Source: Bacillota bacterium (lineage in GTDB: Bacteria; Bacillota; Sulfobacillia; Sulfobacillales; Sulfobacillaceae). Taken from it: a DNA stretch of 64,000 nt. The stretch is from NCBI GenBank assembly GCA_023511625.1, contig JAIMBD010000010.1:1-64000 (forward strand), given 5' to 3'. A program made the position numbers and the translations under genes. Of this stretch, positions 1 through 64,000 are shown in pieces (within the stretch, counting starts at the first letter, position 1; each line of letters begins with the position of its first letter). A model generated the notes under the pieces. The model had not been told where the DNA came from. It made no database searches and saw nothing but the letters and a program-made list of their open reading frames with translations.

Positions 1-1
1 C

Positions 2-77
2 GGGGCGGTAGCTCAGCTGGGAGAGCACCAGATTTGCATTCTGGGGGTCGAGGGTTCGAATCCCTTCCGCTCCACCA
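2..77 (+). tRNA. tRNA-Ala (anticodon UGC)
   Basis: A complete cloverleaf can be folded: 7-bp acceptor stem GGGGCGG/CCGCTCC, D arm GCTC...GAGC, anticodon stem CCAGA/TCTGG with loop TTTGCAT (anticodon TGC), T arm with TTCGAAT, discriminator A and an encoded CCA at 75-77. The third acceptor pair is G3:U70, the alanine identity element. The promoter would lie before the window. Confidence 0.97.
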
Positions 78-308
78 CGAAATCCCACACGCTCAAAAGA
101 TTTTCCAAGACGTAGATCCCCCGCTATCCCGTGCAGGAGGGATCTGGGCGCCGGACCCCCACGCGGCCGGAAGGCGGATCGTGGCGTGGGCTGCTTTTCC
201 GGTCCCGGGACGGTTCCTGCAACGGGGCCAGGCGGGCTATGGGCGCCCGGTGCTTTGGGACCAGGGCCGGTTGTCCCTCGGCCGCTTTTGGCATGGCGGC
301 CTTGCCCA

Positions 309-1808
309 TTAGGGGGTTTCGACCCAGGTGGGGTCGAAGTCGCCTAAAAGCGCCGGTGCTTCGGTGGCAGGCAGGGCTTCCACTTGGCGCAACCGCCGCT
401 CGATTTGCCGCGTGCGCGTGGCAGCGGCGTCGATGGTGTGGCTGGCTTCCTGGAGCTTCTTCTGCGTCTTTTCGAGGATCTCCCCAAACTTACCGAACTC
501 GGTCTTGACAGCGCCCAAGAGTTTCCAGACCTCACTGGAGCGCTTTTGAATGGCCAGGGTGCGAAATCCCATCTGCAAGCTGTTGAGCAAAGCAGTGATG
601 GTGGTGGGACCCGTGATCACCACCCGAAATTCGCGCTGCACCACTTCCCACAACCCCGGACGCCGTAGCACCTCGGCAAAGAGCCCCTCCAGGGGCAAGA
701 ACAGGATGGCAAAATCGGTGGTGCGCGGCGGGTCGAGGTACTTCTCCTGAATGCTTTTGGCTTCGCTGCGGATCCGGCTTTCTAACAGACGTCCGGCCTC
801 CTGGGCCAAAGCGGTGTCCCCTTGCTCTTCGGCGTCGAGCAGGCGTTGGTAGTCCTCGAGCGGAAACTTCGCGTCGATGGGCAAGAGCACGCGCTGAGCC
901 TCTTCGTCCCGTCCCGGGAGGACAATGGCGAAGTCTACCCGGGCGCCGCTGCCGGGCCGGATTTCCACGTTGGACCGGTACTGCTCCGGACTTAAGGTCT
1001 GCTCTAACAAGGCGTCGAGCTGGATTTCCCCCAAAGTCCCTCGCGCCTTGACGTTGCTCAGCACCTTCTTGAGGTCGCCGACGCCGGAGGCCAGGGTCTG
1101 CATTTCTCCTAGTCCCTTGTGCACCAACTCCAGCCGTTCGCTGACGAGGCGGAAGGATTCGCCCAACCGCTGTTCGAGCGTTTGGTGCAGCTTTTCGTCG
1201 ACGGTGGCGCGCATTTCCTCCAGCTTGCGCTGATTGTCCTCCTGCAAGGCCCGAAGGCGCCCTTCGACCGTCTCTCGCATCTGCTCAAGCTTGCGCTCGT
1301 TGACGGTGGTCAACTCGGCCAGACGCTGGGCAAAGGTGTCCAGCAGCCCTTTTTGCTGCGCGGCCATCTCTCCGATGGCGTTGACGGTGCGCTTGTCGTG
1401 GGAGTCCAGGAACAACCCGGTCTCGTGAATAAAGCCTTCCAAGCGTTCTCGCTGATAGCGCGCATGGTCTTGCTGGGCAGCCGTAAGGACCTCGCGCAGG
1501 CTTTCGGCGCGCCGCGCCGCCTCGCGGCCTTCCGCGTCCAGCATGGTGACCACTACTTGGTGAAAATCCTGCAGCCGCGCCGCCAACTCTTCGCGGGCGA
1601 GTTGGGCGTGGCGGGCGGACTCCTCCCGTGATTGCGCCGATTCCTCCCGCAACGCGCGCTCTAAACGCTCGAGCCCCTTTTCCACCGCGGCAAGCTCGCG
1701 CACCAACACGGCCTGCACCTGCGCCGCCCACTGGCGCGTCACCAATAAGGCGATGACCACCAGGTTGAGCGCGATTGACACAGCGGTCAGGATTTCGGTA
1801 CCCGTCAT
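309..1808 (-). CDS. rmuC: DNA recombination protein RmuC
   Basis: 499 residues, close to the usual RmuC length. An N-terminal hydrophobic segment (about residues 5-25) is followed by a long charged coiled coil (about 30-230), then the RmuC nuclease-like domain, recognisable from the stretch around VKARGTLGEIQLDALLEQ and the later IDAKFPLEDYQRL and GPTTITALLNSLQMGF. RmuC family proteins limit DNA inversions at short repeats and are thought to be nucleases anchored at the membrane. The ATG is preceded by GGGGGAGGAAG on the minus strand. It stands alone, convergent with the tRNA-Ala gene. Confidence 0.95.
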   Translation of the reverse strand: MTGTEILTAVSIALNLVVIALLVTRQWAAQVQAVLVRELAAVEKGLERLERALREESAQSREESARHAQLAREELAARLQDFHQVVVTMLDAEGREAARRAESLREVLTAAQQDHARYQRERLEGFIHETGLFLDSHDKRTVNAIGEMAAQQKGLLDTFAQRLAELTTVNERKLEQMRETVEGRLRALQEDNQRKLEEMRATVDEKLHQTLEQRLGESFRLVSERLELVHKGLGEMQTLASGVGDLKKVLSNVKARGTLGEIQLDALLEQTLSPEQYRSNVEIRPGSGARVDFAIVLPGRDEEAQRVLLPIDAKFPLEDYQRLLDAEEQGDTALAQEAGRLLESRIRSEAKSIQEKYLDPPRTTDFAILFLPLEGLFAEVLRRPGLWEVVQREFRVVITGPTTITALLNSLQMGFRTLAIQKRSSEVWKLLGAVKTEFGKFGEILEKTQKKLQEASHTIDAAATRTRQIERRLRQVEALPATEAPALLGDFDPTWVETP

Positions 1809-2379
1809 GTGGTGCTTCCTCCCCCATCTTTATGGGCGCGGTGTTCGACGCTGGCGATCCTTCATTCGCCGTGGCCCAATCCGGTTCCTGCCAGGTTCAC
1901 GGCGCCTCCTTGGGATTTCGCGTGACTGCCAGCGGCGTGGGCTTTGATTGGCCGCCTCGGCCCATCGGACCCGGCCTGTGGGGGCATTCTGCGGGGGACC
2001 GATGGGACGGCGCTTGCGGTGGACCGTCGCCACGTCTCGGCTGTACCTTCCGGAACCGGTTTGTCCTGTTGCTGGGCGTGCTGCGGGACAGCCCTGAATG
2101 GATGGGGGCGCGTCGGGGCTGCAACAGCTTCTAGGGGGCGTAGGTGCCATTGGACAGCCTGCTGGTTGATGCCTGCACGGGGGGTTCGCAACAGCGGAGG
2201 GTTTTATCCGCGGATGACCTAGAATATGGTCATCCATTCTAAACGGGTACGGGACGATCTTGGGCAGGACAGGATCGACAGGTGGAAGAGGGATTGCCGG
2301 TGGCCAGACCACCAGCCCCTGCGCCCACGGGTGCCCACCGGGCGGCGCTCCAGGTCGCCCGGTGGCGCAGTGGTTACCG
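1809..2379. other. 571-bp gap between the ATPase operon and rmuC; no gene recognised
   Basis: Short open frames on both strands have no recognisable family and look like by-products of high GC. The only clear structure is the nested inverted repeat at 2212-2241, listed separately. The stretch lies downstream of the three-gene ATPase operon and may hold a lost fourth gene, but no remnant could be identified. Confidence 0.5.
2212..2241. repeat. Nested inverted repeats
   Basis: GGATGACC (2212-2219) is exactly inverted as GGTCATCC (2228-2235). The overlapping pair TAGAAT (2220-2225) and ATTCTA (2236-2241) forms an alternative hairpin, so the two stems exclude each other. It lies about 140 bp beyond the end of the ATPase operon. 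It could be a terminator-like element or a protein-binding site; there is no clear T-run on the minus strand. Confidence 0.6.
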
Positions 2380-3585
2380 TCAGACTTCCTCGTGGGGAGT
2401 GGCCTCCTCGCTCAGGTCCGGGGCGGCAATTGGCGTGACCGAGAGCGCCCCACTGTCTCCGTACTGATAGAGGAGGTCGAGGATCGCGATGCCGATGCGC
2501 ACCCAAGTGCGTACCCGCGGGTCGAGCTGCTCGAGACGCAGGCGCACCGCGTCGTAGAGGGATTCGGGCGCAATCGGCGCGCGCCATCCAAAGGCTTCTT
2601 GGTGCAGCTCGACGATCCGTCCAAGAAGGGCTCGGATCTGGTCGCTCGTGAGGGGGTCAAGCGTCTGGGCGTTGGCCAGAGCCTCCAACCCCATCCGTGC
2701 CCAGGGGGCCAATGCCTGCTCGCGCGGGCGCCCTTCCAGCCACTCGGGCGCGAGCAGGCGGTCCTTTCTCGGCTGCAGCACGTCGGTTTCGTAGTTGCCG
2801 GCTACGGCCCAGAGGGTGACGGTGCGTTCACCCACGCCGGACAGCCATCGTCCGAGGTGGGCGTAACTTTTGGCGCGCCCACCGCGACCGAAGCGGCCGA
2901 TGAGCTCAACCTCGTCGAAGAGGATGAGCCATCCGCGATAACCGGCCTGCCCCACGGTAAAGTCCACGAAGCGCAAGTAGTTCCACACCTCGTCGCGGAG
3001 GCGAGATGGGGCACTGGGTTCTGCGTGTTTAAACGGCCGCTGGAAATTCTTGCGGTAGTGTTGGCGGATGGTGGCCATGGACAAGAACTCGCCTTCGATG
3101 TCTGCCAGCAACTCCTCATAACCCTGGTCGCGTCGGGCGAGCGATTTGACCACTGCGCGCAGCCGGTCCGACAGCCGCTCCTCCGCCAGCTCCGCTAGGA
3201 ATTGTGGCGAAGCCATGGCTTCCGCGATGATTTCCGCCAACCCAGGTTGGTGGCTGCCTGGGCGGTAGGTGTTGGCTACGAGCTTGGGATAGAGGTAGTC
3301 CATACGGTCGAGTGGCGTCTCTTTGCTCAGCGTCACCCAACTGACCACCCAGTGGCGGTCTTGGGCCACCTTGGCCAACGCGTGCAGGAGATGGGTCTTG
3401 CCGTCGCCGAATTCGGCCCGCCACACCCGTCCCCACGTTTTGGGACGATGTCCGCTTTCTACTGTTTCCAACAATCGCACGGTGTCGTCCAGCACGGCTT
3501 GGCGGCCGACCAACACGGCTTGTGCCGTCTCGGGGTACGGCACTCCAGAGCGCAGGCCCTCAATAACAGCGCGCGCGTTAATCAT
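2380..3585 (-). CDS. BREX BrxD-like P-loop ATPase (DUF2791 family)
   Basis: 401 residues from the ATG whose context is ATGATTAACGCG; this start gives the family-typical N-terminus MINARAVIEGLRSGVP and overlaps the stop of the upstream gene by 8 bp, so an earlier in-frame start is unlikely. A Walker A-type loop GDGKTH is at about 60-65, and Walker B WLILFDEVE at about 219-227 with acidic D-E. Proteins of this type (DUF2791, BrxD of type 2 BREX) are ATPases of phage-defence loci. No pglX methylase, pglZ phosphatase or helicase is nearby, so a complete BREX system is not present. Third and last gene of a tightly packed operon. The family assignment rests on motif and N-terminal resemblance only. 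Confidence 0.75.
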   Translation of the reverse strand: MINARAVIEGLRSGVPYPETAQAVLVGRQAVLDDTVRLLETVESGHRPKTWGRVWRAEFGDGKTHLLHALAKVAQDRHWVVSWVTLSKETPLDRMDYLYPKLVANTYRPGSHQPGLAEIIAEAMASPQFLAELAEERLSDRLRAVVKSLARRDQGYEELLADIEGEFLSMATIRQHYRKNFQRPFKHAEPSAPSRLRDEVWNYLRFVDFTVGQAGYRGWLILFDEVELIGRFGRGGRAKSYAHLGRWLSGVGERTVTLWAVAGNYETDVLQPRKDRLLAPEWLEGRPREQALAPWARMGLEALANAQTLDPLTSDQIRALLGRIVELHQEAFGWRAPIAPESLYDAVRLRLEQLDPRVRTWVRIGIAILDLLYQYGDSGALSVTPIAAPDLSEEATPHEEV

Positions 3586-4771
3586 CGGACATCGCCTCCT
3601 CTGCCCGTCGACGGGCCACCTGTGCCACGGCACGGCGAGGCCATCCCCAATCCCACCCTTGGTCAGTGTCTCGTGGGAAGCGAGGGGATTGTGGATCCCA
3701 GATGACGGTGGCGACGGCCCATTGGTGCGCTAGGGCTGCGCGGCGATCCGGATCTGTCTCCCACGCGTGGTCGAGGTCGATGAGGTCGCTCCACCGGTTC
3801 AAGCGGTCGGTGCGAACCTCGCTTTCAAGTCGCGCCCAAAGGGCGGGGTACGCCGGAAACCCCTGAAAGGGGTCAGTCACTGCGTTCGTCGTAGCGGCCA
3901 ACGCGAAAAAGGTGTACGGCGTATGGATGCTGTGGTCAATCAGCTCGCGCAACATCTCGTAGGCTTGGTCCCGCAGGGATCGAGAATAATATGGCACTCC
4001 CTCAAGGCGTTCGGGGCGCCCCAGTACGTCGAGATTGTCGACGGCCACCACGAGTCCTCGCCGTCCCGCAACATGGGCCAGAAGCGCCAACGAAGCCAGG
4101 ACAGCGCGCGCATTGCGGCGACTGACGTTGGCGAGGACGCCCAACTGGCGCCGGTCGGCGGCCGTTAGAGGTTCTCCGCGCAACCAGGCTACCGTCCGGG
4201 GGTCCGGTGTCTCTCCCCGCCACCGCGCGTGCAGGGCATGGCGCAGAACGCGAGCGATGTTGCGCTCCAGGTCCCAGCGTTTGAGCCAAGGCCCTGTCTC
4301 TCGCACCAAGTCCTCGGTCACCTCCGGACTCCGACCTTGAGCTGCGGCCCAAGTGAGGTACGAGGCCAAAGGGCCCTCGTAATCCCGCTCGCCCATCGTG
4401 TCGCGTAGCAAGCGGTGGCCCACGCCTTCGATGAGTGCTTCCCAGTCGACGGCTGCGGCGACGCGCCGATACAGTTCCTCGATGCCGGAAAGACGCGCCT
4501 GGCGGGCATCGACCCAGGCAGTGAGGTATCCCATCGCCTGCGCCGAGTCTTTAAGGTGGCGCAAGAAATGGGTCTTTCCTGCGCCCGGCCCTCCCAAGAT
4601 CCACTTCACTTTGCCGTATCCTTGGGGTACGAAAGTTTCGAGGTAGTGCCGACACCAGAACTGCCAAAGGGTGCCCGGATCCACAAACGTCTCCCGCACG
4701 CTATCTGGGATGAGCATCTCCGCGGCGGGAAGGCGGGCGAAGCGGAGCCAGGATTCTCGATCGGCGCTCAT
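3578..4771 (-). CDS. P-loop ATPase, BREX BrxC/D-like
   Basis: 397 residues from ATG (MSADRESWLRF), which follows the stop of the upstream gene by 2 bp; longer in-frame starts would run deep into that gene. Walker A GGPGAGKTH is at 60-68, Walker B GLVVAVDNLDVL at about 239-250, and a sensor-like ATTNAV at about 293-298. It is distinct from, though probably distantly related to, the ATPase encoded next to it, so the operon carries two ATPases. A variable helical region of about 170 residues lies between the two Walker motifs. No transmembrane segment is visible. Role unknown; a defence or DNA-remodelling complex is an inference from the partner's family. Confidence 0.65.
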   Translation of the reverse strand: MSADRESWLRFARLPAAEMLIPDSVRETFVDPGTLWQFWCRHYLETFVPQGYGKVKWILGGPGAGKTHFLRHLKDSAQAMGYLTAWVDARQARLSGIEELYRRVAAAVDWEALIEGVGHRLLRDTMGERDYEGPLASYLTWAAAQGRSPEVTEDLVRETGPWLKRWDLERNIARVLRHALHARWRGETPDPRTVAWLRGEPLTAADRRQLGVLANVSRRNARAVLASLALLAHVAGRRGLVVAVDNLDVLGRPERLEGVPYYSRSLRDQAYEMLRELIDHSIHTPYTFFALAATTNAVTDPFQGFPAYPALWARLESEVRTDRLNRWSDLIDLDHAWETDPDRRAALAHQWAVATVIWDPQSPRFPRDTDQGWDWGWPRRAVAQVARRRAEEAMSDD

Positions 4772-4773
4772 GG

Positions 4774-5583
4774 TCAGTGCTCCTGGGCTATGGGCACGAA
4801 CTCCAACGAGCCCACGACCTCGCGGCGACCGCTGGGACTGACCAACACCAACGTCCGGTTCCGCGACGCCCCAAATCGCGCTTGACGTCCATCGAGGACC
4901 AGTTCCCCAGACTGTCGCAGGCGATAGATGTCGTACCCGAATTGATTCCACGAATACCCGCGGGGTCCGCTGCGGAGACTTAACACCTCCCAGATGCGGC
5001 GAAGAGAGACGGAGGGTGCCCGGATGCCCTTGACGTGATTTTCGGCCTGCACCAAGTCATACGCTGCTGCCAAGGCCTTGAGAAACTGCCCGGGGTGAAA
5101 ACGCTCCGCGTTGAGTCGCTCCAGGTGTTTTAGGACCTGTGCCGCCACCGCCTCCGGATGCAGTGCACGCGTGATCCGCCGGTTGATCTCGACCTGTTCT
5201 TGGCTGAGGTCGACTCGGACCTCGAGCGGGAAAATCCGGTAGTCCGGGAACTCGCCTTCTACTGCCCGCTTGCCGTGTAAGGCAGCGCGAAACCGGCCCT
5301 GCCATTCGTCAGCATCGAAGGTCCCCTGTGCCACTCGGTACTGCTGGAGTTGTTTCAGGACACCATCTGCCAATGTCAGAAGCTCCTGTCCACTGCGGAC
5401 CATCTCCTCCAAGTCCCGGCGCAACTCCAGGAGATTCATGACCTTGGTCTGTCGAGCGACGCGTCTTAACCGCCCGATGCGTTCTGCGATGCGCCCGACT
5501 CGCTCAAGTGCGGGACCAATCCGCTGTTCAAAGGTGGCGACGCCAGAGAGCGTCGCGGGGACCGCGCTGTCCCTATCTTCCAA
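4774..5583 (-). CDS. Unknown coiled-coil protein, first gene of the ATPase operon
   Basis: 269 residues starting at a TTG preceded by GGAAGGGAGG at 8-bp spacing. The N-terminal third (about 20-95) is heptad-like and charged, suggesting a coiled coil. The C-terminal 80 residues (around SVSLRRIWEVL and WNQFGYDIYRLRQSGEL) look like a winged-helix fold followed by a short beta strand-rich tail. I do not recognise the family. Tight coupling to two P-loop ATPases suggests it is a structural or DNA-binding partner of them. No catalytic motif is visible. Confidence 0.6.
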   Translation of the reverse strand: MEDRDSAVPATLSGVATFEQRIGPALERVGRIAERIGRLRRVARQTKVMNLLELRRDLEEMVRSGQELLTLADGVLKQLQQYRVAQGTFDADEWQGRFRAALHGKRAVEGEFPDYRIFPLEVRVDLSQEQVEINRRITRALHPEAVAAQVLKHLERLNAERFHPGQFLKALAAAYDLVQAENHVKGIRAPSVSLRRIWEVLSLRSGPRGYSWNQFGYDIYRLRQSGELVLDGRQARFGASRNRTLVLVSPSGRREVVGSLEFVPIAQEH

Positions 5584-5919
5584 CGCCGGAGCCTCCCTTC
5601 CTCCCCGCCAAAAGCCGCGGTCGGTGTTTTACTGATGAGTCATGTCACCATTCGACTTGGTCTGGGAAATTCCTTCCAGAATCGTGGCTGTGCAGGGTAG
5701 AGGGGTCCGGGAGCATGGAGGAGCGCTTTCGGCATGAGGACCAGCGCTGGCGGGGGCCTTTGGATGGCGTCCGGACGAAGGGGCCATGCCGGTCGAGGGC
5801 GGGTGGGCGACCGCAGCCGTGTCGGCCTCTTCCCCTGCGAAGAAAAACCGCAGATTCCGCAAAACCGTCCCCTGCCGGGCGGGTGTTTTGTCCACCGGTC
5901 TCCGTCTGTAGCTGGGAGA
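5584..5919. other. Upstream region of the ATPase operon; no gene recognised
   Basis: This 336-bp stretch separates the start of the three-gene operon from the transposase remnant. It should contain the operon promoter on the minus strand, but no convincing -35/-10 pair is visible. The open frames here have no recognisable family. Confidence 0.4.
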
Positions 5920-6948
5920 TTGCGGTCGGTGGCAGGAAGCCCAGGAACCGCTTGCGCCGAGACCGGTCCCGATTGCGAAATCCATCACGGAGCTGTTTCA
6001 CGTTGCTTCATCTTGACGTAAAGACCCTCAATGAAGCCATGGGTCCAGCGCTGGGCTTGAGGGTCCAGTGCCCGCGGATTGCGCGGCGCCAGCGCGCATG
6101 GTGTGGACCCCCACGGCGCCCTCCGCGTGGTCACCGGCATCGGCGTGGTCCAGCCAGCGGTCCCAGGCGAGGCCCGGCGGGCGGCTTCCGGCGTCTTCGC
6201 CGGCCGGAGCGCTCGCAAGTCTTCTTTCAGCTGGTAGAGTTGGCCCAATGCCGGCCACCGCTCCGCAATGATGGCTAACTTTGCCTATTGTCGGGCGGTG
6301 AGGTATTCCTGCCCGGTGACCCGCGGCCAGCAGGCAATGGGGGGGCCGGACTTCCGCCGGTGCGAGGCGCCGGATCTCCTCCCGGCGTCGATTGGCGTCG
6401 TGGATGCGGGGGGAGGGGTCCGCGAGGACCCGAGCCTGGGGGCACACGACGCGGGCATCGGCCGGCTTGAGCTCCCCCGTCACCGCGCGAATCCGCGCCC
6501 GCGCGTCGGCCGGCATCGAACCGAATCAGGGCTCCAAGGACCGGAGCCGATCGTCGCCCCAGATCGCGAGAAGCCGGCACTCGGGGGCTTGCCACGCGAC
6601 CGTGATCAGCAGGTCCTGGCTCCGAACGCTACGCCCATCGATTTGGAGCACCCGATCCCCCGGCGGGACCCACCCCATCGCCGGCACCGGGCGGCGGACA
6701 CGTCCAATCGGCGGCCGACGCTGCGGAAACGTGCCTGACGGCGCGGGATTTGCGCCGCCTCCTACGACGCCGGCGTCCCCCGCTGGGCCGGAACGGTCTC
6801 ATGGCGTTGCTGGCGCGAGTTGTCCGCGATGCGGGCACTGCGGCGGCCGTAGTACGGTGACGGTGACCGGCCACACTCCGGCGGTCGCTCCCGCGGCAGT
6901 CACCTCCCAGCCTTCCAGCGGTAATAGGGTGGTGAGACCCTGATCCAT
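5920..6948 (-). pseudogene. Decayed ISL3-family-like transposase
   Basis: Read on the minus strand, pieces of one transposase appear in order but in different frames: an N-terminal MDQGLTTLLPLEGW with a CPH remnant of the zinc-binding motif, then LLAIWGDDRLRSLEP, then ADARARIRAVTGELKPADARV, then GQLYQLKEDLRALRPAKTPEAARRA, then a C-terminal THGFIEGLYVKMKQ and LRDGFRNRDRSRRKRFLGF. This order is that of ISL3-type (IS1167/ISL3) DDE transposases. Several frameshifts separate the pieces, so it is not functional. Terminal inverted repeats were not found. Confidence 0.7.
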
Positions 6949-7130
6949 GGCAGCACTCCCTGGGGCGGATGTCGTCAAGACCCTCCATTGGCGGTGCTTT
7001 CGGCCATTTCCTGCCGCAGAACCTTGCGACCTTTTTGGATTGCCGTCCCTCTATCGTCGGAGAAAATCCGTCTCCCGGAACTTCGAAGGGAGTCAGATCC
7101 TGCAGGTTCTATCGTAGAGCCTTGTCCACC

Positions 7131-7161
7131 TTGACTTTGATGGACTCAGCCTGCATACTAA
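7131..7161 (+). promoter_or_regulatory. Probable promoter of tRNA-Gln
   Basis: TTGACT at 7131-7136 is followed by CATACT (7154-7159, 17-bp spacer) or TACTAA (7156-7161, 19-bp spacer). Initiation would fall a few bases before the tRNA start at 7171. Confidence 0.55.
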
Positions 7162-7170
7162 AGGGCGAGT

Positions 7171-7246
7171 TGGGGAGTCGCCAAGCTGGTAAGGCACGGG
7201 ACTTTGGATCCCGCATGCGCAGGTTCGAGTCCTGCCTCCCCAGCCA
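7171..7246 (+). tRNA. tRNA-Gln (anticodon UUG)
   Basis: A cloverleaf folds with acceptor TGGGGAG/CTCCCCA, D arm GCCA...AGGC, anticodon stem CGGGA/TCCCG with loop CTTTGGA (anticodon TTG), T arm GCAGG-TTCGAGT-CCTGC, discriminator G and encoded CCA at 7244-7246. It lies among decayed mobile DNA, and tRNA genes are common integration targets. Confidence 0.96.
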
Positions 7247-7255
7247 AATTTTTGA

Positions 7256-7286
7256 AGCCCCGCAAGGCTTGCGGGGTTCTTTGTTT
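7256..7286 (+). terminator. Rho-independent terminator after tRNA-Gln
   Basis: Stem CCCCGCAAG (7258-7266) and CTTGCGGGG (7268-7276), single-base loop as drawn (in practice a slightly larger loop), followed by TTCTTTGTTT. It starts about 10 bases after the tRNA. Confidence 0.85.
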
Positions 7287-7379
7287 GGCAATTCAGCGGA
7301 CACCCGACCATCCGTCACCACGAGCCGTCACCAGGAGCGACCAGGCGAGCTGATCTGACGCTGGATCCGGCGGCTGGTA

Positions 7380-7889
7380 GGCGCGGCGGGGAAGCCTGTG
7401 CTCCGGCCTTGGCTCCGTGAAAGCACCCACCGCGCCATCGAGGAAGCGTTTCGCCGCCACCGGCCTGCCCAAGACTACGACGCCCTGATGGCGGCTGCCG
7501 AGGCCCGGGCTTGAGTCGATTTGGGCGGCGGGCCTGAACTCCACCCGGCCTTCAGTCTTCGGCACGGCCAGCCCGCCCAATCGCTTAGCGTCGGGCGCGT
7601 GCAGACGCCCTCGCTCCGGCTCATCGCCGACCGCGACCAGGCAGTGGAGGTGGTGTCTTTACCCCCTCGCTGGCGCGTCGAGGCCGAGTTCCGGGCTAGG
7701 CACGGAAAATACCGGGGCGCCTGGTGGGGCGGTCTCGGCGCCGAATACCCCGACCGCCTGGCCGACGAGGCCGCGGCTCGGGCCGTCGCCGCCCAGGTTC
7801 CGTGCTTCGCCGTCCGGGGGCACGCGCGGAGGGTGAACCGGAGCTACGATCGTGAGACGGCGCGTGAGAGCCGTGGGAGACTGTCCTAG
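7380..7889 (+). pseudogene. Fragment of a type IA topoisomerase (TopB-like)
   Basis: A continuous frame, broken by TGA at 7513-7515, reads WLRESTHRAIEEAFRR, then QDYDALMAAAEARA, then after the stop LRHGQPAQSLSVGRVQTPSLR and WRVEAEFRARHGKYRGAWWG. SVGRVQTPxL is the hallmark following the active-site region of topoisomerase III and related type IA enzymes. The catalytic tyrosine region and both ends are missing, so this is a remnant. TopB-like genes are frequent on integrative elements, which fits the tRNA next to it. Confidence 0.7.
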
Positions 7890-7909
7890 GTAAAGCCATC
7901 GGCTAGAAT
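7887..7909 (+). promoter_or_regulatory. Possible promoter of the 208-residue secreted protein
   Basis: TAGAAT at 7904-7909, about 35 bp before the GTG start, is a good -10 hexamer. The -35 at 17-bp spacing (near CTGTCC) is poor. Confidence 0.35.
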
Positions 7910-7944
7910 CCTCCCTGGATCGCCGCACTAAGGGAGGGACAGAC

Positions 7945-8571
7945 GTGCTCAGCATGACACAGGGCATACGCTTCACCGGCATGGTCGCCGTAGCGGCCAG
8001 CGTGCTGCTCGGGGGAGGCGCGGTATTCGCCCAGGGAATTCAGGGCATCGCGTTGCAGTCGTCCGGCCCGCCATCGCCACCGGCGTCGCTGACGGTGAAT
8101 TACGTGGGGTTCACGCAACCTAGTCCTGGGCAATACGCCCTGGAAGTGAAGGTGTCAAATCTCGTGGTGCCGCCGGCCAATGCGGGGCCCTATTCCGTGG
8201 AGTTTGACCTTAACATCGTCAACCCGGAAGTACCATTGGGAATCCATACCAATTTTAGCGAGTCGATCCTGGCAGGATCCCCCTCCTCTGAAACTTGGTC
8301 TGTGCCGTTGGAATATTTCGGGCAGCAGCCTCTGTCCCCAAGCCAGGTGCAGCAAGCGGTGAGTCGGGGCGACTTGACCGTCATCGAGTATCTGGGAACG
8401 GGGGGCCCCGAATTGGCCGAAGGGGGGCTATACCCGATTGGCGCGTTGCCCTACGGCCAGTTGCCGGAAGTGCCGTGGGCGGCTGGCTTGCCGTTGCTGG
8501 GATTGGGGATTGGTGCCCTGGGGGTATGGAACCGCCGACGCCGTGCACAGGACGCGTTGCACCTCGGCTAG
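7945..8571 (+). CDS. Secreted or surface-anchored protein with PEP-CTERM-like tail
   Basis: 208 residues from a GTG that follows GGGAGGGA by about 5 bp; the ATG at 7954 is possible but its spacing is too long. An N-terminal signal peptide (hydrophobic about 12-30, cleavage near VFAQG) is followed by a roughly 140-residue beta-rich domain with no family I recognise. The C-terminus has LPEVP, a hydrophobic segment (AAGLPLLGLGIGALGVW) and RRRR. This three-part tail matches the layout of PEP-CTERM or LPXTG-like sorting signals, but the exact motif is neither. No sortase or exosortase is in the window. It lies beside a decayed mobile segment. Confidence 0.7.
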   Translation: MLSMTQGIRFTGMVAVAASVLLGGGAVFAQGIQGIALQSSGPPSPPASLTVNYVGFTQPSPGQYALEVKVSNLVVPPANAGPYSVEFDLNIVNPEVPLGIHTNFSESILAGSPSSETWSVPLEYFGQQPLSPSQVQQAVSRGDLTVIEYLGTGGPELAEGGLYPIGALPYGQLPEVPWAAGLPLLGLGIGALGVWNRRRRAQDALHLG

Positions 8572-9049
8572 AAGGCTCGAGCCGAGACGCCCCTGGGCTA
8601 CGGCGTATCGCACCGTCTGGTGGGGTGACGCGGTACGCCCTCGTACCCGCATGGCGCTCCGTGATGTGTGAGGTTCTCTGAGCGTCAGGGGGCGGGGGCA
8701 GACGCCCCCGAACAGCCGAGGCTCTGGCGGACGGAAGAGGGCGCTGGAAGGACAGGCCAGATGACGGCCGATGGCCATGAACTCCCGAGAGATGACCATG
8801 GCACGGGTTAATGGCGACTACATTTCCCCGACGTTGCCAGTCCGTGCGGCAAGCAGTTCGCTGCGCGGTCACGCTTCTCATCGGGACGTCCGGCTCTATG
8901 ATCCGCTGAAGAGGCTTGCGGTTCGGAAAGCACGGCAAGCCTCTTCTTTCAAGAGGAAACGCCGCACCTCAGCCGCGCGTCCTGGTCCCGGGGTCACGCG
9001 GGGATGGGGGCGCGCCGGCAAGGTGCCTTGACCTGGTGGGTCTCCCGTC
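8572..9049. other. 478-bp intergenic region with hairpins
   Basis: No recognisable coding region. A 7-bp GC hairpin (8693-8710, CGGGGGC/GCCCCCG) lies about 120 bp after the secreted-protein gene. A longer inverted repeat at 8908-8946 is listed separately. The open frame at 8771-9031 (+) is basic and low in complexity and is not supported as a gene. Confidence 0.5.
8908..8946 (+). terminator. 12-bp inverted repeat, likely terminator between convergent genes
   Basis: GAAGAGGCTTGC (8908-8919) is exactly inverted as GCAAGCCTCTTC (8935-8946), with a 15-base loop. A pyrimidine run CTTTC follows on the plus strand. It lies between the converging secreted-protein gene and pobA and may serve either. 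Confidence 0.5.
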
Positions 9050-10363
<1,314 letters not shown>

Positions 10364-10372
10364 TTAACGGGG

Positions 10373-10816
10373 CTAGCGGCGACCGGTCGACCCAAACCCT
10401 CCTTGGCGGGATGCCTGGGCCGCGTCATCTTCGGTCGTCAGGTACTTGGTGAAGATCGCTTGGGCGATGCGGTCGCCGGCCTCGATGACCACCGGATCGG
10501 TCCCGCGATTTTCCAAAGGGATCCAGATGTGGCCGTCGTTTTCAGGGTTGTGGGCGTAGTCGGCATCGATGATGCCGACCTGGTTGGCCAGCACCACCCG
10601 GTGGTGGACCGCAAGCGAGCTGCGGATAAAGATCTGCAGCACTTCGTCGGGTTGCATCAAGGCCTTGAGCCCCGTGGGCACGAGGACCACCGCACCGGGG
10701 GGCAGCTCGCGCCGTTCGGCTGCGGCGAGGTCGTAACCGGCCGACCACCGCGTCTTGCGTTGGGGCAAGACCACTGGATGCGATTCGTAACCGCGCGCGA
10801 CGGCAAAGCGCCGCAT
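10373..10816 (-). CDS. dut: dUTP diphosphatase (trimeric dUTPase)
   Basis: 147 residues with all five dUTPase motifs in order: AGYDLAAA, RSSLA, NQVGIIDADYA, GDRIAQAIF and the C-terminal RQGGFGSTGRR that closes over the active site. It hydrolyses dUTP to dUMP and PPi, keeping uracil out of DNA and supplying dTMP synthesis. The start MRRFAVARG has AGGAGGG five bases before it; the frame is open further upstream but without a site. Divergent from the ilv-leu operon. Confidence 0.95.
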   Translation of the reverse strand: MRRFAVARGYESHPVVLPQRKTRWSAGYDLAAAERRELPPGAVVLVPTGLKALMQPDEVLQIFIRSSLAVHHRVVLANQVGIIDADYAHNPENDGHIWIPLENRGTDPVVIEAGDRIAQAIFTKYLTTEDDAAQASRQGGFGSTGRR

Positions 10817-10944
10817 AGGGACCCTCCTTAGGCTAACGGCCAGCCGCGGCCAAAAGCCGGTGATGCGTGGGCCGAAATCGCAGGGTATTGTACCCCTGGG
10901 CCAATCGGCCTGCCAAGCGACAAATTTTCTTTTTCGCCGGCGGG

Positions 10945-10972
10945 TTCCCATCGGGCGGCGATATGGTACAAT
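10945..10972 (+). promoter_or_regulatory. Probable promoter of the ilv-leu operon
   Basis: TTCCCA (10945-10950), 16-bp spacer, TACAAT (10967-10972). Initiation near 10979 would place the T-box stem I shortly after the RNA start. Confidence 0.55.
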
Positions 10973-11019
10973 CAACGCAACGACGTGGCGGGTCCTCCCT
11001 CCACTTGGGATAAGTGCAT

Positions 11020-11292
11020 AGCGGATCACGCGGCGATGAAAGGGAACGGCTGGGGGAAGAGCAATCCAGAGACTCGGGGGTAGGTGCGACCCGAGCTCCG
11101 ACCTTGGCCCGCTCGCCCTAGAGCTTGCTCCCCGAACGCCCCGGGAAAGGGGTCAGTAGACGGAGCCGGGTGTCCCCCGTTATCAGCGCCAGAGATTTCT
11201 CCGGTTGGCTTCTAAAACCGGGGGAAAAAAGGGTGGTACCGCGCGAAACGCGCCCCTTGCCGCATGTGCCGGCGAAGGGGAATTTTTTTTAG
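11020..11292 (+). promoter_or_regulatory. T-box leader of the branched-chain amino-acid operon
   Basis: The region carries the features of a tRNA-sensing T-box: an opening GATGAAAGGGAACGG, a stem I region with AGAGA-type loop bases, CCGTTATC before the antiterminator, the conserved T-box GGGTGGTACCGCG at 11231-11243, and then a terminator. When uncharged tRNA pairs with the leader, the antiterminator forms and the downstream genes are transcribed. By context the sensed amino acid is probably leucine (a CTC near 11130 is a candidate specifier), but I could not fix the specifier by eye. Confidence 0.9.
11253..11290 (+). terminator. Regulated terminator of the T-box leader
   Basis: CCCCTT-GCCG (11253-11262) pairs with CGGC-g-AAGGGG (ending 11280), followed by eight T residues (11283-11290). 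It competes with the antiterminator that includes the T-box sequence. Confidence 0.9.
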
Positions 11293-11312
11293 CTAGGACG
11301 AAGGAGGCCGTC

Positions 11313-11711
11313 ATGGGCTACACGATGGGTGTGACGATGCGCGACCAAGACGGGGCGATCACGCGCCTTTTGCTCCTGTTAAGTCAGCGCAACCTCAAGA
11401 TTGCACACCTCACAGTCCGCCGTGAGTCCCCGGGTACGGTCACCGCCGTGGTGGCGATCGATGACGCCGCCGATCGTGGCCCATGGGCCTTGCGCCAGGT
11501 GACGCGGCACAAGGATCTATTGGAGGCGCGGCTCCTGGAAGGCGCAGGCCCGGCAGGTGCCGGTCCTGCCGGGAAGGAGGCGGACCTCGGACAACGGTAT
11601 CGATACCGCCGCAGCCGCCAGGAAAAACCACACACGCTGCAAGGAGGAACACCGCATGACCGCAAACTCTTACTACGACGAACACGCCGATCTTCGATGG
11701 TTAACGGGTAA
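11313..11711 (+). CDS. Small ACT-domain protein, acetolactate synthase regulatory subunit-like
   Basis: 132 residues from an ATG preceded by AAGGAGG. Residues 1-75 form an ACT domain ([21 protein letters not shown], then a second beta-alpha unit), like the small IlvN/IlvM subunit that gives feedback control by valine and activates the IlvB catalytic subunit. The remaining 50 residues are Gly/Ala/Arg rich, do not look like the family, and the frame runs 56 bp into ilvC. The stop may have been lost, or the tail is simply tolerated. First gene of the T-box operon; ilvB is four genes downstream. Confidence 0.75.
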
Positions 11712-12702
11712 GACCGTCGCCATCATCGGATACGGGAGCCAGGGACACGCCCACGCCTTGAACCTGCGTGAAAGCGGGGTGTCGGTGGTGGTCGGCGTGC
11801 GCCCCGGGGCGTCGCGGCAGCGGGCCGTGGAAGCCGGGCTGGAGGTGCTGGAGGTATCGGAGGCAGCACGCCGCGCCGACGTCATCATGATGTTGGTGCC
11901 CGACCACCTGCAGAAGGCGGTGTATGAAAACGAAGTGGCGCCAGGACTGGCGGCGGGCAAGGCGCTGGCCTTTGCGCACGGGTTTGCCATCCGCTTCGGG
12001 CAGATCGTGCCGCCGGCAGACGTCGACGTGTTCATGATTGCTCCCAAGGCGCCGGGGCATTTGGTGCGCCGGCTGTATCAAGAGGGGCAGGGCACGCCGG
12101 CGCTGTTGGCGATTCATCAGGATGCCAGTGGGCACTGCGAGGATTTGGCCTTGGCCTATGCCAAGGGAATTGGGGCGACCCGCGCCGGCGTCATCCGCAC
12201 CACCTTCGCCGAGGAGACCGAGACCGATCTGTTTGGGGAACAGACGGTGCTGTGTGGCGGAGTGGCCTCGCTCATCACGGCCGGGTACGAGACGCTGGTC
12301 GAGGCTGGGTACCAGCCGGAGATCGCCTATTTCGAAACCTTGCATGAGTTAAAATTGATCGTGGACTTGATCTACGAAGGCGGTCTGCGGGCCATGTGGT
12401 ATTCGGTCTCAGATACCGCAGAGTACGGGGGCCTGACAGTGGGGCCGCGCATCGTCAACGAGGCGACCCGCGCCGAGATGAAGCGGGTGTTGGCCGAGAT
12501 CCAGGACGGCAGCTTTGCCCGCCGCTGGATTGCCGAGAACGAAGCCGGCCGACCCGAATTCCAGCGGCTTCGCGCCGCCGCAGCCGGCCATCCCATCGAA
12601 GCAGTCGGCAAGCGGCTGCGCGCCATGATGTCTTGGCTGAATCCCCCGGTAACCGACGAGGTGGACCAACCGCCGAAAGGAGAAGTGAAGGGGCGTGTCT
12701 GA
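11656..12702 (+). CDS. ilvC: Ketol-acid reductoisomerase
   Basis: 348 residues, class I length. The NAD(P)H-binding loop [17 protein letters not shown] is at about 24-40, followed by the knotted domain with [19 protein letters not shown] and the C-terminal helices with [11 protein letters not shown]. It converts acetolactate and acetohydroxybutyrate to dihydroxy acids with Mg2+. ATG at [10 protein letters not shown] has AAGGAGGAAC upstream. It overlaps leuA by 8 bp. Confidence 0.97.
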
Positions 12703-14230
12703 GGATCGGGTATACATCTTCGATACCACCCTGCGCGACGGCGAGCAGTCTCCTGGGGTCGCGCTGAACGCCGCCACCAAGTTGGCCATCGCGGAACAGC
12801 TGGCGCGGTTGGGCGTAGACATCATCGAGGCGGGGTTTCCGCAGGCCTCGGAGGGCGACTTTGAGGCCGTGCGCAGCATCGCCGCGCACGTCCACGGCCC
12901 CACCATCGCGGCCTTAGCCCGCTGCCACGACGCCGACATCGAGGCGGCGGCCCGCGCCTTGGAGCCGGCCGAGCATCCCCGCATCCATGTCTTCATCGCG
13001 ACCTCTCCGGTGCACATGCAGGCCAAGCTGAAGTTGTCCCCCGAAGAGGTCCTGGCGCGGGTGGCCGAAAAGGTGGCCAAGGCGCGCGCGTACGTCGACG
13101 ACGTCGAGTTTTCGGCCGAAGACGCCACCCGTTCGGATTGGGACTTCTTGGTGGAGGTGGCCAAGACGGCCGTCGCGGCCGGGGCTACCACCATCAACCT
13201 GCCGGACACCGTCGGCTACACCACGCCTGAGGAATACCGGCAACTGGTGGCCCACATCCGCCGCGGATTGAACAACCCGGCCATTCGCATCTCGGTCCAC
13301 TGCCACAACGACCTGGGATTGGCCGTGGCCAATACCCTCGCCGGTATCGAGGCCGGATGCCGCCAGGTCGAGGTGGCCGTGAACGGCATCGGCGAACGCG
13401 CCGGCAACGCCGCCTTAGAAGAGGTCGTTATGGCGTTGGTCGCGCGGCGGGACCAGTTTCGGGTCACGCATCATATTCAGACCCAGGAGATTTACCGCAC
13501 GAGCCAAATGGTCAGCCGCCTGACCGGGATGGTGATCCAGCCCAACAAGGCGGTCGTCGGCAAAAACGCCTTCCGCCACGAGTCGGGGATTCATCAGGAC
13601 GGCATGCTCAAGGATCGCCGGACTTACGAGATCCTCACTCCCGAGAGCATTGGGGTGCCGCAGACGCTGTTGGTGCTGGGCAAGCATTCCGGTCGTCACG
13701 CCCTGCGCCAGCGCCTAGCCGAACTGGGGTTGTCGGCCACGCCCGAGCAACTGGACAACATCCAGAAGCGGGTCAAGGCCTTGGCGGAAATCAAGTCGGA
13801 AATCAACGACGCCGACCTTGAAGCCCTGTGGCAGGACGAAGTCCAAGGGCAGAAAGTGGAAGAGGCCGAGTTGGTCACCTGGCAGGTGGCCACCGGCGCC
13901 GACACGGTGCCAAACGCCCGCGTGGTGGTTCGGTTCCGCGGGGCGGTACGGGAGGCGCACGGGGTGGGAGACGGCCCGGTGCACGCCCTCTTCCAGGCTT
14001 TGGCGCAGGCCTTGGGCTTGCAGGGGGTAGAGCTCAGCAGTTTCCGGTTGGCACCGGTCTCACCAGGAGAGGATGGACTGGCCACCGTGACCGTAGAGGT
14101 GCGCGGATACGACCACGAAACCGCCGGGCAGGCTTCGGATGCCGACGTACTCAAGGCTTCGGCCTACGCCTTGAAGGACGCGCTCGGACTGATGGCGCGA
14201 CACCTTTTGGCTCGCGGCATCGTGGCTTGA
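12695..14230 (+). CDS. leuA: 2-isopropylmalate synthase
   Basis: 511 residues. The TIM-barrel catalytic domain starts [13 protein letters not shown] and contains the metal-binding HCHNDLGLA and GIGERAGNA motifs; the C-terminal third is the LeuA regulatory dimerisation domain, where leucine feedback acts in the family. It condenses acetyl-CoA with 2-ketoisovalerate, the first committed leucine step. GTG start, with AAAGGAG about 14 bp before it; coupled to ilvC by overlap. Confidence 0.97.
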
Positions 14231-14272
14231 GGGCCGGCGCGCGGCGAAATCGAAACGGTTGGGAGAGGGCGA

Positions 14273-15331
14273 ATGGAGACGCGACGGTTGTTGGTATTGC
14301 CGGGCGATGGCATCGGACCAGAGGTGATTGGCGCGGCCTTGGCGGTGCTCGAGGCCGTAAGCCACCGGCGAGGCTTTGCGTACACCATCGACGAGGGACT
14401 GCTTGGAGGCGCCGCCATCGATGCCACCGGGGACCCCTATCCACCCGAGACGCGCCGTAAAGTGGAGCAACACCAGGCGGTACTGTTGGGGGCCGTGGGA
14501 GGGCCGAAGTGGGACGACCGCCCGCGCCGGCCGGAGGCGGGGCTTTTGGAACTGCGGCAGCACATGGGGGTGTACGCCAACCTGCGCCCGTTCGAGGTAT
14601 GGCCAGGTCTGGAGCACCTCTCGCCCCTTCGGACCCAGGGCTTTCGGGGACTCATCGTCCGCGAGTTGACCGGCGGAATCTATTTCGGCACTCCCCGCGG
14701 TCGGCGGGAGGTCGATGGCGAATGGGAAGGGTTTGACACCATGCGCTACCGACAGAGCGAAATCCGCCGGTTGGCGCGGGTGGGGTTTGAATGGGCGCGG
14801 CGCCAGAACACCCCCTTGGTGTCCATTGACAAGGCCAACGTCCTCGAAACCTCGCGGGTGTGGCGAGAGACCGTCACGGCCCTCGGCCGCGAGGAATACC
14901 CCGATGTCCCGTTGGTGCACCGCTACGTCGACGCTGCGGCCATGGAGATGGTGTTGCACCCGGAGCGGTATGCCGTGGCCATCACCGAAAACCTGTTTGG
15001 CGACATCTTGAGCGACTTGGCCGGCGGTCTCGTGGGAAGCCTCGGGCTGTTGGCGTCGCTGTCGGTCTCGGGCGAGGTCGGCAGCCGCGGGCTTTACGAA
15101 CCGGTCCACGGGTCTGCGCCCGACATTGCCGGCAAAGGCATCGCCAATCCCGTCGGTGCCATCCTTTCGCTGGCTTGGCTGATGGGGTGGACCTGGGCCG
15201 ACGCCGAGAGCCAAGCCCTGGTGACCCAGGCGGTGGCGGAGACGATTCGTGCGGGCGAACTGACCCCCGACCTCGGTGGGTCGTTGAGCACCGAGGCCTT
15301 CACCCGCCGCGTGATTGAGCGCCTCGGTTGA
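14273..15331 (+). CDS. leuB: 3-isopropylmalate dehydrogenase
   Basis: 352 residues. Family motifs: GDGIGPEVI at the N-terminus, GAVGGPKW near 75, LRQHMGVYANLRP near 95, RELTGGIYFG near 128, and EPVHGSAPDIAGKG near 280, which binds NAD. It oxidises and decarboxylates 3-isopropylmalate. leuC and leuD, needed for the isomerisation step, are not in this window. 42 bp after leuA. Confidence 0.97.
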   Translation: METRRLLVLPGDGIGPEVIGAALAVLEAVSHRRGFAYTIDEGLLGGAAIDATGDPYPPETRRKVEQHQAVLLGAVGGPKWDDRPRRPEAGLLELRQHMGVYANLRPFEVWPGLEHLSPLRTQGFRGLIVRELTGGIYFGTPRGRREVDGEWEGFDTMRYRQSEIRRLARVGFEWARRQNTPLVSIDKANVLETSRVWRETVTALGREEYPDVPLVHRYVDAAAMEMVLHPERYAVAITENLFGDILSDLAGGLVGSLGLLASLSVSGEVGSRGLYEPVHGSAPDIAGKGIANPVGAILSLAWLMGWTWADAESQALVTQAVAETIRAGELTPDLGGSLSTEAFTRRVIERLG

Positions 15332-15352
15332 GGCCGAGAAAGCGAGGGAGTC

Positions 15353-17011
15353 ATGAACGGGGCCCAATGGACCTGGAATGTGCTAAAGCAGCTGGGCGTG
15401 GACACCATCTTCGGCATTCCCGGCGGGGCCATCCTGCCCCTGGTGGACGCCATGGTGGCCGAGCACCCCGACCTGCGCTTCATCGTCACCCGCCATGAAG
15501 CGGCGGCGATCCACGCAGCCGATGGGTACGCCCGGGTCAGCGGGCGACCGGGCGTGGTGCTGGTGACGTCAGGGCCTGGTGGCACCAATGTGGTGACGGG
15601 GCTTGCCACTGCCATGACCGACTCCGTCCCGCTGGTGGTGTTGATCGGGCAGGTGCCGACGCCGCTCATCGGCACCGATGCCTTTCAAGAAGCCGACCTG
15701 TTCAGTATGACGATGCCTATCGTCAAGCACAGCTGGCGCATCACGCGCCCCCAGGAGATCGCCGGAGTCCTCGAGCAGGCGGTGCGGGTGGCCACCTCGG
15801 GGCGGCCAGGACCGGTGGCCATCGAGTTCCCCAAGGACATGCAGCTCGCGGAGGTGCCCGATGCGCGTTGGGAGCCGAGCCCGGCGCCAGAGCCGACGGC
15901 GTGGGTGCGGCCGCTGGAATGGGCGCGGGTGCGCAGTCTCTTGCGTTACGCCCGGCGACCGGTGCTCTACGTCGGTGGGGGCGTCACAGCCAGCGATACC
16001 GCCCACTGGGTGCGCCAGATCGCCGAGCGCTATCAGATTCCCGTCACCACCACCCTGATGGGGCTCGGCACGTTCCCCGGCCTCCATCCGTTGTCCTTGG
16101 GGATGCTCGGCATGCACGGCACCTGGACAGCCAACCACGCCATGCAGGAAGCGGACTTGATTTTAGCCTTGGGGGTCCGGTTTGACGACCGCGTGACTGG
16201 CAAAGTGGACCAGTTTGCTCCCCACGCCAAGATCGTCCACGCCGAGGTGGATCCCGCCGAGGTGGGGAAGATCGTACGGCCTCACGTGGTGTTGCGCGGA
16301 GACCTCAGGTGCACGCTACCGCGGTTGGCGCGGCTCGCCGAGCCCAAACGGCACGACGCCTGGCTTGCGCAATTGGAACGGTGGAAGGCCGAGCACCCCC
16401 TGAAGGTGGGTGACGAAGGGGCAGGGTTGAGCGCGCCCAAGGCGTTGTCCATCATCGCGCGCTACCTCAATGACGACGACCCGGTGGTGACCGAAGTGGG
16501 GCAGCACCAGATGTGGGCGGCGCTGGTGGTGCCGCGGGGCTTGCCGCGCCGGTTCATCACCTCCGGCGGGGCCGGTACCATGGGCTATGGGTTTCCCGCC
16601 GCCATGGGGGCCCAACTCGGCCACCCGCGGGGACGGGTGTGCCTGTTGGCCGGCGACGGCAGCTTTCAGATGAACCTGCAGGAGATGGCCACGCTGGCGC
16701 AGTACCAGCTGCCGATCTGGGTCATCATCATCAACAACCTCGGCCACGGTATGGTGCGGCAGTGGCAAGACCTCTTCCACGGCGAGCGCCGTCACGGAGT
16801 GTTCCTCCTCAACCCCGATTTCGTGAAACTGGCTGAAGCCTTCGGGATCCCCGGTTTCTCCGTCAATCAGGCCGGAGCCTTGGAAGAGGCGCTGGCCGTC
16901 ATGCAGCGCATCGAGGGGCCGGTGGTGCTGGAGGTGGTAGTCCCAGAAGACGAGCACGTCTATCCGATGGTGCCCGCCGGGCAGCCACTGTCGATGGTGC
17001 TGGAGGGCTGA
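15353..17011 (+). CDS. ilvB: Acetolactate synthase catalytic subunit
   Basis: 552 residues, a ThDP enzyme. GIPGGAILPLVD and the catalytic Glu in RHEAAAIHAADGYAR lie in the N-terminal domain, and the ThDP/Mg2+ motif GDGSFQMNLQEMATLAQ...NN is at about 435-465. It makes acetolactate or acetohydroxybutyrate, the first common step of Val, Leu and Ile synthesis. Slightly shorter than many homologs at the C-terminus. Last gene of the T-box operon, followed by a hairpin. Confidence 0.95.
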   Translation: MNGAQWTWNVLKQLGVDTIFGIPGGAILPLVDAMVAEHPDLRFIVTRHEAAAIHAADGYARVSGRPGVVLVTSGPGGTNVVTGLATAMTDSVPLVVLIGQVPTPLIGTDAFQEADLFSMTMPIVKHSWRITRPQEIAGVLEQAVRVATSGRPGPVAIEFPKDMQLAEVPDARWEPSPAPEPTAWVRPLEWARVRSLLRYARRPVLYVGGGVTASDTAHWVRQIAERYQIPVTTTLMGLGTFPGLHPLSLGMLGMHGTWTANHAMQEADLILALGVRFDDRVTGKVDQFAPHAKIVHAEVDPAEVGKIVRPHVVLRGDLRCTLPRLARLAEPKRHDAWLAQLERWKAEHPLKVGDEGAGLSAPKALSIIARYLNDDDPVVTEVGQHQMWAALVVPRGLPRRFITSGGAGTMGYGFPAAMGAQLGHPRGRVCLLAGDGSFQMNLQEMATLAQYQLPIWVIIINNLGHGMVRQWQDLFHGERRHGVFLLNPDFVKLAEAFGIPGFSVNQAGALEEALAVMQRIEGPVVLEVVVPEDEHVYPMVPAGQPLSMVLEG

Positions 17012-17021
17012 GCGAGCGATG

Positions 17022-17052
17022 ACAAGGCCAGGCCGAATGGGCCTGGCCTTGT
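17022..17052 (+). terminator. Strong hairpin after ilvB
   Basis: ACAAGGCCAGGCC and GGCCTGGCCTTGT form a 13-bp stem with a small AT-containing loop. Only a weak T-rich tail follows, so termination efficiency is uncertain. Confidence 0.65.
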
Positions 17053-17518
17053 TGGTCCTGTCACTTCGGGTTCCATCCTGGTTTTTGACGGGTTTAGTGC
17101 CGGTGCCCAAGACGTGGCCCACGCCTGGCGCCGGGTCAATTTTCCGGGCATTGCACGAGCTGATAGCGGACGAAGAGCCGCCGGGTGGGGACGAGGCGGG
17201 ATCGGGCATCTTCCGATGGACGGAAGACAGAGCCGTTCCCGCGCGGATCCGTTTTTCGCGAGAGTCGGCTGCTGCGGGCATCCCGGCTTCGGATCAAGAC
17301 GCCGGTCGAGGTGCATGGTGACGGTGACGGGCCGCTCGACAAGGGACAGGTTTGTTGTCTGCGGGGCCTTTTCGCAGGAGGGGAGGGACTGGCAGAGGGA
17401 CCGGCAGCGGTGGACAAACTGGACGGTTTAAGCTACCTTGATCCTGATCTTTTACCGTGGCCGCTTCCAGGCCGCCGGGCGAAGCCCGTAAGGACGCACA
17501 AGAAAGAAGGAAAGAGGC
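17053..17518. other. Gap between ilvB and ilvE; no gene recognised
   Basis: Open frames on both strands have no known family. It should hold the ilvE promoter, but no convincing sigma-A pair or T-box was found. Confidence 0.45.
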
Positions 17519-18421
17519 ATGGCGGAGGACCGGTGGATCTATCTCAATGGGGAGTTGGTGCCCAAGGCAGAGGCCCGGGTGTCGGTGTTCGACCACGGAT
17601 TTCTCTACGGGGACGGCATCTTCGAGGGGATTCGCGTCTACGGGGGCCGCGTGTTCAAGCTGGACGAGCATCTAAGGCGCCTGTACGAGTCGGCCAAGGC
17701 GATTTTATTGGACATTCCGCTCGATCCGGCGGCGATGAAGGCCGCGGTATTGGACACCACGCGGAAAAACGGTTTGGCGGACGCGTACATTCGCCTGGTG
17801 GTCTCGCGCGGACCCGGCGACTTAGGGTTGGACCCGCGCCGGTGTACCACCCCCACCGTGCTGATTATCGTCGACGAGGTGGCCTTGTATCCGCCGAAGG
17901 TGTATCAAGAGGGATTGGAGCTGGCGTCGGTCAGCATTCGGCGCATGTCGCCAGAGACCATCAACCCGGCCATCAAATCGCTCAACTACCTCAATAACAT
18001 CCTGGCCAAGATCGAGGCCAACCAGCGCGGGCTGGCCGAAGTCCTGATGTTAAACCAGCAAGGCTGGGTCGTAGAAGGCACGGGCGACAACGTCTTCATC
18101 GTCAAGGACGGCGAACTGATCACTCCGCCGCCCTACGTCGGGATCCTCAACGGCATCACCCGCCAGGTGGTGATGCAGCTCGCGCGGGAGATGGGGCTGC
18201 CCTGCCGGGAGGCCATCTTCAACCTGTTCGACGTCTACAACGCCGACGAGTGTTTTCTCACCGGTACGGCTGCGGAGATCGTGCCGGCGGTGCGGTGCGA
18301 CGGTCGCCAGATCGGGAGCGGGCAGCCCGGTGCCATCACCCTGCGGCTTACAGAGGCGTTTCAGCGCTACGCGCGCAGTGAAGGCACGCCGGTGTGGGGA
18401 ACCGAGCCGGTCCGAGCATGA
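17519..18421 (+). CDS. ilvE: Branched-chain amino-acid aminotransferase
   Basis: 300 residues, fold type IV PLP enzyme. N-terminal WIYLNGELVPKAEARVSVFD and GFLYGDGIFEGIRVY, the PLP lysine in the IKSLNYLNN segment (about 157), EGTGDNVFIV near 185, and LTGTAAEIVPAV near 250 are the usual signatures. It exchanges amino groups between glutamate and Leu, Ile or Val. ATG follows AAGGAAAGAGG. Its TGA overlaps the ATG of pheA. Confidence 0.93.
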   Translation: MAEDRWIYLNGELVPKAEARVSVFDHGFLYGDGIFEGIRVYGGRVFKLDEHLRRLYESAKAILLDIPLDPAAMKAAVLDTTRKNGLADAYIRLVVSRGPGDLGLDPRRCTTPTVLIIVDEVALYPPKVYQEGLELASVSIRRMSPETINPAIKSLNYLNNILAKIEANQRGLAEVLMLNQQGWVVEGTGDNVFIVKDGELITPPPYVGILNGITRQVVMQLAREMGLPCREAIFNLFDVYNADECFLTGTAAEIVPAVRCDGRQIGSGQPGAITLRLTEAFQRYARSEGTPVWGTEPVRA

Positions 18422-19266
18422 GCGCGCCGATTGTCTATTACCAGGGAGAGCCTGGAGCGTTCAGCGAAGAGGCAGTCAAGCGCCACTGGCCAGAGGCCGT
18501 GCCCCGGGGGCTTCCGACGTTTGCCGACGTGGTGGCGCGCTTGATCGAGAGTCCGACCGACGTGGCCCTGCTGCCCATCGAAAACGCGTACGCCGGGACG
18601 GTCTACGACGTCTTAGACCTGATGATCCAGCACCAGGTCTTGGCCATCTGGGCCGAAGTGGTGCTGCGGGTGGAGCTGGCCCTGATCGGCCTGCCGGGGA
18701 TGACCCTGGACCAGGTGCGCAAAGTCCGCTCGCATCCCCAGGCCCTGATGCAAAGCCGCGGCTACTGGCAATCCCGGGGGTGGACGATGGAAATCGCGTC
18801 GGATACCGCCGGCAGCGCGCGGGAGCTTAAAGAGCACCGCTGGCCGGGCGTCGCAGCCATCGCCTCTCCGCAGGCGGCGCGGGAGTACGGCTTGGAGATC
18901 CTGGTCAACGGGATTCAAGACCATCCCGACAACCGCACCCGGTTCTGGCTGGTGGCCCAGCGCGAGCCGGATTGGCGGCTACAGAATCTCACCGTCATCG
19001 GCCACAAGACCTCCATCGTGTTCGACACCGTCAACCAACCAGGCAGTCTGGTGCGGGCGCTGTTGCCCTTCGCCAATCGCAACGTCAATCTGAGCAAGGT
19101 GGATTCCCGCCCCCGGCCGCATCATCCCTTTGCCTTTCAGTTCTGGATCGATTGTGAGGGGTCCTTGGAGCCCGGCGGACCCCTGGCCGAAGCCTTGAAG
19201 GAGATGGAGGCGGCCACCGAACGCTATCGCATCCTGGGCTCGTACGCCGTGCTGAAGTTGTCATAG
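18418..19266 (+). CDS. pheA: Prephenate dehydratase
   Basis: 282 residues. The catalytic domain covers about 1-180 (YYQGEPGAFSEEAV, LLPIENAYAGTVYDVLDLM, VASPQAA-like segment) and a C-terminal ACT domain about 195-280 begins TSIVFDTVNQPGSLVRAL, the phenylalanine-binding regulatory part. In the family the TRF motif is important; here NRTRFWLV is present. Start ATG overlaps the ilvE stop as ATGA. No chorismate mutase domain is fused. Confidence 0.95.
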   Translation: MSAPIVYYQGEPGAFSEEAVKRHWPEAVPRGLPTFADVVARLIESPTDVALLPIENAYAGTVYDVLDLMIQHQVLAIWAEVVLRVELALIGLPGMTLDQVRKVRSHPQALMQSRGYWQSRGWTMEIASDTAGSARELKEHRWPGVAAIASPQAAREYGLEILVNGIQDHPDNRTRFWLVAQREPDWRLQNLTVIGHKTSIVFDTVNQPGSLVRALLPFANRNVNLSKVDSRPRPHHPFAFQFWIDCEGSLEPGGPLAEALKEMEAATERYRILGSYAVLKLS

Positions 19267-19288
19267 AGGGGCCAGGGGAGGGAGACGG

Positions 19289-20092
19289 TTGGCCACGAGG
19301 CCGAACGCGGTGCTGTCGGTGGCGGGAGTCGACTCTGGTGGGGGGGCTGGTATCGCCGCCGACCTGAAGACGTTTTGGGCCTACGGGCTTTGGGGGACGG
19401 TGGCCGTCACGGCAGTGACGGCCCAGAATACCCTGCGGGTGACGGCCATCGAGCCGGTCTCCCCCGCGTTGTTGACGGCGCAGATGCGGGCGGTCCTGGA
19501 AGACTTTTCTGTCGCTGCCGTCAAAGTGGGTATGGTTCCCAACCGATCCCTGGCCGACGCGATTGTGGCCGTATTGGGCGAGCGCGGTGAGCCGATTCCG
19601 GTGGTATGGGATCCGGTGCTGGTGGCTTCGAGCGGGGATCGATTGGGCACGCAAGAGGCGGTGTGGACGGCAGTGCGGTCGGGGCATGTCTGGCTCCTGA
19701 CGCCCAATCTCGAGGAGGCCGGCGCCTTGGTGGGACGTCCGCTGCGGACGCGACAGGACATGGCGGCGGCGGCGGCCGAACTTGCGGCGTGCGGGGCCCA
19801 GGCGGTTTTGATCAAAGGCGGACACCTGCCAGGGGACGAGGCGGCCGACTACCTCTGGGATGCGGACGGCGGCACGTGGTGGGTGTCGCCACGCCTGCCC
19901 GCACAGCCCACCCATGGCACCGGTTGCACCTTGTCGAGCGCCATCGCCGCCGGACTCGCCCGCGGCTTGGGTCTGAGGGAGGCGGTGGAGCGCGCGCGCG
20001 GGTTTGTCCGCGAGGCCATCCTGGCTCAACGCCCGGTTGGCCAAGGTCGCTGGCCGGTGGATCCGGGATGGGGGTGCACGCCGTGGATCTAA
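19289..20092 (+). CDS. thiD: Hydroxymethylpyrimidine/phosphomethylpyrimidine kinase
   Basis: 267 residues of the ribokinase fold: AGVDSGGGAGIAADLKTF at the N-terminus, VKVGMVPN near 72, WDPVLVASSGDRL near 110, and the anion-hole and catalytic base region HGTGCTLSSAIAAGLARG near 210. It phosphorylates HMP twice for thiamine synthesis. TTG start after GGGGAGGGAG. The next gene, thiE, overlaps its end. Confidence 0.93.
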   Translation: MATRPNAVLSVAGVDSGGGAGIAADLKTFWAYGLWGTVAVTAVTAQNTLRVTAIEPVSPALLTAQMRAVLEDFSVAAVKVGMVPNRSLADAIVAVLGERGEPIPVVWDPVLVASSGDRLGTQEAVWTAVRSGHVWLLTPNLEEAGALVGRPLRTRQDMAAAAAELAACGAQAVLIKGGHLPGDEAADYLWDADGGTWWVSPRLPAQPTHGTGCTLSSAIAAGLARGLGLREAVERARGFVREAILAQRPVGQGRWPVDPGWGCTPWI

Positions 20093-20712
20093 GCCTCATC
20101 GTCTTGGTCGACCCGCGTCAAGTGGCCCAAGACACCGTACCCGAGCTCCTGTCCGACCTTCGGCGCGGCGGTGCCACTGCGGTCCAGCTAAGGGGCAAAA
20201 CCAGCACCACCCGTGAACTTCTGGCCTACGGCGAGACGATGCGCGCCGTGACCAAGGCCTTAGGGATGTCGCTGTGGGTCGACGACCGGCTGGACGTGGC
20301 CTGGGCCATTGGCGCCGACGGCCTCCACGTCGGTCAAGACGACATGCCGGTGGAGGTGGTGCGCCGGCTGGTTCCGGGGCTACGGGTGGGACTTTCGGTC
20401 GGTGACCCCGAGGAACTGGCGTACGCCCTGGCCGTGCGCCCTGACTACCTCGGCGTGGGCCCCGTGTACGCCACCCGCTCCAAACTCGACGCGGGCGCGC
20501 CGCTCGGGCCCGACGGGTTTCGGGCCTTGGCGGCTCCGGCCCAGGCGGCAGGGATTCCCGTGGTGGCCATCGGCGGGATCGAGGCGGCGACGGCCGCCGC
20601 GGTGTGGGCCGCCGGGGCCGACGGGATCGCCGTCATTGGAGCGGTGATGGGCCAAGCCGACAAAGAAGCCGCCTGCCGAAGCCTCTTGGCGGCGCGGGGC
20701 GCGTCCCGCTGA
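20068..20712 (+). CDS. thiE: Thiamine phosphate synthase
   Basis: 214 residues, TIM barrel. VQLRGKTSTTRELL, WVDDRLDVAWAIGADGLHVGQDDMP, YLGVGPVYATRSK and VVAIGGIEAATAA are the ThiE signatures for binding the pyrimidine and thiazole phosphates. The ATG at 20068 overlaps thiD by 25 bp; a GTG at 20074 or 20083 would also give a complete barrel, and no strong ribosome site discriminates. Together with thiD and the distant thiC it supports thiamine synthesis. Confidence 0.92.
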   Translation: MGVHAVDLSLIVLVDPRQVAQDTVPELLSDLRRGGATAVQLRGKTSTTRELLAYGETMRAVTKALGMSLWVDDRLDVAWAIGADGLHVGQDDMPVEVVRRLVPGLRVGLSVGDPEELAYALAVRPDYLGVGPVYATRSKLDAGAPLGPDGFRALAAPAQAAGIPVVAIGGIEAATAAAVWAAGADGIAVIGAVMGQADKEAACRSLLAARGASR

Positions 20713-20949
20713 CCCAAAGCTTGGCGGTGCAAGCCCCGACTTTCGTCCTAGGCATTACCCCTAACTGGGCCAGCTGGGCGCGGACGGTGACGTCGCGCGG
20801 CAGCACCCAAGGGGCGGGGAGGCAGGCAGGGCGCAGCGCCGCGGAGCATGCTAGAGAGTCGGATGGGAGGGACCGCGAAAGACTCCGCCACGCGCTCGGA
20901 AGCGGCGCGACCGGAGGCTGCAGAATGCGTGGCCCGCGAGCGGATTATC
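20713..20949. other. Spacer between thiE and transposase remnant
   Basis: No recognisable gene. It probably includes the outer end of the decayed insertion sequence. Confidence 0.35.
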
Positions 20950-21590
20950 CGGGCGGGTGTCAGATCTCCCCCGGGACGGTGAGAACTTCCTACCACCGAT
21001 CGCCCTGCCAGGCGTTTTGCCCCCGGGTTCTTTATCCTTCCACCGGCCGAGAAAGCCCCCCAATGGGGCGATCCCGCCGACGGCCGTGCGCCGATCGACG
21101 AGGCTCGGCGGCGGATCTCGGTGGCGGATGGGGCCGGCATCAGGCGCGGCCCACGCGGCGGGTCGCAAGACTGCCGTGCCGGGTGGGTCGGCGGTTCGCG
21201 GGCCAAGTCGGTCCACCACAGGAGGCGCCCGGCGACGATGCGGGCCTCCGCCAAGGTGCGGTCTAAGCGTCGAACGGTTCGCGGGGAAGGTCTTCGATGG
21301 GCCCCCCCGCTGGAGGACCTGCTGGTGGCGTTCGATCCGCCAGCGGTCAGTGGAATAGCGCACCACCGCGTCTGCCGCAGCGGGGTCTGCGACCGGCACG
21401 GGGCGCCTCCCAAGAGGCCCGAGGGGATCCCCTCGGGGCAAACGCCAGAGCCGTGTGGAGGAAAACGCCCGACAGCCCCGCTGGGCCCAGCAGGCATCGC
21501 CGAAGTCAGCGCCCCCCACTTCCGTGACGGCCTGGCACAGGTCCTTGGCCGAATCCCGACGCCCCCTGCCGGGCGAGCCCGTCTGGGAGG
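20950..21590 (-). pseudogene. Remnant of an IS4/IS50 (Tn5-like) transposase
   Basis: Minus-strand frames carry, in order, VVRYSTDRWRIERHQQVLQ, ARIVAGRLLWWTDLAREPP, and GGIAPLGGFLGRWKDKEPGGKTPGRA. This is the C-terminal order of Tn5-type transposases: the Y-x3-RW-x-IE-x2-H motif with the catalytic Glu, a helical segment, and a final LGGF(x)nEPG(x)KTxW-like motif. Frameshifts and a missing N-terminal half make it inactive. Confidence 0.6.
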
Positions 21591-21774
21591 GTTGGCGCGA
21601 GTGCGACGCCCGCCGCTTGGGGATGGTGGCGGAGGCCTGTGCAATATCTAGGGGTTAGGAGTTTCGACAGGAACGCGGCCGGTTCCTGAGAGGAGGCCCA
21701 CTGGACCCAGAAAAATCTTTCAGGGCGTGTCAACCGCCCATCGAAGTGATGGGCATGCATAGGACTTTAGTCCT
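21591..21774. other. Spacer between two mobile-element remnants
   Basis: No recognisable gene. It may mark the junction of the two decayed elements. Confidence 0.35.
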
Positions 21775-22010
21775 GGGGATAAGCCGCCCCGGGGATGATC
21801 AGATCGCCTGCCCGGACTGTGGTTTCCAATTCCATCGCGACGGGGTGGGCGCGATCAACATCCGGCGCAAGAATCTGGGTCGGGGCCCAGCAGTTGGGGC
21901 GATGGCGCCCCCCGCGGGCGTGCAGTGGCACCCCCAGCGGTGCGTCCGCGTCGCTCGCTCGGGCGAGAACGAATCCCCGCGCTTTAGCGCTGGGGAGAAC
22001 GTCAAGGCGG
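21775..22010 (+). pseudogene. C-terminal remnant of an IS200/IS605-type TnpB
   Basis: The frame reads IACPDCGFQFHRDGVGAINIRR, the second half of the TnpB zinc finger and the following conserved D-x3-A-x-NI segment; further GPAVGAMAPPAGVQWHP and, one frame over, NPRALALGRTSRRDSA are tails often seen in thermophile TnpB proteins. The RuvC catalytic core and the first CxxC are missing. TnpB 3' ends can overlap omega RNA, so a guide RNA remnant could lie here. Confidence 0.65.
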
Positions 22011-22042
22011 GATTCAGCGAGAATTCAGGCTACGGCAACCAC

Positions 22043-22071
22043 TTGGCAACGCCTTCGGGTTACGGTAGAAA
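22043..22071 (+). promoter_or_regulatory. Probable promoter of the GtrA-like gene
   Basis: TTGGCA (22043-22048), 17-bp spacer, TAGAAA (22066-22071), about 30 bp before the start codon. It lies immediately beyond the TnpB remnant, so the element end may have supplied it. Confidence 0.55.
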
Positions 22072-22103
22072 TGAGCAGAACATCAGCCAGGAGGTGAGGC
22101 CCG

Positions 22104-22574
22104 ATGGCGACGGCGGTATCCGAAGGCATTCGCCAGTGGGTGCGCTTCCAGGCAGTGGGCGCCGTCAACGCCGGCGTGGACTGGGGCGTCTTCGGGCTTT
22201 TGACCTGGGTGGCGCCGCCGCGCTCGGTGGCCTGGCTGGTGGTCGAAAATACCTTGGCGGTGCTGGCCAGTCTCTGTGTCAGTTACCTCGGCAACAGCCG
22301 GTGGACGTTTGCCGGGCGCAAGACCGGTGGTGCGGCCACGATGGGGAAGTTCCTGGGGCAAGGGCTGGTCAATCTGGCCATCAACAACGGAGCGCTGGCG
22401 GGGTTGGGCTCGCTGTGGTTGACCCGTAGCCTCATCGTCGGTTGGGGTGGGCTTTTGGCCAAGGCGGCGGCCGCGCTCATGGCGTCGATGGTCAGTTTTG
22501 GCTTAATGCGGCACTGGGTCTTTCCCCACCCCGAGCCCAAGCCGGCGACGTCGGAGCCGCCAGCAGGCCGTTGA
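22104..22574 (+). CDS. GtrA-like four-helix membrane protein
   Basis: 156 residues with four hydrophobic segments (about 12-32, 45-65, 82-104, 113-133). The pattern VRFQAVGAVNAGVDWGVFG near the start and NSRWTFAG in the second third is typical of GtrA (PF04138), proteins thought to move lipid-linked sugars across the membrane. Strong CCAGGAGGTGAGG before the ATG. A glycosyltransferase gene lies downstream on the other strand; a link is inferred only. Confidence 0.85.
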   Translation: MATAVSEGIRQWVRFQAVGAVNAGVDWGVFGLLTWVAPPRSVAWLVVENTLAVLASLCVSYLGNSRWTFAGRKTGGAATMGKFLGQGLVNLAINNGALAGLGSLWLTRSLIVGWGGLLAKAAAALMASMVSFGLMRHWVFPHPEPKPATSEPPAGR

Positions 22575-22921
22575 TGGACCGAGCCGCCCCACGCTAAACC
22601 GAAAGCCGCTGCCCCCCACCGTTTCTGAGAAGAGGGTCATCTCGCCCCTGCATTTGCCCGTTGTCGGGTTGCCTGTTGTCGGACCGAGGCGCCGGGCTTA
22701 GGGCGGAGATGGTGGGCCTACTTTCTCTTCCCGGGCGTGATCCGCCTTGGCGCCACCTCTGGTCACGCGATGCGCCATCCCTCAGCAGCCCCTCGGGCGG
22801 CCTTGGGCGAGCGCCCGGTCAGGGCGCCGGTTGTGCAAAGGCCCGCCAGGTTCCAGCACCCTCCCCTCGCCGTCCCCGAGGTGCGGGCCAACCCGGTCGT
22901 CAGGTCGTCAGCAGGGGTCAT
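22575..22921. other. 347-bp gap between convergent genes; no gene recognised
   Basis: Contains a short direct repeat GTTGTCGG near 22660-22682. No clear terminator or coding signal was seen. Confidence 0.45.
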
Positions 22922-23860
22922 CTATGCTACAACCCCTTCGAAGGCTTGAAGCCAGGCCGGCAAGGCCTCGCTTAGGCGCCAGGCAGCCGTGACTGCAAGG
23001 CCGCGCCTAATCAAGGCCTCGCGGGTGCGGGCCCATTGAGTGGCGGCGTCTAGGGCGGCGCTCCAGGCCGAAATATCGGAGCGCTGGACCAAGATCGCGG
23101 CGCCGCCTGTGGCAATGCGCACGCGGGCGTCGTCGTGCGCCACCACCGGCAGCCCGGCGGCAAGCGCCGCGAGCAGCGCGAAACCGGGTTCGGCCTTCGC
23201 CGGGGCCAGGAAGAGGTCGGCGCTGTGGAAGATGGCGGCCGCCGTGGCGTGGTCGAGATCCGGTAGGAACACCACCCGTTCGGCCAACCGCATCCGTTCA
23301 AGCACGGGAGCGAGGCGCGGACGGATGGCCAGGCCGTCGAGGAGCAAGAGCTCGCCGCCCGATTTCAGGTGGCGGTGCCCGAGCTCCAACAGCCGGGTGA
23401 GGGCAGCGCCGTCGTCCAACGGCAGGCTCGCCACCCAACGCGGCCGCTCCTCGAGGTGGAAGGTGCCGGTGACGGTAAACACGCGGGCGGGATCCCCGGG
23501 GAGGAAGTACGGGTCGGGGATCAGGGCCGGAAGCAGTCGCACTCTGGCGCCGAGCGGGCCGTTCGCCGCAGCGAGGGCCTCGGCCACGGCCGGAAATACC
23601 ACCCAAAGCTCGCGTTCGGGATTTTCTGCGAGCCAGGCTTGGGCCCGCGCGACGTCAGGCCACGCGGCCAGCGCGCGCTTCGCGCGCAGGCCCGCCTCAA
23701 ATCCGAAGACGAGGGTGGGTCCAGGGCCGAGGCGCGGCCACCGGGGAGGGCGGGGGCGCCATTGGACCGTCACGCCGCGCTGGGTCAAGGCGTCATGCAG
23801 GATCGCGCCCAGGCCACGCTCGAAGGGGCCGGCGCTGGAGGCCGTCCAGCACTCAATCAC
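22922..23860 (-). CDS. Glycosyltransferase, GT4-like C-terminal domain
   Basis: 312 residues if it begins at the GTG overlapping the previous stop (GTGATTGA); the frame is open further upstream but that part reads as the antisense of the neighbouring gene. The C-terminal half has the GT-B pattern: RVVFLPDLDHATAAAIFHSADLFLAPAKAEPGFALLAALAAGLPVVA, with the E of the E-x7-E motif. The N-terminal half is short for a GT4 enzyme, and acceptor and donor are unknown. It is downstream of the molybdoenzyme operon and may be cotranscribed. No ribosome site is visible, so translational coupling is assumed. Confidence 0.7.
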   Translation of the reverse strand: MIECWTASSAGPFERGLGAILHDALTQRGVTVQWRPRPPRWPRLGPGPTLVFGFEAGLRAKRALAAWPDVARAQAWLAENPERELWVVFPAVAEALAAANGPLGARVRLLPALIPDPYFLPGDPARVFTVTGTFHLEERPRWVASLPLDDGAALTRLLELGHRHLKSGGELLLLDGLAIRPRLAPVLERMRLAERVVFLPDLDHATAAAIFHSADLFLAPAKAEPGFALLAALAAGLPVVAHDDARVRIATGGAAILVQRSDISAWSAALDAATQWARTREALIRRGLAVTAAWRLSEALPAWLQAFEGVVA

Positions 23861-24869
23861 GATCGGACGCAGGAGGGACGGCCGCCAAAAATTCACGCAC
23901 CCACTCGGGCGAAGCCGTCGGTCCTGCCACCCGCGAGGGGGCGCGGGGCACGTCCTGGAACCAGATGCGCGAAGAGTGGGTGGCATCGGCGAAGAACATC
24001 CACCGTTCCGCCACTGCTCCCACTGCCGCTGAGATGCCGCCGAGGGCCGCGAGGGCTCCGTGATGGGCCACGGCAGCCAGGGCCCCTGCGGCCGGAAGCG
24101 CAAGGAGGGTCAGGCCCACGGTGGTGTAGCCGGCGACACGGACGCCGTGCGGCAGCAGTGGCCACACCTGCGGCTGGGTCCGGTATGGCGGGCGGCTGGT
24201 GCCGGTGTCCTGCAGGCGCCAAGGACCCCGGGGCAGACCGCTTGCGCCCTCGCCGGTTGGAAAGTCCCGGGCGAGTTGAAATTGGTGCAGCTGGAGCCCC
24301 TTGACCAGCGTCAGACCCAAAATCCCCGCCAAAAGCCACGGCGCTCCCAGGCGCCCGAGCGAGGCGCCGGGGCCGACCGCCGCGAGGCCGAGGGCCAAGG
24401 CCTCCCCCGACACCAGGCCGGTCCCCATCAGCGCCAACACGGTCACGGGCGAGTGCCAGGAGCGCATGGCGGGGATGGTGGCGTAAAGCAGGGCCGTGAC
24501 TCCCACGGCCACCGTCCCAAGCCCGGCCGAGACGATGGCTCCGGCCTCGGATCCGGGGCCCTGTGCGCCGACGGTCCACGCCACGGCAGTCAGGACGGCC
24601 ACGAAAAGGCCAGTGGTCAAGGCTTCGCGGCTGAGCCAGGAGGTGCCAAGCCGCCGTAGGATGTAGCGGGCAGCCTGGGGCCGGTGCATGTGAAAGAACG
24701 ACGCCACGCCTCCTGCTGCCGCAAGGAGACTCCCGAGACGTTCGAGGTCGGTCAAAAAGCCGAGTTGGGAGGCCGTCGCTGAGGGAAGCCACCAGGCGAC
24801 GGTCGCGATGAGCCCCCAAGCCAAGCCTTGTAACACCGTGAGCAAAATGAGCGGCGCAGTCGGTCGCAT
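23853..24869 (-). CDS. DmsC/SoeC-like membrane anchor subunit
   Basis: 338 residues with about eight hydrophobic segments. The start MRPTAPLILLTVLQGLAWG and the motif SFFHMHRPQAARYILRRLGTSWLSREALTTGLF are typical of DMSO reductase anchor subunits (DmsC, PF04976), and EALALGL and KGLQLHQF follow. Such subunits exchange electrons between quinone and the iron-sulphur subunit. The ATG shares one base with the previous stop (TGATG). Third gene of the operon. Confidence 0.88.
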   Translation of the reverse strand: MRPTAPLILLTVLQGLAWGLIATVAWWLPSATASQLGFLTDLERLGSLLAAAGGVASFFHMHRPQAARYILRRLGTSWLSREALTTGLFVAVLTAVAWTVGAQGPGSEAGAIVSAGLGTVAVGVTALLYATIPAMRSWHSPVTVLALMGTGLVSGEALALGLAAVGPGASLGRLGAPWLLAGILGLTLVKGLQLHQFQLARDFPTGEGASGLPRGPWRLQDTGTSRPPYRTQPQVWPLLPHGVRVAGYTTVGLTLLALPAAGALAAVAHHGALAALGGISAAVGAVAERWMFFADATHSSRIWFQDVPRAPSRVAGPTASPEWVREFLAAVPPASDRD

Positions 24870-25534
24870 CAGGTCGGATCCGCCTCCTCCTGCATCGTCC
24901 AATCCTGCCCGCCTAAGGGCGAGGGGGCCGGGCGGCGGGGCAGGTAGTGCACGGCAGGGCGCGCCCCGAGCTCTGGCAAGAGGGTAAAGCCCTGGCGTTC
25001 GGCGACCAGCCGCGACACCTCCGACTCGGGGTCGTCGAGGTCTCCGAAGATGCGGGCGTGGGTGGGACAACTCTGAACGCAGGCCGGCTGACGGTCTTCA
25101 GGGGGCAACGTGGGATCCTCGAGGCGGTCCACACACAGGGTGCACTTCTTGACTACGCCCTCGTGCTCGTCGAACTCGCGCACGCCGTACGGGCAGGCCC
25201 AAAGGCAGAGCTGGCAGCCGATGCAGGTCTCGTAGTCGACCAGCACCACGCCGTTGTCGGCGCGCTTGTAGGAGGCGCCGGTGGGGCAGACCGGCACACA
25301 GGGGGCGTCGTAACAGTGCATGCACGCCTTCGGCAGATAGAGCACGGCCGTGTGTGGGTACTCACCGGCTTCCAGCGCCACCACGCGATTCCACCACATG
25401 CCGTCCGGGTCCCGATAGGGGTCGTGGTCTGGTACCGGACCAAACGCGCCGGCCGTGTTGTGGGTCTTACAGGAAACCTGGCAGCTTTTACAGCCGACGC
25501 ACTTGTTCAGATCGGTGAGGATGGTCAGTTGCAT
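24869..25534 (-). CDS. Four-cluster ferredoxin-like subunit (DmsB/SoeB type)
   Basis: 221 residues with sixteen cysteines in four groups: C12/15/18/22, C71/74/79/83, C104/107/110/114 and C131/134/152/156, enough for four [4Fe-4S] clusters. This is the DmsB/PsrB/SoeB pattern. It carries electrons between the molybdopterin subunit and the membrane anchor. The start MQLTILTDLNKCVGC has GGAAGGAGGAGCC upstream; the longer open frame before it is an artefact. No signal peptide. Confidence 0.93.
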   Translation of the reverse strand: MQLTILTDLNKCVGCKSCQVSCKTHNTAGAFGPVPDHDPYRDPDGMWWNRVVALEAGEYPHTAVLYLPKACMHCYDAPCVPVCPTGASYKRADNGVVLVDYETCIGCQLCLWACPYGVREFDEHEGVVKKCTLCVDRLEDPTLPPEDRQPACVQSCPTHARIFGDLDDPESEVSRLVAERQGFTLLPELGARPAVHYLPRRPAPSPLGGQDWTMQEEADPT

Positions 25535-25557
25535 GGGCTCCTCCTTCCGGGGAACGG

Positions 25558-28410
25558 TTAGGCGCGCCGGCGCGGGTGGGGACGGGTGACGTGGGCGAGA
25601 CGCCGGATGGCCAAGGCCTCGGGGCGGCGCGGCGGCCGCGGAGCCACCTTGGGCCAGACCTCGTGCAGTTCCGAGGGGTAGACCCGGACCCGGGTGTCGT
25701 ACCAGCCGGCCTGGCCCGTGATCGGGTCGTTGTTGAACACGGTGCCGAGACCCTCGGACGGCAGCGTGTCCGGGATGATGTGGTTGATCAGGATGGCGCG
25801 GGTGGCCTCGGGGGCTTCCGGATCGAGTCCCCAGGTGCCGGGGGCCTTGGCGATGGCGTTCCAGGTCCACACGGTGCCCGGTTCCACCGCCTCCGAGTAT
25901 CGCAACACGCCGGTCATGCGGCCAAGGCGCGATTCGATCCACACCCACTGTCCGTCGCGGAGCCCGAGCTTTTGGGCTTGACGGGGATTCATAAAGAGCG
26001 GGTTTTGGTTTAACAGCTGCCGCAGCCAGGCGTTCTGCGACCCCCACGAGTGGTAGTGGGTCATGGGGCGCTGGGTGATGATGCGGAGCGGATAGGCCGT
26101 CGCATCCGGCAGCTGATCTTCGAAGGGCGGGTACCAAAACGGCAGGGGGTCGAAATAACGGGCCAGCCGTTCCCGAAGGGCCGGCGCAGCGGGCTTCTTG
26201 CCAGGCCACAGGCCTTGGCCGGCCAGCCGGAAGGTCTGCAGGACTTCGGAGTAGAAGTGGAGCACGATGGGTTCGGGCTCGGTCAAGAAGCGATGTGCCG
26301 TAGCCCATTCGAGATAGGCGCGGTTGGCCATTCGGTAGAACTTGATGGCGTCTGGTAGCTCGTAGTACCAGAAGGCCTGGTTTTGGGCATAGGCTTCGAG
26401 CTGGCCGGGGTTGGGCTCGCCCACCAGCTGGGCTTGGCCGTCCCGACCGCGAAAGCCGGCCAAAAGCCCCACTCCGGACCCCGGCGCCGTCTCCCAATAG
26501 CGCAGGAAATCGGCGTACGTGCGGTATCGGGGGACGCCGTCTTCCACGAATCCCGGCAAACCGAGCCGATTGGCGATTTCGATCAGCGTGTCGGCGGCCG
26601 GACGCACGCCGGGCGGGGGCGGGACCACCGGCTGACGGATGGCGTCGGCAGGCCCGTCGGGCTCGGAGATGGGCCGGTCTTGCAGCGAGCTGGCGTCCCA
26701 GCGCTCAAGGTAGGTGGTGTCGGGGAAGACCAGGTCGGCGTAGGCTACCGTCTCCGAGTCGTAGGCGTCGATCACCACCACATGGGGGATGCGGTAGCGC
26801 CCGCTCGCGTCTTTGGCCGTCAAAAGGGCCCGGGTCTCGAGCGTGTTCCAACTGGAATTCCAGGCCATGTTGGCCATATACAAGATCAGGGTGTCGATGG
26901 GGTAAGGCGTGCCGTCGTGGGCGTTGCGGATGACGTTCTGGATGGCGCCGTGGGCCGCGAGGGGGTATTTCCACGAGTACGCCTCGTCGATCCGCAGCGG
27001 CTGATCGCCCTCGACCAACAAATCGTCGGGTGATGTGGGGTACCCCAACAGGGGAGCCGGGGCGGGGGTTCCAGGGCGGTAGGCCTCGGGCCGCGGGTCG
27101 GGCTTGACCGGAGGCGGGACCGGCTTGGGATAGGGGCTTTTGTACCGGAAACCGCCGGGGACGTCGATGGTCCCGAGCATCATCATGAGGTCGAAGAGGG
27201 CCCGGATGGTCTGAAACCCGTTGGTGTGGGCCGCGAGCCCGCGCATGGCGTGGAAGGCCACAGGCCGTCCCACCGTGACCGGATGCTCGGTCCCGTAAAA
27301 GTCGGTCCAGGGGATGGGTAAGGTGATGGGATGGTACAGAGCCGTCTCCCCCATCTCTCGCGCCAGCCGCTCGATGGTGCGGCGGGGAAGGCCGGTGATG
27401 GCCTCGGCCCAGGCGGGCGTGGTTTCCGCCAACCGGTGGAGGAAGCGCTGAAAGGCCGGTTCAACCTCGACGCCGTCGACGGTGTAGCGCCCCTCCAACA
27501 CTCCTTGCCCGCCTGCCGCGCGGAAGGGCACGGCATAACCGTCGGCGCCCATCACCAGCATCTCCCCCGAGGGAGTCCTCAGGAAGCGGCCGTCGTCGGG
27601 GGTACCTGGCGCCAGCTTCACGAGCCCGGGCGCGTTGGTGTAGCGGCGCAGGAATTCGGCATCGTACAGCCCTTCCCGCCACAGGACGTGGGCCATGGCC
27701 AAGAGCAGGGCGCCGTCGGTGCCGGGCCGGATCGGCACCCACTCGTCGGCCAAGGCGGCGTAGCCGGTGCGCACCGGGTTGACGGCGACGAACCGGCCCC
27801 CCCGGTCCTTGAGGGCCGCGATGGCCAGTTTCAGCGGGTTCGAGGGGTGGTCTTCGGCCACTCCCAGGAGCATGAACCACCGGGCCCGCTCCAGGTCTGG
27901 CCAGCCGAACTCCCAGAAGCTGCCGCCCACCGAATACATCCCGGCGGCGGCCATGTTGACGGAACAAAACCCGCCGTGGGCAGCCCAGTTGGGGGTGCCA
28001 AACTGTTTGGCCCAGTACCCGTTGAAGGCCTGCATCTGGTCGCGGCCGGTGAAATAGGCCAGCGCCTTGGGGTCGCGTTCGCGGATGGCGCGCAGCCACT
28101 CCACGACGGTGTCGAGGGCCGTCTCCCAGTCGACGGGAACGAAGTCGGCAGTGCCCCGCTCGGCACCCGGTCGCCGCATCAGCGGTTGGGTGAGGCGGGC
28201 AGGACTGTACTGGGTCATGATGCCGGCGCCACCCTTGGCGCACCAGACGCCGCGATTGACGGGGCTCTGCCGGGTGCCGGCGATGAACCGGATGCGTTCG
28301 TTCTCCACCGTGACGGTGATGCCGCAGCGGCAGGCGCACATGTAGCAGGTGGTGGCGACGGTGCGCACGCTGCGCGCGTCGGCCGGGGCGTTGTCCCGGT
28401 CGAGGGCCAT
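25558..28410 (-). CDS. Molybdopterin oxidoreductase, SoeA-like catalytic subunit
   Basis: 950 residues of the DMSO reductase family. The N-terminal [4Fe-4S] motif uses C22, C25, C29 and C57 (CYMCACRC, then GVWCAKGGAG). C149 in HGGFCSVNM is the likely molybdenum ligand. The C-terminal cofactor-binding domain has MTHYHSWGSQNAWLRQLLNQ and NPRQAQKLGLRDGQWV. There is no twin-arginine signal, so it should stay in the cytoplasm. Together with a four-cluster subunit and a DmsC-type anchor this is the layout of SoeABC sulfite:quinone oxidoreductase; other substrates (polysulfide, tetrathionate) cannot be excluded. ATG follows GGGGGAG. Confidence 0.85.
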   Translation of the reverse strand: MALDRDNAPADARSVRTVATTCYMCACRCGITVTVENERIRFIAGTRQSPVNRGVWCAKGGAGIMTQYSPARLTQPLMRRPGAERGTADFVPVDWETALDTVVEWLRAIRERDPKALAYFTGRDQMQAFNGYWAKQFGTPNWAAHGGFCSVNMAAAGMYSVGGSFWEFGWPDLERARWFMLLGVAEDHPSNPLKLAIAALKDRGGRFVAVNPVRTGYAALADEWVPIRPGTDGALLLAMAHVLWREGLYDAEFLRRYTNAPGLVKLAPGTPDDGRFLRTPSGEMLVMGADGYAVPFRAAGGQGVLEGRYTVDGVEVEPAFQRFLHRLAETTPAWAEAITGLPRRTIERLAREMGETALYHPITLPIPWTDFYGTEHPVTVGRPVAFHAMRGLAAHTNGFQTIRALFDLMMMLGTIDVPGGFRYKSPYPKPVPPPVKPDPRPEAYRPGTPAPAPLLGYPTSPDDLLVEGDQPLRIDEAYSWKYPLAAHGAIQNVIRNAHDGTPYPIDTLILYMANMAWNSSWNTLETRALLTAKDASGRYRIPHVVVIDAYDSETVAYADLVFPDTTYLERWDASSLQDRPISEPDGPADAIRQPVVPPPPGVRPAADTLIEIANRLGLPGFVEDGVPRYRTYADFLRYWETAPGSGVGLLAGFRGRDGQAQLVGEPNPGQLEAYAQNQAFWYYELPDAIKFYRMANRAYLEWATAHRFLTEPEPIVLHFYSEVLQTFRLAGQGLWPGKKPAAPALRERLARYFDPLPFWYPPFEDQLPDATAYPLRIITQRPMTHYHSWGSQNAWLRQLLNQNPLFMNPRQAQKLGLRDGQWVWIESRLGRMTGVLRYSEAVEPGTVWTWNAIAKAPGTWGLDPEAPEATRAILINHIIPDTLPSEGLGTVFNNDPITGQAGWYDTRVRVYPSELHEVWPKVAPRPPRRPEALAIRRLAHVTRPHPRRRA

Positions 28411-28462
28411 GAAGCACTCCCCCTTCTTACGTGCTCGCCGCCCGAGGAGGCAGCCACGCTGT

Positions 28463-28471
28463 TGCTATAAT
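28463..28471 (+). promoter_or_regulatory. Extended -10 promoter element for the LysR gene
   Basis: TGC-TATAAT is a perfect extended -10 in the divergent region between the SoeA-like gene and the LysR gene. The -35 is weak, which is usual for extended -10 promoters. The RNA would have a leader of about 120 bases. Confidence 0.5.
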
Positions 28472-28599
28472 GATAGGGATTGACCCACCGGCTCAGCTCA
28501 AGGCGTTGGCGATGGCGGTGCCGCGATTTGGCGATGGCGGGCAGATCGGGGGAAGGGGGAGAGCAGTCGGCCGATGCCGGGATTCGGTGGCCGGAAGCC

Positions 28600-29496
28600 A
28601 TGAATGAGCAAGTGTGGGCGACGTTCAAGGCGGTGGCGGAGGTCGGGTCGTTCTCCAAGGCGGCGCGCCGCCTAAATCTGTCCCAATCGGCAGTCAGCCA
28701 GCAGGTGCAGCTCCTCGAATCCCAGTACGGGACGGCGCTTTTCATCCGCACCTCTCACGGCGTGCACCTGACCGAGGCCGGCGAGGTGGTGTACCGCTAC
28801 GTCAGCCACCTCTTACGCACGTTGGAAGAGTCTCGGCGGCGGGTGTCGGCCCTGCCGCGCCTGCGCGAGCGGTCGGTGTCGGTGGGCGCAAGCCTGACCA
28901 TCGCCGAATACCTGTTGCCGGGAATGTTGCAGCGGTTCGGCCCGGCCCATCCGAGCTTACGGTTGACTGTGACCATGGCCAACTCGCGCACGGTGGTGGA
29001 GCAGGTGGCCCACCACGAGGTGGACGTGGGGCTGATCGAGGCCCGGTTCGGCGATGGCCGCTTGGTGGTGCGCCCGTTTCAGGTAGACGAACCGGTAGTG
29101 GTGGTCGACCGCCAGCATCCTTGGGTCAGGCGGGGGCGCGTCGGCGTGGAGGATCTGTTGTCGGAGCCCATCATCGTGCGCGAGCCGGGTTCAGGAACCC
29201 GATGGGCGCTTGAAGAGGCGTTGGCCCGACGAGGGCTCGGGATTGGGGATCTGAAGGTAGCGATGGTGCTCGGGACCACACAGGCCATCAAGGCCATGGT
29301 GGCCTCCGGCTTCGGCTATTCGGTGCTCTCGCCTTTGACGGTGGCAGGAGAATCCCAAGCGCTGGCAGCCTTGTCGGTCGAAGGCTTAACGCTCACCCGC
29401 GAGTTCTCGGTGGTGTACGACGAGTCCGGCATCCGTCCCGAGGTGGCCGAGTTTGTCGAGTTTGTGCTAGCCCAGAGCCGACTGGCGCGGGCATAG
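28600..29496 (+). CDS. LysR-type transcriptional regulator
   Basis: 298 residues. The N-terminal winged helix-turn-helix (about 3-62) has FKAVAEVGSFSKAARRLNLSQSAVSQQVQLLESQYGTALFIRT, and the substrate domain follows with SVSVGASLTIAEYLLP. It resembles CysB/CysL-type activators. Divergent from the molybdoenzyme operon, so control of that operon is the natural inference. The start MNEQVWATF was chosen because the regulator family begins there; a weak GGAAG precedes it. Confidence 0.9.
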   Translation: MNEQVWATFKAVAEVGSFSKAARRLNLSQSAVSQQVQLLESQYGTALFIRTSHGVHLTEAGEVVYRYVSHLLRTLEESRRRVSALPRLRERSVSVGASLTIAEYLLPGMLQRFGPAHPSLRLTVTMANSRTVVEQVAHHEVDVGLIEARFGDGRLVVRPFQVDEPVVVVDRQHPWVRRGRVGVEDLLSEPIIVREPGSGTRWALEEALARRGLGIGDLKVAMVLGTTQAIKAMVASGFGYSVLSPLTVAGESQALAALSVEGLTLTREFSVVYDESGIRPEVAEFVEFVLAQSRLARA

Positions 29497-29641
29497 GGCG
29501 CGAGGCCGTTCCAGGCGCACCGGTTTTGTCTGGTCAGCGCCCGCGCCAGGTGGTATCGTAGACCGTGACACGCGCTGGGAGATACCGGATTTCCAACCCC
29601 CGGACTCCCCACATCCCCAACATCAAGGAGGCGGCGGCAGG

Positions 29642-30874
29642 GTGGAGAAGGCAGCCCGGAGCGGACCCGGCGAGGCCGGCCCGGAGGGGTGGATCAACTG
29701 GGCGCTCGACCATCACCAAGCGGTGTTGGCGGCCGAAGCCGACGTCCTCATCCTGGCGGCGCGTTACGGGGACGGCCACCTGCGCGCGGCGAAGGCCATC
29801 GCCATGGCGCTGGCCGAGATCGACCCTGACCACCGTCCGGCGCTGCTCGACTACTACCGCTTTGTCAGCCCGCGCCTGGACAGCACCATCCGGTGGGCCT
29901 ACCTCTCGAGCGTGCGCTTTGCGCCGTCGCTGTGGCGGTGGTTTTACACCTCGACCCAGCGCATCGACCCCGAGTCGCGCACTCAGCAGTGGCTGAACTC
30001 CATCGGGCTCAAGCGGTTCTACCGGGCCATCCGCCACCATCCGCCGCGGGTTATCGTCTCCACCTACCCCACAGCTGCCGGGGTGGTGTCAAGCCTCAAG
30101 AAGGCGGGAAAACTGGAGGTCGCCAACTACGTGGTGATGACCGACTACAGCGTGCACTCCCAGTGGATCCATCCGGCCGTCGATCGCTACTTTGTAGGCA
30201 GCGAGGACATGCGCCAGGAATTGGGGGAGCGCGGGGTACCCGCGCACAAGGTGGTGGTTTCGGGCATCCCGGTTGACCAGCGCTTCTCCCTGCCGGTGGA
30301 CGAGGCAGAGGCGCGGGCCCGCTTGGGCGTGGGGCCGGAGCCGGTGGTGCTCTTCATGGGAGGGTCTTACATGCCTCCCGGGGAGTTCCACGGCGTGCTA
30401 AGGGCCATCGATCGGGTGGAGTTTCCGCACACCACGGTAGTGGTGGCAGGCCGTTCTGAACGGCGCCGCCAGTTGGCCGAAGAGTATCGTCGGCAGGCCC
30501 GTCATCCGTTGCTGGTGTTGGGATACGTCGACAACGTGCACGAGTGGATGGGGGTGGCGGCGATGCTGGTCAGCAAGGCCGGCGGGCTGACCACCACCGA
30601 GTCGTTGTGCCGCGGGTTGCCCATCGTCATCTACCGGCCGATTCCGGGACAAGAGGATGCCAACGCCGCCTTTTTGGTCCGCCACGGGGCCGGCGTGCTG
30701 GCGCACCAGGAGGCCGAGGTGGGGGCGATCGTGGAGCGGCTGTTGCGCCATCCGTGGGAGCTGCGGCGTATGGCGCGGCAGTCGCGCCAACTCGGCCATC
30801 CTGAGGCGGCGCGGGTCATCGGCGAATACGTCGTCCAAGCCCTTGCCCATGCCAAGGCCCATGCCCCCGCGTAA
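29642..30874 (+). CDS. UgtP/MGDG-synthase-like glycosyltransferase
   Basis: 410 residues. The N-terminal half has LILAARYGDGHLRAAKAIAMAL and a PF06925-like acceptor domain; the C-terminal half has VVLFMGGSYMPPGE, VLGYVDNVHEWMGVAAMLVSKAGGLTTTESLCRGLPIVIYRPIPGQEDANA, the GT28 nucleotide-sugar site. Such enzymes add glucose or galactose to diacylglycerol to make membrane glycolipids. GTG start after AAGGAGG. The end overlaps the MFS gene by 14 bp. Confidence 0.87.
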   Translation: MEKAARSGPGEAGPEGWINWALDHHQAVLAAEADVLILAARYGDGHLRAAKAIAMALAEIDPDHRPALLDYYRFVSPRLDSTIRWAYLSSVRFAPSLWRWFYTSTQRIDPESRTQQWLNSIGLKRFYRAIRHHPPRVIVSTYPTAAGVVSSLKKAGKLEVANYVVMTDYSVHSQWIHPAVDRYFVGSEDMRQELGERGVPAHKVVVSGIPVDQRFSLPVDEAEARARLGVGPEPVVLFMGGSYMPPGEFHGVLRAIDRVEFPHTTVVVAGRSERRRQLAEEYRRQARHPLLVLGYVDNVHEWMGVAAMLVSKAGGLTTTESLCRGLPIVIYRPIPGQEDANAAFLVRHGAGVLAHQEAEVGAIVERLLRHPWELRRMARQSRQLGHPEAARVIGEYVVQALAHAKAHAPA

Positions 30875-32039
30875 GCCTGAGGTGCCCCTGACCACGGGGC
30901 ATTTGGTGTTGATGAGCATCCTGGGACTGGCCGAATTCAGCCGGGGCGCCCTGCTCATCTCGCTGTTGCCGGCCTACATTACCGGGCCCTTGGCGGCGCC
31001 CCTCATCTTGGCCGGCTGGGCCGTCTCCAGCCACTATTTTCTTGACACCGTCTGCCGGGGGCCGGCCGGGTGGCTGGTGGACCGCGTAGGGCCGGCGCGG
31101 GTCTTGACGTTGGGGCTGGCCATCGAAGTCATGGCCCTGGTGGGGGCCATGAACACGCGCCACCCAGACCTCGTGGTGCTGTTCGTGGCCGTGTTGGGAG
31201 TGGGCACGGCGAGCCATTGGCCGGCGGTGGTGACCGGTGTGACCCGCTTGACCCCAAGCCAGCAGCGGGCCTCGGTGATGGGCCTGGTGTTTGCCACCTG
31301 GCTGACCGGCGCCGGGATTGGGCCGGTGGCGATCAACTTCTTGTTGGGCGGCCGCGATCGCCTGGCGTTTCTCATCTTGGTGGGGGCCGACGTGGTGGCC
31401 TTCGTGGCCACCATCCTCCTCACCGATCCGCGTCTCGGGGCGCAGGTGCGCGAGAGCGTTCATCCCGGGCGGTGGGTGCGGGTGTTGTGGCCGTACCGCA
31501 CCATCATTCCCGGCATGTTCCTGCAGAACATGACGCTCGGCCTGATGATGCCCATCTTGCAGCCCTTCACCCACCAGGTGCTGCGCCTTTCGCAGTGGCG
31601 GTTTGCCGAGCTTTTGTTGGGATCGGGAGCGTTTACGGTCTTGCTTTTGGTGCCCATGGGGCGCATCACCGACCGCTTCGGGCTCAAGGTGCCCCTGGTG
31701 GGCGGGTTTTTCCTGGCGGGGCTTTCGCTGGTGGGGCTCGGGCTCATTCGCCAGTTTCTGCTGGTGGTGCTGATCGGCGGGCTGGCCGGGCTCGCCTACG
31801 CCATGATCCTTCCCGCTTGGAACGCGTTCTTGGCCAATCAAATTCCCAAGGAGATCGAGGGGTGGCTGTGGGGCGTGTTTATGACCGTGGAGGGCCTGGG
31901 GATGGCAGTGGGGCCGGTGGTGGGTGCCCGCCTGTTCGAGATGGCGGTGTGGGCTCCGTTTTTGACCTCGGCGGGAGTGCTGCTGTTGATGGGCGCCTAT
32001 TATCTCTGGTTCCCGGTGGGCACTGTGCGGGCCGGCTGA
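30861..32039 (+). CDS. MFS transporter
   Basis: 392 residues with 11-12 hydrophobic segments. The conserved loop between helices 2 and 3 reads GPAGWLVDRVGPARVL and the equivalent in the second half GRITDRFGLKVPL. Substrate unknown. Linked by overlap to the glycolipid synthase gene, and followed closely by a polysaccharide deacetylase, it may be part of an envelope operon. Confidence 0.88.
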   Translation: MPPRKPEVPLTTGHLVLMSILGLAEFSRGALLISLLPAYITGPLAAPLILAGWAVSSHYFLDTVCRGPAGWLVDRVGPARVLTLGLAIEVMALVGAMNTRHPDLVVLFVAVLGVGTASHWPAVVTGVTRLTPSQQRASVMGLVFATWLTGAGIGPVAINFLLGGRDRLAFLILVGADVVAFVATILLTDPRLGAQVRESVHPGRWVRVLWPYRTIIPGMFLQNMTLGLMMPILQPFTHQVLRLSQWRFAELLLGSGAFTVLLLVPMGRITDRFGLKVPLVGGFFLAGLSLVGLGLIRQFLLVVLIGGLAGLAYAMILPAWNAFLANQIPKEIEGWLWGVFMTVEGLGMAVGPVVGARLFEMAVWAPFLTSAGVLLLMGAYYLWFPVGTVRAG

Positions 32040-32079
32040 TCGCGGGCCCATCGGAGAGCGCGTCGGAGGGACGTGGCGC

Positions 32080-33609
32080 GTGGAGCATCTTGTCGGATGG
32101 CTGGCACTGGGGGCAGGGGCCCTGTGGGTGACGACTTACCTCGTTCCGGACCTCCTCTGGCATCACCTGCAGTGGGGGGCTTGGGCAGGCGCGCGCGACA
32201 GCCGGGCCGTGGGGCTGACGTTCGATGACGGGCCAGGTCCCGACACACCGGCCGTGCTCGACCGCCTGCGCGAGCTCGGCGTCCACGCCACGTTTTTTGT
32301 GGTGGGCGAGCGGGCCCGGGCCCATCCCGAGGTGGTGGCGCGGATGGTCCAGGAGGGCCACACGGTGGGCATCCACGGCGACCGGCACCGGTCGAGCTAC
32401 CTCCAATGGCCCTGGCAGCCGTTCGTGGAACTTCGGCGGGCGAAGGCCACGGTGGCGGCCTTGACCGGTACCACACCGCGGTGGTTTCGGCCGCCGTGGG
32501 GGCACCACAGCCTGTATACCTGGTGGGCGGCGCGCTGGCTTGGCCTCGAACGGGTGCTGTGGACGGTGGCACCCGACGATTGGCGTCCGGATCGGACGCC
32601 GGAGGCGTTGGCCCACCACGTCGTTCAGCTGGCGCTACCTGGTGGGGCGGTGGTGCTGCACGACGGCGGCGGCGACCGCCGGCGGACCGTCGAGGCGCTT
32701 CGGCCCATGGTCGAAGGGCTTAGGCGGCTGGGGCTGGCGGTGACGGCGATCGACGCAATTTTGCCGGATCGGTCGGAGCTTAGGCGCTGGTGGGCGTGGT
32801 GGGAGACGCGGTTTACGCGCGACTGGGACGTCGACTCCGTTCCCGATCCCAGCGGTGGAGAGCCGGTGCTGCGCGTCGGCCTCATCCGCTACCGAGGGCC
32901 TCGGGTCGAGTGGCCGGACGGCACGGTCCTCAATCCCGGGGACCCGTTTGCCGAGATTCACTTCGGCAACCCGGCCCTAGCCCGGTTCAGCGGGCAGGCG
33001 GCGGCGGCGCTGAAAGCCATGCGGCGGGTGGTGCAAAACCTGCCGGCCTTGACGGCGTTTCTCGATGCCCATCCCAAGTACCAGGCGGTGGTGGCCGTGG
33101 GCGGGGTGACGGTCCTCGACGCCAGCCACGCTATCGAGCGGGTGGGATTTCGCCGGTGTGCAGTCCGGGGGGCGCAGCGCTGGACGATGTGGCTCTATTT
33201 GACGTTGCTGATGGCGGTCTACCACCGCGCCGGGTGGGCCACCCTCCGGCGCCTTGGGCGGCTCAAACCGGTACTCCTGGTCATGGGGCGCGAGGAGTTG
33301 CGGCGGCGCTTCGCGCCAAGCGGGGACGGCGATTGTATAATCAAAGCGCATGATCGTGCAGACAGGCACAGGTTGGCAACGGTGGCAACGGTGGCAACGG
33401 TGGCAAGGAAGGGAGAGGCGGGGCATGGAGCTCAACGGGGAGAAAGTCATCAAGGCGAGTCCGGAACGGGTGTATCAACTGCTGACCGACCCGGCGGTGC
33501 TGACCCAGGTGATGCCGGGACTGAAGCGGCTGACAGAGACCGGGCCGGGCCAGTACCAGGCGGAGATGGAGATGGGCGTAGCGGCCATCCGCGGCCGGTA
33601 CCAAGGTGA
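32080..33609 (+). CDS. Polysaccharide deacetylase fused to a YkoP-like domain; 3' end doubtful
   Basis: 509 residues as read. An N-terminal membrane helix (about 3-22) is followed by a NodB deacetylase domain (about 40-225) with the metal motif TFDDGPGPDTP, the HGDRHRS site and the RPPWGHHS motif. A C-terminal YkoP-like region (about 260-415) includes GDPFAEIHFGN. After residue about 415 the frame goes on through about 95 low-complexity residues that overlap the next gene by 185 bp, which is unlikely to be native. A one-base shift near 33330 would end the protein at 33341. Start GTG after GGAGGGACGTGGC. Confidence 0.82.
   Translation: MEHLVGWLALGAGALWVTTYLVPDLLWHHLQWGAWAGARDSRAVGLTFDDGPGPDTPAVLDRLRELGVHATFFVVGERARAHPEVVARMVQEGHTVGIHGDRHRSSYLQWPWQPFVELRRAKATVAALTGTTPRWFRPPWGHHSLYTWWAARWLGLERVLWTVAPDDWRPDRTPEALAHHVVQLALPGGAVVLHDGGGDRRRTVEALRPMVEGLRRLGLAVTAIDAILPDRSELRRWWAWWETRFTRDWDVDSVPDPSGGEPVLRVGLIRYRGPRVEWPDGTVLNPGDPFAEIHFGNPALARFSGQAAAALKAMRRVVQNLPALTAFLDAHPKYQAVVAVGGVTVLDASHAIERVGFRRCAVRGAQRWTMWLYLTLLMAVYHRAGWATLRRLGRLKPVLLVMGREELRRRFAPSGDGDCIIKAHDRADRHRLATVATVATVARKGEAGHGAQRGESHQGESGTGVSTADRPGGADPGDAGTEAADRDRAGPVPGGDGDGRSGHPRPVPR
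33336..33341 (+). promoter_or_regulatory. Perfect -10 hexamer ahead of the CoxG-like gene
   Basis: TATAAT about 85 bp before the CoxG-like start, inside the 3' part of the deacetylase reading frame. The -35 at the proper distance is poor. Confidence 0.4.
33374..33408. repeat. Tandem 9-bp repeat in the CoxG-like leader
   Basis: TGGCAACGG occurs three times in a row, followed by a partial TGGCAAGG. It lies just before the ribosome site of the next gene and could change leader length by slippage. Confidence 0.7.
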
Positions 33610-33868
33610 GATGCAAATCCTCGACCCCGATCCGCCCCATGCCTACCGCCTGAAAATGAAGGGCCAGGGACCGGGAGGCTTTGTCGACGTGGAGCTGGAG
33701 ACGCGCCTGGAGGCGTTGCCCGAGGGCACGCGGGTGACCTATCGGGGCGTGGCGCAGATCGGGGGGAAGGTGGCCGGGGTAGGCCAGCGGCTGATCGGCG
33801 GCGTGGCGTCGATGATCCTGGGCCAGTTCTTTGGCGGGATCGAAAAGATGGCCACCGCGAGCTCGTGA
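33425..33868 (+). CDS. SRPBCC / CoxG-like protein
   Basis: 147 residues. MELNGEKVIKASPERVYQLLTDPAVLTQVMPGLKRLTE and the later AQIGGKVAGVGQRLI are typical of CoxG (carbon monoxide dehydrogenase subunit G, PF06240), needed to activate or anchor molybdenum hydroxylases. No coxL/coxM/coxS or xanthine dehydrogenase gene is in the window. ATG after GGAAGGGAGAGG; its TGA overlaps the GTG of the MocA-like gene. Confidence 0.88.
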   Translation: MELNGEKVIKASPERVYQLLTDPAVLTQVMPGLKRLTETGPGQYQAEMEMGVAAIRGRYQGEMQILDPDPPHAYRLKMKGQGPGGFVDVELETRLEALPEGTRVTYRGVAQIGGKVAGVGQRLIGGVASMILGQFFGGIEKMATASS

Positions 33869-34473
33869 CGGACGCCCAGCGGGTAGTGGCCATCCTGCTG
33901 GCTGCGGGCCGGTCGCAGCGGATGGGACGCCCCAAGCAAACCTTGCCATGGGCAGAGGGCAAGTCTTTGGTGGACTGGGTGGCCGAGCGGATTCTAGCCA
34001 CTGGGCTTCCGCTGGTGGGGGTGGTGCCTCCGGAGTTGGCCGACGCCGCACCGTCAGGGGTCGTGGCGTGGGCGGTCAACCCCCATCCCGGCCAGGGCTT
34101 GGCGTCGAGCATCCGGGTCGGAGTGGCCGCCGCCCTCGACAAGGGGACGTGGGAAGGGATGGCCTTTTTCTTGGGAGACCAGCCCTTCGTCACTGCCGAC
34201 GACGTTCAGCGGGTGCTCCGGGCTTTCGCCGAGCGCCGGCCTGGCATTCACGCCGTCCGTCCTCGCTACGACGGGCGTCCGGGTCACCCGGTGGTGGTGG
34301 ATGCGGCGGTGTGGGAGCGGGCCGGAGCACTCGAGGGCGACATCGGGTTCGGGCGATGGATCCGCCCCGAGGAACTCGAGGAGGTGGCCATTGCGGTGGG
34401 CAGCCGCCCAGACCCGGCCATCGACCTCGATACGCCAGCCGACTACGCCCGCTGGCACCCGACGACCGAGTAA
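33865..34473 (+). CDS. MocA-like molybdenum cofactor cytidylyltransferase
   Basis: 202 residues of the NTP-transferase fold: ILLAAGRSQRMGRPKQTLPW at the N-terminus, NPHPGQGLASSIRVG near 73, and FFLGDQPFV near 105. MocA makes the cytosine dinucleotide form of the cofactor used by xanthine-oxidase-family enzymes. It is coupled to the CoxG-like gene by a GTGA overlap, which supports a role in maturing a molybdenum hydroxylase encoded elsewhere. Confidence 0.9.
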   Translation: MTDAQRVVAILLAAGRSQRMGRPKQTLPWAEGKSLVDWVAERILATGLPLVGVVPPELADAAPSGVVAWAVNPHPGQGLASSIRVGVAAALDKGTWEGMAFFLGDQPFVTADDVQRVLRAFAERRPGIHAVRPRYDGRPGHPVVVDAAVWERAGALEGDIGFGRWIRPEELEEVAIAVGSRPDPAIDLDTPADYARWHPTTE

Positions 34474-34501
34474 GGGCGGCGTGACGGCAGGAGGTGGGCC
34501 G

Positions 34502-35257
34502 ATGCGCGCGGGCACCGGGATCCGCTACCACCAGTTGGGCGAGGGACCGCTGGCGGTCTTGGTTCACCCCGACCTTTACGGCGGGCGCTTTGCTTGGCAT
34601 CGCCTGATTCCTGCCTGGTCGCGGCGGTATACCGTCGTCAGCTGGGACCCGCGGGGCGTGGGCGACCATCGCCGCTGGGTGCCGTCCATGCGCGATTGGG
34701 TGGCCGATGCCGAGGCGGTGCTGGAGGCAGTAGACCGGCCGGCGCACCTGGTGGGGCTTGGGGTGGGGGCTTGGGTGATGGCCCGAGTGGCCATCACCGA
34801 CGATCCCCGGGTCCGGAGTCTGGTGTTAGCAGGAGTGACCGCGCGCGGCGCTGGGGCCCTCGGGATAGGCAAGGGTGCTGGGGGGCCTCCGGCGGTGGCC
34901 GAGGCCTTGGTGTCGTCGGCGGTGTGGCCCGAGGTGCGAGACAACCTGGAGCAGGAACTCGCCGAGCAGGACGCGGCGGTCCTCTACGCTGCCGTGCGCG
35001 CCGCTGCGGCGGCCTCTCATCGCCCGGTCTTCCAGCGGATTCGCCGGCCCACCTTGGTGGTGGTGGGGACCCACGACCGCCTTGCGCCGCCGCGGGACGC
35101 CGAGCGGGTGGCGCGCCTCGTTCCCCGAAGTCGGCTCGCGGTGTTGCTCGGCGCCGGTCACCTCGCGCCCTTGGATCAGCCGGGGCGGTTCGACGAGGCC
35201 GTGCGGGACTTCTGGGTGTCGCTGGAAGGCCCAGGGGGACGAAGGCCGCCGGGATAG
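34502..35257 (+). CDS. Alpha/beta-hydrolase-fold protein lacking the nucleophile serine
   Basis: 251 residues. The fold is clear: oxyanion region VHPDLYGG near 21, the nucleophile elbow HLVGLGVGAWVM at 82-93, the acid D192 in GTHDRLAPP, and H220 in GAGHLAP. But the serine of G-x-S-x-G is Gly87 (codon GGG). The Asp and His remain. It may be non-catalytic or use another mechanism. ATG after GGCAGGAGGTGGG; it follows the MocA-like gene by 28 bp. Confidence 0.82.
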   Translation: MRAGTGIRYHQLGEGPLAVLVHPDLYGGRFAWHRLIPAWSRRYTVVSWDPRGVGDHRRWVPSMRDWVADAEAVLEAVDRPAHLVGLGVGAWVMARVAITDDPRVRSLVLAGVTARGAGALGIGKGAGGPPAVAEALVSSAVWPEVRDNLEQELAEQDAAVLYAAVRAAAAASHRPVFQRIRRPTLVVVGTHDRLAPPRDAERVARLVPRSRLAVLLGAGHLAPLDQPGRFDEAVRDFWVSLEGPGGRRPPG

Positions 35258-35276
35258 AGGTCGGGAGGGGCCCAAG

Positions 35277-36152
35277 GTGCAGGAACCAGAACCGATCGCC
35301 GAGCGCCGCCGCTACGGGCGCCTCAAGTGGTTGACCACGGCCGGGCCCACGGCTTTTGTGACGGTGGCCGAGGTGGTCCGCTTTGTCTTTTTGCGCCGCT
35401 GGCTGCCGCCGGCCGAGGTGTCGCTGGTGGCGATCCTGGTCACCCTAGTGGGGGCCGCCGCCTTCTCCTCGTTTGTGTTCGGCATCGTGGAACGCATGGA
35501 GCGGGAGCGGACTGCCTACAAAGAGGCCATGCTGGCGCTGAAGGAACGCGAGCGGCTGGCTCGAGAGATGCACGACGGGCTCGCCCAGAACTTGGCCGCC
35601 ATCAACCTCAAGGTGCACCGGTTGAGTCACCTGTTGGCCCAGCGCGACCTCGAGGCCATGGCGGAGGAGCTGGTGGCGGTGCAAGCGGCCGTCAACCTCT
35701 CGTACACCGAGGTGCGCCAATCGCTGTATGACCTGAAGGCTGGCCAACGATTGGCCGAAGGCTTTTGGACGGCATTGGAGAAACAGGCCGAGGAATTCCA
35801 TCGCCAGACGGGCGTGGCGGTGCGCGTAGAACCGCTGCCCGACCGGCAGGAACCGTGGAACGAGATGGCGGCCGTGCAGATGCTGCGCATCGTGCAGGAG
35901 TGTCTGGCCAACGTGCGCCGACATGCCGAGGCCCATCAGGTGCGGATTTGGGGCACGATTCAGAACGGCGAGTTTCGGCTGACGGTGGCAGACGACGGCA
36001 AGGGTTTCGAACCCGGGCAAGAGCGCGACCGCGGCCATCATTTTGGGCTGAGCATCATGCAGGAGCGCGCGGAGTCGGTGGGAGGCCGGGTGGTGGTACA
36101 ATCCACAGTAGGGAAGGGGACCGAAGTGACGGTGGTGATCCCGATTCGCTAG
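35277..36152 (+). CDS. Sensor histidine kinase (NarL/DegS type)
   Basis: 291 residues. Two hydrophobic segments (about 23-39 and 48-70) are followed by a HisKA_3 dimerisation helix with the phospho-accepting H99 in LAREMHDGLAQNL, and a HATPase domain (about 185-291) with RIVQECLANVRRHA, DDGKGF and GLSIMQERAESVGG. No large extracellular sensor domain is present, so it may sense a membrane or cytoplasmic signal. GTG after GGGAGGGG. The partner response regulator is next. Confidence 0.9.
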   Translation: MQEPEPIAERRRYGRLKWLTTAGPTAFVTVAEVVRFVFLRRWLPPAEVSLVAILVTLVGAAAFSSFVFGIVERMERERTAYKEAMLALKERERLAREMHDGLAQNLAAINLKVHRLSHLLAQRDLEAMAEELVAVQAAVNLSYTEVRQSLYDLKAGQRLAEGFWTALEKQAEEFHRQTGVAVRVEPLPDRQEPWNEMAAVQMLRIVQECLANVRRHAEAHQVRIWGTIQNGEFRLTVADDGKGFEPGQERDRGHHFGLSIMQERAESVGGRVVVQSTVGKGTEVTVVIPIR

Positions 36153-36176
36153 GGACCGGGAAAGGGGATGCGCGCA

Positions 36177-36842
36177 ATGGGCCAGGAGTCGGAGCGGGAA
36201 AAGGCCAAACTGTTGCTGGTCGACGACCACGCCCTGTTTCGTTCGGGGTTGCGGGCCATTTTGGAGCAGGATCCGGACCTCGAGGTGGTGGCCGAAGCCA
36301 AGGATGGGGAAGAAGCCATCCGTTTGGCCGAAGAGTGGATGCCGGACCTCATCTTGATGGACATTCAAATGCCCGGCATGAACGGGCTTGAGGCCACGCG
36401 GCAGATCAAGGAGATCATGCCGTACGTCAAGATCGTGATTCTCACCGCCAGCGACGATGACGACGAATTGTTGTTCGAAGCGGTCAAAGCCGGGGCCCAG
36501 GGCTATCTGATCAAACACCTGGAGCCCGACGCCTTTCTGCGCGAGGTCAAGGCCCACGTGCGGGGGGAGGCATCGATTTCGGGCGACGTGGCGATCAAGA
36601 TCATCCGCGCCTTCTCGGCCCACGACGCCCAGCCCAAGCAATCGAGCCTGACCGCGCGCGAAATCGAGGTGTTGAAACTGGTGGGCGAGGGCGCCTCCAA
36701 CCGCGAGATCGCGAGCCGCCTGTTCATCTCGGAGAACACGGTGAAGAATCACCTCCGCAACATCTTGCAGAAGCTGCACTTTGAGAATCGGGTGCAGGCG
36801 GCGGCGTATGCTATCCGCCACGGATTGGTGGACAAATCGTAA
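36177..36842 (+). CDS. NarL/LuxR-type response regulator
   Basis: 221 residues. The receiver domain (about 10-128) has DD15-16 and the phosphorylation site D62 in LILMDIQMPGMNG; the LuxR-type helix-turn-helix (about 157-215) has LTAREIEVLKLVGEGASNREIASRLFISENTVKNHL. The ATG at 36177 is about 9 bp after AAAGGGG, better than the ATG at 36168, which touches it. Targets unknown; tatC follows within 12 bp. Confidence 0.92.
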   Translation: MGQESEREKAKLLLVDDHALFRSGLRAILEQDPDLEVVAEAKDGEEAIRLAEEWMPDLILMDIQMPGMNGLEATRQIKEIMPYVKIVILTASDDDDELLFEAVKAGAQGYLIKHLEPDAFLREVKAHVRGEASISGDVAIKIIRAFSAHDAQPKQSSLTAREIEVLKLVGEGASNREIASRLFISENTVKNHLRNILQKLHFENRVQAAAYAIRHGLVDKS

Positions 36843-36853
36843 GGGGCCGTCGC

Positions 36854-37585
36854 ATGGACGACCGGGAGATGACCATCGCCGAGCACCTGGAAGAGCTCCG
36901 GCGGCGCCTGGCGGTGATGCTGGCGGCCGTGGCGGTGGCCTTCGGCGCAGGGTTCTTCTACGCCCGGCCGGTGGTGGACTGGCTCGTGGCGCGATCGCCC
37001 TTGGGTCGGGTGGTGGTGACAGGGGTCACGGAGGCCTTTTACGGGCTGATCAAGGTCGACGTGGTCATGGCGCTGGTGGCGAGCTCCCCCGTCATCCTCT
37101 ACGAAATCGCTGCCTTTGTCTTCCCCGGCCTGACCGAGGCCGAAAAGCGCCTGGTGCGATGGGTGGCCGTGCCGGGGCTGCTCCTGTTTCTGGGGGGCAT
37201 GGCCTTTGGGTTCTTCGTGTTTGTGCCGGTAGTCCTGCACGTGATGCTGGCGTTTACCGGCCAGCGCATCGTGCCCCTGTGGACCTTGAACAGCTACCTT
37301 TCGTTCTTGATTGTCTTGACGGTGCCGTTCGGGGTGGTAGTGGAGATGCCCCTGGTCACGGGGGTGTTGGCGGCGCTCGGCATCCTCGAACCGAAGGTCC
37401 TGGCGCGATACCGCCGGTGGGCTGTGCTGGTGGCCTTTCTCATCGCCGCCATCCTGGCGCCGCCAGACGCGCTGTCGATGCTCCTCATGGCGCTGCCCAT
37501 CTATGCCGTCTACGAGCTTAGCTACCTCGTGGCGCGCCTTATGTTCCGCCCGGCGCTGGGCGAGCCGGAATGGCTCGAAGATTAG
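36854..37585 (+). CDS. tatC: Sec-independent (Tat) translocase subunit TatC
   Basis: 243 residues with six membrane segments. N-terminal MTIAEHLEELRRRL and the first-loop segment SSPVILYEIAAFVFPGLTEAEKR are the TatC signatures for binding the twin-arginine signal. No tatA is adjacent. Notably the molybdoenzyme in this window has no Tat signal. Confidence 0.95.
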   Translation: MDDREMTIAEHLEELRRRLAVMLAAVAVAFGAGFFYARPVVDWLVARSPLGRVVVTGVTEAFYGLIKVDVVMALVASSPVILYEIAAFVFPGLTEAEKRLVRWVAVPGLLLFLGGMAFGFFVFVPVVLHVMLAFTGQRIVPLWTLNSYLSFLIVLTVPFGVVVEMPLVTGVLAALGILEPKVLARYRRWAVLVAFLIAAILAPPDALSMLLMALPIYAVYELSYLVARLMFRPALGEPEWLED

Positions 37586-37601
37586 GGAATCCGGGGCTTC
37601 G

Positions 37602-37631
37602 TTGTTCCCCCGAAGAGGGCTTTAGTATAAT
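37602..37631 (+). promoter_or_regulatory. Promoter of the DUF881 gene
   Basis: TTGTTC (37602-37607), 18-bp spacer, TATAAT (37626-37631), 19 bp before the GTG start. Confidence 0.65.
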
Positions 37632-37649
37632 GGGCCGGGGGGATGGGGG

Positions 37650-38324
37650 GTGCGACTGGAATCGGGCCGAATCGCGGTGGCAGTGGCTGCCCTGTTGGTG
37701 GGGATGATGGTCGCCATCCAGTTCCGGCTCCAACAAGTGGTGCCGCCGCCGACGGCCACCGACCAGTTGCTCTCCCTGCTCAAGACGTCCGACCAACAGC
37801 GGGCCGCCTTAACCCAAGAAGTAGCGCAGCTGAAGGCTCAGTTGCGCCAAAAGCTGTCGCAAAGCGCGGCCGACCGACAAATTGCCCAAGAGTTGACCCG
37901 CGACGAGATCTTAGCCGGCACCATCCCGGTCAAGGGCCCGGGGATTGAGGTGATCTGGTCGAACGGCACGGCTCCGGCCGGCTATCAGCTCACCGACATC
38001 GATCTGTTACTTTTGGTCAACGAGCTGCGCGCATCCGGCGCCGAGGCCATCGCCATCAACGGCCAGCGCATCACGGCCGAGACCGAAATCCGCGCAGCCG
38101 GCAACTACGTCCTTATCAACAACAGCCAAGAAGACCCTCCCTTTACCATCGACGCGATCGGTAACCCCCAGACCCTCACCGATGGGTTGAAGTTGCCCGG
38201 GGGACTCTACGACCAGAGCTTGCAGGAAGGGCGAAGCATGATCATCCGCACCGTCTCGCAACTGACGGTGCCGGCAGCGCCACCGTTGGCCGATCAGTAC
38301 GCCAGCCCTGCTGTCAAGCCGTGA
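37650..38324 (+). CDS. DUF881 family protein
   Basis: 224 residues. One membrane helix (about 7-25), a coiled coil (about 40-75), then the DUF881 domain with [28 protein letters not shown] and [11 protein letters not shown]. The family (YlxW/YlxX) occurs in Gram-positive bacteria, often near division genes; its function is not settled. GTG start. The icd gene follows. Confidence 0.88.
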
Positions 38325-38356
38325 TCGCTCGGGTGCAAGGGCAGAAAGGAGTCAAC

Positions 38357-39580
38357 GTGAAACCGGAAGGGGAACGGATTACCTACCACAACGGGGTGTT
38401 GTCGGTGCCGGACCACCCCATCATCCCCTTTATTGAGGGGGACGGCATCGGGCCCGACATCTGGCGTGCCACCCAGAAGACGGTGGACGCTGCCGTGGCC
38501 CGAGCTTACCGTGGCCAGCGGAAGATCGCCTGGATGGAGGTGCTGGCCGGCGAGAAAGCTTACCACGCCACCGGCGAGTGGTTGCCCCAAGCTACGCTCG
38601 ACGCTTTTCAGGAGTACCGAGTGGGGATCAAGGGCCCCCTGACCACCCCCGTCGGCGGCGGCATCCGCAGCCTCAACGTCGCCATTCGCCAGGCTTTGGA
38701 CCTCTACGCCTGCGTGCGCCCGGTGCGCTACATCCCTGGGGTGCCCTCACCGCTGCGGGAGCCCCAGAAGGTGGACATGGTCATCTTCCGCGAAAACACG
38801 GAGGACGTCTATGCCGGCATCGAATGGCCAGCCCACTCGCCCGAGGCGCAGAAGGTGATCCGGTTCCTCAACCAGGAGCTGGGCTGCAACATCGCGCCCG
38901 AGGCGGCCATCGGCATCAAGCCCATGACCCAGTTCTGCAGCGACCGCCTCATTCGCGCCGCCATCCGGTACGCCATCCGCCGGCGTCGGCGTTCGGTGAC
39001 GCTCATGCACAAGGGGAACATCATGAAGTTCACCGAAGGCGCCTTCCGGGACTGGGGTTACCAGCTGGCGGCGCGGGAATTTCCCGACCAGGTCATCAGC
39101 GAAGAGGCGGTGTGGCGCGACCATGGGGGCCAGGTGCCGCCGGGCAAGGTGCTGTTGCGGGACCGCATGGCCGACATCACCTTCCAGCTGGTGTTGTTGC
39201 GGCCCGACGAATTGGATGTGATCGCCACGCCCAATTTGAACGGGGACTATCTGTCTGACGGCGTGGCGGCGGAGGTGGGGGGCGTGGGTATGGCCCCCGG
39301 GGCCAACATCTCCGATGAGGTGGCGGTATTTGAGGCCACGCACGGTACGGCGCCGAAGTACGCCAATCAGGACAAGGTCAACCCGGGTTCGCTCATCCTC
39401 TCGGCAGTGATGATGCTGGAGCACATGGGGTGGGACGAGGCGGCGGACCTCTTGCGCCGGAGCTTGGAGCAGACGATCCAAGACCGCGTGGTCACCTACG
39501 ACCTCGCCCGCCAGATGGAAGGGGCCCGCGAGGTCAAGACCTCTGAATTCGCCGAGGCGATGATCGCGCGCATGGGCTGA
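38357..39580 (+). CDS. icd: Isocitrate dehydrogenase (NADP-type)
   Basis: 407 residues. [14 protein letters not shown] near the N-terminus, [30 protein letters not shown] with the substrate-binding serine and arginines, [12 protein letters not shown], and [20 protein letters not shown] for the coenzyme. It makes 2-oxoglutarate. GTG start chosen because AGAAAGGAG lies 5 bp upstream; an earlier in-frame GTG overlaps the DUF881 stop and lacks a site. Confidence 0.95.
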
Positions 39581-39632
39581 CGCCGGGGACGAGGTACCCA
39601 TGTGGGCAACATAGGGAAAGTGGGGGGATACG

Positions 39633-40565
39633 ATGTTCCGCCGCCATAAGATTACGGTGATCGGGGCCGGGGCCACCGGGGCCACTACGGCGCACTTGTT
39701 GGCCCTGAAGGAATTGGGCGACGTGGTGTTGGTGGACGTGGTGGAAGGGGTTCCCCAGGGGAAGGCGCTCGACATCTGGGAGTCGGGCCCCATCGAGGGC
39801 TTCTCGCTCAAGGTGGTGGGGACCAACCGCTACGAAGAGACGGCCGACTCCGATGTGGTCGTGGTCACGGCCGGGATGCCGCGCAAGCCCGGGATGAGCC
39901 GGGACGACCTTTTGAAGACCAACGCCGAGATCGTGCGCACGGTGGTGAAAGAGGCCGCCCAGGCCTCGCCCAACGCCATCATCGTGGTCCTCACCAATCC
40001 GGCCGACGTCATGAGCTACGTGGCCCAGAAGGCCAGTGGATTTCCGCACCACCGCGTCATGGGCCAGGCCGGCGTGCTGGACTCGGCGCGCTTTCGCACC
40101 TTTCTCGCCGACGCCCTCGGGGTTTCGGTGAAGGACATCACCGCGTTTGTGATGGGCGGGCACGGCGACGACATGGTGCCGCTGGTTCGCTACTCGTACG
40201 CCGGCGGCATTCCCGTGGAGAAACTCCTCCCCAAGGAGACCCTCGACGCCATCGTCCAGCGCACCCGCAACGGCGGTGGCGAGGTGCTGGGACTAATCAA
40301 GACCTCCTCTGCGTTTTACGCTCCCGCCTCGTCGCTGGCGGAGATGGTCCAGGCCATCTTGCACGACGAGCGCCGGATTCTGCCGGTGATCAGCTACCTG
40401 AACGGGGAGTACGGCGAGTACGACATCTATGTCGGCGTGCCTGCCATCATCGGCGGCAACGGCGTCGAGAAGGTGCTGGAGGTCGACTTCACCGACGAGG
40501 AGCGAGCCAATTTCAAGCGCTCGGTCCAATCGGTGCGGGGTCCGTTGTCCCTGTTGACGTTCTAA
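39633..40565 (+). CDS. mdh: Malate dehydrogenase (LDH-like)
   Basis: 310 residues. [18 protein letters not shown] is the NAD-binding loop with the acidic D at the end of strand 2 (LVDVVEG), [16 protein letters not shown] carries substrate arginines, and [17 protein letters not shown] includes the catalytic His. LDH-like MDHs are typical of Gram-positive bacteria. ATG after GGGGGGATACG. A terminator follows. Confidence 0.96.
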
Positions 40566-40579
40566 GCGGCCCGCACCGC

Positions 40580-40609
40580 GGGGGGCGGCTGTCCGCCCCC
40601 CTTGTTGCT
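40580..40609 (+). terminator. Rho-independent terminator after mdh
   Basis: GGGGGGCGG (40580-40588), loop CTGT, CCGCCCCCC (40593-40601), followed by TTGTTGCT. Confidence 0.85.
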
Positions 40610-40661
40610 CTGGTGCGGCCCCGCGCGGGCCCATGCCGTGCATGTAGAGGGGGGAAGAGGG

Positions 40662-41774
40662 TTGAAGCAGTACGAGTACATGGCCAAGCAGACCCTGGCG
40701 GCCTACGGGATCCCCATCCCGCCAGGCCGGGTGGTGGACACGCCGGAAGAGGCCCGGTGGGCCGTGGCCGACATCGGGCCAGCCGCCCTCAAGGCGCAGG
40801 TGCTGGTAGGCGGCCGCGGCAAGGCCGGGGGCATCCGCTTTGCAGCCACCCCGAACGAGGCCGAAGAGGTGGCCCGAGCCATGCTGGGTATGAACCTCAA
40901 GGGCTACACGGTGGAGCGGCTGTGGGTGGAAGGTAAACTGGCGATCGAGCGCGAGCTGTACCTGGCCGTGACCACCGACCGTTCGGCTAAAAAGCCGCTG
41001 GTGTTGGCGTCGACCCGCGGCGGGATGGAGATCGAGGAGGTCGACGACCGCGACATCGTGCGCCGCCATGTGGATCCGCGCATCGGGCTTCTGCCCTACT
41101 TCGGCCGCGAGATGGCGCGCGAATTGGGGCTCCAGCAGCCCTTGGCTGGCGAGTTCGCGCAGATCCTCACCACGCTCTACAAGATTTACCGCGAGAAGGA
41201 CGCCGAACTGGTGGAGATCAACCCGCTGGCAGTGGTGGGAGGCCATCTGGTGGCGGCGGACGCGCGGCTGAACATCGACGACAGTGCCCTCTTCCGCCAT
41301 CCCGACCTGCCCCGCGTCGACGAAGGGTCGGAACTTGAGCGCAAGGTCCACGCCATCGGCCTCGCCTACGTAGAACTGGACGGGGATATCGCCATCATGG
41401 CCAACGGGGCCGGAATGGCCATGGCCACGCTGGACGCCATCCAATACTTCGGGGGCCGGCCGGCCAATTTCCTGGACGCCGGCGGCGGCGCAGCGGTGGA
41501 ACCCACGGCCCAGGCCCTCGGCGTGCTAGTGGAGATGCGGCCGAAGGTCATCTTCATCAACATCTTCGGCGGGATCACGCGGTGCGACGATGTGGCCCAG
41601 GCCATTCTCACCGTCAAGGAGCGCCAGGGCATCCCGGTGCCGATGGTGGTGCGGCTGGTGGGCACCAACGAGGCCGAAGGGGTTCGCCTGTTGGAGGCCG
41701 CAGGGATTTCTGCCTACTCCGACATGGCAGCGGCGGCCAAGGCGGCGGTGGCGCTGGCGGGGGAGGGACGCTAA
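40662..41774 (+). CDS. sucC: Succinate-CoA ligase beta subunit
   Basis: 370 residues. MKQYEYMAKQTLAAYGIPIPPG, the ATP-grasp region ALKAQVLVGGRGKAGGI, EINPLAVVGGHLVAADARLNIDDSA and NIFGGITRCDDVA are family signatures. With SucD it interconverts succinyl-CoA and succinate with nucleotide synthesis. TTG start after GAGGGGGGAAGAGG. sucD starts 1 bp after the stop. Confidence 0.95.
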   Translation: MKQYEYMAKQTLAAYGIPIPPGRVVDTPEEARWAVADIGPAALKAQVLVGGRGKAGGIRFAATPNEAEEVARAMLGMNLKGYTVERLWVEGKLAIERELYLAVTTDRSAKKPLVLASTRGGMEIEEVDDRDIVRRHVDPRIGLLPYFGREMARELGLQQPLAGEFAQILTTLYKIYREKDAELVEINPLAVVGGHLVAADARLNIDDSALFRHPDLPRVDEGSELERKVHAIGLAYVELDGDIAIMANGAGMAMATLDAIQYFGGRPANFLDAGGGAAVEPTAQALGVLVEMRPKVIFINIFGGITRCDDVAQAILTVKERQGIPVPMVVRLVGTNEAEGVRLLEAAGISAYSDMAAAAKAAVALAGEGR

Positions 41775-41775
41775 C

Positions 41776-42648
41776 ATGGCCATCTTGTTGACGCGGCAAC
41801 ACAAGGTGCTGGTCCAAGGGATCACCGGCAATCAGGGGCGGTTTCACACCAAGCAGATGTTGGAGTACGGCACTCCGCTGGTGGCGGGCGTCTCGCCGGG
41901 CCGCGGGGGGACCACGGTCGAAGGGGTGCCGGTGTTCGAGACGGTGAAGGAAGCCGTGGCGGCCACGGGTGCCGACGCCTCCATCGTGTTTGTGCCGGCA
42001 CCCTACGCGCGCGACGCCGCCTTCGAGGCCTTGGAGAACGGAATCCGGCTTTTGGTCCTGATCCCGGAACATATTCCGGTGCTCGACACCATCGACATCG
42101 TCACCCGGGCCCGGGAGCTCGGCGTCGTGGTCATCGGCCCCAACACCTTTGGCCTCATCTCGCCCGGCGAGGGCACCAAGATGGGGATCATGCCGAATCA
42201 CATCTATCGCCCGGGCCCAGTGGGCGTCGTGGCCCGGTCTGGCACCTTAAGCTATGAGATCGCGTTTCAGTTGACGCAGGCCGGTCTCGGTCAGACCACC
42301 GTGGTCGGTATGGGCGGCGACCCGGTGGTGGGGCAAAACTTCGTCTCCATTTTGGAGGCGTTTCATCGTGACCCCGAAACCCGGGCCGTGGTCCTGGTGG
42401 GGGAGATCGGGGGCAACGCCGAGGAGGAGGCGGCCCGCTACCTCGCTGAGTTCGGAAAGCCGGTGGTGGCGTACCTGGCAGGACGAGCCGCGCCGCCCGG
42501 CAAGCGCATGGGCCATGCCGGTGCCATCATCGAACGCGGTCAAGGGACGCTCGAAAGCAAAGAACGGGCATTGACGGCGGCCGGGGCCCGGGTGGTGACC
42601 ATGCCCTGGCAGGTGGCCGAGGCCGTGCGGGAAGTCCTTCGGGGATAA
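41776..42648 (+). CDS. sucD: Succinate-CoA ligase alpha subunit
   Basis: 290 residues. Coenzyme A-binding domain with VQGITGNQGRFHTKQMLEYGTPLVAGVSPGRGG; H247 in KRMGHAGAI is the phosphorylated histidine; GMGGDPVVGQNFVSILEAF and VVLVGEIGGNAEEEAA are typical. ATG after GGGAGGGACGC. Confidence 0.95.
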   Translation: MAILLTRQHKVLVQGITGNQGRFHTKQMLEYGTPLVAGVSPGRGGTTVEGVPVFETVKEAVAATGADASIVFVPAPYARDAAFEALENGIRLLVLIPEHIPVLDTIDIVTRARELGVVVIGPNTFGLISPGEGTKMGIMPNHIYRPGPVGVVARSGTLSYEIAFQLTQAGLGQTTVVGMGGDPVVGQNFVSILEAFHRDPETRAVVLVGEIGGNAEEEAARYLAEFGKPVVAYLAGRAAPPGKRMGHAGAIIERGQGTLESKERALTAAGARVVTMPWQVAEAVREVLRG

Positions 42649-42824
42649 AGCCCAGGACGCCAAACCATTTGGCAGCGGGGATACTTCCTCGCCGCTTTTG
42701 GGCGCAAGGTGGAAGGGGGTTTTTCTTCGCCGGGGTGAAATGGTCGGGGGCGAGGTCCAGGCTTCCTAAGAGTGTCTCCGTCGTGCCTCTACGCAAACGG
42801 GATTGGGCCCTGCTGGCAATAGGT

Positions 42825-42856
42825 TGAGAGGCTACCCAACTGGGCAGCCTCTCATT
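42825..42856. terminator. Bidirectional terminator between sucD and the surface-protein gene
   Basis: GAGAGGCT-a-CCC and GGG-c-AGCCTCTC pair with loop AACT, followed by ATTT on the plus strand. On the minus strand it lies about 20 bp after the surface-protein stop. Confidence 0.75.
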
Positions 42857-42875
42857 TGGGCTCAGCAAGGTGAGA

Positions 42876-45800
42876 TTAGGGGAGTTGGGCAACTACACTG
42901 CTGTTGATGGCTGCGGCTCCTCCCATGACCCAAAACGGCCCACTCGGCACGGCTGCGGTGAGGTACTGAAGGCTCTCCGCAGGAAAAGCCGATGGAGCTG
43001 TTAGTACGATGGGTATGTTGAGTGACCCCGCCAGGACCGAAGCAGATAGGGCGTCGACAAAAGATCCCCCATGACTGCCATCGGCGGCGATGACGGCTCC
43101 ACCTGGCTCGGCCGGGAAGAAATGCTGGTCAATGGCCACGGCCGTAGCATCTCGGGTTGCACCCCCGAGCTGTGTTACCGTCAGGCCGGCATTGGACAAT
43201 TGGGAGCTGACCGTTGGCAGCACTGCCGCGGGTCCCCCTAACACCACCGCCTGCCGAATTCCCGCCCCCTCAAGCGCCTGTAGAGCGGCAGCAGGAAGGG
43301 CCGTTTGTCCCGTATTTACGAGCAACACAGGCGCCTGCAACCGGTAGATGACGGGGCTCGCGGAAAGGGCGTCCACCATTGTCGCCCCATTGGCCACAAA
43401 GACGGTTGATGCGTGGCTTAATCCGTGCTGGTAGAGGTAGTTATCGATTAGCTGCGCGGTTTGAAATCGATCCGACCCTTGAAAAGCGCGGACCACGGTT
43501 AGGCCAGATTGTTGAAGAGTTGTTACCACTGCGTCGCCTACGGCAGCGGGACCGCCCACGATGTACACGGTCTTTGCACCCAGGGATTGGATCGCGGACA
43601 ATACCTCCGGCGACAGCTGATTTGCAGCGGTCAGAAGGATCGGGCCGTGGATGGCGCCTGCCAATCCCGCCGCTGCCAGCGCATCTGGACTCGGGGCTCC
43701 TTCTCCGGCATTCGCCAGCACCACTGCAGTCGTCCCGTCAGGGAACGCGGTTTCGGCGGCCGCAATCGCGGTGTCGATGCGGGTTGCACCGGCCACCCGC
43801 TGGATCTGGGACAAAGCTCCTGTTGGCACGACCGCGAATAGGGTGAGGTGTTCCGTGGTAATGGAAACCGCGTTGCCGTGAATGGTAACGCCTGGCACAA
43901 TCTCCCACTGGAGCGCGAGGGGATTCCAATAAGCTACCGTCAATGCGCCCAGGGCAGTAGGGAAGGCCCATGTAACCGTTACCGGCTGGGTGAAATACGC
44001 CGAGGGCGTCGCGGTCAGGTCTACTGCTTGTAAAGTATCCAGCGGTGTGACGCCTGCCGGTAGGTTGGTCAAGGGGTTTACGGTGACGGTCGTGCGTTCG
44101 GTCACTGCACCTGGCGGCACACTGACGGCTATGCTGTTCCCATTGGCGAAAGACGCCGTGACGGTTCCGCCTGAAGCGGGCGTGACGGTTCCGGTTACGG
44201 GGCCATTCACGGGGGCTGGGCTGGGTGCCGGGCTGACCCCGCCACCACCGCTGGCACCACCGCCACCACCGCCTGCACTACCAGCGCCACCGCCGCCACC
44301 GCCGCCACCGCTTGCCATGACCGGCGGGTTGATAGTGAGGGTTAGCGACGCTGTGGCGGTTGCGCCGGCGCTATCCGTGACTTGCACCGTAAAGGTCGTC
44401 GTGCCAGGCGTCGTCGGTGTGCCGGACAGGGTTCCGGCGGCGGACAAACTCAAGCCGGGGGGCAGTTGGCTTCCTGCAGCTAATGCCCAGGTGTAAGGTG
44501 GCATCCCATTGCTGGCCGATAAGGTGGCACTATAGGAGGACCCTACTTGGCCGGAGGGCAGAGAACTGGTGGTCACCACCGGCGCATTGGCGGCAGCAAA
44601 CGGGGTTCCGGCCAGTTCGGCCAGAGAGGGGGTCGTGGTACTACTGACCGTGACGGTCACGCAGGCCGTCGCGGCATTGAACTGCTGATCGGACGCCGGT
44701 ACCCATTGGTTGGCGCTCTGATTGAACCAGTCAATGGTTGTGGCTCCGTTGAGGTTACAGAACTGGATGGTGACTGTGGTGAAGGAGCTATTGGGAGCGA
44801 GGCTGACATCGTAAAACGCCCCGGTACTATCGGACGGGGACACCGCTGTAGGGTTGGCGGATTCTTGTGCCACGGCTACCGCTCCCGTGCCTCCTGATGC
44901 AGTGGCCTGCACAACGTTGCCTACGCTGGCCGATGCTGGAGTTTGGGCGTTCGTACTCTGGCCGAATGCCACGGCTGCCGGTGGCCGCACTCCAGATGGC
45001 GTAACCAACAACGCGAGTATGGCACTTTGGGAACTGCCTTGAGCATCTGTTACCGTCACCGTGAAGAACGTGGGACCGGAACCCGGTTCCGTTGGGGTGC
45101 CACTTAACACACCCGCACTGGTAAGGGTTAGTCCGGGTGGCAAAGAGCCGTTCGTGACTGCCCACGTATACGGGGGGGTGCCACCAGTGGCTTGCAAGTT
45201 CACCGAATAAGCGCTTCCCACGCTGGCACCCGGTAAGGTTGCGGTAGTGATGGCCAACGCGGAGGCAGAGGTTCCAGCGTTTACGGTTAGCGATAACGTT
45301 GCTTTAGCCGTGGCCGGCGGCGTCTCCGCATCGGCTACCTGAACCGTGAAGGTGGTCGTGCCGGCTGCTGTGGGGGTCCCACTAATTTGCCCATTGGCTG
45401 CCAAGGTGAGCCCCGGCGGCATCGCACTTCCCGAGACCAGGCTCCAGGTGTAGGGCGGCACCCCGCCGCTTGCCTGGAGACTGGCCGAGTAAGGCGAGCC
45501 AACCTGTCCCGCCGGCAAGCTGGCTGTGACGACCCCCAACGAGCCAGGCGAGGTGGGCGTTCCGCTTACAGTGAGCACCTCATTCTGTACCACGGCCCCT
45601 GACTGCCACGTGACGGGAGGGGTTGCCGTGGCGGGGAAGCCGTTGACTGTAAACGTCACCGGGTCCCCCTGGTCCGCGGCGGTGCCTTGGATAATCAGCT
45701 GTGGCGTCAGCCCTGTTCCGCCAAATTGTCCAGATGACTGAATGGCAAGGGTTCCATCTGCCTGTCCATTTAAGTAAGCGGTCACCGTACCCGATGTCAC

Positions 45801-45950
45801 CGGCTGCCCGTTGACAGCGACTACTTTGCCGGAGACTGCCATTGGCAGTACCGGTGCGGTAGGCGCGGCCCATACCGATATCGCGGGGCCGACGACCATT
45901 CCGGCTGCCATGACTATCGTTGTTATGTGCCGGAGGGTTCCTCGACGCAT
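42876..45950 (-). CDS. Secreted protein with Ig-like and cell-wall-binding repeat 2 domains
   Basis: 1024 residues. Signal peptide about 1-29 (cleavage after VWA). Then three to four putative-Ig (He_PIG) units, recognisable by repeated PPYTW...LPPGL.L...G.LSGTPT...TTFTVQV, with another domain between them containing PSAVAFGQSTNAQTP. A Gly/Ser-rich linker follows about residue 550, then a ZU5-like segment (VSVPPGAVTERTTVTV), and three PF04122 repeats from about 735 (RVAGATRIDTAIA, GSDRFQTAQLI, GGATRDATAVAI with IVGGPAAV-type units). PF04122 anchors proteins to the cell wall. ATG after GAGGGGATGTT. A decayed copy lies at 50.9-52.8 kb. Confidence 0.92.
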   Translation of the reverse strand: MRRGTLRHITTIVMAAGMVVGPAISVWAAPTAPVLPMAVSGKVVAVNGQPVTSGTVTAYLNGQADGTLAIQSSGQFGGTGLTPQLIIQGTAADQGDPVTFTVNGFPATATPPVTWQSGAVVQNEVLTVSGTPTSPGSLGVVTASLPAGQVGSPYSASLQASGGVPPYTWSLVSGSAMPPGLTLAANGQISGTPTAAGTTTFTVQVADAETPPATAKATLSLTVNAGTSASALAITTATLPGASVGSAYSVNLQATGGTPPYTWAVTNGSLPPGLTLTSAGVLSGTPTEPGSGPTFFTVTVTDAQGSSQSAILALLVTPSGVRPPAAVAFGQSTNAQTPASASVGNVVQATASGGTGAVAVAQESANPTAVSPSDSTGAFYDVSLAPNSSFTTVTIQFCNLNGATTIDWFNQSANQWVPASDQQFNAATACVTVTVSSTTTPSLAELAGTPFAAANAPVVTTSSLPSGQVGSSYSATLSASNGMPPYTWALAAGSQLPPGLSLSAAGTLSGTPTTPGTTTFTVQVTDSAGATATASLTLTINPPVMASGGGGGGGGAGSAGGGGGGASGGGGVSPAPSPAPVNGPVTGTVTPASGGTVTASFANGNSIAVSVPPGAVTERTTVTVNPLTNLPAGVTPLDTLQAVDLTATPSAYFTQPVTVTWAFPTALGALTVAYWNPLALQWEIVPGVTIHGNAVSITTEHLTLFAVVPTGALSQIQRVAGATRIDTAIAAAETAFPDGTTAVVLANAGEGAPSPDALAAAGLAGAIHGPILLTAANQLSPEVLSAIQSLGAKTVYIVGGPAAVGDAVVTTLQQSGLTVVRAFQGSDRFQTAQLIDNYLYQHGLSHASTVFVANGATMVDALSASPVIYRLQAPVLLVNTGQTALPAAALQALEGAGIRQAVVLGGPAAVLPTVSSQLSNAGLTVTQLGGATRDATAVAIDQHFFPAEPGGAVIAADGSHGGSFVDALSASVLAGSLNIPIVLTAPSAFPAESLQYLTAAVPSGPFWVMGGAAAINSSVVAQLP

Positions 45951-46012
45951 AACATCCCCTCTTTCCTCTCTTTACTGGAAGGTTCGTCCGAACTGCCATC
46001 CCTCAACGGTGC

Positions 46013-46037
46013 GGAGCCCGGGGAGACCCCGGGCTCC
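46013..46037. terminator. Strong hairpin between the two surface-protein genes
   Basis: GGAGCCCGGGG (46013-46023) and CCCCGGGCTCC (46027-46037) form an 11-bp stem with a three-base loop, in the 123-bp gap between the two surface-protein genes. There is no T-run, so it may instead shield RNA ends or attenuate. Confidence 0.6.
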
Positions 46038-46073
46038 GACGCCGGCGCTCCACCACCGAGCGGTCAGCGCACT

Positions 46074-49000
46074 TCAGGGACTGGCATTTCCGGTTCCGAT
46101 TTCGCCCACCAACACCGCATTCGGCGGCAGATTTTCACCGTAGACCCAATAGGCGTACCCGTCGCTCACGGGCATCGACTGGAGAGTGTGCAGCGGGTTT
46201 GCCACAGCGTTTCCGGTGCCATTGGGATCGGTGATCATGGCGATCTCCGCGCTGCTAGGCAAATTGTCCAGGGCGGCTAGGAAGGTCAGGTCCGATTCTG
46301 AGCCGGCGAGGCTGGAAGGCCCGACCAGGTTCCATCCGTTCTGGAGCGAAACAGTGGGCGGCGGCATCTGCGCCGAGGTCGGCGTAAGCGTTACCGACTG
46401 GGGGGCAGAGCCTTCCGGAAGGTCTACATACAGCCCTGTCATCGGCGTGGAGAGCACCTGGTACACATTTGCCGTCGTGACCTGCTGCCAACCGCCGTTG
46501 AAGTACTGGTAGGTGGGGGCGTTCAACGATGCCAGCAGGTTGGCCAACGCGGTTTGGGAGGCCTTACTGAGCACGTAGGGGAACGACAGTGTGTTCCAGC
46601 CCGACTGGAGGGTCCGAACCACCTGCTGAGATGGTGGCACCGGCCCCGGGTAGCTCGGAACGGTTACCGCCTGGTAAGAGACCTGGCTAACGGCGGTGTT
46701 CGACGTGTTGAATTGGTATACGCCATAGTACTCGCTTGCGATGGTCCCGTCGGTGATGGTAGTGTTGGTGATCGTGGCGCCTAGCTGGCTTGGAGTGCCA
46801 CCCAGGATGCTGATGCCAATGCCTTCGTTGCCAGGCACTCCGGCCTGCGGGTCTGTCCCGTTGCCGCTGATGGTGTTTCCGATCAGTTGGTTGCCGTCAA
46901 CCACGGAACCTGGTGCATGGGTGTGCAAGACGATCCCACCGGATTCGTTGCCTTCCACCACGTTATTCTCTACCACGTTATCCTGCACCACTCCGCCTGG
47001 GACAGGTGTTGCCAACAAGATGCCGGCGCCGCCGTTGCCGGTCACCTGATTGTCCGAGACGGTGTTGTCCGAGACGCCATTCGGGGCCGTGCCGCTGTGC
47101 GAAGCCAGGGTGATCCCGCAATCCACGGCATTGTTCTCGACGACGTTCCCCTCGACGGTGTTGCCTGTGGTCGGCCCCGTCTCGTCGGTGAGATAGATGC
47201 CGCCGTCGAGGTTGTTGACCACCTGGTTGTTAGTTATCTGGGAGTTGGTCACGCCGATCAGGTGGAGCGCCTCGCAATCGTTTCCCGGCGAGCAGGGCGC
47301 CGAGTTCGTGGCGGTGAAGCCGGTCGGACCCGGTGCAAGCGTCGGGTTGCTGGCGGCGTAGCTCTGGTCATTGTTCTGCACGACGTTGTCGGCGATGGTC
47401 AGGTTTGACGTGTTCATCGCCACGATCCCCGCCTTTTCGGCGTTCTCCACCGTAAGACCTGCGACCGTGGTGCCGGATGCACCGGGCCCTTCAATCACAA
47501 TGCCATTCGGTTGCCCAGTGGCATCTAGAATCACCTGCCCGGGCGCTGTTCCGGGCGCACCTTCCAACGTCACGGCCTGCGTGATCGTCACCGCCTCGTG
47601 GTAGGTGCCGGCTTCGAGGGCTATCACTGCACCCGGAGCGGCCACTGAAAGCGCGTGGGTGATCGTGGCAAAGGGGGCGCTGGCGGTGCCGTTGCCTCCG
47701 GTGTCGCTACCCGACGGGCTGACCCAGACCGGATTGGCGATCGTCGTTTGGCCCTGCGCGAGGCCTGCCGCAGTCGCTGTCAGCGTCGTGGTGCCGGAGA
47801 CATTGGGCGGCTGTACATACTCTACCTGCGCGCTTCCCGCGACCGGTATCTGAGTAACAACTTGGCCATTTTCCTCGAACACGCCGCCCGGGGTTGTCGA
47901 GCTTAAGGCCACGACCGTGGAGTCGTCTGGCTCGGGATTGCCGTTGGCGTCTTCGATCGTGATGGTCACGGTGTAGGTAGTCGGTGGATTGAGGGGATTC
48001 TGGTTAGCAGCCAGCTGCGCCGAGAGGGCTAGCTGCGAAGCCGCATTGGGATTGCTTGAGGCTGTCAATGTCAACGGCGCACCCGATCCGTACCCTGCTG
48101 CGGATACGGTTACGGTGTACTGCTGCGCAAGGGTGGCCGTGGCATCTAGCGTGACGCTTGACTGGCCCGCCGGAATGGTTACCGACCCCGATACCGGGCT
48201 TCCATTCTGCGTCAGGGTTAAGCCCGAAGACGGGCTGACCGTCACCGTCACCGGTACGCCTCCGGAGGAAGCCACCACCGGATTCCCGTACTGGTCCTGG
48301 AGAGCGACCGTAATGGGATCAGGCGTTCCAACCGTCGGGGTGGAGGTTCCGTTGGGGCCGAAGCTCACGACCACTTCCGCCCCGTTGGCCGGCGTCACGG
48401 TTAATGACAGGGCGTTCGAGGTCAACGTCCCGCCCGCGGCCGTGCCGGTGATGGTGATCGGACCGGACGGCGGGGTAAATTGGGTGTCGGCGTAGTACAC
48501 CGCTGCCGTGGTGCCGGCTGCCACGTACACCGACTGGATGGTGGTAGACGCGGCGGGGGTTGCATAGAAGTCTCCTATAGTCACCGACGGGTTCCCGGTC
48601 ACCGCCGAAAGGGCGACCGTTTCGCCCTGCACGTTACTGGCGGGTACGCTCACATAGACGGGAATCCGCTGTTGCACGGCTATGCTCGCAGAGGCTTGAC
48701 TGGCGGTCTGCGAGAAGCTCAGTACCGGCGCCACCCCCACCGTGATCTGTTTGGTGGCTTTCGAGTAAGGGCTCGCTGTGGCAGTTATGGTGTCCGAGCC
48801 TACGGTGGTGGACTCCACCCAGAACTGCGCCGAGGTCGAGCTCGCTGGGATGGTCACCGCCGTCACCTGGTTTGCGCTTCCGCCGCTGGCCGCGCTATAG
48901 AAGGTGGTGCCCGCCGATCCTGACAACGCCACCGTCACGCCACCGGACGGAGCCGGTGCTGAATTTCCATAGCTGTCCTTCAAGGTAACGGTGTAGTATT

Positions 49001-49928
49001 GAGCAGACACCGTGTTGGGCGTGAGCGCCGACGGGCCGGCGAGCGCGAGTTGGGTGGGTGTCCCAGGGCTCACGGTGAGTTGGGCCGTCGCGGAAGTGAC
49101 CCCACTTGCGCTGGCTGTCAAGGTCTCAGTCCCCGCTGCTGTATCATTGACCGCGATGGAGGCTGTCGGGGACGAAGAGGACAGCGTCACCGAACTCGGC
49201 GTGAACGTGGCGGTTTGGGACGTGGAGGAGAAGGACACACTTAGCGAAGGCGAGGGGTATGCAAGATTTCCGTATTGGTCTACGGCGTATACGGTCTCCG
49301 TCACCGAATTACCGGCCGTGGTGCTGGATGAAGCCGGGTAGAGGACCAGCGCGCTCGGAGGTCCTGGGTTGACGATCACCGAGGAGTTACTTGGGACGGA
49401 GGTCCCGAGGGGATCCTCGGCGGAAAACCCCGTATATGGGCCCGCCTGGGTGGGATTGACTACCCCGCTCAGCGTGATTTGGAAGTTATAAACGGCTCCT
49501 GTGACGGTAGACGGGATGCTCCCCCACGAGAACTCGATGGCACTGCTCGTACTGAGCGCTATCGAGGTTCCATTAACGGTTCCTGACCCGCCGGTGGTAT
49601 TTCCCGTGCCAGGACTGTACGTCACTTGGCTGATTTGGGCATGGGATAGGTCATAACCTGCGGTTGGGGGGAAGACGATTTCGGCGAACTCCCCGGTGGA
49701 CGGCGCATACGTGTAGTCTAGGGTCACGGTATAGTCTACGGATTGCCCCACGGTGTTGGACTGAGAGACCGGCTGCACCTGCACACTGGTCAGCTGGGTG
49801 GAACTTGCCGCTGCTGCAGGTACGGGTTCCCACAGCCCAAATGCCCACAGGAACACCGCCATCCCCGTCGCCAAGGACGCCAACCGTCTTAACCAGACTG
49901 TGGACCTTTTGCGGGTTGCTTTAACCAT
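46074..49928 (-). CDS. Secreted Ig-like / parallel beta-helix protein
   Basis: 1284 residues from the ATG (MVKATRKRSTVWL) that has AAGGAGG at 5-bp spacing and overlaps the stop of the small gene before it by 8 bp. Signal peptide about 1-40. Residues about 45-790 hold Ig/invasin-like beta domains (repeated VTLKDSYGNSAPAPSGGVTVALS-type units). About 800-1130 is a right-handed beta helix, with repeats such as NTVEGNVVENNAVDCGI and NVVENNVVEGNESGGI, like NosD or pectate-lyase-type PbH1 repeats. The C-terminus has two NGGWQQVTT/LQNGWNLVGP repeats. Carbohydrate binding or cleavage is possible but no active site was recognised. Confidence 0.9.
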   Translation of the reverse strand: MVKATRKRSTVWLRRLASLATGMAVFLWAFGLWEPVPAAAASSTQLTSVQVQPVSQSNTVGQSVDYTVTLDYTYAPSTGEFAEIVFPPTAGYDLSHAQISQVTYSPGTGNTTGGSGTVNGTSIALSTSSAIEFSWGSIPSTVTGAVYNFQITLSGVVNPTQAGPYTGFSAEDPLGTSVPSNSSVIVNPGPPSALVLYPASSSTTAGNSVTETVYAVDQYGNLAYPSPSLSVSFSSTSQTATFTPSSVTLSSSSPTASIAVNDTAAGTETLTASASGVTSATAQLTVSPGTPTQLALAGPSALTPNTVSAQYYTVTLKDSYGNSAPAPSGGVTVALSGSAGTTFYSAASGGSANQVTAVTIPASSTSAQFWVESTTVGSDTITATASPYSKATKQITVGVAPVLSFSQTASQASASIAVQQRIPVYVSVPASNVQGETVALSAVTGNPSVTIGDFYATPAASTTIQSVYVAAGTTAAVYYADTQFTPPSGPITITGTAAGGTLTSNALSLTVTPANGAEVVVSFGPNGTSTPTVGTPDPITVALQDQYGNPVVASSGGVPVTVTVSPSSGLTLTQNGSPVSGSVTIPAGQSSVTLDATATLAQQYTVTVSAAGYGSGAPLTLTASSNPNAASQLALSAQLAANQNPLNPPTTYTVTITIEDANGNPEPDDSTVVALSSTTPGGVFEENGQVVTQIPVAGSAQVEYVQPPNVSGTTTLTATAAGLAQGQTTIANPVWVSPSGSDTGGNGTASAPFATITHALSVAAPGAVIALEAGTYHEAVTITQAVTLEGAPGTAPGQVILDATGQPNGIVIEGPGASGTTVAGLTVENAEKAGIVAMNTSNLTIADNVVQNNDQSYAASNPTLAPGPTGFTATNSAPCSPGNDCEALHLIGVTNSQITNNQVVNNLDGGIYLTDETGPTTGNTVEGNVVENNAVDCGITLASHSGTAPNGVSDNTVSDNQVTGNGGAGILLATPVPGGVVQDNVVENNVVEGNESGGIVLHTHAPGSVVDGNQLIGNTISGNGTDPQAGVPGNEGIGISILGGTPSQLGATITNTTITDGTIASEYYGVYQFNTSNTAVSQVSYQAVTVPSYPGPVPPSQQVVRTLQSGWNTLSFPYVLSKASQTALANLLASLNAPTYQYFNGGWQQVTTANVYQVLSTPMTGLYVDLPEGSAPQSVTLTPTSAQMPPPTVSLQNGWNLVGPSSLAGSESDLTFLAALDNLPSSAEIAMITDPNGTGNAVANPLHTLQSMPVSDGYAYWVYGENLPPNAVLVGEIGTGNASP

Positions 49929-50127
49929 CCGAGCCTCCTTCCACCTCTCTAGATACGCGTGCCAGGTCGTGCTCCAGCCGCTCGAGGTACGCCTCCAGCG
50001 CGGCAATGATAATGGACTGCTGCGACTGGCCCAAGGAGCGACTTGCCGACACCAACCGCTGTTTTAAGGTTGTTGGCGTCCGGATTTGGAAGGCCGACCA
50101 GCCGATCGGCTCCCACTTCCTGGGCAT
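49921..50127 (-). CDS. Small ribbon-helix-helix (CopG/Arc-like) protein
   Basis: 68 residues. After about 13 residues the pattern FQIRTPTTLKQRLVSASRSLGQSQQSIIIAALEAYLERLE matches ribbon-helix-helix DNA-binding proteins: a beta strand, then two helices. Strong AAAGGAGGGAGGC before the ATG. Its stop TAA lies within the start region of the beta-helix gene (ATGGTTAA), so the two are translationally coupled. Probably an autoregulator of the surface-protein operon. Confidence 0.75.
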   Translation of the reverse strand: MPRKWEPIGWSAFQIRTPTTLKQRLVSASRSLGQSQQSIIIAALEAYLERLEHDLARVSREVEGGSDG

Positions 50128-50339
50128 GCCTCCCTCCTTTCGGGTGTCGCCATCCCATCACGGGAGTGGTCTGGGGCTGCAGGGGGAACCGCAACTCGGT
50201 AGAATCGCCACCTCCTTTGCATCCGGCAATGCCTCCGAGAGAGATATCTGGAGGCATTTTCGGAAGATGTGGAAGGGATGTACCAACCATAGTTTCGGGA
50301 TTCCTCTCGGTACCTGTCAATAGCGATTCTTTCGACATT

Positions 50340-50351
50340 TTGTTGCAACAA
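50340..50351. promoter_or_regulatory. Palindrome TTGTTGCAACAA, candidate operator
   Basis: A perfect 12-bp palindrome about 210 bp upstream of the small ribbon-helix-helix gene. GTTG/CAAC half sites recur at 50446-50467. Confidence 0.4.
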
Positions 50352-50445
50352 TGGACGACCTAGGTTGATATCAATTGGGTGGTAAAGAATGATTGAAACG
50401 GAAGGCCGTTTGTTTTGAGCCAAAGTGACAGAAATATACTGAGGT

Positions 50446-50467
50446 TTAGTTGTATTTTTGCAACTAA
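50446..50467. promoter_or_regulatory. Inverted repeat TTAGTTG/CAACTAA, candidate operator
   Basis: TTAGTTG (50446-50452) and CAACTAA (50461-50467) are exact inverted copies 8 bp apart. A TTTTT run follows, so a weak terminator is the alternative. Confidence 0.4.
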
Positions 50468-50939
50468 TTTTTGGTCTTAGGGTTCTCGTTTAGCAGCTGA
50501 AGTTGCCTATTATACCTGTGGGGCTGTTATAGGGAGGGACCGTTTCTTGGATGAACCGCCAAGAGAGCGGGTGGTGGGCTGCTTCTACTTTGCCGGATGG
50601 GATGGACAGCCACAGTGTGAGCTGCTGTGCTAGGTTTCAATGGAGTGACTCAAAAGAGACCCCTCCTGAGGGGAAGGAAGCCGTGGCGTGTGGAGGTAGC
50701 TTCGCGGTTTTTCATCGCGGGAACGGAGGCGGGTCTTCGCGAACCGCTCGCCCATGATGCCGGTTGCTCGATAACACGGCGCTGAACCTTTTCCCCTTTT
50801 TACTTAATCTGTAAAGCGTCGCCGTAGAGCACGGTTGCCAGATTGCCGCAGCTCTCCGTCGGCCCCGACCGGCAATGCTCTCGGGGGCATTCTGGCGGTA
50901 TCTCCGATGGCCCTTTAGGGGATCGTCGACTGTCCCGAT

Positions 50940-52775
50940 GGCACACCTCTGGCAGCAGCGGCCACCATCTCGGCCTTGAGCGCGGGGCAGGTGGTGGGCT
51001 CTCTTAATTTTCAGTCTCCCGAAGGCGCCTTTGGCGGATCCGGCTTGACTCCTCAACCCTTGGTCCCAGGGGCCAGCCGAGACCCGCTGACCTTTGACGC
51101 GAACGTGGATGGGACGACGGTTCCGGCTACCGTTACCGGTTCCTACTCGGTGCTGGCTTCGAATGGGACGAGCAGTACCGTAAGCGTCCCCGTTCTGTGG
51201 GCTCCGGGGGAGGTCATCAAGGGGCTTACCCTGACGCTGCAGTTGGCTCGTCCGAGCACCGGATTGACGGTGAAAAGTCCTCCGGGACTCCCCGGGGCCA
51301 AGGTCGGCCAGTCGTACACCTTCTCCTTTGCGGCCTTAGGGGGCTTGTCGCCTTACACCTGGTCGGCCACAAGTTCCCCGCCGCCGGGCTTGTCGCTGAA
51401 GCCGGACGGCACCCTCAGCGGTATCCCCTTCGCGATCCGGCCCCTTTTTCTTCACGGTGGGTGCCCGACGCCGCCTGCATCACCGCCTCGGAAACGGCGG
51501 CCATAGACGTAAGCCCTCAAAAACGTTCCGCCGCCGCTAGCGCTGGCGGAGGCCTCCGCGACGACGCCGAGCACGCCCGTAACCGTTTCGCTGTCGTCGC
51601 CGCACGGACCGACAGTCATCGGATCGGCTCGGCCGGCGGAGGAACCGGGACGCTGGCGGTGGCAGTGGAGACGAGCAATCCCACCGGAGTCCCCTGGGCC
51701 GCTGCGGAGTCCGGTTTTGATGTCAGCCTTGCGCCTGCAAGTTCGTTTACTGCAGTGACCTTCGCCTTCTGTACGCTCAATGGAGCAACTGCGGTGAATT
51801 GGCTCGAGGGGGCTGCCTGGCTGCGAGTGTCAAACCAAACGTTTGATGCCGCATTGGGATGCGTTGACGTCACGCTGTCCAGTTCGAGCTCCCTCGCTGG
51901 CTCAGCTGACCGGCACGCCCTTCGCGGCCGTCAACGCCCCGGCCATCACCACGAACGCCCTGCCGGAGGAAACGGTGGGCCAGCCTTATTCGGCCACCCT
52001 GAGCGCAACCGGCGGGTAGTCGCCCTATACCTAGTCAGTGACCTCCGGGAGCTTGCCGCCTGGCTTGGTCTTAAGCCCGCAGGGGAGTCTTAGCGGCACG
52101 CTCACGCAATCGGGCACCTTCTCCTTCAGCCTGGGAGTGACGGATGAAAACGGCTTGACTCAAAGAGTACCGGTATCAACAGGGCCTGACCCGTACCTCC
52201 ACGATGTTTGTCTCCAACGGGGCGAGCATAGTCGACGCGCTGTCGGCCGGTCCGACACTCTTTCAAGAAGCGGCTCCCCTAATCTTGGTCAACACCGGGC
52301 AGTCCTCGCTGCCCAGTGCCGCGCTCGAAGCCATGGCCGCGGTTCCCATTCAACGCGTGGTCATCGTGGGAGGCCCCGCGGCGGTCAGCCCAGCCCCTGC
52401 AAGCGACGCTGGCGCAGGCCTTGCCCAAGTCCGTGGTGGTCCGCTACTGAGGAAAGACGCGCAATCAAATGGCGGCCCTGTTTGATGCGGCCTACTTCGG
52501 CAAAACGCCTGGCGGGGGCCGTCATCTCCGCCGACGGAAGTGGTGGGGGCTCCTTCGTCGACGCCTTGTCGGCGGCCCCGCAGGCCGCAACCGCAGGGGT
52601 ACCGGTGCTGCGCACCAACCCCACCGCCCTTTTGCCCAGCACGGTGAGGTATTTGGCTGGGATGGCGCCATCCCAGCCGATCTGGGTCATGGGGGTCCGG
52701 TGGCGCTGGCCGACTCGGTGCTGTCGACCTTGGCCGGTCCGGCCCAAAAGCCGGCGGGAACGCGGGGCGCACGGT
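50940..52775 (+). pseudogene. Decayed copy of the Ig / cell-wall-binding protein gene
   Basis: Fragments in changing frames follow the order of the intact gene on the other strand: SAGQVVGSLNFQSPEG (51 kb), an Ig-type unit with GLSPYTWSATSSPPPGLSL (about 51.35 kb), VSLAPASSFTAVTFAFCTLNGATAVNW (about 51.75 kb), GSLPPGLVLSPQGSLSG (about 52.05 kb), and PF04122 pieces TMFVSNGASIVDALSAGP, PIQRVVIVGGPAAV and GAVISADGSGGGSFVDALSA (52.2-52.6 kb). Several frameshifts and stops interrupt it. No signal peptide is preserved. Confidence 0.85.
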
Positions 52776-53110
52776 AGGATCGGCGGTTCTGGGACCGGGG
52801 TGCTGGGATGCCCCCCGGTCTATTTTTCGCGAGAACGGAGGGTCCGGAGCGTGGGCTGATGGGGCTGCTCGAGGGCCTTCCCGGCTGAGGCGGAAGGCGG
52901 GAAGGCGATAGGCTTGTCGGACAGGGGGCCCAAGGAGACTACGCTGTTTGGTCTCGCAAGTCCCGCAATCCCGACCGTCAAACGGTCGGGTGCACTTGGG
53001 TTTGTGCGGGCCTCCCTGGGGCCGGGCGCAGTAGTTCGACGAACGCCGGTATATGCGGCCCGATGGGGTGCGGCGTCAACGCGCCGAGGGGAGAACTTCG
53101 CCATGCCACG
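52776..53110. other. 335-bp gap with two hairpins; no gene recognised
   Basis: It contains the terminator at 52794-52827 and a 9-bp perfect hairpin CCCGACCGT/ACGGTCGGG at 52970-52990 with a three-base loop and no T-run, between the pseudogene and the converging XRE regulator gene. Confidence 0.6.
52794..52827 (+). terminator. Rho-independent terminator after the pseudogene
   Basis: ACCGGGG (52794-52800) pairs with CCCCGGT (52813-52819), followed by CTATTTTT. Its survival suggests the gene decayed recently. Confidence 0.75.
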
Positions 53111-53554
53111 CTACTTCGGGGCCGAACGCGGCGGCTCGGGGGAAGGGCGCTTCCGGGCGTCTGCCCCATGTTGGGCGCGGCGCCGAAGGCGGGCCAATTT
53201 CACCTGAATCAAAGCGCCGATATCCTCCCAGTCTTCGGGCGCAAACAGCGCCAGGGCCATGGCCCAGTCGGAGGGGTTCAGACCGTAGGGTACGGGGGGC
53301 TCGTGCGCTTGGCCGTCGGGGTCGGTGTACCCGGCGGCGGCCAGGACTTGACCGGCTTCGACGCCTAGGATGTGGGAAAGTCGCCGCAAGCGGTCAGGTC
53401 CGGGTGGTCGGCGGGTTCCCCTCTCAAGGCGGGAGAGGTAAGACGGACTCATGCCGGCGGCCTTGGCCACTGCCGCAAGCGACATCCCCCGGCGGCGGCG
53501 CAGCGCCCGCAGGTAACTGCCCAGGCGAAGCCTGGCCTCGGCGTCGGTGTTCAT
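53111..53554 (-). CDS. XRE-family transcriptional regulator
   Basis: 147 residues. The helix-turn-helix (about 10-65) reads LGSYLRALRRRRGMSLAAVAKAAGMSPSYLSRLERGTRRPPGPDRLRRLSHIL. The rest (about 85-125) has DWAMALALFAPEDWEDIGALIQVKLARLR, a common tail in these regulators. The ATG is only about 6 bp after the predicted -10, so the mRNA may be leaderless. Divergent from a second small HTH gene. Confidence 0.9.
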   Translation of the reverse strand: MNTDAEARLRLGSYLRALRRRRGMSLAAVAKAAGMSPSYLSRLERGTRRPPGPDRLRRLSHILGVEAGQVLAAAGYTDPDGQAHEPPVPYGLNPSDWAMALALFAPEDWEDIGALIQVKLARLRRRAQHGADARKRPSPEPPRSAPK

Positions 53555-53560
53555 GCCTTC

Positions 53561-53589
53561 ATGGTACCGGTTCGGTTGCCTATAGGCAA
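53561..53589 (-). promoter_or_regulatory. Promoter of the XRE gene with operator palindrome
   Basis: On the minus strand TTGCCT (complement of 53584-53589), 17-bp spacer, TACCAT (complement of 53561-53566). The -35 is part of the perfect palindrome TTGCCTATAGGCAA (53576-53589), a likely binding site of the regulator itself. Confidence 0.65.
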
Positions 53590-53597
53590 TTTTTGTG

Positions 53598-53632
53598 GGC
53601 AATTTGCCAGAAGGATATAAAGTCGGTATGAT
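53598..53632 (+). promoter_or_regulatory. Promoter of the small HTH gene with operator
   Basis: TTGCCA (53604-53609), 17-bp spacer, TATGAT (53627-53632). The -35 overlaps GGCAA-T-TTGCC (53598-53608), the second copy of the palindrome. A third, weaker copy TGCC-n5-GGCA is at 53635-53647. Confidence 0.65.
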
Positions 53633-53662
53633 CATGCCAAATGGGCAAAAGGTGACGGAGCC

Positions 53663-53875
53663 ATGCCGATGTTGAGGGTCAACATTTCTGCCTTCAAACG
53701 GTTGATGCAAGAGCGGGGCTGGAACGAGCGGGACCTGGCGGCGCACATGGGGTTGGCGCCGTCGTACGTCAACCGCGTGCTGAATCAAAAGCGTCAACCG
53801 GGGGGCAAATTCATGGCGGGGGCCCTGGCCTTGGGGCTTCGGGTGGAGGAGGCGTTCATCGTCGAGGAGGAATAG
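53663..53875 (+). CDS. Small Cro/C1-type helix-turn-helix protein
   Basis: 70 residues. LMQERGWNERDLAAHMGLAPSYVNRVLNQKRQPGGKFMAGALAL matches an XRE helix-turn-helix almost filling the protein. ATG with GACGGAG upstream. The divergent pairing with another XRE gene resembles a cI/cro switch. No phage genes are nearby. Confidence 0.82.
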   Translation: MPMLRVNISAFKRLMQERGWNERDLAAHMGLAPSYVNRVLNQKRQPGGKFMAGALALGLRVEEAFIVEEE

Positions 53876-53992
53876 CTCGGCCGTTCGGGGTCGCCTAGCT
53901 CCAAGGGACCATTTTCGGGCGGCATTTGGGCGCCGTTTCCCGGACGTGATATCATGGGGCCAAGAGCGGGATAGGCGACGCGAGGTGAGAGC

Positions 53993-55309
53993 GTGCAGTT
54001 CCAAGTGGTGGGGGTGAGCCATCACACCGCGGAGGTGTCCTTGCGCGAGCGGTTGAGCCTCGGCCGAGACCAAGTGGAGGCGGCCTTGGCGGCTTGGCAG
54101 GCGGCCTTTCCGGATACGCCGTTGGTGCTGGTGTCCACGTGTAACCGCACCGAATGGTACACGCTGGCCGAACTGGACCTCGAAGCGATAAAGGCCGCGT
54201 GGTACTCGGCGGCCGGTATCCCTCCCGAGCCGGCTACGGCAGTCGACCGGGCGCTCTACCATTTTCGTGGGGAAGCGGCGGCGCGCCACCTGTTTCGGGT
54301 GGCGGCGGGACTCGACTCCATGGTCCTGGGCGAATCCGAGATCTTGGGCCAGGTCAAAGAGGCATGGCTTCTGGCCCAGGCCCGGATGCCGCTCGGCCCG
54401 TTAAACCGCCTGTTCGGCGCGGCGGTGCGGCTCGGCAAGCGCGCCCGGCACGAGACCGGCATCGGGCGCAACGCCTTGTCCTGGGGACATGCCCTGGTGG
54501 AACTGGCCGAGCGGGTGCTCGGCCCCTTGCGCGGGCGCCGGGCGCTTGTCGTCGGGGCCGGGCAGATGGCGGAGTTGGCGGGACGCCATCTCAAGGCGGC
54601 CGGAGTGGGACAGATTACGGTCGTCAACCGGACCCCGCAACGAGGGGCCCGATTGGCCGAGGCTTTGGGCGGGCGGACGGCGGCGTGGGAGGCCTTGCCT
54701 CAGGAACTCTTTGCCCACGAGGTGGTGGTGGCGGCCACAGCCGCGCCCGAGCCCGTGATCACGCGCAGCGGATTGCGCCCGCCACGCGCAGGCGGCCATC
54801 GCTTCTGGTTTGACTTGGGCGTGCCGCGCAACATCGAGGCGGGCATCGAGACGGCTGTGCCCGGTCTCTTTCTCTATCACCTGGACGACGTGCAGGGGGT
54901 GGTGGAAGCCAATCGCCGCCAGCGCGAACGCGAGGCCGAGCGGGTGGAGGACATGATCGACGAGGCTTTAGCCGCCTTGCGGGAGGAACTCGGGGCGGCC
55001 GAGGCCGGCCCGGTGATTCGCCTGTTGCGCCAGAAGGCGGAGCGCATTCGCCAAGAGGAGCTGGCACGGGCCTTTGCCAAACTGCCTGACCTGACTGCCG
55101 AGCAACGGGCCGTGGTCGACCAGGCGACACGGCTTATCTTGAACAAGTTTTTGAACGACGCGATGGTCAGCATGCGCGAATGGGGCGGGGACGGCGCCAA
55201 ACTGCCGTACCTGGAGGCGGTGCGCGAACTGTTTCGGCTGACCGAGGGGTTGGCCGGCGACACCGGGCGCGGCGCGGCACCGGTGCCGCTCCCCCAAGCC
55301 GAGGGGTAA
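53993..55309 (+). CDS. hemA: Glutamyl-tRNA reductase
   Basis: 438 residues. The catalytic C50 is in LVSTCNRTEWY; the NADPH-binding domain has ALVVGAGQMAELAGRHLKAAG; the SMVLGESEILGQVK motif near 110 is family-typical; the C-terminal dimerisation domain is helical. It reduces glutamyl-tRNA to glutamate semialdehyde, the first step of C5 heme synthesis. GTG start after GAGGTGAGAGC. First gene of the heme operon; hemL is not in the window. Confidence 0.96.
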   Translation: MQFQVVGVSHHTAEVSLRERLSLGRDQVEAALAAWQAAFPDTPLVLVSTCNRTEWYTLAELDLEAIKAAWYSAAGIPPEPATAVDRALYHFRGEAAARHLFRVAAGLDSMVLGESEILGQVKEAWLLAQARMPLGPLNRLFGAAVRLGKRARHETGIGRNALSWGHALVELAERVLGPLRGRRALVVGAGQMAELAGRHLKAAGVGQITVVNRTPQRGARLAEALGGRTAAWEALPQELFAHEVVVAATAAPEPVITRSGLRPPRAGGHRFWFDLGVPRNIEAGIETAVPGLFLYHLDDVQGVVEANRRQREREAERVEDMIDEALAALREELGAAEAGPVIRLLRQKAERIRQEELARAFAKLPDLTAEQRAVVDQATRLILNKFLNDAMVSMREWGGDGAKLPYLEAVRELFRLTEGLAGDTGRGAAPVPLPQAEG

Positions 55310-55319
55310 CCCCGCCGCC

Positions 55320-56126
55320 GTGGCCGGCGGACTTCTGGCGCTGACCGGCTTTGCCTACGGCGTGGCGGCCTTTTGGGCCGTCGCGGCGTTCTACGACCTA
55401 AGACGCCAGCAGTGGGCCTGGTGGAGCGCCGGCGTGGGGTGGTTGGCGCAGACGGGGTGGCTGGCGTGGTCGGCGTACACCTTGGGGGGCGCGGCGTGGT
55501 TCAGCCTCGACCGGTGGCTTGGGCTCGTGGATTGGATCAGCGTGGGCGCCTTTTTGGGAGTGTCGCGCCAACGCGGGTGGGAGACCGCGCTCGGGTTTCT
55601 CTTGCCGGTAATCTTTGCCCTGTGGTGGGTAGGGATTCTGCTGTCTCCAGTCCAAAGCCGCCCCGATGTGTTGGGGGCGCTGTTGTGGATTCACGTCGGC
55701 CTCGCCGCCCTGGCCTACGTGGCGCTGTTGCTCTCGGCCCTGGTGGCTACCATGTACACCGAGAAGGAGCGGGAGCTGCGGCGCCGGCACGTGCGCCTCT
55801 TTTACTATCGGTTGCCTGACCTTGAGGCCATGGACCGGTTGTCGGCGCGGCTGGTGGCCGTCGGCGTGCTGTTGTTGGGCGTGGCCATCGTCACAGGTGC
55901 GCTCTGGGCCAAGGTGGTGGCCGGTCGGTACTGGAACTGGAGCCCCAAAGAGGTGTGGACGGCGGCCAGCTGGGCGACGTACGCCGCGTACTTGGTGGCG
56001 CGCTGGCGGTGGGGGTGGCGGGGCCACGCCTCGGCGGTGTGGGCCATGGCGGCGTTTTTGTTGGTGGTGGTCAACCTGTTTGTGATCAACGCCGTGTTCC
56101 CCGGCTTCCATGCGGTGACGTATTAG
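55320..56126 (+). CDS. hemX: HemX/CcsA-like integral membrane protein
   Basis: 268 residues with about eight hydrophobic segments. The CcsA-family signature appears as TGALWAKVVAGRYWNWSPKEVWTAASW near 198. HemX accompanies hemA in Gram-positive bacteria and lowers GluTR abundance in Bacillus; the fold is shared with cytochrome c assembly proteins. GTG start 11 bp after hemA. Confidence 0.87.
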   Translation: MAGGLLALTGFAYGVAAFWAVAAFYDLRRQQWAWWSAGVGWLAQTGWLAWSAYTLGGAAWFSLDRWLGLVDWISVGAFLGVSRQRGWETALGFLLPVIFALWWVGILLSPVQSRPDVLGALLWIHVGLAALAYVALLLSALVATMYTEKERELRRRHVRLFYYRLPDLEAMDRLSARLVAVGVLLLGVAIVTGALWAKVVAGRYWNWSPKEVWTAASWATYAAYLVARWRWGWRGHASAVWAMAAFLLVVVNLFVINAVFPGFHAVTY

Positions 56127-56162
56127 GAGGCCACGAAAAAGGCGGGGCGAAAGGAGAGCACG

Positions 56163-57071
56163 TTGGTCAGACAACCGATTCGGATCGGAACCCGGGCCAG
56201 CGCCTTGGCCCTGGTGCAGGCCCAGGCGGTCCAGCAGGCGCTCGCGCGGGCGGGCGTGGCAGTGGATCTCTGTCCCATGACGACTGCCGGCGACCGCATG
56301 GCCGAGGCCAAGGGGCGCCTCGAAGGGCAGGGGTGGTTCACGGGGGAACTGGAGGCCGCCTTAATGGACGGCCGCGTGGACCTGGCCGTCCATTCGCTCA
56401 AGGATGTGCCCACGCACTTTCCGCCGGGCCTGACGCTCTGGGCGTTGTCGCGGCGCGAGGATCCGGCGGACGTGTTCATCCCTCGAAAACCCGGCACGGC
56501 GTGGGCGGCGTTGGGGCCGAAGCCGCGGATTGGCACGGCAAGCCCCCGGCGGGCGGCGTGGGTGAAGGCGGCCAGGTCGGACGCCACGGTGATCCCCGTG
56601 CGCGGCAATCTCGCGACGCGGCTGGCCAAACTCGAGGCGGAAGGGTGGGACGGCCTCATCTTGGCGGCGGCCGGCATCCGGCGGCTCGGGCTGTGGGATC
56701 GGGTGGGGGAGCGATTTGACCCTGTGACGTGGGTCCCGGCACCAGGTCAGGGCATCGTGGCCGTGGAAGGCCGGGCGGACGATGAGGAGCTGGGCGAGCT
56801 GCTGCGGCAGGTATTCCACGACTCTGCCATGGAGCCGGTGGCGGTGGCCGAACGGGCGGTGCTGGCGGCACTGGGCGGCGGTTGTGCCCTGCCGCTCGGA
56901 GCCTACGCCTACTACCACGACGGCGTGCTGGTACTGGTGGGCGCCCTGGCCACCCCAGCCGGAGCCCTGCGCCGCACCGAGGCTCGGCTTTCCCCGGGCG
57001 AAACGCCGGAAGCCCTGGGGGCGCGCGTCGCCTGCCGGTTAGCCGGCGTCGAGGCGACGGGCCGTGTCTGA
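56163..57071 (+). CDS. hemC: Hydroxymethylbilane synthase (porphobilinogen deaminase)
   Basis: 302 residues. IRIGTRASALALVQAQAV at the N-terminus, DLAVHSLKDVPTHFPPGLTL near 78, and C241 in LGGGCALPLGAYA, which carries the dipyrromethane cofactor. TTG start after AAAGGAGAGC. Its end overlaps hemD by 8 bp. Confidence 0.95.
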   Translation: MVRQPIRIGTRASALALVQAQAVQQALARAGVAVDLCPMTTAGDRMAEAKGRLEGQGWFTGELEAALMDGRVDLAVHSLKDVPTHFPPGLTLWALSRREDPADVFIPRKPGTAWAALGPKPRIGTASPRRAAWVKAARSDATVIPVRGNLATRLAKLEAEGWDGLILAAAGIRRLGLWDRVGERFDPVTWVPAPGQGIVAVEGRADDEELGELLRQVFHDSAMEPVAVAERAVLAALGGGCALPLGAYAYYHDGVLVLVGALATPAGALRRTEARLSPGETPEALGARVACRLAGVEATGRV

Positions 57072-57840
57072 CTGCTACCTCGTCCTGTTGCGCGAAAACC
57101 CGCGCCTGTGGGAGGCCTTGGCCCCCGTGGAAGCCCTTGGGTATCGACGGGCGCTGGCCCCTGTCCAGAAGGTCGGGCCGCCGGCGTCGTGGGCGGCCCT
57201 GGATGCCGCCCTGGCCCGCCTTATGACATACCACGGGATCCTGTTCACCAGCCAAGAGGGGGTGCGGGGATTGACCGAGCGGGCCCGGGCGCTCGGGGTG
57301 GACTGGGCGCGCTATCCGGGCTGGGTGGCCGTGGCGGGCCCGGCCACCCAGCGCGCCGCAGAGGCGGCGGGGTTCAGGGTGGCAGTGACGGCGACCGAGT
57401 CCTTTGGCCAAGCGGGGCTCGTCGCGGCCTTGGGCAACCGCACGGTGGTCGGCCAGCGGCTGTTGTGGCCGACCGGAAACCTCAGCGCTCCGAAGCTGGT
57501 GGAGGCCCTGTCGGCCGCGGGGGCCGCCGTCGACCGCGTGGAGGTCTATCGCAACCTGCCGCGACCCTGGCCCTCGGAAGCCCGCGGCTGGCTCCGGGAC
57601 GGCCAGGTGGCGGGCGTGGTTTACACGGCCGGCTCGAGCGCGCGCTACCTGTGGGACCAACTCGACGCCGCGGAGCGCGAGGCCTTGCGACAGGCGCTCC
57701 ACTTCAGCATGGGGCCAGAGACCTCGGTGGTGCTGCGCCAGCTGGGGATCGAACCGGCCGCCGAGGCGCGCCCCAGCACCGTGGCGGCTTTGGCTGCGGC
57801 CGTGATAGAGTGCCTTGCCGCGGTCGGCGAAGGAATGTGA
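57064..57840 (+). CDS. hemD: Uroporphyrinogen-III synthase
   Basis: 258 residues. GILFTSQEGVRGLTERARALG, VAVAGPATQRAAEAAGFR, RLLWPTGNLSAPKLVEALSAAGA and VEVYRNL follow the usual two-domain HemD order; the family has low sequence identity, so position in the operon supports the call. GTG start overlapping hemC. Confidence 0.93.
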   Translation: MSDCYLVLLRENPRLWEALAPVEALGYRRALAPVQKVGPPASWAALDAALARLMTYHGILFTSQEGVRGLTERARALGVDWARYPGWVAVAGPATQRAAEAAGFRVAVTATESFGQAGLVAALGNRTVVGQRLLWPTGNLSAPKLVEALSAAGAAVDRVEVYRNLPRPWPSEARGWLRDGQVAGVVYTAGSSARYLWDQLDAAEREALRQALHFSMGPETSVVLRQLGIEPAAEARPSTVAALAAAVIECLAAVGEGM

Positions 57841-57882
57841 TACCATGGGCCCGAGAAGGTCGTGGGGCAAAGGAGGCAGGCC

Positions 57883-58860
57883 ATGTTTCCCATCGAACGG
57901 CCTCGGCGCCTGAGGCAAAACCCAACCCTGCGGGCGATGGTCCAAGAGACCCGGCTCGCCGTCGACGAGCTCATCTATCCCCTCTTCGTCAGGCCCGGAC
58001 AGGGCGTGCAGCAGCCCATCGCGGCGATGCCTGGCATCTTTCAGTGGTCGGTGGACCGTGCCCTGGAACACGCCGCCATCGTCCGGGAGACCGGCGTCAA
58101 CTGCTTTCTTTTTTTCGGCATTCCGGCCCACAAAGACGCCATCGGCAGCGGGGCGTGGGACCCCGAGGGGGTGGTACCACAGGCCTTGCGCGCCTTTCGC
58201 CGCCACTTTCCGGATGCGGTCCTCATCGCCGACCTTTGCCTGTGCGAGTACACCGACCATGGGCACTGCGGGGTGGTGGACGCCCAAGGGCGCATCCTCA
58301 ACGACCCGACGCTGGACCTTTTGGCCCGGGCGGCCGTGGTGCTGGCCGAGGCGGGAGCCGACGTCATCGCCCCCTCGGACATGATGGACGGGCGCGTGGC
58401 GCGCATTCGCCAGGCGCTGGACGAGGCGGGGCTGCAGACGGTGCCCATCTTGTCCTACGCCGCCAAGTTTGCGTCGGCCTTCTACGGCCCCTTCCGGGAG
58501 GCGGCCGAGAACGCCCCCGCATTTGGCGACCGGCGCACCTACCAGATGGACCCGGCCAACCGGCGCGAAGCCATCAAGGAGGTCCTACTGGACATCGCCG
58601 AGGGGGCAGATCTGGTCATGGTCAAACCGGCCTTGCCGTACCTCGACGTCCTTAGGGAGGTACGCGAGCGGGTCCTGGTCCCGGTGGTGGCCTACCAAGT
58701 CTCCGGCGAATTTGCGATGATCAAGGGGGCGGCCCAACACGGATGGATCGACGAGCGGCGGGCAGTGGAGGAAACCCTGACCGCCATTCGCCGGGCCGGG
58801 GCCGACCTCATCATCACCTACTACGCCCCCGAGGTGGGGCGCTGGCTGCAACAAGGATAG
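57883..58860 (+). CDS. hemB: 5-aminolevulinate dehydratase (porphobilinogen synthase)
   Basis: 325 residues. Two active-site lysines, K195 in SYAAKFASAFYGPF and K248 in LVMVKPALPYLD. The metal site C119, C121 and C129 (LCLCEYTDHGHC) indicates a zinc-dependent enzyme. ATG after AAAGGAGGCAGG. Logically it acts before hemC, though placed last. Confidence 0.97.
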   Translation: MFPIERPRRLRQNPTLRAMVQETRLAVDELIYPLFVRPGQGVQQPIAAMPGIFQWSVDRALEHAAIVRETGVNCFLFFGIPAHKDAIGSGAWDPEGVVPQALRAFRRHFPDAVLIADLCLCEYTDHGHCGVVDAQGRILNDPTLDLLARAAVVLAEAGADVIAPSDMMDGRVARIRQALDEAGLQTVPILSYAAKFASAFYGPFREAAENAPAFGDRRTYQMDPANRREAIKEVLLDIAEGADLVMVKPALPYLDVLREVRERVLVPVVAYQVSGEFAMIKGAAQHGWIDERRAVEETLTAIRRAGADLIITYYAPEVGRWLQQG

Positions 58861-58910
58861 GCCAGCGTCCTCCGCGGGCGGGGTGGGCAGACCGAAGGAG
58901 TGGATGTCGG

Positions 58911-59120
58911 ATGCGGCCCGAGGATGTCGTGCGAGGCCCGGAGCGGGCGCGGCGGGTGCGCAACGAGTCGGTGTGGCTCTACGACATGAACGCCGACCAA
59001 CTCCTGGCCGAAACCGGCTATGTGGTCATCGACTCCAGTCTCGGCGTGGTGGCGACGGCGCCGGTGCCTACCGGCGGCGCGGATTCCGCCGCCCCCCACC
59101 GGAACCGGAAACCGGCGTAG
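58911..59120 (+). CDS. Small unknown protein after hemB
   Basis: 69 residues from an ATG 11 bp after GAAGGAG, ending just before the operon terminator. The central part, RVRNESVWLYDMNADQLLAETGYVVIDSSLGVVA, looks protein-like, with no helix-rich repeats or signals. I do not recognise a family. The alternative frame starting at ATG 58904 reads as Arg/Gly-rich and is less likely. Confidence 0.45.
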   Translation: MRPEDVVRGPERARRVRNESVWLYDMNADQLLAETGYVVIDSSLGVVATAPVPTGGADSAAPHRNRKPA

Positions 59121-59149
59121 AATAGGCGAGGGTTTTCCTGCAAGACGGC

Positions 59150-59185
59150 GGATTTGGGCGCGGTCAGGCGCCCAAATCCCCGTTT
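59150..59185 (+). terminator. Terminator of the heme operon
   Basis: GGATTTGGGCGC (59150-59161) and GCGCCCAAATCC (59168-59179) form a perfect 12-bp stem with a 6-base loop, followed by CCGTTTT. Confidence 0.85.
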
Positions 59186-59261
59186 TCGCGACGGTGCCAG
59201 AGCGGCGCCGAACAAGGCGAGGTGAAACGCGACGGACGAAACCCAAACCGGCAACCTGGAA

Positions 59262-60677
59262 ATGCGGGCGGTGCAGGCACAGCTGCGCCAATTGCCCTCC
59301 GTCAAGGCGCTGCTCGAGGCGGTAGGGGCTGAAAAGGACGCCGTCGCCGGCGTCTGGTGGCACGAGGCAGCGACGGCCGTGCTGGATCGCGCACGGGACC
59401 ACATTCGGCAGGGCAAAGGGGCGCCCGACCTGCGCGCACTGGTGGCGGCAGTGCGCGCCGAGGCGCGGCAACGGGCCGAGCCGCATCTTCGGCCGGTCAT
59501 CAACGCCACCGGCGTGGCCATTCACACCAATCTCGGGCGGGCGCCCTTGCCCGACGCGGTGCTGGCGCAAGTGTCGGCGGTGGCCCGCGGCTACTCGACC
59601 TTGGAATACGACCTTGGGCAGGGGCGGCGCGGGTCGCGCCACAGCCACGTCGACGCCTTGTTGCGTCATCTCACCGGGGCCGAGGCCGCGATGGTGGTGA
59701 ACAACAACGCCGCAGCGGTGCTGTTGGCGCTCTCGACGCTGGCCCGAGGACGGGAGGCGTTGGTGTCGCGGGGGCAGTTGGTGGAGATCGGGGGATCGTT
59801 CCGCATTCCTGATGTCATGGCCCTCTCAGGCGCCATCCTGCGCGAGGTTGGCACCACCAATAAGACCCACCTGGCCGACTACGAGCGGGCCATCACGCCA
59901 GAGACGGCCCTGGTGGTCAAGGTGCACACCTCCAACTTCCGGTTGCTGGGGTTCACGGCGCAGCCGTCTACCCGCGCCTTAGCAGAGCTCGCGCACCGGC
60001 ACGGACTCGCCCTGATGGAAGACCTCGGCAGCGGCTCCTTGTTGCCGTTCCGGCTGGGCGATTGGGAAGAGCCCACGGTCCGCGAGGTGGTGGCGGACGG
60101 CGTCGATGTGGTCACCTTCTCGGGGGACAAGCTACTCGGTGGGCCCCAAGCGGGGCTCGTGGTGGGGCGCCGCGACATCATCGAGCAGATGAAGCGCAAC
60201 CCCTTGGCGCGCGCGGTGCGGGTCGACAAGATGACGTTGGCGGCGCTCGAGGCGGTGCTGCGCTGGTATCACGAAGGGCGCGGCGAGGCCCTGCCGCTCT
60301 GGCAGATGTTACGGGCATCGCCCGAGTCCATCCGCCGGCGGGCGCTTGGGCTCGGGCGCCGGGTGCGGCGGGCCGTGGGCCCTGACGTGGCGCTGGAGGT
60401 GGTGCCGGACACATCGGAGGTGGGCGGCGGCTCCATGCCTGGGACCACGTTGCCGACGTGGGTGCTGGCTATTCGGCCGTCCCCGCCCTTGACGGTGGAG
60501 GCTGTCGAGGCGCGCCTTAGGAGCGGGCGGCCGCCGGTGGTGGCGCGCATCGCCAAAGACAGCTTGAGGGTAGACTTGCGGACGGTGCTGCCGGATGAAG
60601 AGCGGCCCTTGGCGGAGGCGCTGGCTTTGGCCTTGCGGCCAGGGAGGGAAGCGGAACATGTTGACCCGATTCTTTGA
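59262..60677 (+). CDS. selA: L-seryl-tRNA(Sec) selenium transferase
   Basis: 471 residues, full SelA length. RPVINATGVAIHTNLGRAPLP, VDALLRHLTGAEAAMVVNNNAAAVLLAL, VSRGQLVEIGGSFRIPDVMA, and the PLP lysine K290 in VTFSGDKLLGGPQAG are clear. SelA converts Ser-tRNA(Sec) to selenocysteinyl-tRNA, so the organism should use selenocysteine. selB, selD and selC are not in the window. Ribosome site is weak (CCTGGAA). The MaoC-like gene overlaps its end by 20 bp. Confidence 0.95.
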   Translation: MRAVQAQLRQLPSVKALLEAVGAEKDAVAGVWWHEAATAVLDRARDHIRQGKGAPDLRALVAAVRAEARQRAEPHLRPVINATGVAIHTNLGRAPLPDAVLAQVSAVARGYSTLEYDLGQGRRGSRHSHVDALLRHLTGAEAAMVVNNNAAAVLLALSTLARGREALVSRGQLVEIGGSFRIPDVMALSGAILREVGTTNKTHLADYERAITPETALVVKVHTSNFRLLGFTAQPSTRALAELAHRHGLALMEDLGSGSLLPFRLGDWEEPTVREVVADGVDVVTFSGDKLLGGPQAGLVVGRRDIIEQMKRNPLARAVRVDKMTLAALEAVLRWYHEGRGEALPLWQMLRASPESIRRRALGLGRRVRRAVGPDVALEVVPDTSEVGGGSMPGTTLPTWVLAIRPSPPLTVEAVEARLRSGRPPVVARIAKDSLRVDLRTVLPDEERPLAEALALALRPGREAEHVDPIL

Positions 60678-61107
60678 GGAGATCGTCCCCGGCGAGCGCA
60701 CGGTGTCGCGGGCTCGCACCATCACCGAGACCGATCTCGTCCTGTTTGCGGCCTTCAGCGGCGATTGGTATCCCCTGCACACCGACCGCGTCTACGCCGC
60801 TCAAAGCCGCTTCGGCCAGCGCATCGCCCACGGCATGCTGGTGTTGTCGGTGCTGACCGGGTTGGTCCGCATCGAGCCGGAGCTGGTGGTGGCCTTCTAC
60901 GGGCTGGACCGGGTCCGGTTCGTGGCCCCCACCTTCATCGGCGACACCCTGCACGCCGAAACCGAGGTGGTGGCGGTCGAGGATCGGGGCGAGCGGGGAG
61001 GGCTCGTGACCTGGAAGGTGGAGGGCAAAAAAGAGACCGGCGAGACCGTCTTGGCGGCGGAGATGAAGGTCCTTGTCGCCAAACGGCCGCCGGTGGAAGG
61101 CCGATGA
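60658..61107 (+). CDS. MaoC-like hotdog-fold dehydratase
   Basis: 149 residues. The hydratase 2 motif reads FAAFSGDWYPLHTDRVYAAQSRFGQRIAHGMLVLSVLTGL: the D and H are the catalytic pair of MaoC or (R)-specific enoyl-CoA hydratases. It overlaps selA by 20 bp and has its own GGGAGGGAAG. Substrate unknown. Converges on thiC. Confidence 0.88.
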   Translation: MLTRFFEEIVPGERTVSRARTITETDLVLFAAFSGDWYPLHTDRVYAAQSRFGQRIAHGMLVLSVLTGLVRIEPELVVAFYGLDRVRFVAPTFIGDTLHAETEVVAVEDRGERGGLVTWKVEGKKETGETVLAAEMKVLVAKRPPVEGR

Positions 61108-61113
61108 CCAGGG

Positions 61114-62970
<1,857 letters not shown>

Positions 62971-63013
62971 TTACGCGAAGAAAGCACACCGTCTAGGGGC
63001 CGTCTGCTTTCGG

Positions 63014-63048
63014 CTCGACTGGCCGCCGCCCGAAGGCGGCTGGTCGAG
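63014..63048 (-). promoter_or_regulatory. Expression-platform hairpin of the TPP riboswitch
   Basis: CTCGAC/GTCGAG with an inner CCGCC/GGCGG stem lies immediately after the aptamer on the minus strand. There is no T-run, so it may be a Rho-dependent element or part of an alternative fold. Confidence 0.5.
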
Positions 63049-63049
63049 G

Positions 63050-63142
63050 CGTACTCCCTCCGCAGGCATTACCCTGGTCAGGTTCGTCGGTCGGTGGCGC
63101 CGCATCCACCCTCTCAGCCCGGTTCGCCGAGCTCCCGCAGCG
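63050..63142 (-). promoter_or_regulatory. TPP riboswitch (THI element) upstream of thiC
   Basis: Read on the minus strand the conserved cores appear in order: GGGCTGAGAGGGTGGATGC, then ACCTGACCAGGGTAATGCC, then TGCGGAGGGAGT. CUGAGA recognises the pyrimidine and the ACCUGA...AAUGCC arm the pyrophosphate. It should shut off thiC when TPP is plentiful. Confidence 0.95.
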
Positions 63143-63183
63143 TATGGTGAACTTTTCAAGCTCTCCTTCCGAGCTTAGCATGG

Positions 63184-63221
63184 TTGCGCAATCTTTGGCA
63201 ACCTGTTGCTGGCTTGCGCAA
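63184..63221. promoter_or_regulatory. Twin TTGCGCAA palindromes in the thiC promoter region
   Basis: TTGCGCAA occurs at 63184-63191 and 63214-63221, 30 bp centre to centre (about three helical turns). The near site lies inside the spacer of a probable minus-strand promoter, TTGCCA (complement of 63196-63201) and TGC-TAAGCT. Confidence 0.5.
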
Positions 63222-63376
63222 CCGTTGGCCACTCCTGGGCGCGCCTTATCCGCTTTATCCCCGACTCCAAAGGGCGTGGGCGGTCAGGGGTTGTCCGTGG
63301 TATCTTCAAAACCGGTAGGCCGGGCCGGTGAGCGGTCGGTTTTGCCCGGGCCAAGATGAGGGAGGGAGGCCGTGGC

Positions 63377-64000
63377 GTGACGCCAGCGATTGGGGTGCCG
63401 GGGAAGCCGGAGGTGCGGTTGGACTTTACGGAAGAAGGGCCTCCCAAGGTGTTTCGCGACCCGGTGGCTGAAGTGGTGGCGCGCCGGTGGGAGGCGGTGG
63501 AGGCGGCGCTGCAGGAAGCCGAGCGCTGGCGCCGACAAGGGTATTGGGTGGCGGGCTGGCTGGCCTACGAGGCAGGGCCGGGGCTGGATCCGACCCTCGT
63601 GACCCACGAGCCGACAGAGTTTCCCCTGGTGTGGCTCGGCATCTTCCGTGCCCCGTCTGCCGCATGGGAGGCCGTCGACGGGCATTACGCCGTGGGCGCT
63701 TGGACGGCTGGGGTATCGCCCGAGGAGTACCGCCAAAAGGTGGCAGCGATTCGGGAGTACATCCGGCAAGGGCAGACGTATCAGGTGAACTACACCCTTC
63801 GGCTGTCGGCGGCCTTCTCTGGCGATCCTCGGCGCTGGTACCTGGATTTGTTGCGCGCCCAGTCAGGGCCATACGCCGCTTATGTCGAGGCCCAAGGCTT
63901 TGCCGTGGTCTCGGCCTCGCCGGAACTCTTTTTCCGCCTCCGAGGCCGGTCGGTGGTCACGCGGCCGATGAAAGGCACGGCGCCCCGCGGGTTTTTCGAC
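63377..64000 (+). CDS. pabB: Aminodeoxychorismate synthase component I (partial)
   Basis: 208 codons before the window ends. GTG start 8 bp after GGGAGGGAGG; the GTG just upstream meets a TGA at once. The N-terminal part has GYWVAGWLAYEAGPGLD, then YRQKVAAIREYIRQGQTYQVNYTLRL, VVSASPELFFRLRGRSVVTRPMKGTAPRG, the chorismate-binding domain of PabB rather than TrpE. It makes aminodeoxychorismate for folate. Whether a PabC lyase is fused at the end cannot be seen. Confidence 0.9.
   Translation, partial: MTPAIGVPGKPEVRLDFTEEGPPKVFRDPVAEVVARRWEAVEAALQEAERWRRQGYWVAGWLAYEAGPGLDPTLVTHEPTEFPLVWLGIFRAPSAAWEAVDGHYAVGAWTAGVSPEEYRQKVAAIREYIRQGQTYQVNYTLRLSAAFSGDPRRWYLDLLRAQSGPYAAYVEAQGFAVVSASPELFFRLRGRSVVTRPMKGTAPRGFFD

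What the first reader, a model, noticed from the sequence alone, without database searches (positions are those of the whole stretch)
2380..5583. Compact three-gene operon with two BREX-like ATPases and an unknown partner
Three genes with an 8-bp overlap and a 2-bp gap encode an unfamiliar coiled-coil/winged-helix-like protein and two different P-loop ATPases, one resembling BrxD/DUF2791. The BREX methylase, phosphatase and helicase are absent. Two ATPases plus a fixed partner, with no other defence genes, suggests a minimal stand-alone machine, possibly antiviral. Sequence shows the operon and motifs; the defence role is inference.
Basis: partly seen in the sequence, partly recalled or inferred. 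Interest (0 to 1): 0.75.

Follow-up and report, generated by a model that had tools for sequence, protein, structure and literature searches.

The report
Three-gene ATPase module, probably antiviral
Three neighbouring genes encode two different ORC-like ATPases and a DNA-binding-like partner; the same trio, always in the same order, recurs across distantly related bacteria, usually beside a swappable antiviral helicase, so it looks like an uncatalogued defence module that this genome carries without its usual helicase.

Summary
Three intact minus-strand genes (A 4774-5583, B 3578-4771, C 2380-3585) encode a partner of no known family and two different BrxC/BrxD-family (PF10923) ATPases. In 102 of 102 non-redundant loci from several phyla the order A-B-C on one strand is kept. 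The trio is patchy (20 of 31 genomes of the window's family) and never found within 10 kb of BREX PglZ in 54 genomes.

It is usually not alone: within 3 kb lie an XPB/PbeA-like SF2 helicase (48 loci), BrxL (20), Shango SngB-SngC (5) or an SNF2 helicase (4). The window's copy and 16 others have none of these, and the window's genome has no BrxL. It nests in the BrxL clade, so this state is probably a derived loss; partnerless relatives remain under purifying selection.

C folds like archaeal Orc/Cdc6 and keeps its catalytic residues; B lacks the Walker B glutamate in 101 of 102. Most likely: a DNA-sensing heteromeric ATPase that loads or licenses exchangeable helicases in antiviral defence. Defence is inferred from context, not tested. 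PADLOC-DB 2023 and the papers searched do not describe it.

The parts
4774..5583 (-). Gene A: 269-aa partner with no known family; helical hairpin (res. 15-81), small beta region (109-138), C-terminal winged-helix-like region (164-264). Start codon uncertain (TTG 5583 or GTG about 5541).
   Evidence: ORF and translation; no family hit; AlphaFold2 model mean pLDDT 93; no PDB match below E 1e-3
3578..4771 (-). Gene B: 397-aa BrxC/BrxD-family ATPase; Walker A GPGAGKTH intact, Walker B VDN without the usual glutamate
   Evidence: PF10923 90.7 bits over residues 48-322; motif survey across 102 loci
2380..3585 (-). Gene C: 401-aa BrxC/BrxD-family ATPase with intact Walker A (GDGKTH) and Walker B (LFDE); ORC/Cdc6-type AAA+ fold
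   Evidence: PF10923 85.5 bits; model pLDDT 93; Orc2 Z 16.0, TnsC Z 13-14, BrxC Z 11.8
5593..5605 (-). Purine-rich ribosome-binding-like stretch (GGGGAGGAAGGGAGG region) upstream of gene A's TTG start
   Evidence: read directly from the sequence; not tested

Best explanation
The trio is the constant core of an uncatalogued defence-associated module. Inferred mechanism: A, through its winged-helix-like domain, recognises DNA or a DNA structure. B and C form a mixed ORC/Cdc6-like AAA+ assembly on DNA, in which C hydrolyses ATP and B mainly binds it. On meeting invading DNA the assembly loads or licenses a helicase-type effector: BrxL, an XPB/PbeA-like SF2 helicase, SngC with SngB, or an SNF2 helicase. 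In the window the neighbouring effector has been lost, so the trio either works alone or uses a helicase encoded elsewhere. Shown here: the fixed trio, both ATPase families, C's fold, the motif asymmetry, the swappable partners, the patchy distribution and purifying selection on partnerless relatives. Inferred: defence, DNA recognition, complex formation and helicase loading.
For: 102 of 102 non-redundant loci keep A-B-C on one strand. Partners within 3 kb: PbeA/XPB-like helicase 48, BrxL 20, SngC 5, SNF2 4, with PADLOC scores PbeA 2.5e-62, BrxL 5e-122, SngB 1e-118 to 1e-126, SngC 1e-166 to 1e-168. In the window's family, 8 of the 9 trio genomes that have any BrxL carry it on the trio's contig. 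C's model is closest to archaeal Orc2/Orc1/Cdc6 (Z 14-16), then TnsC (13-14), MuB (12) and BrxC (11.8). C keeps GK[ST] in 101 of 102 loci and the Walker B DE wherever aligned (100 of 100). B keeps GK[ST] in 97 of 102 but has DE in only 1 of 102. Patchy within genera, including near-closed genomes without it, and 5 of 63 in another class. Partnerless pairs L032/L033 and L034/L036 have dN/dS about 0.1-0.17. Published precedents: BrxD is classed as ORC/Cdc6 AAA+ and proposed to load or activate BrxHI; BrxL is an MCM-family AAA+, and SF2 helicases are thought to fill its role where it is missing (PMC12839542).
Against: No phage, binding or ATPase data exist. The window copy sits among rmuC, tRNA and metabolic genes, not in a defence island. 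Seventeen loci, this one included, show no listed partner, so the helicase is dispensable at least in cis. Only one relative was found in 2.9 million viral contigs and none in the plasmid or phage collections, so mobility is not directly visible. A has no significant structural match beyond its hairpin, so the winged helix rests on the model's topology. B's missing glutamate might be replaced by another acidic residue (DD in 56 of 102).
Confidence: 0.5

Rival explanations
1. The trio is itself a complete defence system: sensing (A), regulation (B) and execution (C) in one complex, with neighbouring helicases being auxiliary.
For: Partnerless copies exist in several branches of the tree, about half of the trio genomes of the window's family lack BrxL altogether, and two partnerless pairs are under purifying selection.
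Against: About 77 of 102 loci carry a helicase-type partner, often at fixed spacing and orientation. No nuclease or other effector domain is seen in A, B or C. The window genome has SNF2 and SF2 helicases elsewhere that could act in trans.
Confidence: 0.2
2. The window copy is a remnant: the BrxL effector was lost and the trio is decaying or has a residual regulatory use.
For: It nests inside the BrxL clade; BrxL is absent from the genome. The same-genus copy (L031) has a C gene split into two overlapping ORFs, and a family member (G428) has A broken by a stop.
Against: All three window ORFs are intact with full motifs. Other partnerless pairs show dN/dS about 0.1-0.17.
Confidence: 0.15
3. A housekeeping or stress role in replication or DNA repair (an initiator or helicase loader) rather than defence.
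For: ORC/Cdc6-like fold; the C profile's only solved-structure hits are DnaI helicase loaders, weakly (E 0.013); SNF2 and SbcCD-like genes flank one locus (L044, reading by eye).
Against: Patchy presence within genera, including near-closed genomes without it. Partners are defence proteins (BrxL, Shango), and Cas3-like genes adjoin two loci. No constant housekeeping neighbour.
Confidence: 0.12
4. A transposon targeting module, like TnsC-TniQ or MuB, captured from a mobile element.
For: C's fold resembles TnsC and MuB (Z 12-14); an ATPase plus a small DNA-binding-like partner is the TnsC/TniQ layout.
Against: No transposase or integrase cluster was recognised recurring beside the trio. PF10923, not a TnsC family, is the sequence match. 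Helicase partners dominate.
Confidence: 0.03

Closest known systems
BrxD and the BrxD-BrxHI dyad of type 2 BREX
   Same: Same Pfam ATPase family PF10923; ORC/Cdc6-type AAA+; linked to a helicase
   Different: Two diverged BrxD-like ATPases instead of one, an extra partner A, no PglZ nearby; scores far below the BrxD equivalog cut-off
Shango (SngA-SngB-SngC)
   Same: BrxD-like ATPase with a helicase; in five loci the trio directly adjoins SngB-SngC
   Different: The trio's ATPases score only 37-39 bits against SngB, where real SngB scores about 400; A shows no match to any PADLOC model; the window has no SngC beside it
PbeABCD / CxC-DndE phosphorothioate-linked system
   Same: The commonest partner helicase resembles the helicase part of PbeA
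   Different: That match starts after about the first 250 positions of the PbeA profile, leaving out the N-terminal HKD (PLD) nuclease region; A, B and C match none of PbeB-D; no Dnd genes were recognised
[quoted passage not shown]
   Same: Direct downstream partner in 20 loci; the two tested (L040, L018) exceed the BrxL equivalog cut-off
   Different: Trio-linked BrxL scores about 300-340 bits against the BrxL Pfam model, BREX-linked BrxL mostly 430-490; not next to PglZ
SspB-SspC of the Ssp system; TnsC-TniQ; ORC/Cdc6-MCM
   Same: Works-like comparison: ORC/Cdc6-type ATPase paired with a winged-helix protein or with an MCM-like motor
   Different: No membership claimed; resemblance of C's fold only, and Ssp known here from the literature (PMC10853773)

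Membership tests
BrxC/BrxD ATPase family (Pfam PF10923) | Profile score above the gathering cut-off of 22.2 bits | tested here: met
   C 85.5 bits, B 90.7 bits
BrxD equivalog (NCBIfam NF033438) | Score above 350 bits | tested here: not met
   53.9 and 71 bits
BREX | PglZ in the locus | tested here: not met
   No PglZ in the window genome; none found within 10 kb of the trio in 54 genomes, nearest about 15 kb in G173; some contigs are short
BREX | BrxL present (types 1 and 4) | tested here: not met
   No BrxL in the window genome, although 20 related loci have BrxL next to the trio
BREX | PglX-type DNA methyltransferase | not tested
   No methyltransferase family search was run over the genome; none was recognised beside the window trio
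Shango | SngB ATPase and SngC helicase | tested here: not met
   Window ATPases 37-39 bits to SngB against about 400 for real SngB; only a distant SF2 helicase elsewhere, 24% identity
Pbe system | PbeB, PbeC, PbeD homologs | tested here: not met
   No PADLOC hit of A, B or C to Pbe models at E up to 1
ORC/Cdc6-type AAA+ ATPase | AAA+ fold with C-terminal helical bundle, Walker A and Walker B | tested here: met
   C: model pLDDT 93, Orc2 Z 16.0, rmsd 4.0, 275 residues, motifs conserved. B inferred from PF10923 only, not folded.
ORC/Cdc6-type AAA+ ATPase | Arginine finger and oligomer ring | not testable with these tools
   No complex prediction available; conserved arginines (R359, R363 in C; R222, R275 in B) are only candidates
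Winged-helix DNA-binding protein (gene A) | Winged-helix fold | tested here: inconclusive
   Secondary-structure order fits; among the top Foldseek rows are known winged-helix proteins but E is 0.3 or worse; VIA rows cover mainly the hairpin

The most novel reading that the evidence does not exclude
Bacteria carry a dedicated ORC/Cdc6-like helicase-loading complex for immunity: a heteromer of one active and one hydrolysis-deficient ATPase plus a DNA-reading adaptor, which has exchanged its motor (MCM-like BrxL, SF2, SNF2, Shango) several times and can also act without one encoded beside it. It would be a defence counterpart of the ORC-MCM loading principle.
Probability: 0.35. Interest if true: 0.82.

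Novelty: new variant of a known kind. Interest (0 to 1): 0.62.

Why it matters
BrxD-like ATPases recur in BREX and Shango, but their job is unknown; helicase loading is only a proposal in the literature (PMC12839542). Here nature supplies many versions of one constant ATPase pair and adaptor with the motor swapped or missing. That makes the question 'does the BrxD-type ATPase load the helicase?' directly testable. It also adds a widespread module that PADLOC-DB 2023 does not list, including in gut Lachnospiraceae and acidophilic Sulfobacillus relatives.

Tried and rejected
Plasmid and phage collections by tblastn with single proteins: no match. Viral contigs with the B profile: one match. Complete BREX or Shango in the window: rejected on whole-genome searches. 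Functional link to rmuC: rejected, rmuC is core in the family and lies on a different contig from the trio except in one relative, G417, about 9 kb away. Pbe membership: only the partner helicase is Pbe-like. PDB hits for gene A: only its helical hairpin aligns well (seryl-tRNA synthetase, SMC arms), read as a common coiled-coil arrangement, not kinship. Searches of the literature for the PF10923 accession, the family's names and the BrxD/BrxL/Shango combination found no description of this trio; subscription papers and preprints were not searchable. dN/dS between the window and its nearest relatives was uninformative because silent sites are saturated. Two rows of the automatic partner table had wrong distances: L169, where BrxL is directly downstream, and L166, where the SngC region between SngB and A looks broken.

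Full report
WHAT IS THERE. The window lies at the start of contig C16 of a 2.59-Mb, 40-contig, 97%-complete genome. Three intact genes on the minus strand run A (4774-5583, 269 aa), B (3578-4771, 397 aa), C (2380-3585, 401 aa), with a 2-bp gap between A and B and an 8-bp overlap of B and C. B and C both match Pfam PF10923 (BrxC_BrxD) above the gathering score (90.7 and 85.5 bits against 22.2), but both fall far short of the BrxD equivalog cut-off (71 and 54 against 350 bits). A matches nothing in Pfam, PADLOC, NCBIfam or PHROGs; among 51 members of its family only scattered coiled-coil-type hits appear.

THE TRIO IS AN OBLIGATE UNIT. A search of 299 genomes of the phylum with A alone found 14 genomes and 15 loci; every one carried B and C beside it in the same order. 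A scan of species genomes with the B profile found 287 relatives; 80 were kept. They include Sulfobacillus, an Alicyclobacillaceae strain, Desulfosporosinus, Lachnospiraceae, Synergistaceae, Dehalococcoidia, Coprothermobacterota, a Coriobacteriales bacterium and a cyanobacterium. After adding class relatives and removing duplicates, 102 of 102 loci with all three genes have A-B-C on one strand. The scan used a single peptide pattern and kept the best 80, so the sampled range leans to Bacillota.

IT IS PATCHY. In the window's family 20 of 31 genomes have it; in genus g217 only 2 of 7 do, and absences include genomes of one to three contigs. In the class of G134 (Syntrophomonas relatives) it is in 5 of 63 genomes, each in a different genus. 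rmuC, the gene downstream in the window, is core in the family but sits on other contigs than the trio, except in G417 where it is about 9 kb away, so the trio's place varies.

IT HAS SWAPPABLE HELICASE PARTNERS. Within 3 kb of the 102 trios: a helicase of about 540 aa, nearly always divergent and immediately upstream of A, in 48 loci; BrxL directly downstream of C in 20; an SNF2 helicase in 4; SngC in 5; no listed partner in 16 plus the window (counted there as a contig edge, but rmuC fills its 3' side); contig edges in 8. The common helicase matches PADLOC PbeA over its helicase part (2.5e-62) and NCBIfam dnd_restrict_1 below cut-off. The BrxL of L040 and L018 exceed the BrxL equivalog cut-off. 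In the Shango cases PADLOC gives SngB 1e-118 to 1e-126 and SngC 1e-166 to 1e-168; the gene before SngB looks TerB-C-like by eye. In L019 and L020 a Cas3-like gene lies immediately upstream of the trio.

IT IS NOT BREX. Among 54 trio genomes PglZ was never found within 10 kb; the nearest is about 15 kb away in G173 and all others are on different contigs. Some contigs are short, so this is a statement about what the assemblies show. BrxL next to the trio scores about 300-340 bits to the Pfam model, whereas BrxL genes lying next to PglZ mostly score 430-490. In the window's family, eight of nine trio genomes with any BrxL have it on the trio's contig; eleven have none anywhere, including the window's.

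THE WINDOW'S FORM IS DERIVED. A tree of concatenated A, B and C places the window with its same-genus relative L031 inside a well-supported group in which BrxL-bearing and partnerless loci are mixed; labels change 16 times at least, against about 50 when shuffled. This is a quick tree with some long branches, so order within the group is provisional. Two partnerless pairs from that group, L032/L033 and L034/L036, have dN/dS of about 0.1-0.17 in all three genes, so the trio can remain under selection without a neighbouring motor. Some relatives are broken: G428 has A split by a stop, and the same-genus L031 has C in two overlapping ORFs.

STRUCTURES. A is predicted with high confidence (pLDDT 93): a long helical hairpin, a small beta region and a C-terminal part whose element order fits a winged helix. 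No PDB entry matches below E 1e-3; the structural second look sees mainly the hairpin. C is predicted with pLDDT 93. Its closest solved structures by VIA are archaeal Orc2 (Z 16.0, rmsd 4.0, 275 residues), Orc1/Cdc6 (14-15), TnsC (13-14), MuB (12) and BrxC (11.8); Foldseek ranks RdrA of RADAR first. B was not folded.

ASYMMETRIC ATPASES. C keeps the Walker A GK[ST] in 101 of 102 loci, the exception being the broken L031, and DE at Walker B in all 100 loci that align there. B keeps GK[ST] in 97 of 102, but the Walker B glutamate position is D, N, G, H or another residue in 101 of 102. This is the pattern of a pair in which one subunit hydrolyses ATP and the other mainly binds it, as in ORC and clamp loaders (established knowledge of those families); for B it is an inference.

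MOST LIKELY MECHANISM. Published analysis classes BrxD as an ORC/Cdc6 AAA+ that may load or activate BrxHI (PMC12839542). It describes BrxL as an MCM-family AAA+ and suggests that SF2 helicases fill the same role where BrxL is missing. The trio fits this closely: an ORC-like pair plus an adaptor, beside a motor that is BrxL in one clade and an SF2-type helicase in others. The proposal is that A reads DNA, B and C assemble on it, and ATP turnover by C hands the motor onto invading DNA. In the window the motor must be elsewhere or unnecessary; distant SNF2 and SF2 helicases exist on contig C14 but show no link to the trio. Defence rests on context (BrxL, Shango, CRISPR neighbours, patchiness), not on experiment.

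NOVELTY. PADLOC-DB 2023 has no model that A matches and only distant BrxD and SngB matches for B and C. Paper searches found no description. I therefore call it a new variant of a known kind (BrxD-family ATPase plus helicase defence), with a more radical reading left open.

Noticed in passing
window 5640-7170: About 1.5 kb upstream of the trio, up to the tRNA-Gln at 7171, holds no convincing gene; it may be degenerate sequence left by an insertion or deletion.
   Followed up: no
window 42876-45950 and 46074-50006, minus strand: Two very large neighbouring surface-type proteins: one with cell-wall-binding CWB2 and Ig-like domains, one with a right-handed beta helix.
   Followed up: no
window 44326-44423: ARAGORN calls a second tRNA-Ala inside the 1024-aa surface protein gene on the opposite strand; probably a false call.
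   Followed up: no
L164 4384-9128, L165 469-4739, L167 7900-12094, L170 10917-16012: Shango SngB-SngC operons, with an upstream gene that looks TerB-C-like, run straight into the A-B-C trio, suggesting a combined operon.
   Followed up: partly
G134:C22, G489:C168, G311:C10 versus trio-linked BrxL loci: Two BrxL types separate by score: the type beside PglZ and the type beside the trio.
   Followed up: partly
L042 14520-16417: Genes reading like Cas7 and Cas5 lie downstream of a partnerless trio (by eye, not searched); with L019 and L020 this would make three CRISPR-Cas neighbours.
   Followed up: no
L044 2314-13937 (same place as L155): A trio flanked by an SbcCD-like pair upstream and an 1103-aa SNF2 helicase downstream.
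   Followed up: no
L024 3901-10509: A trio followed by an Hsp70-like protein, two proteins of unknown family and a metallo-beta-lactamase nuclease-like protein in one run of genes.
   Followed up: no
L019, L020, L029, L030, L067: Gene B has lost its Walker A motif altogether in these five loci while C stays intact.
   Followed up: partly
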